Part shown: in pieces, positions 1 to 42,789 of the stretch
Layout of the letters: every line of letters starts with the position of its first letter
How positions within the stretch are numbered: the first letter of the stretch is position 1
DNA from: Pirellulales bacterium
GTDB lineage: Bacteria > Planctomycetota > Planctomycetia > Pirellulales > Thermoguttaceae
Reading direction: 5' to 3'
Assembly (NCBI GenBank): GCA_016931995.1
Contig: JAFGDS010000062.1
Span: 1 to 42,789 of the forward strand
DNA length: 42,789 nucleotides
The notes under the pieces: generated by a model
Seen by the model: only the letters and a program-made list of their open reading frames with translations
What the model was told of the DNA's origin: nothing
The model's database searches: none
Made by a program: the position numbers and the translations under genes

Positions 1-89
1 CGCCACGCGTCGGCCGGCAACGGATTCTCCTTGAGTTCCTCGACGGCCTTGCCGCGGACCGCGCCGCGGTTGACGAAGATCCGGCCCAC
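1..89 (-). CDS. Partial gene of unknown function cut by the window edge
   Basis: Reading from 89 down to 1 gives an open frame of 29 codons that starts GTG and reads VGRIFVNRGAVRGKAVEEL before continuing off the window. Nearly every codon ends in G or C, as in the neighbouring genes, which argues for real coding. It lies 27 bases after the rlmN stop on the same strand and could be co-transcribed with it. No clear ribosome binding site precedes the GTG, so the start is uncertain. I do not recognise the family. Confidence 0.4.
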   Translation of the reverse strand, partial: MGRIFVNRGAVRGKAVEELKENPLPADAW

Positions 90-116
90 GCGAGCGCGGC
101 CATGGCGCCCGCGGCG

Positions 117-1184
117 CTACGATGGGCCCAGCCGCCGGCGAAGTTGGCCGCAGGCGGCGTCGATGCGGTCGCCTTTGCGGTAGCGGATCTTCACCGCAAG
201 GCCGCTGGCGGTGAGCGTCTCGGCGAAGCGCGCGGTTTGGCCCGAGGCCGGCGGGCGGTACGGCAGGCCTTCCACCGCGTTGAACGGGATCAGATTGACC
301 AGGGCCGCGCGACCCCGCAGAAGCGAGACCAGCTCCCGAGCGTGCTCCGGCCGGTCGTTGACGGCGTCCAGCAGAACGTACTCGAACGTCACCCGGCGGC
401 CGGTCGCGCCGAAGTACTCATCCGTGGCGGCCAGGATCGCCGCGAGGCCGATCTTCCGATTGGCCGGCACGAGTTCGTTGCGCAGGGCATCGGTCGGGGC
501 GTGCAGCGAAACGGCCAGGTTGTAGGGCCGGCCCGATTGGGCCAGGCGGCGGATCGGCTCGGGCAGGCCGACGGTCGAGATGGTGACCCGCCGGCCGCTG
601 ATGCCCAGACCATCCTCGGCCGTGATCCGCTCCAACGCGGCCAACAGGGCGTCCAGATTGGCCAGCGGCTCGCCCATGCCCATCACCACGACGTGGCTGA
701 GCCGCTCGTTTTCGCCCAACAGACTGGCCAGCGCCAGGACCTGTTCGAGGATCTCGCCCGAGGTGAGGTTGCGGACAACGCCGTCCAGGCCGCTGGCGCA
801 GAACACGCAGCCCATCGCGCAGCCCACCTGCGTGCTCAGACAGACCGTCCGGTGATGCCGGTCGTCGCGCAGGAGCACGCACTCGACCCGCTCGTCGTCG
901 GCCAGCCGCAGGAGCAGCTTCTCCGTACCGTCGGGCGATTCGTGCCGGGCGTCGATCCGGGCGGTGCGGAGGCGGAACGCCCGGGCGAGCTCCTCGCGAA
1001 GCGCCCCGGGCAGGTCGGACATCGCCTCGAACGACTCGGCCCGTTTCTGGATCGCCCAACGCCACACCTGCCCCGCCCGATACCCCGGCGCGCCCTGGGC
1101 GGCCAGCCACGCCCGAAAGTCGTCGGGCGACTGGTCCAGGAGGGCGGGCAGGTCGATCGCTTTCGGCGGGGGTTCGTCGTTCAT
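117..1184 (-). CDS. rlmN: RlmN, 23S rRNA (adenine-C2)-methyltransferase, radical SAM
   Basis: 355 aa, the usual length for the family. RlmN methylates C2 of A2503 in 23S rRNA and of A37 in some tRNAs, using one SAM as radical source and one as methyl donor. The radical-SAM cluster motif CAMGCVFC is at residues 122-129, preceded by the family signature TVCLSTQVG. The glycine-rich SAM segment VVVMGMGEPLANLDALL follows. Near the C-terminus, Cys345 in IDAACGQL matches the cysteine that is transiently methylated in characterised RlmN/Cfr enzymes. That cysteine and the N-terminal helical domain favour RlmN over a generic radical SAM protein. The ATG at 1184 begins MNDEPPPKAIDLPALLD and has no strong ribosome binding site. 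A possible partner gene follows downstream at 89. Confidence 0.95.
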   Translation of the reverse strand: MNDEPPPKAIDLPALLDQSPDDFRAWLAAQGAPGYRAGQVWRWAIQKRAESFEAMSDLPGALREELARAFRLRTARIDARHESPDGTEKLLLRLADDERVECVLLRDDRHHRTVCLSTQVGCAMGCVFCASGLDGVVRNLTSGEILEQVLALASLLGENERLSHVVVMGMGEPLANLDALLAALERITAEDGLGISGRRVTISTVGLPEPIRRLAQSGRPYNLAVSLHAPTDALRNELVPANRKIGLAAILAATDEYFGATGRRVTFEYVLLDAVNDRPEHARELVSLLRGRAALVNLIPFNAVEGLPYRPPASGQTARFAETLTASGLAVKIRYRKGDRIDAACGQLRRRLGPS

Positions 1185-1225
1185 CGCTGGGGGCGGCGTC
1201 TTGGCAGGGGAGCGCTATTACAGCT

Positions 1226-1252
1226 CCCCTCTCCCGCCCGGCGGGAAAGGGG
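1226..1252. repeat. Imperfect 12-bp hairpin between rlmN and the next gene
   Basis: CCCCTCTCCCGC (1226-1237) faces GCGGGAAAGGGG (1241-1252) across a 3-nt loop with one mismatch. It lies 42 bp upstream of the rlmN start, in the 355-bp gap before the membrane protein gene. The rest of that gap (1185-1539) shows no coding frame or RNA gene I can support; a smaller inverted repeat, CATGTCCA/TGGACATG, lies near 1390-1412. Neither arm is followed by a T-tract, so a terminator role is unsupported. Confidence 0.55.
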
Positions 1253-1539
1253 TCGGGAGTGAGGGGATTGAGCACGCAGTCCCCGCTCGCGCCCCGCACG
1301 GATTTCAAACAGGCCCCACGCCCCCATTCTACATGCGAATCGCGTCTCCCAGAACCCGAGCGACCATGCCACTCTGCGGACGGGGCGCCATGTCCATGCT
1401 TGTGTGGACATGCAGCATATTGGGGAATCGCCGCACCCGCACTGACGCCCCGTTGCATTCCGCCGCATCTGTCGCCCCAACGAACGGGACAAGTCGTCCT
1501 GACGTCTTTCGGTTCGCTCGTGAATCCAGAGGGTGGCTT

Positions 1540-1971
1540 ATGGGAACTCTCGCGTTATTGACACCATGGATCGCGTCCCATGCCATCCATATCGGTCTGG
1601 GGGCCGCCGAAGTTCTTCAGCACCGAAGCAATCAAGAGCCAAGCCGGCTTGGCTTGCTTACAGTCTCCTTCTTCGCCTCGATCCCGCCGTGGACGACGCT
1701 TTTTCTCTTTCTTATCGTCTTTGTCATTGGCGGCTCGTCGAACGTTGCTCAGCTCGCGGGGGACTCGGGATTCGGGCTCTGGTCGTTGTGGTGTAGCTGG
1801 TGGCTGTTGTTGTTCTTCGCCAACCCGATCGCCCTTGCCGTGCTCACCGTCACGGCCCTGTGCCCACCGTACCCGCCTCGGCACGGCAAATCGTTTGTGG
1901 CCCGCCTATGCTCGGTCGTCGGGGCGGCGCTGGCTTGGTACGTGGTGGTAACGTGGTTCCCCGACGCGTGA
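1540..1971 (+). CDS. Small multi-pass membrane protein of unknown function
   Basis: 143 aa. The ATG at 1540 is preceded by AGAGGGTGG, a reasonable ribosome binding site, and begins MGTLALLTPWIASHAIHIGLG. At least three strongly hydrophobic stretches are visible: about residues 38-62 (LLTVSFFASIPPWTTLFLF), 72-105 around WSLWCSWWLLLFFANPIAL, and 122-138 (GAALAWYVVVTWF). The protein is probably an inner-membrane protein with three or four helices. No charged or catalytic motif stands out and I do not recognise a family. The frame stays open further upstream, but that part is repetitive and unlike protein, so the internal ATG is preferred. Flanking genes give no functional hint. Confidence 0.6.
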   Translation: MGTLALLTPWIASHAIHIGLGAAEVLQHRSNQEPSRLGLLTVSFFASIPPWTTLFLFLIVFVIGGSSNVAQLAGDSGFGLWSLWCSWWLLLFFANPIALAVLTVTALCPPYPPRHGKSFVARLCSVVGAALAWYVVVTWFPDA

Positions 1972-2201
1972 CACGCGCCGACAACCAACGCCCCGGCTCT
2001 CAAGTTGGGTGGCAGGAAGCCCCTGGACAGGGCGTCTTGTCCACGCCTGCACGGAGAGAGCGTGGATTCCTCAAGGCTGCCTCTCCCGCTCACCGCAATG
2101 AGACTCTGAGCTTGGGGTAACCATCCCGCCTCGGAGTTGCCGTGGCCCCGTCGCCGGGAAGTTGGTACACTCTCCCCGGGCTGCGGTATGTCGGGACTCA
2201 C

Positions 2202-2223
2202 GCACTGGCAGAGCCAGTGGCAC
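2202..2223. repeat. Dispersed 22-nt hairpin repeat, single copy
   Basis: One copy of the window's commonest intergenic repeat: CACTGGC pairs with GCCAGTG around a 3-nt loop, flanked by GTGC/GCAC ends. It lies in the 362-bp gap 1972-2333, upstream of the permease gene. That gap contains no gene I can support; its only other structure is the hairpin at 2255-2278. Confidence 0.85.
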
Positions 2224-2254
2224 ACACACGAGGGCCGTTTTGCGGCAGCCAACA

Positions 2255-2278
2255 CATGCTCACGCAAGCGTGAGCATG
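2255..2278. repeat. Perfect 10-bp hairpin, CATGCYCACG family
   Basis: CATGCTCACG (2255-2264) and CGTGAGCATG (2269-2278) form a perfect stem around CAAG. A sister copy with CATGCCCACG/CGTGGGCATG arms is at 15116-15140. The Y/R difference is compensated on both arms, so the stem itself appears to be conserved. Confidence 0.75.
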
Positions 2279-2333
2279 GCACCCATTATCAACGCACGTT
2301 GTCCGTGCGTCCCCTCTCTCCACGAGCACCCGC

Positions 2334-3626
2334 ATGGCCCCAACGCAAGCCCGCTGGACCGGCTCGGGCGCCGAGGTGTTCGCCTGGGCGATGTACGACT
2401 GGGCCAATAGCGCCTATTCGACGCTGTCGATCACCATCCTCGTCGGATACATCCTCAACGTGGTCGTGCCGGGCGACCGGGGGCCGGTCGTCTGGGCCTG
2501 GGGCATCTCGGGCTCGATGTTCGGCGCGGCCGTGCTCTCGCCGATCGCCGGGGCCATGGCCGACGCCCGGCGAGCGAAACGCCGCTGGCTCGGCGTGACG
2601 GCCCTGGGCGGCGCGGCGACCGCGATCCTGATGGGTCTCGTGCCCCCGACGTGGCCCGCGGCGATTATTGCCCTGTTCGTCTTGACCAGCTTCTTCTTCG
2701 AGCTGTCGCTGGGCTTCTACAACGGCTTTCTGCCGGAGATCGCCGACGAACGCACGATGAACCGCGTGTCGGCCTGGGGCTACGCGCTGGGCTACCTGGG
2801 CGGGGCGCTGGCCTTGATCGTCGCGCTGGTGGTCAAGCAGTATGGCCCCGAGCTGGGCCTGCCCGAGCTGGCCGATCAGCTCCGTGCCGGCCTTGTCATC
2901 ATGGGTCTTTGGTGGGGCGTGTTCACCCTTCCCACGCTCTGGATCTTGCGCGATCGCGAAAACGGGCCCCTACAGGAAGGCACCACCCGCGCGCTGGTGG
3001 CCGGGGCGCTGGGCCGCGTGGGCACGACGCTCCGCAACGTCCGGCGCTACCACATGCTCGCGCTGTTTCTGCTCGGCTTCCTCTTCTTCAACGACGGCGT
3101 GCAGACGGTCATCAGCCAGGCGTCCGTCTTCGCCGACAGGGCACTTGGCTTTGACGTGGCCGAACTCGTGAAGCTGATCCTCATGATCCAGTTTCTGGCC
3201 CTGCCCGGGGCGTGCGCGGTGGGCTGGCTGGCCGACCGCTTCGGGCAGATGCCCACGCTGCTGGGCTGCCTCGTCATCTGGATCGTTCTGGTGGCCGCGG
3301 CGTATTTCGTCACCACGAAGGACCAGTTCTGGGTCCTCGGCGTCGTGCTGGCCATGGTGATGGGTGGCACGCAGTCCGTCAGCCGGGCGATCATGGGTCG
3401 CATGACGCCGCAAGCCCGAACGGCCGAGTTCTTCGGTTTCTTCAATTTCTCCGGCAAGGCCACGAGCGTTTTCGGCACGTTTCTCTGGGGCGCGATGATG
3501 TGGGCGACCGGCAGCCCCCGGCTGGCAGTGGTCAGCCTCCTCGTCTTCTTCCTCCTCGGCCTGGCCATCACCGCCCGCGTCAACGTCGCCGAAGGCCGAA
3601 GGCAGGCGCTGGCCGACTCGCCGTAG
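2334..3626 (+). CDS. UMF1/Atg22-type MFS permease
   Basis: 430 aa with about twelve hydrophobic helices, a size normal for MFS transporters. The N-terminal signature EVFAWAMYDWANSAYSTLSI is diagnostic of the UMF1 (YxiO/Atg22-like) branch. The cytoplasmic loop DARRAKRRWLG falls between the second and third helices, and GWLADRFGQMPTLL in the second half is the repeated MFS loop motif. The cargo of bacterial UMF1 proteins is mostly unknown; the yeast relative Atg22 exports amino acids from the vacuole. The ATG at 2334 has only a weak ribosome binding site, but a start at the next ATG (in MYDWANSAYS) would remove part of the first conserved segment. It is convergent with asnB, 30 bp away. Confidence 0.85.
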   Translation: MAPTQARWTGSGAEVFAWAMYDWANSAYSTLSITILVGYILNVVVPGDRGPVVWAWGISGSMFGAAVLSPIAGAMADARRAKRRWLGVTALGGAATAILMGLVPPTWPAAIIALFVLTSFFFELSLGFYNGFLPEIADERTMNRVSAWGYALGYLGGALALIVALVVKQYGPELGLPELADQLRAGLVIMGLWWGVFTLPTLWILRDRENGPLQEGTTRALVAGALGRVGTTLRNVRRYHMLALFLLGFLFFNDGVQTVISQASVFADRALGFDVAELVKLILMIQFLALPGACAVGWLADRFGQMPTLLGCLVIWIVLVAAAYFVTTKDQFWVLGVVLAMVMGGTQSVSRAIMGRMTPQARTAEFFGFFNFSGKATSVFGTFLWGAMMWATGSPRLAVVSLLVFFLLGLAITARVNVAEGRRQALADSP

Positions 3627-3656
3627 CGGGTTGTCTTTCGTGGTTGTCTCCCCGCG

Positions 3657-5573
3657 TCACCCCAGCCACTGCCGGTGCCAGAGCTCAAAGAAAAGCAGCG
3701 ACCAGAGCCGGTAGCTGTGATCGAAGCGGGAGGATTGGTGCTCGGCGACGAGGGTCGCCACGGCCTCGGGGCGGAAGTAGCCGCGGAGGCGGGCGGATTG
3801 GTCGAGCAGCACGTCGCGGGCCAAGCCGGCCAGGGGGCCGCGGAACCAGGCATCCAGCGGCACGCCGAAGCCCATCTTCTTGCGGCGCTGGATCGCCCGG
3901 GGCACGAGGTCGCCGAAGGCCGCCAGCAGGATCCGCTTGCCTCGGCCGCGGCGGAGCTTCAGATCAATGGGCATCCGCGCGGCTAGCTCGACCACGCGAT
4001 GGTCCAGAAACGGCTGCCGGCATTCCAGCCCGTGGGCCATCGACGCGATGTCCACCTTCGTCATCAGATCGCACGGCAGATAGGTCACGAGGTCGGCCAG
4101 GCTGATCTGCGTGACCGGATCGCGCCGCGACGCCCGAGCGGCCGCCGAGCGAAGAAACTCGATTGGGTCGGCATCCGGTAGCGAGGCCACGAATTCGTCG
4201 GTGTATAGCTCCGCCCGATGGGCTTCCTTGAAGATCGAAATCCAGTCGAGATACCGTTCCAGCGGCGGACGGCCGAGCACCTCGACGAAGCGCTTCCAAC
4301 GCCGCACGATGGATTTCTGCCGGGGGCTGGCCGGGATCGACTGCCAGAAGCCGCCGGCCAGCACGCGCCGCAACAGCTTGGGCAAACGGTCGAACCGCGC
4401 GCCCAGGTCCATCGCCCAATAGCGCGGGTAGCCGGCGAACAGCTCGTCGCCGCCGTCGCCGGTCAGGGCCACCGTGACGTGCCGCCGGCTCAACTCGGAG
4501 ACGTACCACGTGGGCACGGCCGAGCTATCGCCGAACGGCTCGTCGTAGTGCCACACCAGCTTTTCGAGCACGCCGACCGCGTCCGGCTCGACGCGGAACT
4601 CCTCGTGGATCGTGCCCAGGCTCCGGGCAGCCAGCCGGGCGTAGGACGTCTCGTCGAACTCGGCCACGGGAAACCCGATCGAAAATGTCCGCACCGGCGC
4701 GTCGGAAAGCCTTTGCATCAGGCCGACGACAATCGTCGAATCCACTCCGCCGGAGAGAAACGCCCCCAGGGGAACCTCGCTTTCGAGCCGGGCCTGGACC
4801 GCGGCGGAAAGCGTCTCGCGAAGCTGGGCGATCCAGTCCTCGCGCGACTGCTCGGTTTCGGCGTTGAAATCCGGGCTCCAGTAGCAGCCCAGGCGCAGTT
4901 GACCGTCGTCCCAGAGGGCCCAATGGGCCGGCGGCAGCTTCGCGACGCCCGCGAAGATCGTCCGCGGATGGGGCACGTATTGATACGTGAGGTATTCGTC
5001 GAGCGCCTGCGGGTCGAGCCGCCGCGGCACGCCGGGAACCTCGAGCAGGCTCTTCAATTCGCTGGCAAACAGCAGCCGGCCCGGCTGGGGGCAGTAAAAG
5101 AGCGGCTTCTTGCCCAGCCGGTCGCGGGCCAGAAACAACTGCCCCCGCCGCGCGTCCCAAATGGCCAGGGCGAACATGCCGTCGAGCAGTTCGAGCATCG
5201 CCGGACCTTGGTCTTCCCAGAGGTGGACGAGCACCTCCGTGTCCGACTCGGTACGGAAGCGGTGGCCCGTGCCTTCCAGCCGGCGTCGCAGGCGGCGGTA
5301 GTTGTAGATCTCGCCGTTGAAGACGACCCAGACCGTCTCGTCCTCGTTGGCCATGGGCTGCCGGCCCGAGGTCACGCCGATGACGGCCAGCCGGCGATGT
5401 CCCAGGGCCACGCCGGGCAGGGCGTCGTAGCCGGCCCGCGTCTGATACTCGGAGACATACTGTCCCTCGTCGTCCGGCCCGCGATGCCGCAGCACCTCGA
5501 CCATCCGCCCGAGCGCCGCCGCGTCCACGGCCCTCGACGGATCGTTCCAAATGGCGCCGGTAATGCCGCACAT
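3657..5573 (-). CDS. asnB: Asparagine synthase (glutamine-hydrolysing), class II amidotransferase
   Basis: 638 aa. After Met removal the N-terminal Cys of MCGITGAIW is the glutaminase nucleophile. RHRGPDDEGQY, GHRRLAVIG and VVFNGEIYNY are the other glutaminase-domain motifs (residues 1-210). The synthetase half carries the pyrophosphate loop AFLSGGVDSTIVVGL and TGDGGDELFAGYPRYW, which together with TFSIGFPVAEFDE bind ATP and aspartate. At 638 aa it matches the amidotransferase often found in exopolysaccharide/exosortase loci rather than the shorter E. coli AsnB (about 554 aa). The glycosyltransferase upstream on the same strand supports a role in modifying a surface polysaccharide, but free asparagine synthesis cannot be excluded. 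The ATG at 5573 is fixed by the catalytic Cys2. Confidence 0.92.
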   Translation of the reverse strand: MCGITGAIWNDPSRAVDAAALGRMVEVLRHRGPDDEGQYVSEYQTRAGYDALPGVALGHRRLAVIGVTSGRQPMANEDETVWVVFNGEIYNYRRLRRRLEGTGHRFRTESDTEVLVHLWEDQGPAMLELLDGMFALAIWDARRGQLFLARDRLGKKPLFYCPQPGRLLFASELKSLLEVPGVPRRLDPQALDEYLTYQYVPHPRTIFAGVAKLPPAHWALWDDGQLRLGCYWSPDFNAETEQSREDWIAQLRETLSAAVQARLESEVPLGAFLSGGVDSTIVVGLMQRLSDAPVRTFSIGFPVAEFDETSYARLAARSLGTIHEEFRVEPDAVGVLEKLVWHYDEPFGDSSAVPTWYVSELSRRHVTVALTGDGGDELFAGYPRYWAMDLGARFDRLPKLLRRVLAGGFWQSIPASPRQKSIVRRWKRFVEVLGRPPLERYLDWISIFKEAHRAELYTDEFVASLPDADPIEFLRSAAARASRRDPVTQISLADLVTYLPCDLMTKVDIASMAHGLECRQPFLDHRVVELAARMPIDLKLRRGRGKRILLAAFGDLVPRAIQRRKKMGFGVPLDAWFRGPLAGLARDVLLDQSARLRGYFRPEAVATLVAEHQSSRFDHSYRLWSLLFFELWHRQWLG

Positions 5574-5594
5574 GGTCAGGTCTCAAGCAATTGA

Positions 5595-5955
5595 ACCACG
5601 GAGACGCGGAGACACGGAGAAGGAGAAGGAACCACAGATGAACACGGATAAACACAGATAGACAAGGGGGGAAGGAAAGGAACCGCGGATGAACGCGGAT
5701 AACAGGGTGTGGGAGAAGGGTGTGAGACCGTGGACGGATTTGGCGCGATACAAGGTGGCAGGCAGTAAGAGAAAGCGGAAAGCTGAAAGCGGACAGCGGT
5801 TCTCCAATCGTCCAATCCCCAAACCCTAATCCCTAATCCCCACCCCCTATCTGTGCTCATCTGCGTTCATCTGCGGTTCCTTCTCTCCGATTTCACAACC
5901 ATCCGTGTTCATCTGTGTTCATCTGTGGTTTCTCCCCCTGCTTCCCCTCCGTGGT
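5595..5955. repeat. Triple nested inverted repeat filling the asnB-glycosyltransferase gap
   Basis: The 387-bp gap 5574-5960 holds no gene but three inverted repeats, one inside another. Outermost: ACCACGGAG at 5595 against CTCCGTGGT at 5947-5955. Middle: ACCACAGATGAACACGG at 5631 against a CCGTGTTCATCTGTG-type arm (5901-5930). Inner: AACCGCGGATGAACGCGG at 5680-5697 against GCGTTCATCTGCGGTT, ending at 5878. Middle and inner arms are variants of one motif, and each matches its own partner at the variable positions. The core (5703-5848) shows nothing recognisable. Confidence 0.7.
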
Positions 5956-5960
5956 GAATC

Positions 5961-7064
5961 TCATTTTTCCAGCACGCGGCGGTACAGATCGGCGTGGCGG
6001 TCGATCATCGCGGCGACGGCGAAATGCTCGGCCATTCGTTGGCGCGCGGCCTGGCCCAGCCGGGCGGCCAGCGCGGCGTCGTCCAGCAGGCGGTTCGTGT
6101 GTCGCGCGAAGCCGGCGCGATCGCCCACGGGCACGAGGTAGCCGGTCTCGCCGTGGACGACGAGGTCGCGGGTGCCGGGCACGTCGGTGGCCACCACGGG
6201 CACGGCGGCGGCCATCGCCTCCATCACGGTGTTCGACTGGCCCTCGTACCCACTGGTGGACCAGAGCGCGTCGAAATGGGGCAAGAGCCGCGCCACGTCG
6301 GGCCGCTCGCCCAGGAAGTGGACCTTGTCGGCGATCTCGATTTGATCGCGGTAGCGGACAAGCTGCCGCCGCTGCGGGCCGTCGCCCACGATGAGCAGAT
6401 GAACGTCCTTGCGGATCACCTTCAGGAGATCGGCCGCCCAAATGGCGTCCTTGACCCGCTTCTGCGCCCAGAGCCGGCCAACGAGTCCAACGAGGCGGCT
6501 GTCCTCCGGCAGGCCCAGCTCGGCGAGGATCTGCCGCCGCGTGGTCCGCACGGGACCGGCCGGCTCCACGCCGTTGGCGATCACCTCGATCTTCTCGGCG
6601 GGCAGGCCCTTTTCGACGTAAAAATCCCGCACACCGGGGCTATTGGCCACCAGCCGCGCGGTTCGCCGCGCGAGCAACCGGTCGAGGGCCAACTGCAGGC
6701 CGCTCTTCCACGGATCGACGCACCGCAAGCCGGTCACCATCGCCGGCACGCCCGCAAACATCCCAGCCACCCTGCCGTAGGCGTCGGCGGCGAAGATCCA
6801 CGTGTGGACCAGGTCGGGCTTCAGTTCAGCCACATGCTGCCGCAGCCGCCAGAAGGCCAGCGGGTCGAGCTTACACCGCTTGCCAATCACCGTGGTGGGC
6901 ACGCCGGCCCGGCGGAGATCTTCCGAGAGCGGCCCCCCCCGCGTGAGCGCGCAGACGCGGACGTCGAACTCGTCGCGGGCAAGCCCCCCGGCCAAGAGGC
7001 ACATCTGTTTCTCGGCCCCGGCCCGATCCAACGTCGGAATGATCTGGAGAATGCGCTTTTTCAC
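5961..7064 (-). CDS. GT4-family glycosyltransferase
   Basis: 367 aa from a GTG at 7064. The protein begins VKKRILQIIPTLDRAGAEKQM, the typical first strand and Gly/Ala-Glu-Lys turn of GT-B enzymes of family GT4. A longer start (TTG at 7130) would add about 22 unrelated residues. The C-terminal nucleotide-sugar domain shows VGLVGRLWAQKRVKDAI, LLIVGDGPQRRQL and VHFLGERPDVARLL. The donor-binding E-x7-E motif is EGQSNTVME, followed by AAAVPVVATDVPGTRDLV. Such enzymes add a sugar to a lipid-linked or growing glycan at the cytoplasmic membrane face. Its asnB neighbour downstream suggests a surface polysaccharide. Acceptor and donor cannot be told from sequence. Confidence 0.85.
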   Translation of the reverse strand: MKKRILQIIPTLDRAGAEKQMCLLAGGLARDEFDVRVCALTRGGPLSEDLRRAGVPTTVIGKRCKLDPLAFWRLRQHVAELKPDLVHTWIFAADAYGRVAGMFAGVPAMVTGLRCVDPWKSGLQLALDRLLARRTARLVANSPGVRDFYVEKGLPAEKIEVIANGVEPAGPVRTTRRQILAELGLPEDSRLVGLVGRLWAQKRVKDAIWAADLLKVIRKDVHLLIVGDGPQRRQLVRYRDQIEIADKVHFLGERPDVARLLPHFDALWSTSGYEGQSNTVMEAMAAAVPVVATDVPGTRDLVVHGETGYLVPVGDRAGFARHTNRLLDDAALAARLGQAARQRMAEHFAVAAMIDRHADLYRRVLEK

Positions 7065-7160
7065 TGTAACGGATTTCACTAAGGGCTTTCGCGCTGGCGT
7101 TGAGTACGATCCACCCGGTGATGACGACAACGCCTTCTCATTCCCAAAAGAGGGAAGATC

Positions 7161-7308
7161 ACCACGGAGACACGGAGGCCACGGAGACGACGATCAAAGG
7201 TGTGCCACTGGCTTTGCCAGTGCCGTGCGATACAGACGACTCAGCACTGGCAAAGCCCGTGGCACTCACCATTTTTGAGACAATCTCGGTCCTCCGTGTC
7301 TGCGTGGT
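7161..7308. repeat. Nested composite repeat: CACGGAGAC arms around a 22-nt hairpin pair
   Basis: Outer arms ACCACGGAGACACGGAGG (from 7161) and CCTCCGTGTCTGCGTGGT (7291-7308) are inverted with 17 of 18 bases matching. Inside are two copies of the CACTGGC/GCCAGTG repeat facing each other (7202-7223 and 7244-7265), the second with one substitution. It fills the gap between leuS (stop 7327) and the glycosyltransferase start, and would form a long cruciform or RNA hairpin. Confidence 0.8.
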
Positions 7309-7326
7309 GAACTCAATCTCGTGAGA

Positions 7327-10191
7327 TTACCGTACGACGAAATTCACCATGCGGCCCGGGATGACAACCTCCTTGACAATCGTGCGGCCCTCGAGCAACT
7401 CGGCCACGCGGGGGCTGGCCTTGGCCGCGGCCAGCGTGGCGGCCGCGTCGGCCTCCGCGGGCACCTCGACGCGGGCGCGGAGCTTGCCCTGGATCTGGAT
7501 GGGCACCTCGACCACGTCCTCCTTGATGAGCGCCTCGTCGAACGAGGGCCACGGCTCGTGGGCCAGCGTCTTCTCGTGCCCCAGCGTTTGCCAAAGCTCC
7601 TCGGCCAGATGGGGCGCGAAGGGCGACAACAGCAGCACCAGCCCTTCCATGGCCGCGCGGGGTCGGACCGACTCCTTCAGAAAGAAGTTCACAAACTCCA
7701 TCATCCGCGCGATCGCCGTGTTGAAGGCCAGTTGGCCCAGGTCCTCCGTCACGGCCTTGATTGTCTTGTGCAACATGCGAGCTTGCTCGGGCGTGGGCTC
7801 GGCGTCGGCGACCGCCTCGTTGAGCGCCACGGCGTCGGCCCGCTCGTCGAGGATCATCCGCCAGACGCGATTCAGGAAACCATACACGCCGCTGACGCCC
7901 TCCATACTCCAGGGCTTCACGGCCTCCAGGGGGCCCATGAACATCTCGTACAGCCGCAGCGAGTCGGCGCCGAAATCGGCCACGACCTGGTCGGGATTCA
8001 CCACGTTGCCGCGACTCTTGGACATCTTGTACGCCCGGCTGTCCACGGCAACCGTCGGGTTATTCTTGAGCACGAAGGCGTCGCCCTGTTTCTCGACGGC
8101 GTCGGCGGCCAACTTGACGGGCTTGACCTGCGCGCCGGTTTTTTTGACGACGAAGCCCGAATCGGCGGTTGACGCGACCTGCGATGCGCTCACCCAGTCG
8201 CCGCTTGAATCCTGATAGCCCGTGAATTCCATCTCGCCGAGGATCATGCCCTGGTTCACCAACCGCGCGAACGGCTCGTCGCCGCTCACGTAGCCGCGGT
8301 CGAAGAGCACCTTGTGCCAGAACCGGGCGTACAGCAGGTGCAGCACGGCGTGTTCGGCGCCGCCGACGTACAGATCGACCGGCATCCACGCCCGCTCGAT
8401 CTCCGGATCGACCAGGGCCCGATCGTTCCTCGGGTCGAGAAACCGGAGATAGTACCAGCACGAGCCGGCCCACTGCGGCATGCTGTTCGTCTCGCGTTTG
8501 TAGCGTTTCCCGTCGATCTCGACGTAGAGCCAGTCGGCGGGGGCCCGCTCCAGCGGCGGCTCGGGGCTGGCGTGCGCGGCGTCGAAGGTCATCGCGGCGG
8601 GAAGATCGACCGGCAACTCGTTGGCCGGCACGGCCCGCAGCCGTCCGGTCGGGTGTCCGGCGGCGTCCAGCTCGTGCAGAATCGGAAACGGCTCGCCCCA
8701 GAAGTGCTGCCGGCTGAAGAGCCAGTCGCGGAGCTTGTAGTTCACCGCGCCGCGCCCCTGCCCCGCCGCCGTGAGATCCTCGGTGATCTTGCGTTTGAAT
8801 TCGGAAGTGGCCAGGCCGTCATAGGCGTCGGACGAGTTGATCGCCACGCCGTCGGCGATCGAACACTGACGGCCGGCCAGCACTGCGTCGCGATCCACGG
8901 CGGGATCGTCGCCCGGATCGACCACGGCGACGATCGGCAACTTGAATTGCTGGGCGAACTCGAAGTCGCGGGTGTCGTGGGCCGGCACGGCCATGATCGC
9001 GCCGGTGCCGTAGCTGATGAGCACGTAGTCGGCCACCCAGATGGGAATTGCCTCACCGTTGACCGGGTTGATCGCGTGGGAGCCGGTGAACTCGCCCGTC
9101 TTCTCCTTGGCCAGGTCGGTGCGGTCCAGGTCGCTCTTGCGCGCCGCCCGATCGCAATACGCCCGGACGGCCTTGGCCTGCTCGGGCGTGGTCAGCCGCT
9201 CGACGAAGGGATGCTCCGGGGCGACGACCATGTACGTCGCGCCAAAGAGCGTGTCGGGCCGGGTGGTGTACACCCGCAACACGTCGTCGCCGGCCTTGCG
9301 GGGAAAGCCGGTCTTGCGGCGGCTCTTCACCCAGGCGTCGAACTCCTTGGGTTGCGAAGCGGCAAGCGGCTGGGCGCCGATGAAGAAATCCACCTCGGCG
9401 CCGGTGCTGCGGCCGATCCAGTTGCGCTGCAAGAGCTTGATGCTCTCCGACCAGTCGAGTTTGTCGAGGTCCTTTTCGAGCCGGTCGGCGTAGGCGGTGA
9501 TCCGAAGCATCCACTGGCGCAGGGGAATCCGCGTGACCGGATGCCCGCCCCGCTCGCTCACGCCGCCTTGCACCTCTTCGTTGGCCAGCACCGTGCCCAG
9601 CGCGGGGCACCAGTTCACCGGCGCTTCGAGCTGGTAGGCCAGCCGGTGCTCGTCGCGGTACCGCTGGACGGCGTCGTCGCCCTGGTGTTTCACGTCGGCC
9701 GGGATGGGCAGTTCGGCGATCGTGCGGCCGCGGCCCTGGGCTTCGTCATACCACGTGTCGAAGAGCACGAGGAAGATGAACTGCGTCCAGCGGAAATAGT
9801 CGGTGTCGGTGGTGGCCAGCTCGCGGTCCCAGTCGTAGCTGAACCCCAGCATTTTGAGTTGCCGGCGGAAGTTGGCGATGTTCCGCTCCGTGGTTGCCCG
9901 GGGCGGCGTGCCGGTCCGCTTGGCGTGCTGCTCGGCCGGCAGGCCAAAGGCGTCCCAGCCCATCGGGTGCATCACGCTGTCGCCCAACATCCGCCGCCAG
10001 CGGCAGACAATATCCGTGGCCGTGTAGCCCTCCGGGTGCCCCACGTGCAGCCCGTCGCCGCTGGGGTAGGGGAACATGTCCAAGACGTAGAGCTTGCGAC
10101 CCTTCGGGAGCCGTGGGCAGGCGAACGTCCGATGGGTTTCCCAGTAGGTTTGCCACTTGGGCTCGATCGTCGCCGGATTGTAGCGGGGCAT
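7327..10191 (-). CDS. leuS: Leucyl-tRNA synthetase
   Basis: 954 aa from ATG 10191, where [19 protein letters not shown] is the standard bacterial LeuRS N-terminus. Bases upstream of this ATG would encode about 42 extra residues with no family match. The class I HIGH motif is HVGH within [20 protein letters not shown] appears as [16 protein letters not shown]. The CP1 editing domain has the threonine-containing [14 protein letters not shown] and the aspartate-bearing [13 protein letters not shown] that remove mischarged isoleucine and norvaline. A leucine-specific insertion of about 60 residues precedes KMSKS. The protein is about 90 residues longer than E. coli LeuRS. The C-terminal anticodon-binding and tRNA-contact region ([18 protein letters not shown]-like) is complete. 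It is divergent from the SH3-like gene. Confidence 0.97.
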
Positions 10192-10289
10192 GGTGCGGGG
10201 CCTGAAGGAACGGTGCCGAAGGGGGAATGCGGGAAAACAAGAGACCGATTCTACCGTTTGGGGGGCAGCCCGGCAAAGGCGAATTGGCC

Positions 10290-10318
10290 TTGAGCGGCCA
10301 GACCGTTTTCGGTACAAG
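10290..10318 (+). promoter_or_regulatory. Candidate sigma70-like promoter for the SH3-like gene
   Basis: TTGAGC (10290-10295), a 17-nt spacer and TACAAG (10313-10318) lie 69 bp upstream of the ATG at 10387. Both hexamers match consensus at four of six positions, so this is only a candidate. Confidence 0.35.
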
Positions 10319-10386
10319 CTCCCGGTCTACCTTTCTCATCTCGGGTTTTTCCCTTCGGCCAGGTCTTGGCCGGGAGGTGTTCGACG

Positions 10387-11625
10387 ATGCGCCTGTCGCT
10401 TTTCGCTCTGTGGGCCGTGCCGCTGGTCGCGCTTGCCACGTCGGTTTGTTCGGGGGAAACGCTGTTTCCCTATAAGGCGTATGTCACGACGGACAACACC
10501 TATGTCCGCAGCGGCCCGGGCTCGGATTACTATCCCACGGACAAGCTTGCGGCGGGAACGGCGGTCGAAATCTATCGGCACGATCCGGGCGGGTGGTGCG
10601 CGATCCGTCCGCCCGAGGGCAGTTTCGCCTGGGTCTCGACACGGTATCTCAAGCCCACCGGAGACGGTCTGGCCGAGGTGACCGGCGATCGGGTGGCCGC
10701 TCGGGTGGGCAGCCGCTACAGCAGCGTGCGGGACGTGGTCCAGGTGCGGCTGCACCAGGGCGAGCTGGTCGAGATGATCGAGCCCCCGTCGCGATCTTCC
10801 GTTGCCGGCGACGAGGGCCTTTGGGTGAAGATTGCCCCGCCGGCGGGTGAGTTCCGCTGGATCGACGCGAAGCACGTGGACCCTGACTACCCCGTCGATG
10901 GCGTCCGCCGGGCGCCGGCCGAGGAGAGCCCGCTCTATCAGGCGGCCCGACCCGGCCGCGGCGGTGAATTGGCCAGTGCCCGGGATGCGGCCCGGCCACT
11001 CCGTGGCGAGCCTGGCGCGATTGCCCTGCCGGCCGACGCGCTTCCAGCCCAGCGGCCAGCGGCACCGCCCCTGTCGGCCGACGAGTTCCAGCGTCGGCTG
11101 GAGGAAACCGAACTCGCCCTGGCCACGATGGTAGCCGAGGAACCCACCGTGTGGAAGTTCGACCGGCTCGTGCCGGAAGCCGAAACGCTCGTCTCCCGGG
11201 CGGAAACCGCCGTCCAGCGGGGTCGGGCGAGGCTGCTTCTGGACAAGATGGATCGCTACGCCAGCCTCCGCGATCGCTTCGACGCGGCGGGCTCGATGCT
11301 GGCCACGCGCGAACGGCTCGACCGGCGCCTGGCCGATCTGCGGTCGCGACCCGACGACATGGGCACCGGAGCGGACGATCGCTACGACGGCCAGGGCCGG
11401 CTCACCCGTGTCGTCTCGCCCAAGCCGGGCGCGCCGCGTTATGCCTTGGTGGACGCCTCGGGCCAAGTCCGCTGCTACGTCACGCCGGCGCCGGGCGTGA
11501 ACCTGCAACATTACGAGCAGCGTTGGGTTGGCGTCAACGGCACGCGCGGCTACATTCCCGACCAGCAGGCCCATCACGTTACCGCCCAACACGTCAACGT
11601 GCTGGACGATCGCGTGCTGCGATAG
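10387..11625 (+). CDS. Secreted protein with bacterial SH3-like domains
   Basis: 412 aa. The ATG at 10387 follows CGGGAGG at 10371-10377 and starts MRLSLFALWAVPLVALATSV, a clear Sec signal peptide likely cut near SVCSGE. Residues 30-90 (YVTTDNTYVRSGPGSDYYPT ... GSFAWVSTRYLKP) form an SH3_3-type domain, and a second copy follows at about 100-165 (ARVGSRYSSVRDVVQVRL ... EFRWIDAKHV). The middle (about 215-310) is charged and helical, and a possible third beta-rich unit with YALVDASGQVRCYVTPAPGVN ends the protein. SH3b domains usually bind peptidoglycan or wall peptides, so a periplasmic or envelope role is likely. No catalytic domain is visible. Unlike amidase fusions, this looks like a binding or scaffold protein. 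Confidence 0.75.
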   Translation: MRLSLFALWAVPLVALATSVCSGETLFPYKAYVTTDNTYVRSGPGSDYYPTDKLAAGTAVEIYRHDPGGWCAIRPPEGSFAWVSTRYLKPTGDGLAEVTGDRVAARVGSRYSSVRDVVQVRLHQGELVEMIEPPSRSSVAGDEGLWVKIAPPAGEFRWIDAKHVDPDYPVDGVRRAPAEESPLYQAARPGRGGELASARDAARPLRGEPGAIALPADALPAQRPAAPPLSADEFQRRLEETELALATMVAEEPTVWKFDRLVPEAETLVSRAETAVQRGRARLLLDKMDRYASLRDRFDAAGSMLATRERLDRRLADLRSRPDDMGTGADDRYDGQGRLTRVVSPKPGAPRYALVDASGQVRCYVTPAPGVNLQHYEQRWVGVNGTRGYIPDQQAHHVTAQHVNVLDDRVLR

Positions 11626-11633
11626 CGCGCCGT

Positions 11634-11698
11634 GTGCCACTGGCTTCGCCAGTGCGGGAATCGCCCGTGTTTCTGAGCACTGGCAGAGCCAGTGGCAC
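11634..11698. repeat. Inverted pair of the dispersed 22-nt hairpin
   Basis: Copy at 11634-11655 (loop TTC) and an opposed copy at 11677-11698 (loop AGA), 21 bp apart, beginning 8 bp after the SH3-like stop codon. The loops differ, so the two copies are not simply mirror images of one another. Confidence 0.85.
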
Positions 11699-11715
11699 TC
11701 AGCGCAATTGGCCGT

Positions 11716-11775
11716 GTGGCACAGCCGCCCTCGGCTGTGCATATCGCCCAACACAGCCGAGGGCGGCTGTGCCAC
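11716..11775. repeat. Perfect 24-bp inverted repeat, CACAGCCG family
   Basis: Two 24-base arms at 11716-11739 and 11752-11775 are exact reverse complements around a 12-nt spacer. Each arm is itself a hairpin (CACAGCCG, CCCT loop, CGGCTGTG). It lies in the 325-bp gap between the SH3-like gene and citrate synthase, which contains no further gene; the rest holds the repeat pair before it and the citrate synthase promoter and leader after it. Confidence 0.85.
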
Positions 11776-11850
11776 GGAGAGCCTGCCGCGCGCCGCGGAC
11801 CATAAGCCTTTATGCCACAACCGATTGCGCCCGCGGTCCGCTCGCCCGGA

Positions 11851-11879
11851 TTGTCCTTTGTGGCCCCAACGGGTACACT
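11851..11879 (+). promoter_or_regulatory. Candidate sigma70-like promoter of citrate synthase
   Basis: TTGTCC (11851-11856), exactly 17 nt, then TACACT (11874-11879). Each hexamer matches consensus at four positions. Initiation would fall near 11886, giving a leader of about 65 nt that contains the terminator-like hairpin at 11907-11936. Confidence 0.5.
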
Positions 11880-11906
11880 TCGGTCTCAGTGAACCACATC
11901 AGGATT

Positions 11907-11936
11907 GGCCCCGGCGCGACGCGGGGCCCTTTTTTT
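11907..11936 (+). terminator. Terminator-like hairpin directly before the citrate synthase RBS
   Basis: GGCCCCG (11907-11913) pairs perfectly with CGGGGCC (11922-11928), followed by C and seven T (11930-11936). This is the form of an intrinsic terminator. It ends only one base before the ribosome binding site GGGAGG (11938-11943) of the next gene. Either it ends upstream transcripts or it attenuates the citrate synthase mRNA itself. Confidence 0.7.
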
Positions 11937-11950
11937 CGGGAGGCGCCATC

Positions 11951-13246
11951 ATGGGCACGGGCAGCGACATGGCCAAGCTGCGGCTGGGCGACAACGAGTA
12001 TGACCTGCCGATCCGGGTGGGCACGGAGGGCAACCGAGCCATCGACATCGCCAAGCTCTTCGCGATGACCGGGCATATTGCCCTGGACGACGGCTTTGCC
12101 AACACCGGCTCGATCATGAGCACCATTTGCTACATCGACGGCGAGCAGGGCATTTTGCGCTACCGCGGCTATCCGGTCGAGGAGGTCGCCGAACAGTGCG
12201 AGTTCACGGAGGCGGCCTACCTGCTCATCTTCGGCGAGTTGCCCAACGGCGAGCAACTCGAGGCGTTCCGCGGGAACATCCGCCGACACACGCTCTTGCA
12301 CGAGGGGATGAAGGCGATCTTCGCCGGTTTTCCGCCGTACGCCCATCCCATGGCCATCCTCAGCGCCGTGGTGGGGGCGCTGGCCATCTACGAGAAGGAG
12401 TTTGGCGACCCGGGCAATCCGCAGCAACGCCTGTTGGCCATGCACCGCATGTTGGCCAAGATGCCGACCATTGCCGCGTTCAGCTACAAACAGTCGGTCG
12501 GCCAGCCGTTCGTCTATCCGCAGAACGACCTGACGTATTGCCAGAATTTCCTGAACATGATGTTCGCGGTGCCCAGCGAGAAATACAAGATCGATCCCGA
12601 TTTCGCCGAGGCGCTCAATCTGCTGCTTATTTTGCACGCCGACCACGGCCAGAATTGCAGCACGTCGACGGTCCGGATGGTGGGATCCAGCAACGTGAAC
12701 CTGTTTTCGAGCATCTCGGCGGGTATCTACGCGCTCTGGGGCACGTTGCACGGCGGAGCCAACGAGGCGTGCATCAACATGCTCGAGAACATCGCCGCCG
12801 ACGGACGGAATCTCGGAAAATACATCGACAAGGCCAAGGATCCGGACGATCCCTTCCGCCTCGTGGGCTTTGGCCACCGGATCTACAAGAACTACGATCC
12901 GCGGGCGACCATGTGCAAGGCGGTCTGCAATCGGCTAGTGAAGCGGTTCGCCGGCCAGGACCCGCTGTTCGATCTTGCCCAAGAACTCGAAGAGGTTGCC
13001 CTCTCCGATCCCTACTTCATCGAGCGGAAGCTGTACCCAAACGTCGATTTCTACTCGGGCATCATTTACCGCATCATGGGCATCCCGAAGGACATGTTCA
13101 CGGTGCTGTTTTGCCTGGGGCGATTGCCCGGCTGGATCGCCCACTGGCGCGAGATGCACCTGTCGCCGGACAAGCGGATCCATCGACCCCGGCAACTTTA
13201 CACGGGCCACACGAAGCGGTCGGTCGTTCCGCTGATCAAGCGGTAG
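11951..13246 (+). CDS. gltA: Citrate synthase
   Basis: 431 aa. It condenses oxaloacetate and acetyl-CoA to citrate, the entry step of the TCA cycle. The ATG at 11951 has GGGAGG eight bases upstream. The frame is open further 5' but that stretch runs through repeats and the terminator hairpin, so it is not protein. Residues 1-60 (LRLGDNEYDLPIRVGTEGNRAIDI) are the type II N-terminal beta domain. Active-site elements are HADHGQNCSTSTVRMVGSS (first His region), LHGGANEACINML (the His that binds oxaloacetate), VGFGHRIYKNYDPRA (signature with His and Arg) and the catalytic Asp in PNVDFYSGIIYRIMGIP. The product is the Gram-negative hexameric type II form by length and N-domain. Its 3' end overlaps the convergent hydrolase gene by 11 bp. 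Confidence 0.97.
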   Translation: MGTGSDMAKLRLGDNEYDLPIRVGTEGNRAIDIAKLFAMTGHIALDDGFANTGSIMSTICYIDGEQGILRYRGYPVEEVAEQCEFTEAAYLLIFGELPNGEQLEAFRGNIRRHTLLHEGMKAIFAGFPPYAHPMAILSAVVGALAIYEKEFGDPGNPQQRLLAMHRMLAKMPTIAAFSYKQSVGQPFVYPQNDLTYCQNFLNMMFAVPSEKYKIDPDFAEALNLLLILHADHGQNCSTSTVRMVGSSNVNLFSSISAGIYALWGTLHGGANEACINMLENIAADGRNLGKYIDKAKDPDDPFRLVGFGHRIYKNYDPRATMCKAVCNRLVKRFAGQDPLFDLAQELEEVALSDPYFIERKLYPNVDFYSGIIYRIMGIPKDMFTVLFCLGRLPGWIAHWREMHLSPDKRIHRPRQLYTGHTKRSVVPLIKR

Positions 13247-13934
13247 CCGCGTCCACCAGCCAGACGAACAGCCGCTGCTGCAGCGGGTCGTTCGGGGCGG
13301 ACATCTCGGGGTGCCATTGGACGGCCAGGAGCTTCGGGTGCTCGGGGGCCTCGGCGGCCTCGACGACGCCGTCCGCCGCCCACGCCACGGCCCGAAGGCC
13401 CGGAGCGATCCGGTCGACCGCCTGGTGGTGCGACGACATGGGCACGCAAAGATGGTCGCCAAAGACGCCGGCCAGGGTCGAGTCGGGCTCGATCCGCACG
13501 CCGTGCGGAATCGCCTTGCCGGACCGCGACCGGTGAAACACCTTCTGACCCACCGCCGAGGGCAGATCGGCGATGAGCGTTCCGCCCAAGGCAACGTTCA
13601 GCGCCTGGATGCCGCGGCAGATGGCCAACGTGGGCAACCGGCGGCGCATGGCTTCCTTCACCAGGGCGAACTCGCAGCGGTCGCGCGCGGGATCGACGCC
13701 CCCGACGGTCGCGTGGCCGGGACCGTTGTAGGCGGCGGGGTCCACGTCGCCTCCGCCGGAGAGGATGAGCCCGTCGCACCGATCGAGCCACGCCTCGGGC
13801 TCGAGCTCCACGGGCGGGAGCAGCGCGACGGCGCCCCCGGCGCGAACCACGGCGTCGCTGTATTCGCCCGGCGAGTGGAACTCGCCCTGGGTGTTTCGCC
13901 CCGATGTGGTGATGCCAATGAGCGGTTTCGTCAT
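13236..13934 (-). CDS. Gamma-glutamyl-gamma-aminobutyrate hydrolase family (peptidase C26, PuuD-like)
   Basis: 232 aa, a single class I glutamine-amidotransferase-like domain. MTKPLIGITTSGR at the N-terminus and DGLILSGGGDVDPAAYNG are typical of the C26 family. The nucleophile Cys106 lies in LAICRGIQALNVALGGTL, and the catalytic His and Glu are in AVQWHPEMS near residue 210. Family members hydrolyse gamma-glutamyl bonds, for example gamma-glutamyl-GABA in putrescine breakdown. No polyamine genes are nearby, so the substrate is open. The gene starts 12 bp after the stop of the unknown membrane-anchored gene and the two are probably one transcript. Its end overlaps convergent gltA. Confidence 0.88.
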   Translation of the reverse strand: MTKPLIGITTSGRNTQGEFHSPGEYSDAVVRAGGAVALLPPVELEPEAWLDRCDGLILSGGGDVDPAAYNGPGHATVGGVDPARDRCEFALVKEAMRRRLPTLAICRGIQALNVALGGTLIADLPSAVGQKVFHRSRSGKAIPHGVRIEPDSTLAGVFGDHLCVPMSSHHQAVDRIAPGLRAVAWAADGVVEAAEAPEHPKLLAVQWHPEMSAPNDPLQQRLFVWLVDAATA

Positions 13935-13946
13935 GGCAAGCGCCTT

Positions 13947-14972
13947 TCAATGGGTTAGCAGGTTACCGACGTGTTCCACGATGGCTTCCATCGTCTGGTC
14001 GAGCACCTTGCCCGCCAGGAACGCGATGAGAATCAGCACCGCGCAGGCCGAGCTGTGTTCCTGGAGCCAGACCTTCATCCGGGCGTACCAGCGCTGCGTG
14101 TGGCGCGCGTGGATTTCCTTGCTGAGCCAGAACTCCTGGGGCGTCTTTTTCTCCTCGTCGTTCTTCGCGGGGCAGACGGCGATCCGCTCCATGTTCATCA
14201 GCTTCGCGCGGCGCTCGAGACGCTTGTTGAACGCGGCGTCGTGGTAGATAAGGCTCTTGGCGGGCACGAGTATCGCGGCGAGGCCCCGCATGCCGGGCGT
14301 CTTTTTCAGCGCCGCCACCCGCTGCCAAAACTGCGCGAGCGTGTCCTTTTCCGGAATGACGACGTCCGAGACGTACAAATCCACTTCACGGCCCTTGTAG
14401 CGGCCGTCCACCAGGGCGTCGGTGACCTCCTCGACCTCCTCGTGGTCGTCGGCCATCGCGGCCAGCTCGGCGACGAAGTGGTCGCCGCCGGCCAGAAGCG
14501 TCAAGACCGCCTCGCTGGCGAAGAAGCTCCGCCACTCGGGCCGCCGCAGCACGCGCCGGCCGAACCATCCGCGGCGCTTCGTGCGGACGAACGCGGCCAG
14601 ATGGACGAAGCCGACCAGCCGGTCGCACCACTCGGCCTGCGTGCCCTCCTTGTTGTCGCCTGCAAAGCCCGCCAGCACAATCGAGCGATCCCGGCATGCC
14701 ACGAGGTCGGACGCGGCGCTGTGGTGGGACGGGTCGGGATAGGCCAGCATCGAGAACTCGGCCAGCCGATACGCGATCGGCGACGGCCAGAACGAGTGTC
14801 CCACCTGGGCTTTGGACGAGTGCGCCGAAGGGCAATGGTGGCACGACCGGGACCGCGTCAAACGCAGTTCGCCCCGTTTCCCCCGCACCTCAAGCGGACA
14901 CGTGGACCGGGTCGAAATGCTGCTGCACCGACAAATCAACGCCTCCCGGTCAATCGACACCACTTGGAACAT
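13947..14972 (-). CDS. Unknown protein with a C-terminal membrane anchor
   Basis: 341 aa from ATG 14972 (preceded by TGGAG); ATGs at 14987, 14990 and 14996 are alternatives. The N-terminal 50 residues hold five cysteines (ICRCSSISTRSTCP ... SCHHCP), which could bind metal. The middle region (about 140-290) is hydrophilic, with HLAAFVRTKRRGWFGRRVL, HEEVEEVTDALVDGRYKG and a hydrophobic AAILVPAKSLIYHD strand. A single hydrophobic helix, SACAVLILIAFLAGKVLDQT, lies near the C-terminus and suggests a tail-anchored cytoplasmic protein. I do not recognise the family. It is immediately upstream of the C26 hydrolase and probably in one operon with it; no neighbour suggests its function. Confidence 0.65.
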   Translation of the reverse strand: MFQVVSIDREALICRCSSISTRSTCPLEVRGKRGELRLTRSRSCHHCPSAHSSKAQVGHSFWPSPIAYRLAEFSMLAYPDPSHHSAASDLVACRDRSIVLAGFAGDNKEGTQAEWCDRLVGFVHLAAFVRTKRRGWFGRRVLRRPEWRSFFASEAVLTLLAGGDHFVAELAAMADDHEEVEEVTDALVDGRYKGREVDLYVSDVVIPEKDTLAQFWQRVAALKKTPGMRGLAAILVPAKSLIYHDAAFNKRLERRAKLMNMERIAVCPAKNDEEKKTPQEFWLSKEIHARHTQRWYARMKVWLQEHSSACAVLILIAFLAGKVLDQTMEAIVEHVGNLLTH

Positions 14973-15010
14973 GTGCTTGCGCTCCATCATCGACATTCAC
15001 GCGTGGAATT

Positions 15011-15200
15011 CACCACGGAGACACGGAGAACACGGAGGAGTATGGGAATGGGAACATGATTATTGGGTGCCGTGGCCACGCTTGCGCGGTCACGCGATTA
15101 TACCCTTTGACACAACATGCCCACGACCAGCGTGGGCATGGCGCCCAACGCGTTGCTTCAACACCAATAACCTTCTCCGTGCCCTCCGTGTCTCCGTGGT
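15011..15200. repeat. Nested composite repeat with inner CATGCCCACG hairpin
   Basis: Left arm of CACGGAGA units (15011-15038) and right arm of TCTCCGTG units (15171-15200) are inverted. Between them is a perfect hairpin, CATGCCCACG/CGTGGGCATG (15116-15140, 5-nt loop). The right arm reaches the queC stop codon, which begins within its last base. Confidence 0.75.
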
Positions 15201-15892
15201 CATCCTCTCGGCAACGGATCTACTAGGCCCGCTTCGGCGAAGCCGCGCCGGCGGAGCTGGCAGGCGTCGCAGCGGCCGCAGGGGCAGCCCGTTGACGCAG
15301 GATCGTAGCAGCTATGCGTCAACGAAAAATCGACGCCCAACTCCGCGCCCAGACGGATGATCTGGGCCTTGGTCATGTGGATCAAGGGCGTATGGATCCG
15401 AAATTCGATGGCATGTTCCACGCCGGCCTTCGTGGCCAGATTGGCCAGGGCCTCGAAGGCCTGGATGTACTCCGGCCGGCAGTCCGGATAGCCACTGTAG
15501 TCCACGGCGTTGACGCCCAGGAACAGATCGGCCGCCCGCAGCGCCTCGGCCCAGGCCAGCGCCAGCGACAGGAAGACCGTGTTGCGGGCCGGGACGTACG
15601 TGACGGGGATCTCGCGGTCCATCTCGGCCGGCGCGCGGTCCTTGGGCACGGCGATCGCGCCGGTCAGGGCGCTGCCGCCGAATCGAGCGAGGTCGATCGA
15701 CAGCGTGACGTGCTGGCGCGCGCCGATCGCCTGGGCCACGCGGGCCGCCGCCGTCAGCTCGAAGCGGTGCCGCTGCCCGTAGTCGATCGACAGGGCGTAC
15801 AGCGCGAACCCCTCCGCCCGGGCCACGGCGGCGGTCGTGGCCGAGTCCAGTCCTCCGGAAAGCAGAATGACCGCTGGCTTCTCGTGCGTCAT
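15200..15892 (-). CDS. queC: QueC, 7-cyano-7-deazaguanine (preQ0) synthase
   Basis: 230 aa from ATG 15892 ([20 protein letters not shown]); extending further upstream adds residues with no family match. QueC converts 7-carboxy-7-deazaguanine to preQ0 with ATP and ammonia, on the path to queuosine in tRNA. The PP-loop ATP-binding motif is [11 protein letters not shown] (about residues 9-19). Other family segments are [20 protein letters not shown] and [19 protein letters not shown]. Zinc is bound by the C-terminal cysteines in [18 protein letters not shown]. No other queuosine gene is in the window and no preQ1-type riboswitch was seen upstream. Length matches the family. Confidence 0.96.
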
Positions 15893-15958
15893 GGAGCCCC
15901 ATTGTGCCAGAAGGGGGGCTGGCCGACAAGGAGCCTCATTCACTCAGAGACTGGGGAA

Positions 15959-17809
15959 TCACGAGGCCGCGCGCGTGCCACGGGCTATGCCAGTGCTTTG
16001 GAACCCCACACTGGCGGAGCCAGTGGCACACGCCCCCCGCTTCCAGATCAAGAGAGTCGCCAAGCCCAGGACGAGCAGCACGGCCGAGGCCGGCTCGGGC
16101 AGGGCCGGCGCGCCGGGCGCGTCTTGCCAGTTGGCCGACAGGATCGCGAGGTCCAGATCGTCCACGCGGCCGTCCCGATTGAAGTCGCCCTGCGACGGCC
16201 CGTCGGTCGCGTCGCCGAACCAATGGGCGGCCAGCACGGCGGCATCGGCGGCGTTGACGCAGCCGTCTCCATTGGCGTCGCCGGGCGCCGGCTCGAGGGC
16301 GGCGAAGTACGCCCGCGCGTTCCACTCGAGCACGGACACGGTCGAGGCGCTTTGCCCCACGTCGACCACCTGGTAGAACAGGCTCATCACGCCGTCGTTC
16401 TTCCACCGGTTGACGTCCAGCGACGCCTCCCAACTGCCCATGTTCCAGGTGGGCAGCTCGAAGATTTGCCAATCGTCGCGGTCGGCGTCCTCGCTGTAGG
16501 CAACGGTGAGCTTCTTGTTGCGTTGCCAATCGGTGAACGCGACGATCACGCGGTCGGAGTCGTCCACCAAGACGATCGGCCGGCTCATTCGGAAGTCGCT
16601 CAGTGCGCTTTCGGGTACCCGTTGGCTGACGCCCGAGGCGTTCGTGTTTTCCGGATTGCGATGGGTGATCCGCGACGTCCGCCACGTGTCGCCATCCCGC
16701 CAGGCGAGCATGTACTGGCGCAAGTGATCGCCCTCGGCGGCATTGGGGGCCCACCACGACGCCACGTAGACCGTGCCGTCGGGACCGGTGGCCATGTGCG
16801 TCTGGTTGATGAGGCTGCTGCCTTCGGGGATGGCGACGACCGGCGAGGCGTTCGACTCGTCGATGGCGTGCGCGCCCGACCGCTCGTACAGCGTTCCATC
16901 TTGCCGATACCAGTCCACGCCCTGGTTGGGCGACCAGGCGTACATGAGATTGTGGTTGGACTGGTAGTCCTTAAACGGCGTGGGCGAATCGCCGCCGGTT
17001 CGCCAGGTCCAGGTGACGTGCAGCCTGCCCTGGTCGTCCCAGGCCGCGTAATTCGTGTAGGCGTTCACACTTGGCAGCGAGTCGCCCGCGTAGTCGCCGT
17101 CGATCCACGGCGCGGTGGTCGAGGCGCGGACCGGGTTCCACTGGTCCGCCGCGTTGTTCCACCGGAAGAGCTGGGCGTCGCCGTTGCCGGAGACGCCCGT
17201 GCGGTACGAAAACAGGATGTCGCCGCTGCCCGGGACGTTATGGAACATCGGATACGTGACGCCGCTGGTGAGCGAGAACTCGCTCCGCAGCCCGCCGCTG
17301 TTGCCGACGGTGTCGCCCACCAGCGTGAAGGCCGCCTCGCCGATGGCCGGCGTGGCCGACCGCGTGTAGAGAAGCGAATTATTGTGCATGCCCCAGGACA
17401 CGTGCAGGTAGCCGTCGCCGTCGACGGCGATGCTGCTGACGTCGTGGGCGTCGTTGATGTTGTTCGACGTGAAGGCCGTGCGGCGCAGATACCAGTCGGA
17501 CCAGCCGCTATCGAGCATCGTCCGCCGGCCCACGACGAGCTTTTCCGACGCGTCGTAATAGGAGACGAACTGGTACTTCGTTCCGTCCGGCGCGTCGAAC
17601 GTCGTCAGGGATTGCTGTTTGAAGGACGTGGCGTTGATCTTGGACGTCGCGTAGCCCAGCTCGTTGGCGGTCGAGCCGATCGCGCGGATCACGCGGATGC
17701 TCATGTAGTCGGCCGGGCCGACGTCGGCCCGGCAAGGGAGGACGGCGGCGAGAAGGACCACGACGGCGACGACGTGGCCCGAACGGGAGGCGCTCGAGGT
17801 GCATGGCAT
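15959..17809 (-). CDS. Secreted BNR-repeat protein with dockerin-like and PEP-CTERM modules
   Basis: 616 aa from ATG 17809, with an AAGG ribosome binding site and a signal peptide (SGHVVAVVVLLAAVLPCRA). Residues about 30-530 form a BNR_4-type beta-propeller (DGYLHVSWGMHNNSLLYT, GRLHVTWTWRTGG, DGTVYVASWWAPNA, RVIVAFTDWQRNKKLTVAY), a fold shared by some ulvan and other polysaccharide lyases. A type I dockerin-like calcium repeat follows (GDANGDGCVNAADAAVLAA and GDFNRDGRVDDLDLAILSA), then the PEP-CTERM sorting segment LPEPASAVLLVLGLATLLI with WKRG. PEP-CTERM proteins normally end within a few residues of the basic cluster. Here about 24 more residues are encoded by the repeat pair at 15975-16028. 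Glycan binding or cleavage at the cell surface is inferred; substrate unknown. Confidence 0.8.
   Translation of the reverse strand: MPCTSSASRSGHVVAVVVLLAAVLPCRADVGPADYMSIRVIRAIGSTANELGYATSKINATSFKQQSLTTFDAPDGTKYQFVSYYDASEKLVVGRRTMLDSGWSDWYLRRTAFTSNNINDAHDVSSIAVDGDGYLHVSWGMHNNSLLYTRSATPAIGEAAFTLVGDTVGNSGGLRSEFSLTSGVTYPMFHNVPGSGDILFSYRTGVSGNGDAQLFRWNNAADQWNPVRASTTAPWIDGDYAGDSLPSVNAYTNYAAWDDQGRLHVTWTWRTGGDSPTPFKDYQSNHNLMYAWSPNQGVDWYRQDGTLYERSGAHAIDESNASPVVAIPEGSSLINQTHMATGPDGTVYVASWWAPNAAEGDHLRQYMLAWRDGDTWRTSRITHRNPENTNASGVSQRVPESALSDFRMSRPIVLVDDSDRVIVAFTDWQRNKKLTVAYSEDADRDDWQIFELPTWNMGSWEASLDVNRWKNDGVMSLFYQVVDVGQSASTVSVLEWNARAYFAALEPAPGDANGDGCVNAADAAVLAAHWFGDATDGPSQGDFNRDGRVDDLDLAILSANWQDAPGAPALPEPASAVLLVLGLATLLIWKRGACATGSASVGFQSTGIARGTRAAS
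15975..16028. repeat. Inverted pair of the 22-nt hairpin inside a coding 3' end
   Basis: Copies at 15975-15996 (one base changed) and 16008-16028 face each other and lie within the last codons of the BNR/PEP-CTERM gene. This is the only copy of the family in the window that overlaps a predicted coding region. Confidence 0.8.
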
Positions 17810-17886
17810 GGGGTTTGCCTTGGGAAAACGTGAGGGGTTGATGTCTGTCATGAGGGGCAACGGGTGGAATGTTGCGACGCCGAGTC

Positions 17887-17957
17887 TGTGGGAGGCGACT
17901 CCCGTCGCCGACATGGTCCGAGCTACGACAGATCGGCGACGGGAGTCGCCTCCCACA
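17887..17957. repeat. Perfect 25-bp inverted repeat between two secreted-protein genes
   Basis: Arms at 17887-17911 and 17933-17957 are exact reverse complements around 21 nt; each begins or ends with GTGGGAGGCGAC or its complement. It lies in the 181-bp space between the stop of the 689-aa gene and the start of the BNR gene. No T-tract follows, so it is not a standard intrinsic terminator. Confidence 0.85.
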
Positions 17958-17990
17958 AACCCGAGTCCCGCCGAAGCTTGGCGCAAGGTC

Positions 17991-20060
17991 CTAGGGAAGC
18001 CCGAAGTCGATATCCACAACGTTCGTGCCGCGGGAATCGTCAAACGACAGCGAAAACCGTTGCGGCGCGCCGCCGTCCAGCAGCCGGACGCGATCGCTCA
18101 GCTCGGCAGTCCGCTCGTGCGGTTGCCGGGCGAAGACGACCAGGGCAGCCCGGCCGAACCACTCGCCCGGGCGGACCTTGTACGTCTTCCGATCGGTCAT
18201 GAAGAAGCGATCCGCGGGTATCTTCGCCGGGAGGGGATCGGCGGATGCGAACCCGACGTGGTCGCTCATGTTGAGCCAACGGTCGCCGCGGTACTGACGC
18301 ACCGGTTTCTCGAAACCCGGCGGCGCGGCCGTTCGCAGGGGAAAGAGCGGCCCGACCGCGACCGTGGCCGCCCGATCGGCCCGGAACGCCGTGCAGTAGA
18401 CGGTGGCCTCGCCCGGCAGGGAAGACACGTGGACGAATTGCGTGACCCCGCCCGGCCAGGGCCTCTGGTAGCGGACGCGCATGCCCCGGCCGTCGTGCGT
18501 GGCAACGGCCTCCTGCAGCACTGGCGCGGCGGGCCGCTTTGCCTTCTTCTTGGAAGGCGATTCCGTCTCGACCGTCACGCTCGCGGCGCCGCTTTGGCTG
18601 TCGTAAGGGAAGAAGAACGGCGGGTCGGTGAACGTCGTATTCCCCTCCGGTAGGACGAAGATCGGCTGGCAGCGCGGATGCCAAGCGACGCTGACGCATT
18701 TTTCTTTCGTTCGGTGGATGGCCGTTTTCACGTGGGGGTAAACGTGGACGCCCCACGCGCCCCGCCGCGCCTCGTCGAAGGACACGAGCCCGGAGCCGGG
18801 GAAATACTTGTGCATCAAGTAGCAGAACGCCCAGCGCTTGGGCTTGGTCGTCTGGTTGCCAAAGTCGAGCCGGGGCGAAACCGCCGCGCCCAGATCGCCC
18901 GTGCCCAGGGCGCATTGCCGGCGATGGATCATCTGGAGCGCCCGGCTCTCGATGGCCCCGGCCGCGCGGTTGCCAAGGCACGCGTCCTGCCAACACAGAT
19001 ATTCGATCGACGAGTAGGTCTTCCACGACCAGTCCTGCCCATGGGGAAAGAGAATGTCCCCATCCCAAAGGAACAGCGCGCTGGTCACGTCGCGCCACAT
19101 CCGCTGGGCGTGTCGGGCATAGGCTTCGGGCACGGGCCGGCCAAACGCGCGATAGGCCAATGCGCCTTCGCCGAATGACTGCGAGGCGCATTGATAACCG
19201 ACGCTCCACATGCCGTGGTTCTCGATCGTCAAGTCCGGATGAACGTTCTCCGAGACGATCCACTCGCGAAGCGGCCGGCCGTCGATCACGTCGTCCGACC
19301 GAGCGTCCGGCTTCGTGCTCACGCCGTTGAGCGCCCATTGCTTGGCCAATTCGTCCCATCGGGCCGCGCGCGGATCGTCGGCGAATTGGTTCGCCGCGAA
19401 CGCCAACAGGGCCGTGTTCCAACAGCAGTCCTCGCTCCGCGTGTTGCCGATCTTGCCACTGGGGATCTTCTTGTCCAGAAGGTCGGCCTCGCGGCGAATC
19501 ACCTCGCGGGCCAACGCCCGGGTGTCGGCGTCCAGCTCATCCTCGCGCAGATGCGCGGCCCAGGCCCAACCGATCGTCTCGAGGGCCGGTTGCCACGAGG
19601 GCCCGCCCCACTTGTGTTTCGCGGGTATGTGCCGCGTGCAATTGTGGTTTGACAGACAGAGCGTGCGGATCGTGGCGCGCAGACGTTCTTCCAGTTGGCT
19701 CCGGGGGATGTGGTGGATCGAGAAGCGCCGCCGGTCGGGCAGCTCGTCGAGCAGCAGGGCATATGCCAAACAGAGATTGCTGTTGCCCCGCGCCCAGGAG
19801 ACGCCGCTGCCCGCGGCGTCGAAATAGCCGCCGCCCGGCTCGAATTCGTCGCTCTCGACAAATCGGCCGGACTGCTCCGCCCAGCCGACGAAGTTCTCGA
19901 TCAGTTGCAAGTAGACCGCCTGACGCTGCTGGACGGGAAGCGTGTCGGGCGTCAACGCCCGCGCGTGAGGGTCCAGACGCGGCGGCTCCGCGCCGAGCGC
20001 GAGAGTGCCGCCAACTAGCGCGAGACACAGCGACAGCCCGTGTGCGCGGATCATGCTCAT
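17991..20060 (-). CDS. Large secreted protein of unknown function, helical domain plus beta-rich domain
   Basis: 689 aa from ATG 20060, with AGAGG nine bases upstream; ATG 20054 is equally usable. The signal peptide MIRAHGLSLCLALVGGTLAL is cut near LGAEPP. Residues about 30-400 are helical and rich in Trp and Cys (NSNLCLAYALLLDELPD, KWGGPSWQPALETIGWAWAA, SEDCCWNTALLAFAANQF, DLTIENHGMWSVGYQCASQS). From about 430 the sequence is beta-rich with few helices. This order resembles the toroid-plus-sandwich architecture of several polysaccharide lyases and hydrolases, and the NHG segment is reminiscent of heparinase-like enzymes, but I cannot name a family. The neighbouring BNR/dockerin gene on the same strand supports a glycan-related role. 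Confidence 0.75.
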   Translation of the reverse strand: MSMIRAHGLSLCLALVGGTLALGAEPPRLDPHARALTPDTLPVQQRQAVYLQLIENFVGWAEQSGRFVESDEFEPGGGYFDAAGSGVSWARGNSNLCLAYALLLDELPDRRRFSIHHIPRSQLEERLRATIRTLCLSNHNCTRHIPAKHKWGGPSWQPALETIGWAWAAHLREDELDADTRALAREVIRREADLLDKKIPSGKIGNTRSEDCCWNTALLAFAANQFADDPRAARWDELAKQWALNGVSTKPDARSDDVIDGRPLREWIVSENVHPDLTIENHGMWSVGYQCASQSFGEGALAYRAFGRPVPEAYARHAQRMWRDVTSALFLWDGDILFPHGQDWSWKTYSSIEYLCWQDACLGNRAAGAIESRALQMIHRRQCALGTGDLGAAVSPRLDFGNQTTKPKRWAFCYLMHKYFPGSGLVSFDEARRGAWGVHVYPHVKTAIHRTKEKCVSVAWHPRCQPIFVLPEGNTTFTDPPFFFPYDSQSGAASVTVETESPSKKKAKRPAAPVLQEAVATHDGRGMRVRYQRPWPGGVTQFVHVSSLPGEATVYCTAFRADRAATVAVGPLFPLRTAAPPGFEKPVRQYRGDRWLNMSDHVGFASADPLPAKIPADRFFMTDRKTYKVRPGEWFGRAALVVFARQPHERTAELSDRVRLLDGGAPQRFSLSFDDSRGTNVVDIDFGLP

Positions 20061-20165
20061 CCCAAGTCGCCTCTGTTCCATGCGGGGCGCCGCGAAGCCG
20101 CAAGCGGCCTGGCCGTCGCTTGCCCAAGGCCGGATGCCGCGTGGTATTGTTTAATTATAGCGTCT

Positions 20166-20588
20166 TTAACGCGGCATCGTGTTCTCGACAAACGGTTTGC
20201 CGCCGCCCCAGGTCAGCTCGATCGGCGCAATCGCGTCCGTCGAGCCGTCGATGGTGACCGTCAAGCCCGAGGTCTTCGCGTCGGCGTACTTCTTGGGCGC
20301 ATGCCAGCGGATCTTGGTCTCGCTCAGGTGCTCGCCGGCGTGGACCGCGACCGGGTGCGTGCCGCGCACGGCGCCGTCGCTTGCCTCGAACGTCGTGAGC
20401 GTGAACCGCCCGTCGGGGCCAATCTCGCCATGGGCCGCGCGGGCGTTTCCCGGCACGACGCGGACGAAGCCGAACCCAAGCGGTTTGCCGTCGATGAGCA
20501 CCTGCCCGGAGACGGCCACGCGCTCGGGCCGCCCGTCGCCGCAGCCGAGCGACGCGCTCAGGAGCAGGGCCGAACAGACCGCGATCAT
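20166..20588 (-). CDS. Small lipoprotein with carboxypeptidase-regulatory-like fold
   Basis: 140 aa from ATG 20588. MIAVCSALLLSASLGCGDG is a lipoprotein signal with Cys16 as the lipidated residue. The rest is one beta-sandwich: VSGQVLIDGKPLGFGFVRVV, GPDGRFTLTTFEASDGAVRG and TVTIDGSTDAIAPIELTW, the pattern of carboxypeptidase-regulatory-like or transthyretin-like domains. In planctomycetes this lipoprotein type commonly follows a DUF1559 gene, as here (stop of that gene 122 bp upstream). Function is unknown; an envelope role at the outer or cytoplasmic membrane is inferred. The frame is open upstream but only through the hairpin-repeat pair, so the ATG beside the lipobox is preferred. Confidence 0.8.
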   Translation of the reverse strand: MIAVCSALLLSASLGCGDGRPERVAVSGQVLIDGKPLGFGFVRVVPGNARAAHGEIGPDGRFTLTTFEASDGAVRGTHPVAVHAGEHLSETKIRWHAPKKYADAKTSGLTVTIDGSTDAIAPIELTWGGGKPFVENTMPR

Positions 20589-20607
20589 CGTTGTCGAAAG
20601 ACGCCGA

Positions 20608-20671
20608 GTGCCACTGGCTCTGCCAGTGCCACGCAATACGGAAGCTTCCATACTGGCGGAGCCAGTGGCAC
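20608..20671. repeat. Inverted pair of the 22-nt hairpin
   Basis: Copy at 20608-20629 (loop TCT) and opposed copy at 20651-20671 (loop GGA, slightly truncated). They lie between the DUF1559 gene and its lipoprotein partner, 20 bp upstream of the latter's start. Confidence 0.85.
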
Positions 20672-20709
20672 ACTTTGACATATTTCCCGCACAGCCCTTA
20701 AACACGGTT

Positions 20710-21657
20710 CTAGCGAACATGATCGACCAGCTCGCCTCCGTCCCGCGTGGAGAGGGCCTGGTAGGCATCGAGCGAGATGTTTTCCTCCAGGAAATCGACG
20801 TGGCCGTCGCCGAAAGCGAAGTTGGCCCCGCCGGGATGCCGGCTGGCGAACGCGCCGTTGACGCGCCAGCCGTAGGCGGTGATGATGACGCCCTCGCCGG
20901 GCCACGTGTTCAAGGGATTCGACGTCGACCGGTGCGTGTCCAGCTCGCGGTTGCCCTTCGTCCACACGTTGGAGCTGTTCGTCGTGTGCGATTCCACCAC
21001 TTCGCCGACGAACATGGTTCGGCTCAGCCCGTCCGTCACGTCGTCGGCCGAGTGGTCGCCGCGGTAGTAAAACACGCCGTTGTTATCGTACTTCATCAGC
21101 GACGTGCCGCCGCCGGCTCCGTACGACCCCGCCACCGTGGCGTAGCTGGCCACCGCGGCCGCGTCGGTCAAGCCCCAGTGCGTGAGCGGATCCTGCGGAC
21201 GTTCGGAGAACGGCCTGGATTCGTCGCTGGGACACACGTACGACGCGGGCCGCGCCGCGATGCCGGCGCGGTTGGGACTGGTCGGCGCAAGCCACGAGTA
21301 CCCCGGTTGGTTGAGCACCCACAGGCCGTTGTCGAAGTCGAACTGGTCGTAGAGAGGCTGCTGACCCATCTGCGGCAGAATCAACACCAATGCGCTGGTG
21401 CCGACCAGATCCTTCTCCGGGCGGCCCGAGTCGTCGTATCCGAGGCGGCTGGGCGGAAAAAGGCCGTGCGCCGTTTCGTACGCGGCCAGCGCCAGGGCGA
21501 TTTGTTTCAGGTTGTTCGCGCATTGCGAACGGCGCGCCGCCTCGCGCGCGGCTTGCACGGCCGGCAACAACAGGGCGATCAAAACCCCGATGATCGCGAT
21601 CACCACAAGCAGCTCGACCAGCGTGAAACCGGCGGCGCGCCGATGCCTTGTACCCAT
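20710..21657 (-). CDS. DUF1559 protein with type IV pilin-like N-terminus
   Basis: 315 aa from ATG 21657 ([20 protein letters not shown]). [20 protein letters not shown] is a prepilin cleavage site and hydrophobic helix, so a prepilin peptidase should cut before Phe. [20 protein letters not shown] and [17 protein letters not shown] are the DUF1559 hallmark, and [21 protein letters not shown] is its C-terminal signature. Planctomycetes carry many such proteins, probably pseudopilins of a type II secretion or pilus-like system; the role is not established. A TTG upstream would add only 15 basic residues. The carboxypeptidase-regulatory-like lipoprotein follows. Confidence 0.93.
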
Positions 21658-21711
21658 GCGTCTGGGTCCGTTATCGTGACTGTCTTTGCGCGCGAGCCTC
21701 AATACGATCGC

Positions 21712-23637
21712 TTACCCGCGTCTGTTCTTCCACATGACCAGGACCAGACCTCCGGCGAGCAGGACCAGCATCCCCGGCTCGGGCACATTGGCCGCGCCGA
21801 CGTCACCTTGCCAGTTGGCGGCGAGGATGGCCAGATCCAGGTCGTCCACGCGCCCGTCGGCGTTGAAGTCGCCGGCGCCCGCGCCGCCCGACGCGTCGCC
21901 GAGCCAGTTGCGCGCGACGATGGCGGCGTCCAGGGCGTCGACGCGGCCGTCGTTGTTGGCGTCGCCGGGCCGCGACGCCTGGGCAATGACGACCGAGTCG
22001 AGCGAGAAGGCCCGCTGCTCGCCGGCTTCGTTCGAACGCGTGTCGAACAGCAGGTACCCGCCCACCATGTCGGCGGCCGACCTCCACCCCAACGAGCCGC
22101 TTCGGAACGACCCGTACGCGTCGTTGGACACCGTGGCGACGTAGCTCCGCGTGCCCGCGTCCACTTCGATGACGAAGTCGTAGACCTCGCCGGTGATGAC
22201 GGGAACGGTCGAGGGAACGTTCAGCGCGGCGTCGCGGCCCGCGCCGTCGCGGCCGCCGTCGTAAAACACCCAAACGCCGACGTCGTCGGCCTCGGCGAAG
22301 TCGCCCACGCCGCCGAAGCACGTGACGATCCACGTGGCGCTGGCGTCGGAGTTGAATCGGCCCGCGTTCAGGTCGGAGATCTGATAGCGGTCGTCGCCGT
22401 GATTGAAGCCCAGCGCGAGATCCTCGTCGATGCGCAGGGAAAATCGCACGGTGTGGTCGCGGCTCCAGTCGATTCCCTCGTCGAAGGCCTCGTAGCTTCG
22501 CCGGACGCCGGCGTAGCTGGTCGCGGCGCCGTGGTCGTTGACCACCTGGAGATAGGCGCCGCTTTGGCCCGGCTTGAGTTCGTCGAAACCCAACTTGCCC
22601 GGCGAGACCACCTGGGCCGTGCTGGCGGCGTTGCTGCCGCCGAAGGTCCAGGCGTCGTTCCAGCCGGCGCCGCGCCGGCCCCGATAGGCGTCGACCACCG
22701 CGTCGGTGTTCCCACCGTCGAAGTGGGCGGCCACGGTCGTTAGGTTGCCCGGCGGCGTCAACGGCGCGATGGGGCTGATGCGGATGGCGTCCAGCGAGAA
22801 CGCCCTCGTGTCGTCGGGAATGTAATCCGGCGGCACGTCGTCCAGGCCGCTGGAGCGCGTCGAAAAGTAGAGATAGCTGCCGTTAGCCTGGCTGTCGCGC
22901 CAGCCCATGGCCTTCTTCGAGAAACTGTACCCCGTGCCGAGCATCGCGACGCTGCCGCTCCAGAGACCGGCGTCGGGGTAGTTGTCGATCGTGAACGCGT
23001 ACACGCCGCCGGTCACGATGGGAACGTCCGTGTCCACGGCCATGCTGGCGTCGATCGTGCCGCTGGGGCTGTTGGCGCCGTTGAGAAACGACCACTCCTT
23101 GACCACGTTTTCCGGGGCCATATTGCCTGCCCCCGCGTAGGCGAACACCTGCCACGTGCTCTGGGAGCTTGCCGTGTTCGCGCCGGCGGGTCCGTCGAAG
23201 ATCATGTAACGGTCGCGGTAGGTCGTGAACGTCGAGAGCACGCTATCCACGTCCTCGTCGATGCGGATCGTGAACTCGATGCGATGGGGCGACGTCATGT
23301 CCACGCCCTCGGAAGCGTGTTCGCGGGCCAGAGCGTAGCGAACGTCGTCGGTGGCGTTCTCGGCGATCGTGGCGCTGAGGTACGGACCGCCGCCTTCGAA
23401 CAGCGGGGCATAGCCCGCCGTGCCCTCCGACACCACCGTCGTGACGATGTTGGGCGACGTGGCGTTGACGTACTCCCGCCATTCGGTCGACCAGCCGTCG
23501 CCCGGTATGCCCGGAAAGGCGTCGACGTCCAGGACGGAATTGAGACTGTCGAAATCGGCCGTCACGTCGGCGCGGGCCCGAGCGAGGCCGAGCGCCAGCG
23601 CGACACAGCCGAGAGCCAATGCCGTGCGACATTTCAT
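21712..23637 (-). CDS. Secreted protein: duplicated domain, dockerin-like repeat, PEP-CTERM
   Basis: 641 aa from ATG 23637, with GAGG upstream and signal peptide ALALGCVALALGLARARA. Two related units of about 250 residues follow in tandem. The first runs from ADFDSLNSVLDVDAFPG to TRAFSLDAIRI and the second from AHFDGGNTDAVVDAYRG to QRAFSLDSVVI; shared landmarks are FxLRIDED, a Trp-containing VFxYxG strand, VPVITG/VPIVTG and SxGWR. A dockerin-like calcium repeat (GDANNDGRVDALDAAIVARN, GDFNADGRVDDLDLAILAAN) and PEP-CTERM tail (VPEPGMLVLLAGGLVLVMW, KNRRG) end it. The beta-rich units are not a family I recognise. Surface sorting by an exosortase is inferred; no exosortase is in the window. Confidence 0.8.
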   Translation of the reverse strand: MKCRTALALGCVALALGLARARADVTADFDSLNSVLDVDAFPGIPGDGWSTEWREYVNATSPNIVTTVVSEGTAGYAPLFEGGGPYLSATIAENATDDVRYALAREHASEGVDMTSPHRIEFTIRIDEDVDSVLSTFTTYRDRYMIFDGPAGANTASSQSTWQVFAYAGAGNMAPENVVKEWSFLNGANSPSGTIDASMAVDTDVPIVTGGVYAFTIDNYPDAGLWSGSVAMLGTGYSFSKKAMGWRDSQANGSYLYFSTRSSGLDDVPPDYIPDDTRAFSLDAIRISPIAPLTPPGNLTTVAAHFDGGNTDAVVDAYRGRRGAGWNDAWTFGGSNAASTAQVVSPGKLGFDELKPGQSGAYLQVVNDHGAATSYAGVRRSYEAFDEGIDWSRDHTVRFSLRIDEDLALGFNHGDDRYQISDLNAGRFNSDASATWIVTCFGGVGDFAEADDVGVWVFYDGGRDGAGRDAALNVPSTVPVITGEVYDFVIEVDAGTRSYVATVSNDAYGSFRSGSLGWRSAADMVGGYLLFDTRSNEAGEQRAFSLDSVVIAQASRPGDANNDGRVDALDAAIVARNWLGDASGGAGAGDFNADGRVDDLDLAILAANWQGDVGAANVPEPGMLVLLAGGLVLVMWKNRRG

Positions 23638-23709
23638 GGTTTGGCCTCGTGTGTGCTCGAATGGGGAGAGGGAGGATCTCGTACGGAGTTGCAGGCGGCT
23701 TTGTCGTGT

Positions 23710-23776
23710 GTGCCACTGGCTCCGCCAGTGCGCGAATCTGGACAAAACCGGGGGGCACTGGCAAAGCCAGTGGCAC
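23710..23776. repeat. Inverted pair of the 22-nt hairpin
   Basis: Copies at 23710-23731 (loop TCC) and 23755-23776 (loop AAA) lie between the two adjacent PEP-CTERM genes. Confidence 0.85.
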
Positions 23777-23819
23777 TCATCGCGTAGTGGTACTCCACTG
23801 TCCGGGCGTGTTGAACTGC

Positions 23820-24530
23820 TTACCCGCGGAAGCGCCGGATGGCCAGCATTGCCAGTCCCATGAACGCCAACGCGATCGCGCTTGGCTCGGGCACCACGGC
23901 ATAGCTGATTCCGTCGAACCAGGCCCGCTGGTCGGCGGGATCGAGCGGCGGCGCCTGCACGGCGACGGAGAATCCGGTTACTCCGCTGACCTTTCCCAGC
24001 TTCTTCTCGCAACCCTGCACGCCGTTGCCGCCGTCGTTGAAGAAGACGTTGTCGGCCGTGGCAAAGCTGCATTGGATCAACGGATCGCCCGCCAGCGCGG
24101 CCAACGTGTACCACCAACTGTTGGACACGATCGCGGGGTTCTTGGCCCAGTAGACCGCGTACACGTCGTAGCTGGCGGCCGGGTCTAGACCGGCGACCAC
24201 CATGGTCAGCTCGGGCGGGCTCTGATTGTCCTTGCCCTGGAAGGCCGTGCCGTCGATGGCCTTGGCGCTGGTGTTCTTCCCCCACCACTTGAGGTTTTGT
24301 TCCGCGCCCGGTTCAACGACAATCCAGTCGGTCAAGGCCGGATAGCTCGCCGCGTCGGTCGGCCAGATGTTGTGGCCTTCTTCGTTGGCGTAGGCCTCGA
24401 CGTACGTCGCGCCGAGCATGTCTTGGTCGTAATCGCCAATCGCCGGATACGCCCCGGCGCGCGGCGCCACGCCCGCAACCACGGTGAACGCAAGTAAGGT
24501 CAATACGGCTCTGCTGGCGCGTCGGATCAT
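23820..24530 (-). CDS. PEP-CTERM sorted secreted protein
   Basis: 236 aa from ATG 24530, with a GAGGGA ribosome binding site. The signal peptide is VLTLLAFTVVAGVAPRAGA. The mature part is a single beta-rich domain with aromatic clusters (LTMVVAGLDPAASYDVYAVY, WAKNPAIVSNSWWYTLAAL), probably a jelly-roll or carbohydrate-binding-like fold. The tail is a standard PEP-CTERM: VPEPSAIALAFMGLAMLAI then RRFRG, ending right after the basic cluster, unlike the BNR protein. It is divergent from the AraC gene, which suggests shared control. Binding partner or glycan unknown. Confidence 0.8.
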   Translation of the reverse strand: MIRRASRAVLTLLAFTVVAGVAPRAGAYPAIGDYDQDMLGATYVEAYANEEGHNIWPTDAASYPALTDWIVVEPGAEQNLKWWGKNTSAKAIDGTAFQGKDNQSPPELTMVVAGLDPAASYDVYAVYWAKNPAIVSNSWWYTLAALAGDPLIQCSFATADNVFFNDGGNGVQGCEKKLGKVSGVTGFSVAVQAPPLDPADQRAWFDGISYAVVPEPSAIALAFMGLAMLAIRRFRG

Positions 24531-24722
24531 GGTGTTCCCTCGTGTAATGGAGTCGCGGTGCCGCTGTCAGACGAGAACTTGCTTGACGCTTTCTCTTCAG
24601 ACCGTTCCGGTCGCCGGAATTCACTCTATCCGCGGTCGTCGCCGGGCGTCGATGACGAGAATGGCTATTCCGTTTGCCTTTTTTGGCCGTCGCGCCCAGT
24701 GGCGGCGAAAAGCCAGATTCGC

Positions 24723-24752
24723 TTGACGGGCGCGAGGGCGTCTGGCTAGCAT
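24723..24752 (+). promoter_or_regulatory. Candidate promoter for the AraC-type gene
   Basis: TTGACG (24723-24728), an 18-nt spacer and TAGCAT (24747-24752), 64 bp upstream of the GTG start. The 286-bp divergent region 24531-24816 holds no gene. Confidence 0.4.
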
Positions 24753-24816
24753 GGAAAACGGGCGCAAGGGGCCGGTCCAAGCTGGCCGGAGAGACCCCCG
24801 ATAGGGCGGGCCATTC

Positions 24817-25728
24817 GTGAGACAGCTCATGCGACGTATTGCGAAGGAGGAGCGATTCCGTTACGTGCCGGTGAGCCGCCGCGATCGGCTCTGGGAGTTG
24901 TACCTCACGGCCACGGGGCGAATCGTCCACCGGATGCCCGGCGATCCCGATCGAGGGCATCCCTCGCCGTACTACTACACCTGGGAAAACGGCCGCGTCC
25001 TCTCGGAGTTCGGCGTGTCCTACATCACGCAGGGCCGCGGGGAGTTCGAGTCCGAGACGACCGGACGGCAACAGATCGAGGCGGGCACGATCATCCTCGT
25101 TTTTCCCGACGTCTGGCACCGGTATCGACCGGCCGCCGGAATCGGTTGGACGAACTACTGGGTTCACTTCGCTGGGGCGTATGCCGAACGCCTCATGCGG
25201 CGCGGCCTCCTCTCGCCGGATCGCCCGATTCTCGATACCGGCTTGAACGACCAGATTCTCCGCCCTTTCCTCACGTTATTCGAGCGCATCGAGCTCGAGA
25301 CGGCCGGCTTGCAACAATTGGCCGCGGCCAACGTCCTCGAAATCCTCGGCAGCGCGCTGGCCGCCGTCCGCCTGCGCGAGGAAGGCGGTAAGCTCGACTC
25401 CGTGGTTCGCGAGGCAAAAAACCTCCTGGCCGAACGCGTCGAGGAGTTCGTCGAGCTGAAGGACGTCGCCGAGCTGTTGGGTATGAGCTACGACTACTTC
25501 CGCCACGTCTTCAAAGAGCAGACCGGCATGGCGCCGTATCAGTACCACCTGCAACTCCGCCTCAACCGGGCGAAGGAACTCCTCAACGGCACCGACATGA
25601 CGACCAAGGACATCGCCATGACGCTGCAGTTCGAGTCGCCCTACCACTTCTCCCGCATCTTCAAACAGAAAACCGGCATGACACCCACCCAGTGGCGCCA
25701 AGGCACCCGCCGCGAGGAATCCGCCTGA
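24817..25728 (+). CDS. AraC-family transcriptional regulator with cupin-like sensor domain
   Basis: 303 aa from GTG 24817, preceded by AGGGCGGG; ATG 24829 is the alternative. Residues about 30-130 form an AraC-type arabinose-binding cupin (YYYTWENGRVLSEFGVSYIT, GEFESETTGRQQIEAGTIIL, FPDVWHRYRPAAGIGWTNYW). The two helix-turn-helix motifs occupy about 200-295: VELKDVAELLGMSYDYFRHV and MTTKDIAMTLQFESPYHFSR, followed by the family signature IFKQKTGMTPTQWR. Such regulators usually respond to a sugar and activate nearby catabolic genes. It is divergent from the PEP-CTERM/dockerin genes, which are the likely targets. It could also act on the sugar-oxidation genes downstream. Confidence 0.92.
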   Translation: MRQLMRRIAKEERFRYVPVSRRDRLWELYLTATGRIVHRMPGDPDRGHPSPYYYTWENGRVLSEFGVSYITQGRGEFESETTGRQQIEAGTIILVFPDVWHRYRPAAGIGWTNYWVHFAGAYAERLMRRGLLSPDRPILDTGLNDQILRPFLTLFERIELETAGLQQLAAANVLEILGSALAAVRLREEGGKLDSVVREAKNLLAERVEEFVELKDVAELLGMSYDYFRHVFKEQTGMAPYQYHLQLRLNRAKELLNGTDMTTKDIAMTLQFESPYHFSRIFKQKTGMTPTQWRQGTRREESA

Positions 25729-25812
25729 CGCGCCGGTTCGTCCTCCGGGAGGGCAACGTCTCGGGGAGAACGAGGCTCCCGCCGAGCCGTTCGACGTGTC
25801 GTGGCGCCGCCC

Positions 25813-25884
25813 GTCATTCTGAGCGCAGCGAAGAATCCCTGCCTTCACTGGCCCTCGGAGATCCTTCGCTTCGCTCAGGATGAC
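25813..25884. repeat. GATCC-TTCGC hairpin repeat pair, first of five
   Basis: Left unit (25813-25837, stem ATTCT/AGAAT) and right unit (25857-25884, stem ATCCT/AGGAT) are inverted relative to each other. They lie in the gap between convergent AraC and dehydrogenase genes. Confidence 0.8.
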
Positions 25885-25940
25885 GAGTGGGACCACGAGG
25901 AATTGCGAGGAACGAGAAACGCTCGCGGCCGTATTCTGCC

Positions 25941-26942
25941 CTATCCCGCCCGCACAACATCGCTCCACAGCGGATACCGGCCGTTGCGAAGCGGGAAGCC
26001 GGCCGATTTGTCTTCGAGGAAGTTCACCAACGGCTCCCCGGAGCGCCAGCGGCGGAGGTTTTCGCACAACAGCCGGGTCATGTTGTCGATCCGCCAGGCC
26101 GCCTGGCCGGCCACGTGCGGCGTGATGATCACGTTGGGGGCATCCCACAGCGGGTGCTCCGGCGGCAGCGGCTCCGGCTCCGTCACGTCCATCACAGCTC
26201 CAGCGACACCCCCTGATCGGAGGGATTCCACCAGGGCATCGGTATCCACCAGTGCCCCCCGGGCGGCGTTGACCAGCAACGCCCCCGGCTTCATCCGGGC
26301 CAGGGCCGCCGCGTCGATCATCCCTCGGGTGGAATCGTTCAGCGGGGCCGCCAGCACCACCACGTCCGACGCGGCCAGGAGGTCGCCTAGCCGCTCGGCC
26401 GGCCACAGGGCCTCGACCGCCGCCGGCTTGTCCGCCGGGAACACGTCCGTGGCCACGATCCGCGTGTGAAAGGGGGCCAGTAGCTCGGCCAGCCGCCGCC
26501 CGACGCCGCCGAGGCCAACGATCCCCACCGTATCGCCGGTCAGGTCGCCGGTGGGCCGGCGGATGAACTCTTTTTTCTGCTGGGCGCGAAAAAAGACCGG
26601 GAAACTCCGCTTCCACGCGAGGATAAGCCCGAGCGTGTGCTCGGCCACCTGATCGGCCAGCACGCCCGAGGCGCTGGTAACCACGATGTCCGACGCGACG
26701 ACGGAAGGCACCAAGCAGTGGTCCATGCCCGCCGCAGAGGATTGGATCCACCGGAGCCGGCCCTGGCGGACCACGCGGTCCCAATCGACGGGCACCTTGG
26801 CGTGGCCGCAGAAGAGATCGGCGTCGAACAGTTCGCGAGCGACGCCCTCCTGACCGGCGTCCACGACGTCGTAGTCCGGCGCGGCCTGGCGGATTTGGGC
26901 AAGGTGTTTCGGTTCGACGGGATAGCACAGCACAAGTCTCAT
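25941..26942 (-). CDS. D-2-hydroxyacid dehydrogenase
   Basis: 333 aa from ATG 26942 (MRLVLCYPVEPKHLAQIRQ). It reduces 2-oxoacids or oxidises D-2-hydroxyacids with NAD(H). The Rossmann motif is VGIVGLGGVGRRLAELLA at about residues 136-153. The catalytic Arg is in VNAARGALVDTDAL, the Glu in DVTEPEPLPPEHPL and the His in IITPHVAGQAAW, all in the expected order. Length matches glyoxylate/hydroxypyruvate reductase and phosphoglycerate dehydrogenase relatives without an ACT domain, so serine biosynthesis is less likely. It is divergent from the DoxX gene. Exact substrate unknown; sugar-acid metabolism fits the neighbours. Confidence 0.92.
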   Translation of the reverse strand: MRLVLCYPVEPKHLAQIRQAAPDYDVVDAGQEGVARELFDADLFCGHAKVPVDWDRVVRQGRLRWIQSSAAGMDHCLVPSVVASDIVVTSASGVLADQVAEHTLGLILAWKRSFPVFFRAQQKKEFIRRPTGDLTGDTVGIVGLGGVGRRLAELLAPFHTRIVATDVFPADKPAAVEALWPAERLGDLLAASDVVVLAAPLNDSTRGMIDAAALARMKPGALLVNAARGALVDTDALVESLRSGGVAGAVMDVTEPEPLPPEHPLWDAPNVIITPHVAGQAAWRIDNMTRLLCENLRRWRSGEPLVNFLEDKSAGFPLRNGRYPLWSDVVRAG

Positions 26943-26983
26943 GGCCCCTATTTTGGCCGATTTCGGCCCGGTGGCAAGGTGGC

Positions 26984-27012
26984 TTGAGGGACTTTGGGTG
27001 GCGGGTTAGAAT
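26984..27012 (+). promoter_or_regulatory. Candidate sigma70-like promoter for the DoxX-gfo cluster
   Basis: TTGAGG (26984-26989), a 17-nt spacer and TAGAAT (27007-27012). The -10 matches five of six. The leader to the start codon would be about 135 nt. Confidence 0.55.
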
Positions 27013-27141
27013 GAGGGGAGTAATACCTCACGGGCGGTCGGTGATGGACCGTCTGCTCGGCCGGATTTGTCCCGCCCTCGGACCGAGCCGTCCCGCCTTT
27101 GCGGACCGCGTGTTCCCAAAAGAACACCCGAACAATCGGTG

Positions 27142-27149
27142 AAGGAGGT
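27142..27149 (+). promoter_or_regulatory. Perfect ribosome binding site deciding a CTG start
   Basis: AAGGAGGT lies five bases before a CTG at 27155, in the frame of the DoxX-like protein. No comparable site precedes the next in-frame candidates, GTG 27182 or ATG 27197, and a TGA at 27140 closes the frame just upstream. Confidence 0.65.
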
Positions 27150-27154
27150 CCACC

Positions 27155-28117
27155 CTGAAAGACTCCAGATTCCAAATCGGCGTGCTGGCGGTCGTCATGC
27201 TGGTCGCCCTGCGCCTGACCATCGGCTGGCACTTTCTCTACGAAGGTGTGTGGAAGATCGCCAACTACGACGAATTCTCGACCACGCCCTTCCTCGAACA
27301 AGCCAAGGGCCCGGCCGCCGACTTCTACTACGCAATGATCCACGACGTCGACGGGCGAGAGCGTCTGGCGGTCGAGAAAGACGAAAAGGGCAAGCCCATC
27401 ATCCCCGGCCGGATCTACCTGGACGCCTGGAAAAACCAGCTTGCCTCGGCGATCGACAAATACGGCCTGCGCGGCGACCAGAAAACCCAGGCCGAGAAGC
27501 TTTACGAGCGGTACGCCAAGTCGCTGGCGGAGTATCTGGCCGACAATCAAGACGCCATCCTCGGCTACTTCAACAGTCTTGACCGCTTCGAGGCCGCCCG
27601 CGCGGCCGGCGGCGACAATGCCGACTACCACAAGAAGCGGGTTTGGGACGAGCAGCAGAAGCTCCGCGCCGAAGTGGGCGGCTGGCTCGCCGAGCTCGAC
27701 GCGATGGGCGAGGAGTATCGCCTGGGGCTCCATGATCTCTTGGACGAAGAGCAGCGCAAGCAGGGGCCCGTGCCCGTCGCCTACGACCGGGAAGACGCGA
27801 TGAACTTCCTGATGACGTTCGCCCTGACGGCGATTGGCGTCTGCCTGATGACGGGCTTTTGCACGCGGCTGGCCTGCCTGGGGGGGGGCGTGTTCCTGAT
27901 CAACGTGGTGCTCACCCAGCCGCCCTGGCCGACCATTTATCCGCCGGCGCCGGCCGTGACGGGCCACTCGCTGGTGGTGGACAAAAACTTCGTCGAGATG
28001 GTGGCCATTTTCATGTTGGCCTGCCTCCCGGTGGGGCGCTGGGGTGGTTTGGATTTCTTCGTCTACCGATGGTTCGGTCGCCCCGTCCTGCGGTGGCTCG
28101 GCCGGCCCGTGGAATAG
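27155..28117 (+). CDS. DoxX-like membrane protein with large soluble insert
   Basis: 320 aa if it starts at CTG 27155, as the ribosome binding site indicates (reads MKDSRFQIGVLAVVMLVALR); GTG 27182 is the shorter alternative. The first helix LAVVMLVALRLTIGWHFLYE matches the DoxX family start (G-W-F-E-G pattern). About 150 hydrophilic residues then intervene (KLYERYAKSLAEYLADNQD, KLRAEVGGWLAELDAMGEEY), likely helical, before three further helices (MTFALTAIGVCLMTGFCTRL, LGGGVFLINVVLTQPPW, VEMVAIFMLACLPVG). Classical DoxX proteins are four-helix subunits linked to thiosulfate:quinone oxidoreductase and related redox roles, and lack this insert. It leads a co-oriented run with two Gfo/Idh/MocA oxidoreductases, so a membrane redox partner is possible but unproven. 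Confidence 0.75.
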   Translation: MKDSRFQIGVLAVVMLVALRLTIGWHFLYEGVWKIANYDEFSTTPFLEQAKGPAADFYYAMIHDVDGRERLAVEKDEKGKPIIPGRIYLDAWKNQLASAIDKYGLRGDQKTQAEKLYERYAKSLAEYLADNQDAILGYFNSLDRFEAARAAGGDNADYHKKRVWDEQQKLRAEVGGWLAELDAMGEEYRLGLHDLLDEEQRKQGPVPVAYDREDAMNFLMTFALTAIGVCLMTGFCTRLACLGGGVFLINVVLTQPPWPTIYPPAPAVTGHSLVVDKNFVEMVAIFMLACLPVGRWGGLDFFVYRWFGRPVLRWLGRPVE

Positions 28118-28154
28118 GTTGAGTGGAGGGGCGTTCCGGTCATGGAGCGTTCCG

Positions 28155-28227
28155 GTCATGCTGAGCGAAGCGAAGCATCTCGAATCCATACAACGCTGAC
28201 GAGATCCTTCGCTGCGCTCAGGATGAC
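28155..28227. repeat. GATCC-TTCGC hairpin repeat pair, second of five
   Basis: Left unit 28155-28181 (stem ATGCT/AGCAT read on its own strand) and right unit 28201-28227 (stem ATCCT/AGGAT), between the DoxX-like gene and the first gfo gene. Confidence 0.85.
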
Positions 28228-28265
28228 GTGCCAAGGTGGCGGAAAGTTGAACGAGGTCAATCGCG

Positions 28266-29987
28266 ATGAATTTGACTCCCCAAGAGCGAGCGGCCGGCCG
28301 GCAGAACTTCGAGCTCTCGCGTCGCGGGTTCCTCGCGGCCGGCGCGGCGGCCGGCGTGGTGGCCGGCGGCAGCCTGGGCGCGTTTTATTTCGGCTACGAC
28401 GCCTCGCATACCCACCCGATCCGCGTCGGCGTGATCGGCACGGGCGACGAGGGCAGCGTCCTGATCGGCGCGATCAATCCGGACTTCCTCCAGGTCACTT
28501 GCATCGCCGACGTCCGCCCGTACAACGTCCACCGCGCGTTCCACGGCGACTATTCGAGCGACACGGCCCTGGCGGTCCGGCCGGGCCTCATGGCCAAGTA
28601 CGGCTGGAAGACCGAGGACGAAGCCCGCCGGCGCGTCAAGGTCTATGCCGATTACCGCGAGATGATCGAGGCCGAGCGCGGGAATCTGGACGGCGTGATC
28701 GTCGCCCTGCCGCTGCACCTGCATGCCCCCGCGGCCATCGCCGCGATGAAGGCCGGCCTGCACGTGCTGACCGAGAAACTGATGGGCCACGGCGTCCGCG
28801 AGTGCAAGGAGATGGCCCGAGTGGCCGCCTCGACCGGGCTGCACCTGGCCACGGGGCACCAGCGCCACTACAACATCCTCTACCACGAGGCCATGGATAC
28901 GATCCAGCGGGGCGTGCTGGGCGATTTGCACTACATCCAGGCCCAGTGGCACCGCGGCAATCTGCCCGGCAATGACAGTTGGCAGCAGCCGTTGCCCCCC
29001 GGCGTGATAGTCGCCGATCCGGCGGACGATCCCGAGAAGGAAGACCTGGCCGAGAAGCTCGTCAGTTGGCAAAAGGCGCTCGACAACGCCACCGGCCGCG
29101 AGATCGACTACTGGCGCCGACGCGTTGCCCAGCTTAAAGCCCAACTGGCCGACGCGGTCCTGAACGAGAAGCTCGAAAGCGGCAAGACCCGGGCGGAGCA
29201 GTACGGCTATCAGCCGATCAAACTGACTGACTCCGAGGGCAAGCCGGTCCACGAGGGGCCGGCGCTTGAGGAGCTGATCCGCTGGCGGTTGTGGGACCGC
29301 ACCGGCGGCGGGCTCATGGCCGAGCTGGGCTCCCATCAACTGGACGCCGCGAGTCTGTTCCTTTCGGCCCTGCACGGCGGCAAGAAGCCGCACCCGTTGA
29401 GCGTGGCGGCCCTGGCCAACCGGCCGCTCTTTCCGCCCGACCGCGACGCCGACGATCACGTCGCGTGCCTCTTCGAGTTCCCCGCGAAGGGCTACGACCC
29501 GAAGGACCCCGAGGGCCGGCGGAAGAAGATCGGCGTGCAATACGCCTCGATCAACGGCAACGGCTTCGGCGGCTACGGCGAAATCGTCTACGGCACGAAG
29601 GGCACGTTGATCCTCGATCGCGAGAAGGAAGCGATGCTCTTCACCGGGCCGGCGAAGACCTCGGTCAAGGCCGGCGCGTCGGCGGGGCCAACCCTGGACA
29701 CCCAGGCCAGCGGCGCCGTGCAAGAGGCCGCGGCCGGCCAAGCGCGCGAGGTGAGCCGCGGCTACCGCGAGCAGCTCGAACACTGGGCCTGGTGCATCAT
29801 GCATCCCGCGCCGGAGAACCGCCCGCGGTGCCATCCCGAGGTTGCCCTGGCCGACGCCACGATCGCGCTGGTGGCCAATATCTCCGCCCGGCGGGGCCAG
29901 CGAATCGAATTCGAGGAAGAATGGTTCGACCCCAACTCCGACGCCACGCCCGAGGGCGATAAGCCGGACGTCGGGCGGTATGCGTAA
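28266..29987 (+). CDS. Tat-exported Gfo/Idh/MocA-family oxidoreductase
   Basis: 573 aa; the ATG at 28266 follows GAGGT. Residues 16-40 (ELSRRGFLAAGAAAGVVAGG) are a twin-arginine signal with a hydrophobic core. The NAD(P)-binding motif is RVGVIGTGDEGSVLIGA at about 56-72. The family EKP motif appears as TEKLMGHGVRECKEM, with Lys kept. HQRHYNILYHEAMD and GGGLMAELGSHQLDAASLFL form the substrate site, the latter with the conserved His. Gfo/Idh/MocA enzymes oxidise or reduce sugars and inositols. This protein is far longer than typical members (about 350 aa), partly because of a charged helical insert after WHRGNLPGNDSWQ. Export through Tat with cofactor bound suggests a periplasmic sugar oxidoreductase. 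The paralogue is the next gene. Confidence 0.88.
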   Translation: MNLTPQERAAGRQNFELSRRGFLAAGAAAGVVAGGSLGAFYFGYDASHTHPIRVGVIGTGDEGSVLIGAINPDFLQVTCIADVRPYNVHRAFHGDYSSDTALAVRPGLMAKYGWKTEDEARRRVKVYADYREMIEAERGNLDGVIVALPLHLHAPAAIAAMKAGLHVLTEKLMGHGVRECKEMARVAASTGLHLATGHQRHYNILYHEAMDTIQRGVLGDLHYIQAQWHRGNLPGNDSWQQPLPPGVIVADPADDPEKEDLAEKLVSWQKALDNATGREIDYWRRRVAQLKAQLADAVLNEKLESGKTRAEQYGYQPIKLTDSEGKPVHEGPALEELIRWRLWDRTGGGLMAELGSHQLDAASLFLSALHGGKKPHPLSVAALANRPLFPPDRDADDHVACLFEFPAKGYDPKDPEGRRKKIGVQYASINGNGFGGYGEIVYGTKGTLILDREKEAMLFTGPAKTSVKAGASAGPTLDTQASGAVQEAAAGQAREVSRGYREQLEHWAWCIMHPAPENRPRCHPEVALADATIALVANISARRGQRIEFEEEWFDPNSDATPEGDKPDVGRYA

Positions 29988-30028
29988 GACGAATTGGGAA
30001 GCCCCGAAATACACGGGAAGATAGGGAG

Positions 30029-30181
30029 AACCACGAAATACACGAAATACACGAAAGAGGAGCAGGCGGAACAATGTCAGCCTGAGCGCAGCGAAGGATC
30101 TCCGTCATCATCGAGTTGGAGATCCTTCGCTGCGCTCAGGATGACTACAAGCCTTTCGTGTATTTCGTGTCTTTCGTGGTT
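30029..30181. repeat. Nested composite repeat between the two gfo paralogues
   Basis: Outer arms of CACGAAATACACGAAA units (30029-30058) and the inverted TTTCGTGTATTTCGTG units (30152-30181). Inside lies a GATCC-TTCGC pair (30076-30102 and 30118-30145). The left inner unit has one stem mismatch. Confidence 0.8.
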
Positions 30182-30205
30182 TATTCCCTCGCGTAGCGTG
30201 TTGCC

Positions 30206-31948
30206 ATGCACTTGACGACTGAACAACGGGCCCTCGGCAAGGAAAACTTCCAGGCCGCGATCGGCAGCAAGCTGCTGCGGCGGGAGTTTCTCCAGGAGGG
30301 CATCAAGCAAGGGCTTGTCTCGGGCAAGGGCCTGGGGCCGTACTACTTCGGCTACGGCAAGACCGTGGACCGGCCGCTTCGCGTCGGCGTGCTGGGCACC
30401 GGCGACGAGGGCAGCGTGCTGATCGGCGCCATCAACCCAGACTATATCGAGGTGGTCGCCATCGCCGACGTCCGGCCCTACAACATCCATCGGGCGTTCC
30501 ACGGAGACTATTACAGCCCCACGGCGCTGAAGGCCCGGCGGGGGCTGATGCGCGTCCACGACTGGAAGACCGAGGACGAAGCCCGGCGGCACGTCAAGGT
30601 CTACGGCCCGTACCAGGACCTGCTGGCCGAGGAAAAGGACCTCGACGCGGTGATCATTGCCTTGCCGCTGCACCTGCACGCCCCGGCGGCCATCGCCGCG
30701 ATGCGGGCCGGGCGGCACGTGTTGACCGAAAAGCTGATGGGCCATAGCGTCCGCGAGTGCAAGGAGATGGCCCGCGTTGCCCAGGAGACGAAGCTCCTTC
30801 TGGCCACCGGCCACCAGCGCCACTACAGCATCCTTTACGACAACGCGATCGAGGCGATCCGCCGGGGGCTCTTGGGCGACATCCACTACATCCGCGCGCA
30901 GTGGCACCGCGGCAATCTGCCCGGCGACGACAGTTGGCAGCCGCCCATGCCCGAGAAGGCCAAACCCAAGGACCCCCAGGCCAAGGTCCTCGCGAAGCAA
31001 CTGGCCGACTGGCAAAAGGCGCTCGACAAACTGAACAACGCCGAAAAAAAGGACGCGAAAAAGATTGACCTTTTAGTCAAACAGATCGCGCAGAAGAAGA
31101 AGCAGATCGAGGACGAGGTCATTGCCGAGGCGGCGAAGGAGTTTGGCTACGAGGACAAGACGATCGACGGCGGCTACTTCCGCCCGGCGATCGAGGAACT
31201 GATCCGCTGGCGGCTTTGGGACCGGACGGGCGGCGGGCTCATGGCCGAACTGGGCAGCCACCAGCTCGACGCGGCGAGCCTCTTCGTCGCCGCCATGCAC
31301 GAGGGCAAGAAGCAGCATCCGCTAAGCGTGTCGGCGGCCTCCGCGCGGCCGCTTTTCCCGGCCGATCGGGACACGGAGGATCACGTCTACTGCCTCTTCG
31401 AGTTTCCCGCCCCTGGCTACGATCGCGACGATCCCGACAGCCACAAGAAGAAAATCACCGTGGCGTACGCCTCGATCAACGGCAACGGCTACGGCGGTTA
31501 CGGCGAGACGGTTTTTGGCACCACGGGCACGTTGCTGCTAGAGCGGGAACAAGAGGCCCTGCTTTACCGCGGCGCGGCCGTGGACGAGAAGACCCGCGTG
31601 GTGGAGAACAAGGACAAAAAAACGGCCTCGCGGCATCCCCGCACGATCGCGGCGGCGCCCGACGGCGACCCGATCTCGGCGGCGATCGGCACGCAGGCCC
31701 TGGGCACGGACATCAGCCGCGGCTACACGGAGGAGTTGGAGCATTGGGCGTGGTGCATCCGCAACCCCGCGCCGGAAAACCTGCCCCGCTGCCATCCCAA
31801 GATGGCCCTGGCCGACGCCGTGATCGCCCTGACGACGAATCTGGCCGCCCGGGAAGGCCGACGTGTCGAGTTCCAGGAAGCCTGGTTCGATCCCGACCGC
31901 GACGAAACGCCCGAAGGCGAAAAGCCGGACGTGTCGCGGTACGCGTGA
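30206..31948 (+). CDS. Gfo/Idh/MocA-family oxidoreductase, paralogue of the preceding gene
   Basis: 580 aa from ATG 30206. It aligns with the previous protein nearly end to end: RVGVLGTGDEGSVLIGAINP, ADVRPYNIHRAFHGDYYSP, TEKLMGHSVRECKEMARVAQ, HQRHYSILYDNAIEAIRRG, GGGLMAELGSHQLDAASLF and GYTEELEHWAWCIRNPAPEN. So it should be an NAD(P)-dependent sugar oxidoreductase of the same type. Two differences stand out. The N-terminus keeps the arginines (LLRREFLQEG) but lacks the hydrophobic core, so it is probably not Tat-exported. The central insert is longer and very lysine-rich (KAKPKDPQAKVLAKQLADW ... NNAEKKDAKKIDLLVKQIAQ), a likely coiled coil. No clear ribosome binding site is visible. A tandem duplication with relocation is the simplest reading. 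Confidence 0.87.
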   Translation: MHLTTEQRALGKENFQAAIGSKLLRREFLQEGIKQGLVSGKGLGPYYFGYGKTVDRPLRVGVLGTGDEGSVLIGAINPDYIEVVAIADVRPYNIHRAFHGDYYSPTALKARRGLMRVHDWKTEDEARRHVKVYGPYQDLLAEEKDLDAVIIALPLHLHAPAAIAAMRAGRHVLTEKLMGHSVRECKEMARVAQETKLLLATGHQRHYSILYDNAIEAIRRGLLGDIHYIRAQWHRGNLPGDDSWQPPMPEKAKPKDPQAKVLAKQLADWQKALDKLNNAEKKDAKKIDLLVKQIAQKKKQIEDEVIAEAAKEFGYEDKTIDGGYFRPAIEELIRWRLWDRTGGGLMAELGSHQLDAASLFVAAMHEGKKQHPLSVSAASARPLFPADRDTEDHVYCLFEFPAPGYDRDDPDSHKKKITVAYASINGNGYGGYGETVFGTTGTLLLEREQEALLYRGAAVDEKTRVVENKDKKTASRHPRTIAAAPDGDPISAAIGTQALGTDISRGYTEELEHWAWCIRNPAPENLPRCHPKMALADAVIALTTNLAAREGRRVEFQEAWFDPDRDETPEGEKPDVSRYA

Positions 31949-31964
31949 AACGGATTGGGGACCA

Positions 31965-32075
31965 CCACGAAATACGCGAAAGACACGAAAAGTGGCACGC
32001 GCGTCATGCTGAGCGAAGCGATGCATCTCCGTTGCCCTGGAGAACGACGAGATCCTTCGCTTCGCTCAGGATGAC
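31965..32075. repeat. CACGAAA arm and GATCC-TTCGC repeat pair
   Basis: A single CACGAAATACGCGAAAGAC arm follows the gfo paralogue, then a GATCC-TTCGC pair (32003-32030 and 32049-32075). The left unit's outer stem has one mismatch. Confidence 0.75.
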
Positions 32076-32087
32076 GTGAAGCGCCGA

Positions 32088-32182
32088 GTGCCACTGGCTT
32101 TGCCAGTGCCCCGAATGAGTGCCACTGGCTTTGCCAGTGCCGTGGGAGTTTGATACGCTGGCACTGGCGGAGCCAGTGGCAC
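32088..32182. repeat. Three copies of the 22-nt hairpin, two direct and one inverted
   Basis: Copies at 32088-32109 and 32119-32140 are identical and in the same orientation, and the third (32161-32182) is inverted. It is the only triplet in the window, and could have arisen by local duplication of one member of a pair. It lies upstream of the epimerase gene. Confidence 0.85.
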
Positions 32183-32224
32183 ACCGACAATGCAGAGGTC
32201 CCACTTGCCGCAAAGGAGACAGCC

Positions 32225-33067
32225 GTGGAAAAGTGGCCGTTGGGCGTGTTCGCCAGCATCGACGCGGGCTTGGGCGTGCATCTGGACGTCGTGCGGGAGC
32301 TGGGCATTCCCACGGTGCACCTTCACGCGCCCTCGCGGGCCAGCCGCACGCCCGAGCGTGCCAAGGAGTTCTTGGCTCGACTGAAGGACCTGGGCATCAC
32401 GATCACCGTGGTCTTCGGCGGATTCGAGGGCGAGAGCTACGCGGACATCCCGACCACGGCGCGGACGGTCGGCCTGGTTCCGCCGGCCACCCGCGCCGCC
32501 CGCGCCGCCGAGATGAAGGAAATCGCCGATTTCGCCAAGATCCTGGGCGTGGACGCCGTGGCGCTGCACGTTGGGTTCGTCCCACACGACACGGCGGACC
32601 CGCTCTACCGCGGCGCCGTCGAGGTCACCCGCGAGATCTGCGACCACTGCCGCGGCAACGGCCAGCGGCTGCACCTGGAGACCGGTCAGGAATCGCCCGA
32701 GGGCCTCTTGGCGTTCCACAATGACGTTGCCCGCGACAATTTGTTCATCAATTTCGATCCGGCGAACATGATCCTATACGGCTCGGGCGAGCCGATCGCG
32801 GCCCTGCGCGAGGTGGGGCGTTTCGTTCGCAGCGTCCATTGCAAGGACGCCACGTGGGCGGCCAACCCAGGGCACGAGTGGGGCGCCGAGGTGCCCTTGG
32901 GCCAGGGCGACGTCGGCATGGAGGCGTTTCTGCAAACGTTGGCCGAGATCGGCTACTACGGCCCGCTCACCATCGAGCGGGAGATCCCGCAAGAGCCGGA
33001 ACGTCAAAAGGCCGAGATCGGCGCCGGCGTGAAGCTCTTGCAGTCGATCAAGGCCAAGCTGCTGTAG
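32225..33067 (+). CDS. Sugar phosphate isomerase/epimerase (AP endonuclease 2-like TIM barrel)
   Basis: 280 aa from GTG 32225 (MEKWPLGVFASIDAGLGVHL), with AAGGAG six bases upstream. The fold is the xylose isomerase-like TIM barrel of the AP_endonuc_2 family. Likely metal ligands are Glu in RLHLETGQESPEG, Asp in FINFDPANMILYG, His in SVHCKDATW and Glu in GPLTIEREIPQ, in the order seen in D-tagatose/psicose epimerases and xylose isomerase-like proteins. It probably isomerises or epimerises a sugar. Its place after two Gfo/Idh/MocA enzymes matches inositol and sugar catabolic clusters. The upstream frame only extends into the repeats. Confidence 0.87.
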   Translation: MEKWPLGVFASIDAGLGVHLDVVRELGIPTVHLHAPSRASRTPERAKEFLARLKDLGITITVVFGGFEGESYADIPTTARTVGLVPPATRAARAAEMKEIADFAKILGVDAVALHVGFVPHDTADPLYRGAVEVTREICDHCRGNGQRLHLETGQESPEGLLAFHNDVARDNLFINFDPANMILYGSGEPIAALREVGRFVRSVHCKDATWAANPGHEWGAEVPLGQGDVGMEAFLQTLAEIGYYGPLTIEREIPQEPERQKAEIGAGVKLLQSIKAKLL

Positions 33068-33096
33068 GAGTCTACTTCGAGGGTTTGATCGAAGCC

Positions 33097-33168
33097 GTCA
33101 TGCCGAGCGAAGCGAAGCATCTCGGTATGCGCAACGCCGACGAGATCCTTCGCTTCGCTCAGGATGAC
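33097..33168. repeat. GATCC-TTCGC hairpin repeat pair between epimerase and Tat gene
   Basis: Left unit 33097-33123 (ATGCT with GGCAT, one possible wobble) and right unit 33142-33168 (ATCCT/AGGAT). Confidence 0.8.
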
Positions 33169-33198
33169 CCCCAACACCCGATCCGGAGGCGAACCGCC

Positions 33199-34236
33199 AT
33201 GGCCGACAAGACCGACCGTCGTTGTTTTCTGGCCCGGGGCGTGTTGGGCGCGGTGGGCGCGGGCGCGGTGCTCGGTAGCGTCGAGGAGCGGACGCTCCAG
33301 GCGGCGCTGGCCGACGGCGCGGCCCGGCCCAGCCAGGGCGAGCCGGCCCAGCCCGTCACGGACATCCCGCCGGGCAGCCTGCCGTTGGGCAAGATCGGCG
33401 GGGTCGCGCTGAGCCGGCTGTTCATCGGGGGCAACCTGATCGGCGGCTGGGCCCACAGCCGCGATCTGATGTACGGCTCGCGGCTCTTCCAGAAATACAA
33501 CACCGAGGCCAAGGTGTTCGAGACGCTGGATCTCGCCCTGGCCTGCGGCGTCAACACGATCCAGTTGGACCCGGCCTGCTGGGGTCCCGTGACGAAGTAC
33601 AACCAGAGCCGCCAGACGAAGATCCAGACGATGGTGTGCGTGCCGCTGGCAAGCGACAAGAACGAGATGAACGACGCGATCCGCAGGCAGATCGACCTGG
33701 GCGCGACGTTCGTCTACTCGCACGGCGGAGTGACGGACACGCACATGATGAACGGCGGCGGCGTGGACGCGATCGGGCAGATGCTCGACCTGATCAAGGC
33801 CCAGGGCGTGCCGGCGGGCGTGGGCGGCCACTCGCTCAACATGCCCATCGAGTGCGAAAAGGCCAAGCTGCCCGTGGACTATTACGTCAAGACGTTCCAC
33901 GGCGACCGGTACTGGTCGGCCACGCCGGTCGCGGGGCGCGAGGAATACGACTGGATGCGGATCAACCCGGACCACGACAAAAACCACGACAACATGTGGT
34001 GCAACAATCCGGAGGAGACGGCCGCTTTCATGGAGAAGGTCGAGAAGCCCTGGGTGGCGTTCAAGGTGATGGCCGCGGGGGCCATTCCGCCGCGCGTCGC
34101 GTTTCGTGACGCCTACCGCAACGGCGCCGATTTCATTATCGCCGGCATGTTCGACTTCCAGATCGAGGAAGACGTGAAGATCGCCATCGACGACGTCCGG
34201 CGGACGCGGAAGCGCAAACGGCCCTGGCACGGATAA
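33199..34236 (+). CDS. Tat-exported TIM-barrel-like protein (aldo/keto reductase-like)
   Basis: 345 aa from ATG 33199, with GGAGG nine bases upstream. DRRCFLARGVLGAVGAGAV is a twin-arginine signal. The mature protein opens GKIGGVALSRLFIGGNLIGG, which resembles the first strand of aldo/keto reductases, and continues with ALACGVNTIQLDPACWG, DLGATFVYSHGGVTD, VPAGVGGHSLNMPIECEKAK and AFKVMAAGAIPPRVAFRDAY. These repeated strand-helix units look like a TIM barrel. The AKR catalytic Tyr/Lys pair cannot be placed with confidence, so substrate and reaction are open. Lying after the epimerase and gfo genes, it probably serves the same sugar pathway outside the cytoplasm. It is 12 bp from the PHA_gran_rgn gene and likely co-transcribed. 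Confidence 0.65.
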   Translation: MADKTDRRCFLARGVLGAVGAGAVLGSVEERTLQAALADGAARPSQGEPAQPVTDIPPGSLPLGKIGGVALSRLFIGGNLIGGWAHSRDLMYGSRLFQKYNTEAKVFETLDLALACGVNTIQLDPACWGPVTKYNQSRQTKIQTMVCVPLASDKNEMNDAIRRQIDLGATFVYSHGGVTDTHMMNGGGVDAIGQMLDLIKAQGVPAGVGGHSLNMPIECEKAKLPVDYYVKTFHGDRYWSATPVAGREEYDWMRINPDHDKNHDNMWCNNPEETAAFMEKVEKPWVAFKVMAAGAIPPRVAFRDAYRNGADFIIAGMFDFQIEEDVKIAIDDVRRTRKRKRPWHG

Positions 34237-34248
34237 TAGGAACGCATC

Positions 34249-34557
34249 ATGCCCCAACTTTCGGTTTCGGTTCCGCACGCGCTGGGTCGCGAGGAGGCGC
34301 TGCGCCGGCTCCGCAATGAATCGGACGTGGCGAAGTCGGCCTTCGGCGATCGGGTTCGCGATCTGGTCGAGGACTGGGGTAACGATGGCATGTCGTTCCG
34401 GTTCTCCGCGATGGGGATGGCCGTCGAGGGCAACGTCGCCGTCGAGGAGGCGGCGGTAACCACCACCGCGAAGCTGCCGCTGGCGGCCATGATGTTCAAA
34501 GGGCTCATCGAACAGCGGCTGCGCGACCGCCTGGCCGCGGTCCTGGCGGCGAATTGA
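34249..34557 (+). CDS. PHA_gran_rgn family small protein
   Basis: 102 aa from ATG 34249. SVPHALGREEALRRLRN at the start, FRFSAMGMAVEGNVAVEE in the middle and LPLAAMMFKGLIEQRLRDRL at the end match the polyhydroxyalkanoate-system family PHA_gran_rgn. Its members are found in many bacteria, and the link with PHA granules is by association only. It follows the Tat-exported gene by 12 bp on the same strand. No PHA synthase is in the window, so a storage role here is not supported. Convergent with the chemotaxis cluster. Confidence 0.7.
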   Translation: MPQLSVSVPHALGREEALRRLRNESDVAKSAFGDRVRDLVEDWGNDGMSFRFSAMGMAVEGNVAVEEAAVTTTAKLPLAAMMFKGLIEQRLRDRLAAVLAAN

Positions 34558-34580
34558 GGACCGCCCTCTCACGCGGGCGT

Positions 34581-34644
34581 GTGCCACTGGCTCCGCCAGT
34601 GCTGAATCGCCTTTGTTTCCGAGCACTGGCGGAGCCAGTGGCGC
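34581..34644. repeat. Inverted pair of the 22-nt hairpin between convergent operons
   Basis: Copies at 34581-34602 (loop TCC) and 34623-34644 (loop GGA) lie between the ends of the sugar cluster and the chemotaxis cluster, where a bidirectional stop would be useful. No T-tract follows. Confidence 0.85.
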
Positions 34645-34670
34645 CCCAAACGGGCCTTCAACGCGATCCC

Positions 34671-35066
34671 TCAATTCTGACGCACTACACTGGCGCTGGC
34701 CGCGGAGGGTACGAGCGCGTCGAGCGATTGGACGACGTGGTCCTTGTCGAACGGCTTGATGAGGAAGTCGGCCGCCCCGAGCTTGAACGCCTCCTTGAGG
34801 ACCTCCTTCTGATTGAGCGCGCTGACGACGAGCACCACCGCGGTCGGGTCGAGGTGGCGAATGCCCTCGAGGGCGTGCAGCCCGTTGTACTCCGGCATGA
34901 CCAGATCCAGCGTGACCGCGTCCGGGCGCACGGCGGCGTACCGGTCGATGGCCTCTTGGCCGTTGGCCGCCTCGGCGGCGATCTCCCATCCCGCGGCCGT
35001 GGCGGCATCCTTGATCATCTCCCGGATGATGAGGGCGTCGTCCGTCACCAACAACCGTCGTGCCAT
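34671..35066 (-). CDS. CheY-like response regulator, single receiver domain
   Basis: 131 aa from ATG 35066, preceded by GGGAGAGG. The receiver domain covers the whole protein. The acidic pair is in LLVTDDALIIREM, the phospho-acceptor Asp in AVTLDLVMPEYNGLHAL, the conserved Thr/Ser switch is Ser in LVVSALNQKEV, and the Lys is in FLIKPFDKDHVV. No output domain follows, so it should act as a chemotaxis output protein or phosphate sink. It is last in the cheW-cheR-cheA-cheC-cheD run, 29 bp after cheD. The second, divergent cheY (41238) is only moderately similar, so the two probably have different jobs. Confidence 0.9.
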   Translation of the reverse strand: MARRLLVTDDALIIREMIKDAATAAGWEIAAEAANGQEAIDRYAAVRPDAVTLDLVMPEYNGLHALEGIRHLDPTAVVLVVSALNQKEVLKEAFKLGAADFLIKPFDKDHVVQSLDALVPSAASASVVRQN

Positions 35067-35095
35067 GTCAAAGCCTCTCCCCGATTGGGCCCGGG

Positions 35096-35587
35096 TCACA
35101 AAACGCGGCTCGGGTGGCCAACCATCTCAACGATCATCTTGCCCGTGCCGCAATCGAACGTCACGCGGCGGCCGGCGCGGCCGCCCGCGTCCTGCGCGGC
35201 GACGCGGATGCCGGCCTTGCGCAGCGCGGCCTCAACGGCCTCGACGTTGGCCTGGCCGATCTGAATGGGACCGTCATACCCGAACATGCTCGCCCCTCCG
35301 GCGTACTTCGCCACGAACAGGGCGTCGGGACCGGCCAACCCCGTCAGCATCCGAATCATCTCGCCAACGGCGGTGTCGGCGTATTTGCCCGGAACGTCCC
35401 CTCGACCCATGGATTCCGGCAGGACCACGTGCGCCAGGGCGCCCACCTTTTGCCGGGGGCAATGGATCGCCACGCCGACGCAGGAGCCCAGCACCGCCCA
35501 GAGCCGGGCGGGCCCCGACGCGGCCACGAGACGTCCCATGCCGACGTTCGCCTCCGCGACGGCGCTTTGCAATACGCACGTGTCCAT
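35096..35587 (-). CDS. cheD: CheD, chemoreceptor glutamine deamidase
   Basis: 163 aa from ATG 35587, with GAAGGGA seven bases upstream. CheD deamidates glutamines on chemoreceptors and also binds CheC. The active-site Cys is in AVLGSCVGVAIHCP and the His in VGALAHVVLPESMG, with the family segment DTAVGEMIRMLTGLAGPDAL. KYAGGASMFGYD and IGQANVEAVEAALRKAG are further CheD hallmarks. CheC binding raises its activity in Bacillus, and cheC is directly upstream here. No chemoreceptor gene lies in the window, so its substrates must be elsewhere in the genome. Confidence 0.94.
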   Translation of the reverse strand: MDTCVLQSAVAEANVGMGRLVAASGPARLWAVLGSCVGVAIHCPRQKVGALAHVVLPESMGRGDVPGKYADTAVGEMIRMLTGLAGPDALFVAKYAGGASMFGYDGPIQIGQANVEAVEAALRKAGIRVAAQDAGGRAGRRVTFDCGTGKMIVEMVGHPSRVL

Positions 35588-35683
35588 CAATGCTTCCCTT
35601 CGCGGGCCGTATGGTTTTCGGGTTCGTCCCTCAAAAAAACGCCAATCGCCGCATCGCGAGGGCCGCCGACGTGGTGCTCCGGT

Positions 35684-36301
35684 CTAGGGGGCGCTGTGCA
35701 GCGCGGCCTCCATCGCCTCGCGCATCCGTTCGGTCGGCACAAAAAGGACGCTCCAGTTGAGTTCCTCCCCTTCGCGATGGAATCCCGTGCGGCAAATGAG
35801 CACCTGGTCCGACGCCACGGCCTGAACCATCAGGGCCTGTTGGAGGACGCTGGCCCCGTAGTCCTGGATGAAGTAGGGAGCGGAAGGCACCAGCTCGCGG
35901 TCAATCAGCCGCGTCAGGGCGTTCATGTACGCGCAACCGAGGATGTTGCCCGTCTCGGTGAGGGCCGATTTCTCCAGATCGCTCCAGGGGCAGCTCTCGT
36001 CCACCTCGCGATTCAGGAGCGAGCCGACCAGTTGACGCCCGTTGTGGTCGTCGAACGTGAGAATCATCGCGCCTCCCAGCTCGCCCTCAAGCGATAGGAC
36101 AACCATCGTCAGCAGGTTGTCCTCGATGTTCAACTCGGAGCAGACGGCGGCAAGCGGAATCTCGCGCACCTCGTCCAGCGAGAGCGTGATCAGCCCGTCG
36201 GTCCACCGGCACATGGCCGCCGACGCGTCGTGGGTGGCCGACGAGAAGAGCTGGTGGAGCACTTCGAGCTGGGGGTTGCGACATCCAACGGCGTCTTTCA
36301 T
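35684..36301 (-). CDS. cheC: CheC-like CheY-P phosphatase
   Basis: 205 aa from ATG 36301, with AAGGA eight bases upstream. An ATG at 36334 overlaps the cheA stop (ATGA) and is the alternative start. The CheC/CheX phosphatase motif is present once in clear form: SALTETGNILGCAYMNAL, followed by a Pro about 20 residues later (LVPSAP). The expected first motif near the N-terminus reads LEVLHQLFSSATHDASAAM, in which the E-x2-N asparagine is replaced by His, so this half may be inactive. Other segments (VLSLEGELGGAMILTFDD) are typical of the family. CheC dephosphorylates CheY-P and binds CheD, whose gene follows. Confidence 0.85.
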   Translation of the reverse strand: MKDAVGCRNPQLEVLHQLFSSATHDASAAMCRWTDGLITLSLDEVREIPLAAVCSELNIEDNLLTMVVLSLEGELGGAMILTFDDHNGRQLVGSLLNREVDESCPWSDLEKSALTETGNILGCAYMNALTRLIDRELVPSAPYFIQDYGASVLQQALMVQAVASDQVLICRTGFHREGEELNWSVLFVPTERMREAMEAALHSAP

Positions 36302-36330
36302 GGCGTGGTCCTTCGCAAGATAATGGGGTG

Positions 36331-39279
36331 TCATGGCGAGGCGGCCGCGCGGACCTGCGACGCCATCGCAATCAGCGCCGGGACGTCGAGGATCAGCGAG
36401 ACGCGGCCGTCGCCCAGGATGCTTGCCCCGGCGATACCCGGCACGTTGCGGTAGTTTTCGGCCATGGATTTGATGACGACGTCCTGCTCGCCGACCACGC
36501 GGTCGACGGCCAATCCGATTTCCTGCCCGCTCTCGCCCACGATCACCAACGTCAATTCGTCCGACTCGCTCTGGTCTTCTCGCAAGGCGGCGTGGGCCCA
36601 CGTGAAGACGCGGTCGAGCCGGACGACGGAGACGACGCGGCCCCGGACGCGGGCGGTCCACTGCCCGTGGACGGTGGTCGTGTCCGCGCGGCGGATGCCG
36701 ACGATCTCGGCAACCGATTCCAGCGGCATCGCGAAGACGTCGCGGTCGATCTCCACCATGAGGCTGGGCAGGATGGCCAACGTCAAGGGGAGCTTGATGG
36801 AGAGGGTGGTGCCGCGTCCCGGCTCGCTGTCCAACTCGACGGTCCCGTTGAGCCCCTCGATTTTCGACTTGACGATGTCCATGCCCATTCCGCGCCCGGA
36901 CACCTCCGTGACGCGCTGGGCCGTGCTCAAGCCCGGCTCCCATATCAATTGGAAAATCTGGCTTCGCGAAAGCCGCTCGGCGTCGCCATCGGAAACGAGA
37001 CCCTTCTCCAACGCCTTCCGGAGGATGCTCTCGGGATCCAGCCCTCGGCCGTCGTCGTTCACTTGGATCAGGATGCTGTTGCCGCGGTGGAAAGCGTTCA
37101 GCGTGACGGTGCCCTCGGGCGGCTTGCCGGCCGCCTGGCGGTCCTCGGGCGACTCGATGCCGTGGTCGGCCGCGTTGCGGACCATGTGGATCAGCGGATC
37201 GCTAAGCTCGTCGATCATCCGCTTGTCCAGCTCCGTCTTCTCGCCGTGGATTACCAGACGGATCGACTTGCCGTTACCCCGGGTTATGTCGCGGATGACG
37301 CGTTTGAACCGGGCAAAGAGTGGACCGATGGGCACCATGCGGGTGTCCATCACCGTCTGTTGGAAGGCGTCGGTCACGCGGCCGAGCTGATGGATGGCCT
37401 CGCCCAGCTCGTTGACCGCCGCGTGCGCCCGGGCGAGCGACTCCACCTCCCGCCCGATCGGCTCGAGCTCGCGATGCACGCGCCGCGCCTGCGCGCGAAG
37501 CTCCGCCAGTTCCACCTGAAGCCCGTGGACGTCGGACGACCGCCGCTTCGATTCGGCCATCGTCCCCAACGAGGCGAGCACGTTCTTGATCGACTGCGCG
37601 GCTTGTTTGTCGCCAACCAGGGATCGCAAACCCTCGCCGAGCTGCGCGAACCTCGCCTGACTGATGACCAGTTGGCCCGCCAGGTTCATCAACTGGTCGA
37701 GCCGTTCGATCTCGACGCGAAGCGTCTCCGCCGGCTTCGCGGCGTTTTCGGCGGTTCGGCCGGCGTCGCGCGATTCCTCCGCCGCCGCGGGCGGACCGGC
37801 CAAACGACGCGACGAGACCTTGTTCAGGGCGGCCGCCGCGCCTGGCGACGGGACCGGACTTGCCTCGGGCGGCGCCTCCTCGCCCACGAGCGGCTCGACG
37901 AGCACGTCCTGCACCCCGGCCACCCGAAGAATCGGCGCCACCGCCTCGGCCTGTTTGTCGGTCGCCACCGCGAAACGGATTCCCGTCAGGTCGTCGATCG
38001 TATCAAGCGTCTCGGCCGGCGGGTCGAAATGGAAGACGTCGCCGACGCCGCTGAGCTTCTCGAACAGCAGCCGGGCCTTCAACCCAACCAGATCCAGCCG
38101 CGGCCGGAACGTGACCGCGCCGATGAGGGCGTCGCTTCCCAACGGCACGGACGCCGCCAAACGTCGCCTCAACTCGTCCGGCACCGTGGCCTTGCCCGGC
38201 GAACACGACGCCGGCCGGGAGACCGCGGAAGCCGCCGCCGACGGCCCAGCGGCGGGCGGCGCCGTCTGGACCGCGGCGCTCGGCATCGCGGCGAGCAGCG
38301 CCCGGGCGGGTCGGTTGAAGTCGTACTCGGCCGGGTTCCCCTTTTTGAGACCCTCGACGTATTGCCGCAGATGGTCCGTGCATTGCAGCATCGCGTCCGT
38401 CACCCCCGCGGACAGGCCGCATCCGGCGCTGGCGACGTTCTGAATCAAGTCCTCCATCAGGTGCGCCAGCTTGGCGGCCCGGTTTTGGCCGACCGACGCC
38501 GCGGAACCCTTGATCCGGTGCGAGATGATCAACGCCTGCTCGATGTCGTGCCGCGAGCCGCCGCCTTCGACCGACACGAACATGTCGGCCAACTGGTCCA
38601 GCGCCATCTCCGTCTCGTCGATGAAGATCGACAGGTACTTGGACGGCGCCTCGCCCTCGTCGCGGATGCCGGCGAACAAGTCGGGCGCGTCCGGCGCGTC
38701 AACGGGTGGGCCGGCGGCCGGCGGCGGCGAAGCCGGTTCGGACGTTGACGGATGGGGTTCCGCCGCGGCCGATTCGATCTGGATCTCGCGAAGCGCTCGT
38801 TCCGCGTCGGCCTGCGAGCTCTGATGGCGCTCGGCGCCGCTGGCTTGAAGCAGTTGGGCGATCTGCCCGATGATCGACTCGCACTCGACCGGTTCGGCTT
38901 CGGGATCCTTGAGGGCCCCGACGAGGCTCACGAGCCGGTCGACCGCCTGAAACATCAATTCGACGACGCTGCCGGTGATAACGAGTTGGTTCTTGCGCGC
39001 GGCGTCGAAGACGTTTTCGACGCGGTGGGTCAGCGTATTGATGTCGGTCAACCCCAGCATGGCCGACAGCCCCTTGAGGCTATGAGCCGACCGGAACATT
39101 TGGTTGAGCAGATGGTCGTCGCACCGCTCGCGGTGGTCCTCGGCCAGGGAACGAACCCATTCGTCGAGTTGCAGAAGATGGTCGTTGAGCGAGTCAAGAA
39201 GCTGGCCCGACTCGTCGAGGAAATCCCCCAACAAGCTTTCGAAGAACTCGTCTCGGGCGACGGGGGCCGTCTGGCTCAT
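36331..39279 (-). CDS. cheA: CheA, chemotaxis histidine kinase with two HPt domains
   Basis: 982 aa from ATG 39279, with GGAGGGA just upstream; its ATG overlaps the cheR stop (ATGA). Two phosphotransfer domains are visible: FRSAHSLKGLSAMLG with His66, and IISHRIKGSAASVGQ with His254. A proline-rich linker and a ferredoxin-like P2 region (about 385-465, LDLVGLKARLLFEKLSGVGD) follow. The dimerisation segment is near 520-630 (LRVEIERLDQLMNLAGQLVI). The ATPase domain has LSDPLIHMVRNAADHGIE, QVNDDGRGLD, SGRGMGMDIVKSKIEGL and GRGTTLSIKLPLT. The CheW-like regulatory domain ends the protein (AMPLESVAEIVG ... VGEQDVVIKSM). Autophosphorylation and transfer to CheY are expected. Two HPt copies are unusual but known in some bacteria. 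Confidence 0.95.
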   Translation of the reverse strand: MSQTAPVARDEFFESLLGDFLDESGQLLDSLNDHLLQLDEWVRSLAEDHRERCDDHLLNQMFRSAHSLKGLSAMLGLTDINTLTHRVENVFDAARKNQLVITGSVVELMFQAVDRLVSLVGALKDPEAEPVECESIIGQIAQLLQASGAERHQSSQADAERALREIQIESAAAEPHPSTSEPASPPPAAGPPVDAPDAPDLFAGIRDEGEAPSKYLSIFIDETEMALDQLADMFVSVEGGGSRHDIEQALIISHRIKGSAASVGQNRAAKLAHLMEDLIQNVASAGCGLSAGVTDAMLQCTDHLRQYVEGLKKGNPAEYDFNRPARALLAAMPSAAVQTAPPAAGPSAAASAVSRPASCSPGKATVPDELRRRLAASVPLGSDALIGAVTFRPRLDLVGLKARLLFEKLSGVGDVFHFDPPAETLDTIDDLTGIRFAVATDKQAEAVAPILRVAGVQDVLVEPLVGEEAPPEASPVPSPGAAAALNKVSSRRLAGPPAAAEESRDAGRTAENAAKPAETLRVEIERLDQLMNLAGQLVISQARFAQLGEGLRSLVGDKQAAQSIKNVLASLGTMAESKRRSSDVHGLQVELAELRAQARRVHRELEPIGREVESLARAHAAVNELGEAIHQLGRVTDAFQQTVMDTRMVPIGPLFARFKRVIRDITRGNGKSIRLVIHGEKTELDKRMIDELSDPLIHMVRNAADHGIESPEDRQAAGKPPEGTVTLNAFHRGNSILIQVNDDGRGLDPESILRKALEKGLVSDGDAERLSRSQIFQLIWEPGLSTAQRVTEVSGRGMGMDIVKSKIEGLNGTVELDSEPGRGTTLSIKLPLTLAILPSLMVEIDRDVFAMPLESVAEIVGIRRADTTTVHGQWTARVRGRVVSVVRLDRVFTWAHAALREDQSESDELTLVIVGESGQEIGLAVDRVVGEQDVVIKSMAENYRNVPGIAGASILGDGRVSLILDVPALIAMASQVRAAASP

Positions 39280-40178
39280 CGTTCCCTCCGGTCGGAGCGC
39301 GCATTGGGGGCGAGGGGACGTTGGAAGAGCCACGGCTGGATCCGCTGGTAGTCGCGAACCAGGTCGGCGACGCCGTCGGCCGCGCCGGCCATCAGGAGGC
39401 CGCCCGCCCGGATCCTCGACCGGACGTTTTCCAAAACCCGCTTCTTCGACGTTACGTCGAAGTAGATCAACACGTTCTTCAACACCACAAGGTCGAACGG
39501 CCCCTCGGCCAGGGGCTCCATCAAGTTGTGTCGGCGGAACGAGACCATCTTGCGGAGAATCGGCTTGGCCTGCCAGATGTGGGCGTCGCGCGCCTTGGTG
39601 AAAAACCGGTGATGTTCCGGACGAACCAGATGCATCGCTCGCTGGCAGAACACGGCCTCTTCCGCCTTCTCCAGCGCGCCGGCGCCGATATCCGTGCCCA
39701 AAACGCGGATTTCCCACGTCGACAGATCGGGTAACCCCGCCGCGATGCAGCAGGCAATCGTGTACGGTTCGTCGCCGGTGCTGCACGCGGCCGACCAGAT
39801 CCACAGCCGTCGCGGCCGTCCTCCGCTCCGCGCCGACTCGACGAGATCCGGAAGGAACCGCTGCCGAAACCAGTCCCATTGCACCTCGTCGCGAAAAAGG
39901 TACGTCTCGTGCGTCGTGATCTCCTGAAGGAAGGCGTCCCATTCCGGGTCGTTCGGGCGGAGCCGCCGAAGGTGCTCGTAGTACGCGTCGAATCCCGCGA
40001 TGCCGGTCTCCCGCAGCCGGCGCCGAAGCCGATTCGACAACAGCGTCTTCTTGTGCGGCGACACGCGAATTCCCGTCCGATCGTAAATCATCCGCGCGTA
40101 CCGCGCCAATTGTGAATCGGTCACCTGGACCAGATTCGTCTCGAACGAGGCGGGCTTGAGCAATTCGGGTGGCGACAT
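39276..40178 (-). CDS. cheR: CheR, chemoreceptor methyltransferase
   Basis: 300 aa from ATG 40178. CheR uses S-adenosylmethionine to methylate glutamates on chemoreceptors. The N-terminal all-helical domain has LARYARMIYDRTGIRVSPHK and LLSNRLRRRLRETGIAGFDA. The catalytic domain shows EITTHETYLFRDEVQWDWFR, the SAM-binding WIWSAACSTGDEPYTIACCI, VLGTDIGAGALEKAEEA and FDLVVLKNVLIYFD. Its stop overlaps the cheA start by four bases, indicating translational coupling. A cheB methylesterase, the usual partner, is not in the window. Confidence 0.95.
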   Translation of the reverse strand: MSPPELLKPASFETNLVQVTDSQLARYARMIYDRTGIRVSPHKKTLLSNRLRRRLRETGIAGFDAYYEHLRRLRPNDPEWDAFLQEITTHETYLFRDEVQWDWFRQRFLPDLVESARSGGRPRRLWIWSAACSTGDEPYTIACCIAAGLPDLSTWEIRVLGTDIGAGALEKAEEAVFCQRAMHLVRPEHHRFFTKARDAHIWQAKPILRKMVSFRRHNLMEPLAEGPFDLVVLKNVLIYFDVTSKKRVLENVRSRIRAGGLLMAGAADGVADLVRDYQRIQPWLFQRPLAPNARSDRRER

Positions 40179-40295
40179 GGCGTTGGGGCTTGGATGGAAG
40201 AGATCGCGTGAGGACGAATTCGGTTCTTCGCATAGGCGATGGGTCTCGTCGTCGCGCCAAGGGCGCCGTCGCTCTTGGCGATCCCTCGGGCCGCG

Positions 40296-40817
40296 TCACA
40301 CGGCAGCCGCGGCGGCCGCTTCCGCCTGGGCGGTTTCCTCCTGGCTCATAATTCGGTCGATGTCCAAGAGGATAAGGAGCCGGTTCTCCAGCTTCACCAG
40401 ACCCGTCAGGTACTCGTGGCCCAGGCCGGCCACCGTCGGCGGCGGCGGGGCAATCTGGTCCTGGGCGATCCGAAGCACCTCGCTCACCGCGTCCACGATG
40501 ATCCCGATCGTCTTGCCGCACACGTTGACCACCATGATCCGCGTTTCGTCGGTCGTCTCTTCCCGAGCCAGCCCAAACCGCAATCGCAGATCGACGATCG
40601 GAATCACCGTGCTGCGCAGGTTGATGAGCCCCTTGATATACGCCGGCGTCTGAGGCACCCTCGTGATCTCGCCCATCAGGATGATTTCCTGAACCTTGGT
40701 GATCTCGATCCCGTATTCCTCCTGCGCCAGGCGAAAGCTGACCAGTTGCATCGTCTCCATGGCTTCGGTTCGGCGATTCTCCTGCGTCGCCGTTTCGGCA
40801 TGCGTCACGGTGGACAT
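40296..40817 (-). CDS. cheW: CheW, chemotaxis scaffold
   Basis: 173 aa from ATG 40817, with GAGGAG eight bases upstream. CheW couples chemoreceptors to CheA. The SH3-like domain begins MQLVSFRLAQEEYGIEITK and has VQEIILMGEITRVPQTPAYI, KGLINLRSTVIPIVDLRLRF and GIIVDAVSEVLRIAQDQIAP, all family standard. An acidic and alanine-rich tail follows the domain. It is first in the minus-strand chemotaxis run, 117 bp before cheR. Its promoter was not clearly identified; TATAGT on the minus strand near 40912 is a possible -10 without a good -35. Confidence 0.95.
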   Translation of the reverse strand: MSTVTHAETATQENRRTEAMETMQLVSFRLAQEEYGIEITKVQEIILMGEITRVPQTPAYIKGLINLRSTVIPIVDLRLRFGLAREETTDETRIMVVNVCGKTIGIIVDAVSEVLRIAQDQIAPPPPTVAGLGHEYLTGLVKLENRLLILLDIDRIMSQEETAQAEAAAAAAV

Positions 40818-40876
40818 GGAACGCTCCTCTTATCCAGTTGGATTGGAGTGGGTCGCCTCAACTCGTGCCGGGTGAC

Positions 40877-40998
40877 GACGCCACCCGACGGCGTCTCCCC
40901 ACGCGGTGGAACTATAGGTTATGCCACCCCTGGCTGATCCTCGCCGCACAATGATCCTGTCAGACTTACAGGCGTGCCGGTTGGTGGGATCCAACCGG
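40877..40998. repeat. Hairpin-rich stretch between cheW and divergent cheY
   Basis: Three perfect short hairpins: GACGCC/GGCGTC (40877-40895), CCTGT/ACAGG (40956-40972) and CCGGTTGG/CCAACCGG (40977-40998, 6-nt loop). They lie in the 420-bp gap 40818-41237, which has no gene I can support. Which strand is transcribed here is unknown. Confidence 0.6.
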
Positions 40999-41080
40999 TT
41001 GTACCGCGACGGGAGAGCCCAGGACCCAAGGGGCTTCGGTTCCATCCGGCGGCGGATCGACGCGGCCCGCGACGCCACAC

Positions 41081-41109
41081 GGCGCGTCCGCGCGTGTCGC
41101 GGACGCGCC
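41081..41109. repeat. Perfect 12-bp hairpin upstream of cheY
   Basis: GGCGCGTCCGCG (41081-41092) pairs with CGCGGACGCGCC (41098-41109) around CGTGT. Very stable, but neither side has a T-tract, so it is not a standard intrinsic terminator. Confidence 0.75.
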
Positions 41110-41142
41110 GCCGCGCTCCCTCCCGGACGCGCCAACCGCCAT

Positions 41143-41170
41143 TTGACAAACCCGTCGCGTGACCTAGGAT
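41143..41170 (+). promoter_or_regulatory. Sigma70-like promoter of the divergent cheY
   Basis: TTGACA (41143-41148, perfect), a 16-nt spacer and TAGGAT (41165-41170). The transcript would start near 41177, just before the hairpin at 41182. Confidence 0.6.
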
Positions 41171-41181
41171 TTCACGAAAAC

Positions 41182-41205
41182 GGAACCAAGCGACGGCTTG
41201 GTTCC
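41182..41205 (+). promoter_or_regulatory. Perfect 10-bp hairpin at the predicted 5' end of cheY mRNA
   Basis: GGAACCAAGC (41182-41191) pairs with GCTTGGTTCC (41196-41205) around GACG. It begins about five bases after the predicted start of transcription, where such stems can protect an mRNA from 5'-end decay. Confidence 0.6.
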
Positions 41206-41237
41206 CTAAATGAGAGAGCAGACAACGGGGATGAACC

Positions 41238-41606
41238 ATGTCCAGCCGAGTTCTCGTCGCTGACGATTCCAGCACGATGCGCAAGATCATTCTGCGATCG
41301 CTCCAGGCGGTCGGCGTACCCGACGCCACCGAGGCCGCCGACGGCGCCGAGGCCGTGGCCCTGTTCAAGCCGGGCGAGTTCGACCTGGTGTTGACCGACT
41401 GGAATATGCCGGGCAAGACCGGCCTCGAGGTTGTCCAAGAGATCCGCGCGATGGACAAAAACGTCCCGATCATCATGATTACGACCGAGGCCGAGAAGGG
41501 CCGCGTCATGCAGGCCATCCAGGCCGGCGTTTCCGACTATCTCGTCAAGCCCTTCACCGCCGACACCCTCCGCGAAAAGCTCGATAAGCACGGCTGCGGA
41601 GCGTAA
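41238..41606 (+). CDS. cheY: CheY, chemotaxis response regulator
   Basis: 122 aa from ATG 41238 (GGGGA seven bases upstream), a stand-alone receiver of standard CheY size. VLVADDSSTMRKIILRSLQ has the metal-binding acidic pair; LVLTDWNMPGKTGLEVVQEI has the phospho-acceptor Asp; IIMITTEAEKGRVMQAIQAG has the switch Thr; and YLVKPFTADTLREKL has the conserved Lys. WNMPGKTG is the form typical of true CheY rather than generic receivers. It should receive phosphate from CheA and act on a flagellar switch or pilus motor, none of which is encoded here. Transcribed away from the cheW cluster from its own predicted promoter. Confidence 0.95.
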   Translation: MSSRVLVADDSSTMRKIILRSLQAVGVPDATEAADGAEAVALFKPGEFDLVLTDWNMPGKTGLEVVQEIRAMDKNVPIIMITTEAEKGRVMQAIQAGVSDYLVKPFTADTLREKLDKHGCGA

Positions 41607-41612
41607 GCCGGC

Positions 41613-41633
41613 GCGGCTTCGCTGCGAAGCCGC
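41613..41633. terminator. Perfect 9-bp hairpin just after cheY
   Basis: GCGGCTTCG and CGAAGCCGC pair around CTG, seven bases after the cheY stop. There is no T-tract, so it may be a processing or stabilising stem rather than an intrinsic terminator. Confidence 0.45.
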
Positions 41634-41674
41634 AAGTGGGCGGGCACCCGGCTGGCTTGTCCCGCAGCGCCAAG

Positions 41675-41696
41675 GCACTGGCAAAGCCAGTGGCAC
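41675..41696. repeat. Dispersed 22-nt hairpin repeat, single copy
   Basis: A single copy (loop AAA) between convergent cheY and the WD40-like gene, ten bases from the latter's stop codon. Confidence 0.85.
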
Positions 41697-41705
41697 TCAC
41701 GGCCT

Positions 41706-42455
41706 TCAGTCGCCGACTCGCCACTGTTTGATTTCGCCGTCGCCGTTGGCGGCCACCAGCCGCTTCCCGTCGGGAGAAAACGCGGCGGCCGTGATGGGGT
41801 GATGCTCGTTCTTCTCGAAGGCCCAGGGGATCTCCGGCTCGATGGCATGCTCCCGGACGTTCCAAAAGCACAATTCCGCCCACTTCCCACCGCGGTTCCA
41901 GCTTCCCAACGGAACGACCAGCATCCCGCCGTCCGGCGAAAAGCTCACGCAACCGAAATGGACCTGGTCGTCCTGCCATAACAACTCCCCAGTTCGCTCG
42001 GCCACGTTCCAGCGGCGGATCTCTCCGCCGACGACCTCGCCGTCCGGTGACCGGGAGCCGCAACTGATTAGGGTCTTCCCATCGGGCGAGAAGACGACCT
42101 GCCTGACCGTTCGTTGCAGCCCCAAGACAGCAAAGCGCGGCTTCCGTTTGGCCAGATCCCAGAGTTGGACGCCGCCCGTGGGATTCCGGCCCGTGACAGC
42201 TTTGACCACGCGGTCGCCGATCGAAGCCGCCTTCGCGCCCGGCAGCGTGCCGGCCGTGGCCAGGGTCTTTCCATCGGGCGAGATCGCCAGCGAGAGTATG
42301 CCGCCAGGGGCTGTGGCGCCCGTCATGTCGGGCGGAAGCTCCTGGAGCGGTTTTCGCTCCTTGAGTTCCACCGTGGCGGCATTCCGCGGATTCCCCAGAG
42401 CCGCCCAAGCAACCAATACGGCCAGCATGACGGAGAAAAACGGCCGAGCGCACAT
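41706..42455 (-). CDS. Exported WD40-repeat protein
   Basis: 249 aa from ATG 42455, with a perfect AAGGAGGT six bases upstream; the frame extends further 5' but without a comparable site. MCARPFFSVMLAVLVAWAAL is a signal peptide or single membrane anchor. Four WD40-type blades can be recognised by SPDGKTLATAG, FSPDGKTLISCG, FSPDGGMLVVPLG and FSPDGKRLVAANG, with QLWDLA, RRWNVA and KQWRVGD closing strands. A full propeller needs about seven blades, so the protein is short, and could dimerise or be partly degraded. No partner domain is present. Planctomycetes carry many such proteins of unknown function. It lies next to an IS110 element. Confidence 0.8.
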   Translation of the reverse strand: MCARPFFSVMLAVLVAWAALGNPRNAATVELKERKPLQELPPDMTGATAPGGILSLAISPDGKTLATAGTLPGAKAASIGDRVVKAVTGRNPTGGVQLWDLAKRKPRFAVLGLQRTVRQVVFSPDGKTLISCGSRSPDGEVVGGEIRRWNVAERTGELLWQDDQVHFGCVSFSPDGGMLVVPLGSWNRGGKWAELCFWNVREHAIEPEIPWAFEKNEHHPITAAAFSPDGKRLVAANGDGEIKQWRVGD

Positions 42456-42582
42456 GCCGCACCTCCTTCCGGAAGGGGGATATGCCCACGGCTCCGCACG
42501 CGCGGACTTCAACAATGCGTTATTCATCTTGGTCCCGGGAATCTTCGCGGCCGGGCAAAGTCAGCGGTAGATGGTGATGAAA

Positions 42583-42650
42583 GCCTATTGCTCCAAGTGG
42601 TAAAACGGATTCGCGGCAAACCGATTCGTTTTCCTCAAGGAGCAATAGGC
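42583..42650 (+). ncRNA. Candidate IS110 leader RNA with two stacked stems
   Basis: GCCTATTGCTCC (42583-42594) pairs perfectly with GGAGCAATAGGC (42639-42650). Inside, AAAACGGATT (42602-42611) pairs with GATTCGTTTT (42623-42632) using two G-U pairs. The stems are separated by a 7/6-nt internal loop and capped by an 11-nt loop. The structure ends at the transposase ATG and includes its ribosome binding site. IS110 elements are known to encode a bridge RNA in this non-coding end, so this is a candidate part of one. Confidence 0.4.
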
Positions 42651-42789
42651 ATGGCCATTGTAAAGGTTTTTGTGGGTTTGGACTACCACGACGAGGCGGT
42701 CCAGGTGTGTGTGATGACGCTCAAGGGGAGGATCCTGGTGAACCGGAAGACGCCCAACGACGGGAGGGCGATCCGGGAATCGGTCGGCG
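42651..42789 (+). CDS. IS110-family transposase, N-terminal 46 residues
   Basis: Partial gene running off the window. ATG 42651 follows AGGAG (42638-42642) with eight bases between. The reading MAIVKVFVGLDYHDEAVQV ... VNRKTPND is the start of the RuvC-like DEDD domain of IS110 recombinases, with the first catalytic Asp in GLDYH. The C-terminal serine-containing domain lies outside. These enzymes use a bridge RNA to select target and donor, so the leader upstream matters. Whether this copy is intact cannot be judged here. Confidence 0.85.
   Translation, partial: MAIVKVFVGLDYHDEAVQVCVMTLKGRILVNRKTPNDGRAIRESVG

What the first reader, a model, noticed from the sequence alone, without database searches (positions are those of the whole stretch)
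42583..42650. Compact two-stem RNA leader abutting the IS110 transposase start and masking its RBS
A perfect 12-bp outer stem, an asymmetric internal loop (7 and 6 nt), a 10-bp inner stem with two G-U pairs and an 11-nt loop occupy exactly 42583-42650, and the ATG is the next base. The ribosome binding site AGGAG lies in the outer stem's 3' arm, so folding would block translation. Bridge RNAs are known in the non-coding end of IS110 elements; stem plus internal loop is the expected layout, but at 68 nt this is shorter than the characterised example. It may be both guide and translational switch.
Basis: partly seen in the sequence, partly recalled or inferred. Interest (0 to 1): 0.65.

Follow-up and report, generated by a model that had tools for sequence, protein, structure and literature searches.

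The report
Hairpin hiding transposase ribosome-binding site
A small RNA hairpin at the start of a jumping gene in a planctomycete bacterium probably keeps its transposase from being made too often; it is probably not the guide RNA that picks the landing site, which in related elements lies at the other end.

Summary
The hairpin is as described (68 nt, -34.9 kcal/mol, z -7.55) and abuts the ATG of a transposase cut off by the contig end. Sibling elements carry the same layout before their transposase. The outer stem shows compensatory changes (20 leaders: 89.2% of cells paired, 6 of 12 pairs changed on both sides); the inner hairpin is kept with little shared sequence. A leader model finds further transposase starts in 4 of 14 genomes not used to build it.

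The bridge-RNA reading is not supported. Siblings have subterminal inverted repeats and 218-305 nt after the stop, the IS1111 layout. That 3' region, not the leader, matches the insertion-site flank (anchored test: 9 of 10 families, Fisher p 6e-9; leader p 0.94). The window's own 3' region was not found in the assembly, so this is inferred from siblings.

The 5' arm overlaps the left subterminal repeat; the 3' arm holds the ribosome-binding site. Best reading: a translation lock like the one shown for ISPpu9, in a compact form built on the element's own end. What opens it is unknown.

The parts
42553..42567 (+). left flank: remnant of a host palindromic repeat (GGGCAAAGTCAGCGG, cf. TGGCAAAGCCAGTGG), the apparent insertion target
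   Evidence: the same repeat flanks the C22 copy; 201 exact copies of TGGCAAAGCCAGTGG in the genome
42568..42585 (+). left end of the element: terminal extension and subterminal inverted repeat ATGAAAGCC (42577-42585); the exact outer boundary is inferred
   Evidence: partner GGCTTTCAT seen in the internally deleted copy C22; motif (T)AGATGGGGATGAA or a variant in siblings
42583..42594 (+). outer stem, 5' arm (overlaps the subterminal repeat)
   Evidence: covariation
42602..42611 (+). inner stem, 5' arm
   Evidence: an inner hairpin is kept in siblings
42612..42622 (+). apical loop, 11 nt
42623..42632 (+). inner stem, 3' arm
42638..42642 (+). ribosome-binding site AGGAG
   Evidence: predicted unpaired probability 0.00
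42639..42650 (+). outer stem, 3' arm (contains most of the RBS)
   Evidence: covariation
42651..42788 (+). start of an IS110/IS1111-type transposase gene, cut off by the contig end
   Evidence: Pfam PF01548 E 8e-5; matches in siblings 36-59% identical

Best explanation
The 68 nt are the 5' untranslated leader of an IS1111-type (IS110 family) transposase gene. Shown by sequence: the transcript can fold into a two-stem hairpin, the 5' arm of the outer stem overlaps the element's left subterminal inverted repeat, the 3' arm holds the ribosome-binding site, and the layout is kept by compensatory changes in siblings. Inferred: the fold blocks ribosome entry and keeps transposase synthesis low, both for transcripts reading in from host DNA and for those from the promoter expected at the right end/left end junction of the circular form (a TTGACA-like box sits in the right end). 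Not known: what opens it (chance opening, an antisense RNA as in ISPpu9, or a protein). The guide RNA of these elements is, from the siblings, in the 3' non-coding region.
For: z -7.55. 23 leaders (window included) have median z -4.07, against -0.40 for 12 other IS110/IS1111 leaders from plasmids. Outer stem: 89.2% of cells paired against 83.8% in shuffles (0 of 500), 6 of 12 pairs changed on both sides (1 of 500 shuffles reach this), slid controls 28-46%. Inner region: z below -1 in 20 of 20, below -2 in 17. 17 of 23 leaders have an exact stem of 8 bp or more between the last 20 nt before the start and the upstream leader, 0 of 23 for a control stretch inside the gene. Model hits in genomes not used to build it run into a transposase start in G223, G092, G216 and G118. 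ISPpu9: point mutations weakening its RBS-burying 5'-UTR raised a translational fusion 26-fold (PMC8450116, passage).
Against: No experiment on this element. Six of 23 leaders have an exact outer stem under 8 bp. Limnoglobus roseus departs: RBS region 0.45 unpaired, z -1.54; RYN428 0.71 unpaired with the start I used. Predicted RBS accessibility alone does not separate the groups well: median 0.10 here, 0.20 in the 12 others; and among those 12, Mesorhizobium, S. fredii and Cupriavidus leaders have z of -2.9 to -4.4. In one search one measure, further pair types, is lower than or equal to all 500 shuffles (8 against a mean of 10.8). Of 23 broken cells in pairs 1-12 of 19 distinct arms, 20 are C-A or A-C, which would be G-U on the other strand, and the antisense strand has the lower z in 15 of 23 (Wilcoxon p 0.011; energy difference p 0.12; rows are related), so an antisense RNA may be what is structured. 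No sigma-70-like promoter found at 42400-42789.
Confidence: 0.72

Rival explanations
1. The leader is a compact bridge RNA/seekRNA: its internal loops guide the recombinase to target and donor.
For: IS110-group elements mostly carry the bridge RNA upstream of the transposase (PMC11208160, passages); seekRNAs can be 70-100 nt (PMC11187229). The latter paper also reports exceptions in which the non-coding region lies at the other end than usual.
Against: No flank match in the leader in 10 families (Fisher p 0.94) while the 3' region matches in 9 of 10 (Fisher p 6e-9); donor-end match not above chance overall; the window and C22 flanks do not match the window leader (best 6 nt, p 0.14).
Confidence: 0.04
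2. The conserved structure belongs to an antisense RNA made from the opposite strand over the leader, as Asr9 is in ISPpu9; it would pair with the leader and open or close it.
For: 20 of 23 broken cells in pairs 1-12 are C-A or A-C, i.e. G-U on the antisense strand; antisense z lower in 15 of 23, p 0.011; Asr9 precedent (PMC8450116).
Against: Energy difference not significant (p 0.12); 15 leaders of other groups lean the other way (sense more stable in 12); no promoter seen on either strand of 42400-42789.
Confidence: 0.15
3. The inverted copy of the end repeat works as DNA: a transposase-binding operator beside the gene start, giving autorepression.
For: The 5' arm overlaps the subterminal repeat, so the 3' arm is an inverted copy of part of it.
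Against: In G664 and OFTM243, where both ends are known, the 3' arm follows the left end where the right end does not (CTCC/GGAG) and departs by one base where the two ends agree; the outer half of the repeat (TTCAT) does not follow the 3' arm; the inner hairpin is kept as structure with little shared sequence.
Confidence: 0.08
4. Transcription terminator that stops read-through into the element.
For: Strong hairpin at the element's edge.
Against: 0 terminator-like sites at 42400-42789 on either strand.
Confidence: 0.02

Closest known systems
ISPpu9 tnp 5'-UTR (Pseudomonas putida, IS110 family; PMC8450116, abstract and passages)
   Same: Transposase of the IS110 family, inserted in REP palindromes, leader folds and buries the RBS.
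   Different: ISPpu9's leader is long (translation start at +245) and its element has an antisense RNA (Asr9) and a downstream RNA (Ssr9); here the left end is about 83 nt, its stem overlaps the subterminal repeat and ends at the ATG; an antisense RNA is not shown.
IS200 RBS-occluding stem-loop (as recounted in PMC3196728, passage)
   Same: Hairpin over the transposase RBS limits translation.
   Different: Different IS family (unrelated transposase; recalled).
IS1111-group elements with seekRNA / bridge RNA in the right end (ISEc11, ISPa11, ISKpn4; PMC11187229, PMC11208160)
   Same: DEDD transposase, subterminal inverted repeats, short left end, long 3' non-coding region with a target complement, REP-like target (ISPa11).
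   Different: The parts I read (passages of both; sections 7-9 of PMC11187229) do not describe an RBS-masking left-end hairpin.
ISEc45 and relatives (L088, L087, L133, L136, L137)
   Same: Exact stem of 7-10 bp between the left end and the RBS next to the start codon.
   Different: Not found by the leader model; but that model also misses the siblings L054 and L071, so homology is neither shown nor excluded.

Membership tests
IS1111 group of the IS110 family | DEDD transposase with PF01548 and PF02371 | tested here: met
   both domains in full-length siblings L032 and L028; the window holds only the start of PF01548
IS1111 group of the IS110 family | subterminal inverted repeats (7-17 bp per PMC11208160; usually 11-13 per PMC11187229) | tested here: met
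   read by eye: 9 bp in the C22 copy of this element; about 8-15 bp in siblings
IS1111 group of the IS110 family | short left end, long right end | tested here: met
   left end 75-87 nt, 218-305 nt after the stop in 34 sibling copies of 10 families; not measurable in the window itself
IS1111 group of the IS110 family | guide RNA in the right end, top-strand complement before bottom-strand match | tested here: inconclusive
   top-strand complement present; the best bottom-strand match follows it in Lroseus, G742 and Bin61 (p 0.25, 0.04, 0.15) but precedes it in G684 and G664 (p 0.08, 0.38)
IS1111 group of the IS110 family | circular intermediate with junction promoter | not testable with these tools
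   TTGAC(A/T/G) near the right end in C22 and in 9 of 10 sibling families by eye; Bin61 lacks it; no clear -10
bridge RNA / seekRNA (the leader itself) | segments complementary to the insertion-site flanks | tested here: not met
bridge RNA / seekRNA (the leader itself) | segments matching the donor ends | tested here: not met
   left end only: Fisher p 0.16; 3 of 21 leaders individually below 0.05
bridge RNA / seekRNA (the leader itself) | co-purifies with the transposase | not testable with these tools
   needs wet work
RBS-masking transposase 5'-UTR (ISPpu9-like) | RBS inside a conserved stem of the leader | tested here: met
RBS-masking transposase 5'-UTR (ISPpu9-like) | weakening the structure raises translation | not testable with these tools
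   shown for ISPpu9 only
Rfam families | match to a curated family at its gathering score | tested here: not met
   0 matches in the window and in four sibling loci

The most novel reading that the evidence does not exclude
The left subterminal repeat of these elements has two jobs: as DNA it is the end that the recombinase recognises, and as RNA it is the arm that locks the transposase's ribosome-binding site, so that end recognition and transposase dosage evolve together. The same plan may recur in distant IS110/IS1111 relatives: 6 of 13 ISEc45-type leaders have an exact stem of 8 bp or more once the Marinobacter start is corrected, 5 if Pseudosulfitobacter, whose leader as a whole is not better folded than shuffles, is left out. 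That would make it a general, so far undescribed control of RNA-guided transposition.
Probability: 0.3. Interest if true: 0.55.

Novelty: new variant of a known kind. Interest (0 to 1): 0.4.

Why it matters
IS110/IS1111 recombinases are RNA-guided and of interest as tools. How such elements hold their own transposase in check has been studied in at least one case, ISPpu9. A compact, covarying leader shared by planctomycete elements gives a simpler model to test, and it warns that a structured RNA next to an IS110 transposase is not necessarily the guide.

Tried and rejected
Leader as guide: flank complementarity and left-end complementarity not above chance. One D1 flank matches the leader by 8 nt (p 0.001); that flank happens to contain GAAGACTC, part of the repeat. 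In the test of the 3' region the flanks of other families gave 2-8 nt: 6-8 where families have near-identical flanks (G684, D1, G154), but also 7 for the unrelated G684/D1 flank in the Limnoglobus region. Families with like flanks are not independent, so the Fisher p is too small.

Leader pairing with the 3' guide region: 12 families tested; only G742 (11 nt, 0 of 500 shuffles) stands out, OFTM243 p 0.11, the other 10 at chance. Rejected as a general feature.

Terminator or local promoter: none found. Own 3' region: motif GCTCGGATAGANGANTGG not found in the genome with up to 1 mismatch. Relatives in viral contigs: the planctomycete query found none; three other transposase queries gave 0, 2 and 1 loci, not used further.

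Rows left out. The genome scan gave 31 loci: 10 Limnoglobus copies and 3 ACE_PLA8 copies were each used as one in the leader counts; L077 and L079 were not used in counts because their start or left end is unclear (L077 shows a long stem). Alignment A3 had 24 leaders with G664 cut wrongly; A4 has 20, leaving out Limnoglobus, co150, RYN428 and PLA19, of which the first three are poor fits. In one search (22 rows, 19 distinct arms) Limnoglobus and co150 are absent and three rows were adjusted by hand (KLAP214 and D1 gapped, G742 shifted by one); one search is the cleaner count. In one search the Marinobacter start was set wrongly (601 instead of the annotated 532); corrected (9 bp, p 0.002). Of 25 other planctomycete IS110 leaders 2 had a stem of 8 bp or more (5 with p < 0.05), and 0 of 9 other plasmid elements (1 with p < 0.05). 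Model hits came from 14 genomes not used to build the model; from these I looked at one to three loci each: 4 with a transposase start (G223, G092, G216, G118), G209 where the three contigs looked at end within three codons, 4 that look like remnants (G090, G132, G226, G148), 5 without a recognisable transposase start (G220, G179, G336, G246, G027).

Full report
What is there. It folds at -34.9 kcal/mol, z -7.55, 0 of 200 shuffles as good. The gene after it is the first 46 codons of an IS110-family transposase (Pfam DEDD_Tnp_IS110, E 8e-5, below the curated cut-off; it is cut short); the contig ends there.

Other copies in the same genome. A search with the region finds two partial copies. C116 begins inside the transposase gene, at about codon 18. 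C22 (10070-10162, minus strand, read) carries the left end and the 5' half of the hairpin, then switches directly to ACGGCATCACCACTTGACAAAGTGACCGGCTTTCATGGA. I read this as the right end: it holds GGCTTTCAT, the inverted partner of ATGAAAGCC in the left end, and it looks like the right ends of sibling elements (TTGACA...TTCATAGA). C22 is thus, by this reading, a 93-nt internally deleted copy, and it supplies the element's subterminal inverted repeat. Both insertions lie next to GGCAAAGYCAG; TGGCAAAGCCAGTGG occurs 201 times in the genome (102 forward, 99 reverse, reversed-pattern control 0), a REP-like repeat.

Siblings. The 46-residue start matched 6 of 396 genomes of the same order, own genome included. 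A full-length sibling found 3 of 392 genomes of the phylum at E 1e-50 or better, and 31 loci in the species-genome collection, whose titles are planctomycete. Where the left end is intact the leader has the same plan: (T)AGATGGGGATGAA or a variant, a 5' arm such as GCCCGTTGCTCC, a variable middle, GGAGCAACGGGC or a variant, and the start codon.

Conservation of the fold. Alignment A4 holds 20 distinct leaders. For the outer stem, 89.2% of cells form standard pairs (shuffled mean 83.8, 0 of 500 reach it), 6 of 12 pairs have a change on both sides (1 of 500), the covariation score is 0.249 against 0.155 (0 of 500), further pair types are not more than in any shuffle (8 against a mean of 10.8), and sliding the partner by 1-3 columns drops pairing to 28-46%. 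RNAalifold predicts 9 of these pairs from the same alignment. The region between the arms shares little sequence but has z below -1 in 20 of 20 leaders (median -2.57). Whole-leader z has median -4.07 in 23 leaders, window included, and -0.40 in 12 other IS110/IS1111 leaders from plasmids, three of which (Mesorhizobium, S. fredii, Cupriavidus) also fold well. A covariance model of the leader hits 19 of 396 genomes of the order. Of the 14 not used to build it, four (G223, G092, G216, G118) run straight into a transposase start; the rest are contig ends, remnants or unrelated. The model misses two true siblings, Limnoglobus L054 and L071. Related rows inflate such counts, and I did not correct for phylogeny.

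Is it the guide RNA? In 34 sibling copies of 10 element families, the left end is 75-87 nt and 218-305 nt of sequence follow the stop up to the right end. This and the subterminal repeats are the IS1111 layout, in which the guide RNA is reported in the right end, with exceptions (PMC11208160, passages; PMC11187229, abstract, passages and sections 7-9). I tested it. The complement of the right flank occurs in the 3' region as 7-9 exact nt, 67-106 nt after the stop, in all 10 families (individually p < 0.05 in 7). Anchored at the junction it holds in 9 of 10 (p < 0.05 in 8; Bin61 fails by an offset of two bases), Fisher p 6e-9; the same test on the leader gives p 0.94. Some families share like flanks, so the p-value is too small. 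The left-flank match is weak and its order is mixed. So the guide is very probably in the 3' region and the leader is not it. The 3' region of the window's own element was not found in the assembly, so this rests on siblings.

How it probably works. The 3' arm contains most of the ribosome-binding site, whose predicted unpaired probability is 0.00 in the window and 0.10 at the median of 23 leaders; the 12 comparison leaders have 0.20, so this number alone says little. The closest precedent for masking is ISPpu9: its tnp 5'-UTR is thought to bury the RBS, and weakening the structure raised a fusion 26-fold (PMC8450116, abstract and passages). I infer the same role here. By analogy with ISEc11, whose joined ends form a promoter (PMC11187229, section 7), the TTGACA-like box in the right end could drive transcription from near the left edge of the hairpin in the circular form; but I see no convincing -10, so the start is a guess. 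In the window the nearest long upstream ORF runs the other way (41706-42527, minus strand), so host read-through is not an obvious source of transcript at this site.

Loose ends. Of 23 broken cells in pairs 1-12 of 19 distinct arms, 20 are C-A or A-C, which the opposite strand would read as G-U, and the antisense strand has the lower z in 15 of 23 (p 0.011; energies p 0.12). ISPpu9 has an antisense RNA over its leader, so this deserves an experiment. Stems of the same plan exist in some ISEc45-type relatives. In several leaders the inner GGGTTAG could pair with either of two downstream segments, and the apical loop often reads CGAG(C/T)(A/G)T (seen by eye).

Novelty. I found no paper describing an RBS-masking left-end hairpin for IS1111-type elements. 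My searches were IS110 with bridge RNA, seekRNA with IS1111 (26), IS1111 with transposase, hairpin and ribosome binding site (35, 0 papers), ISPpu9 (71), IS110 family with stem-loop and ribosome binding site (102, 1 paper), IS110 with translational, inverted repeat and mRNA (103, 6 papers) and RBS sequestration in insertion sequences (104, 4 papers), in an open-access library only; of the papers listed I opened four. IS200's RBS-occluding stem is mentioned in PMC3196728 (passages). I class it as a new variant of a known kind.

Noticed in passing
G000:C22 10070-10162 (L005 3071-3163, minus): 93-nt copy of the same element that seems internally deleted with both ends kept; could perhaps be moved in trans by a full copy.
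   Followed up: partly
G000:C116 1-87 (L004): Second, 5'-truncated transposase copy at a contig end, joined to other sequence at about codon 18.
   Followed up: no
whole genome G000; window 42553-42567: 201 exact copies of a REP-like palindrome TGGCAAAGCCAGTGG, some in close pairs, which seems to be the element's target.
   Followed up: partly
L127, L128, L133, L134, L136, L137, L087, L088, L090, L086: Proteobacterial and actinobacterial IS110-type elements with an exact stem of 7-10 bp joining the leader to the RBS beside the transposase start; three of them (L127, L128, L086) not above chance.
   Followed up: partly
outer stem of siblings; window 42583-42650: Mismatches are mostly C-A, i.e. 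G-U on the antisense strand; the antisense leader has the lower z in 15 of 23.
   Followed up: partly
L042 (G742): Leader apical part is complementary over 11 nt to the 3' guide region (CGATGCTCGAA); not general in the other 11 families tested.
   Followed up: yes
L064, L068, L073, L080, L081 leaders: GGGTTAG or GGTTAG can pair with CTAGCCC or with a following CTAAC: two exclusive inner folds, perhaps a switch.
   Followed up: no
window 36331-41606: ORFs that look like a chemotaxis cluster (CheA-, CheR-, CheW- and CheY-like); names recalled from the translations, not searched.
   Followed up: no
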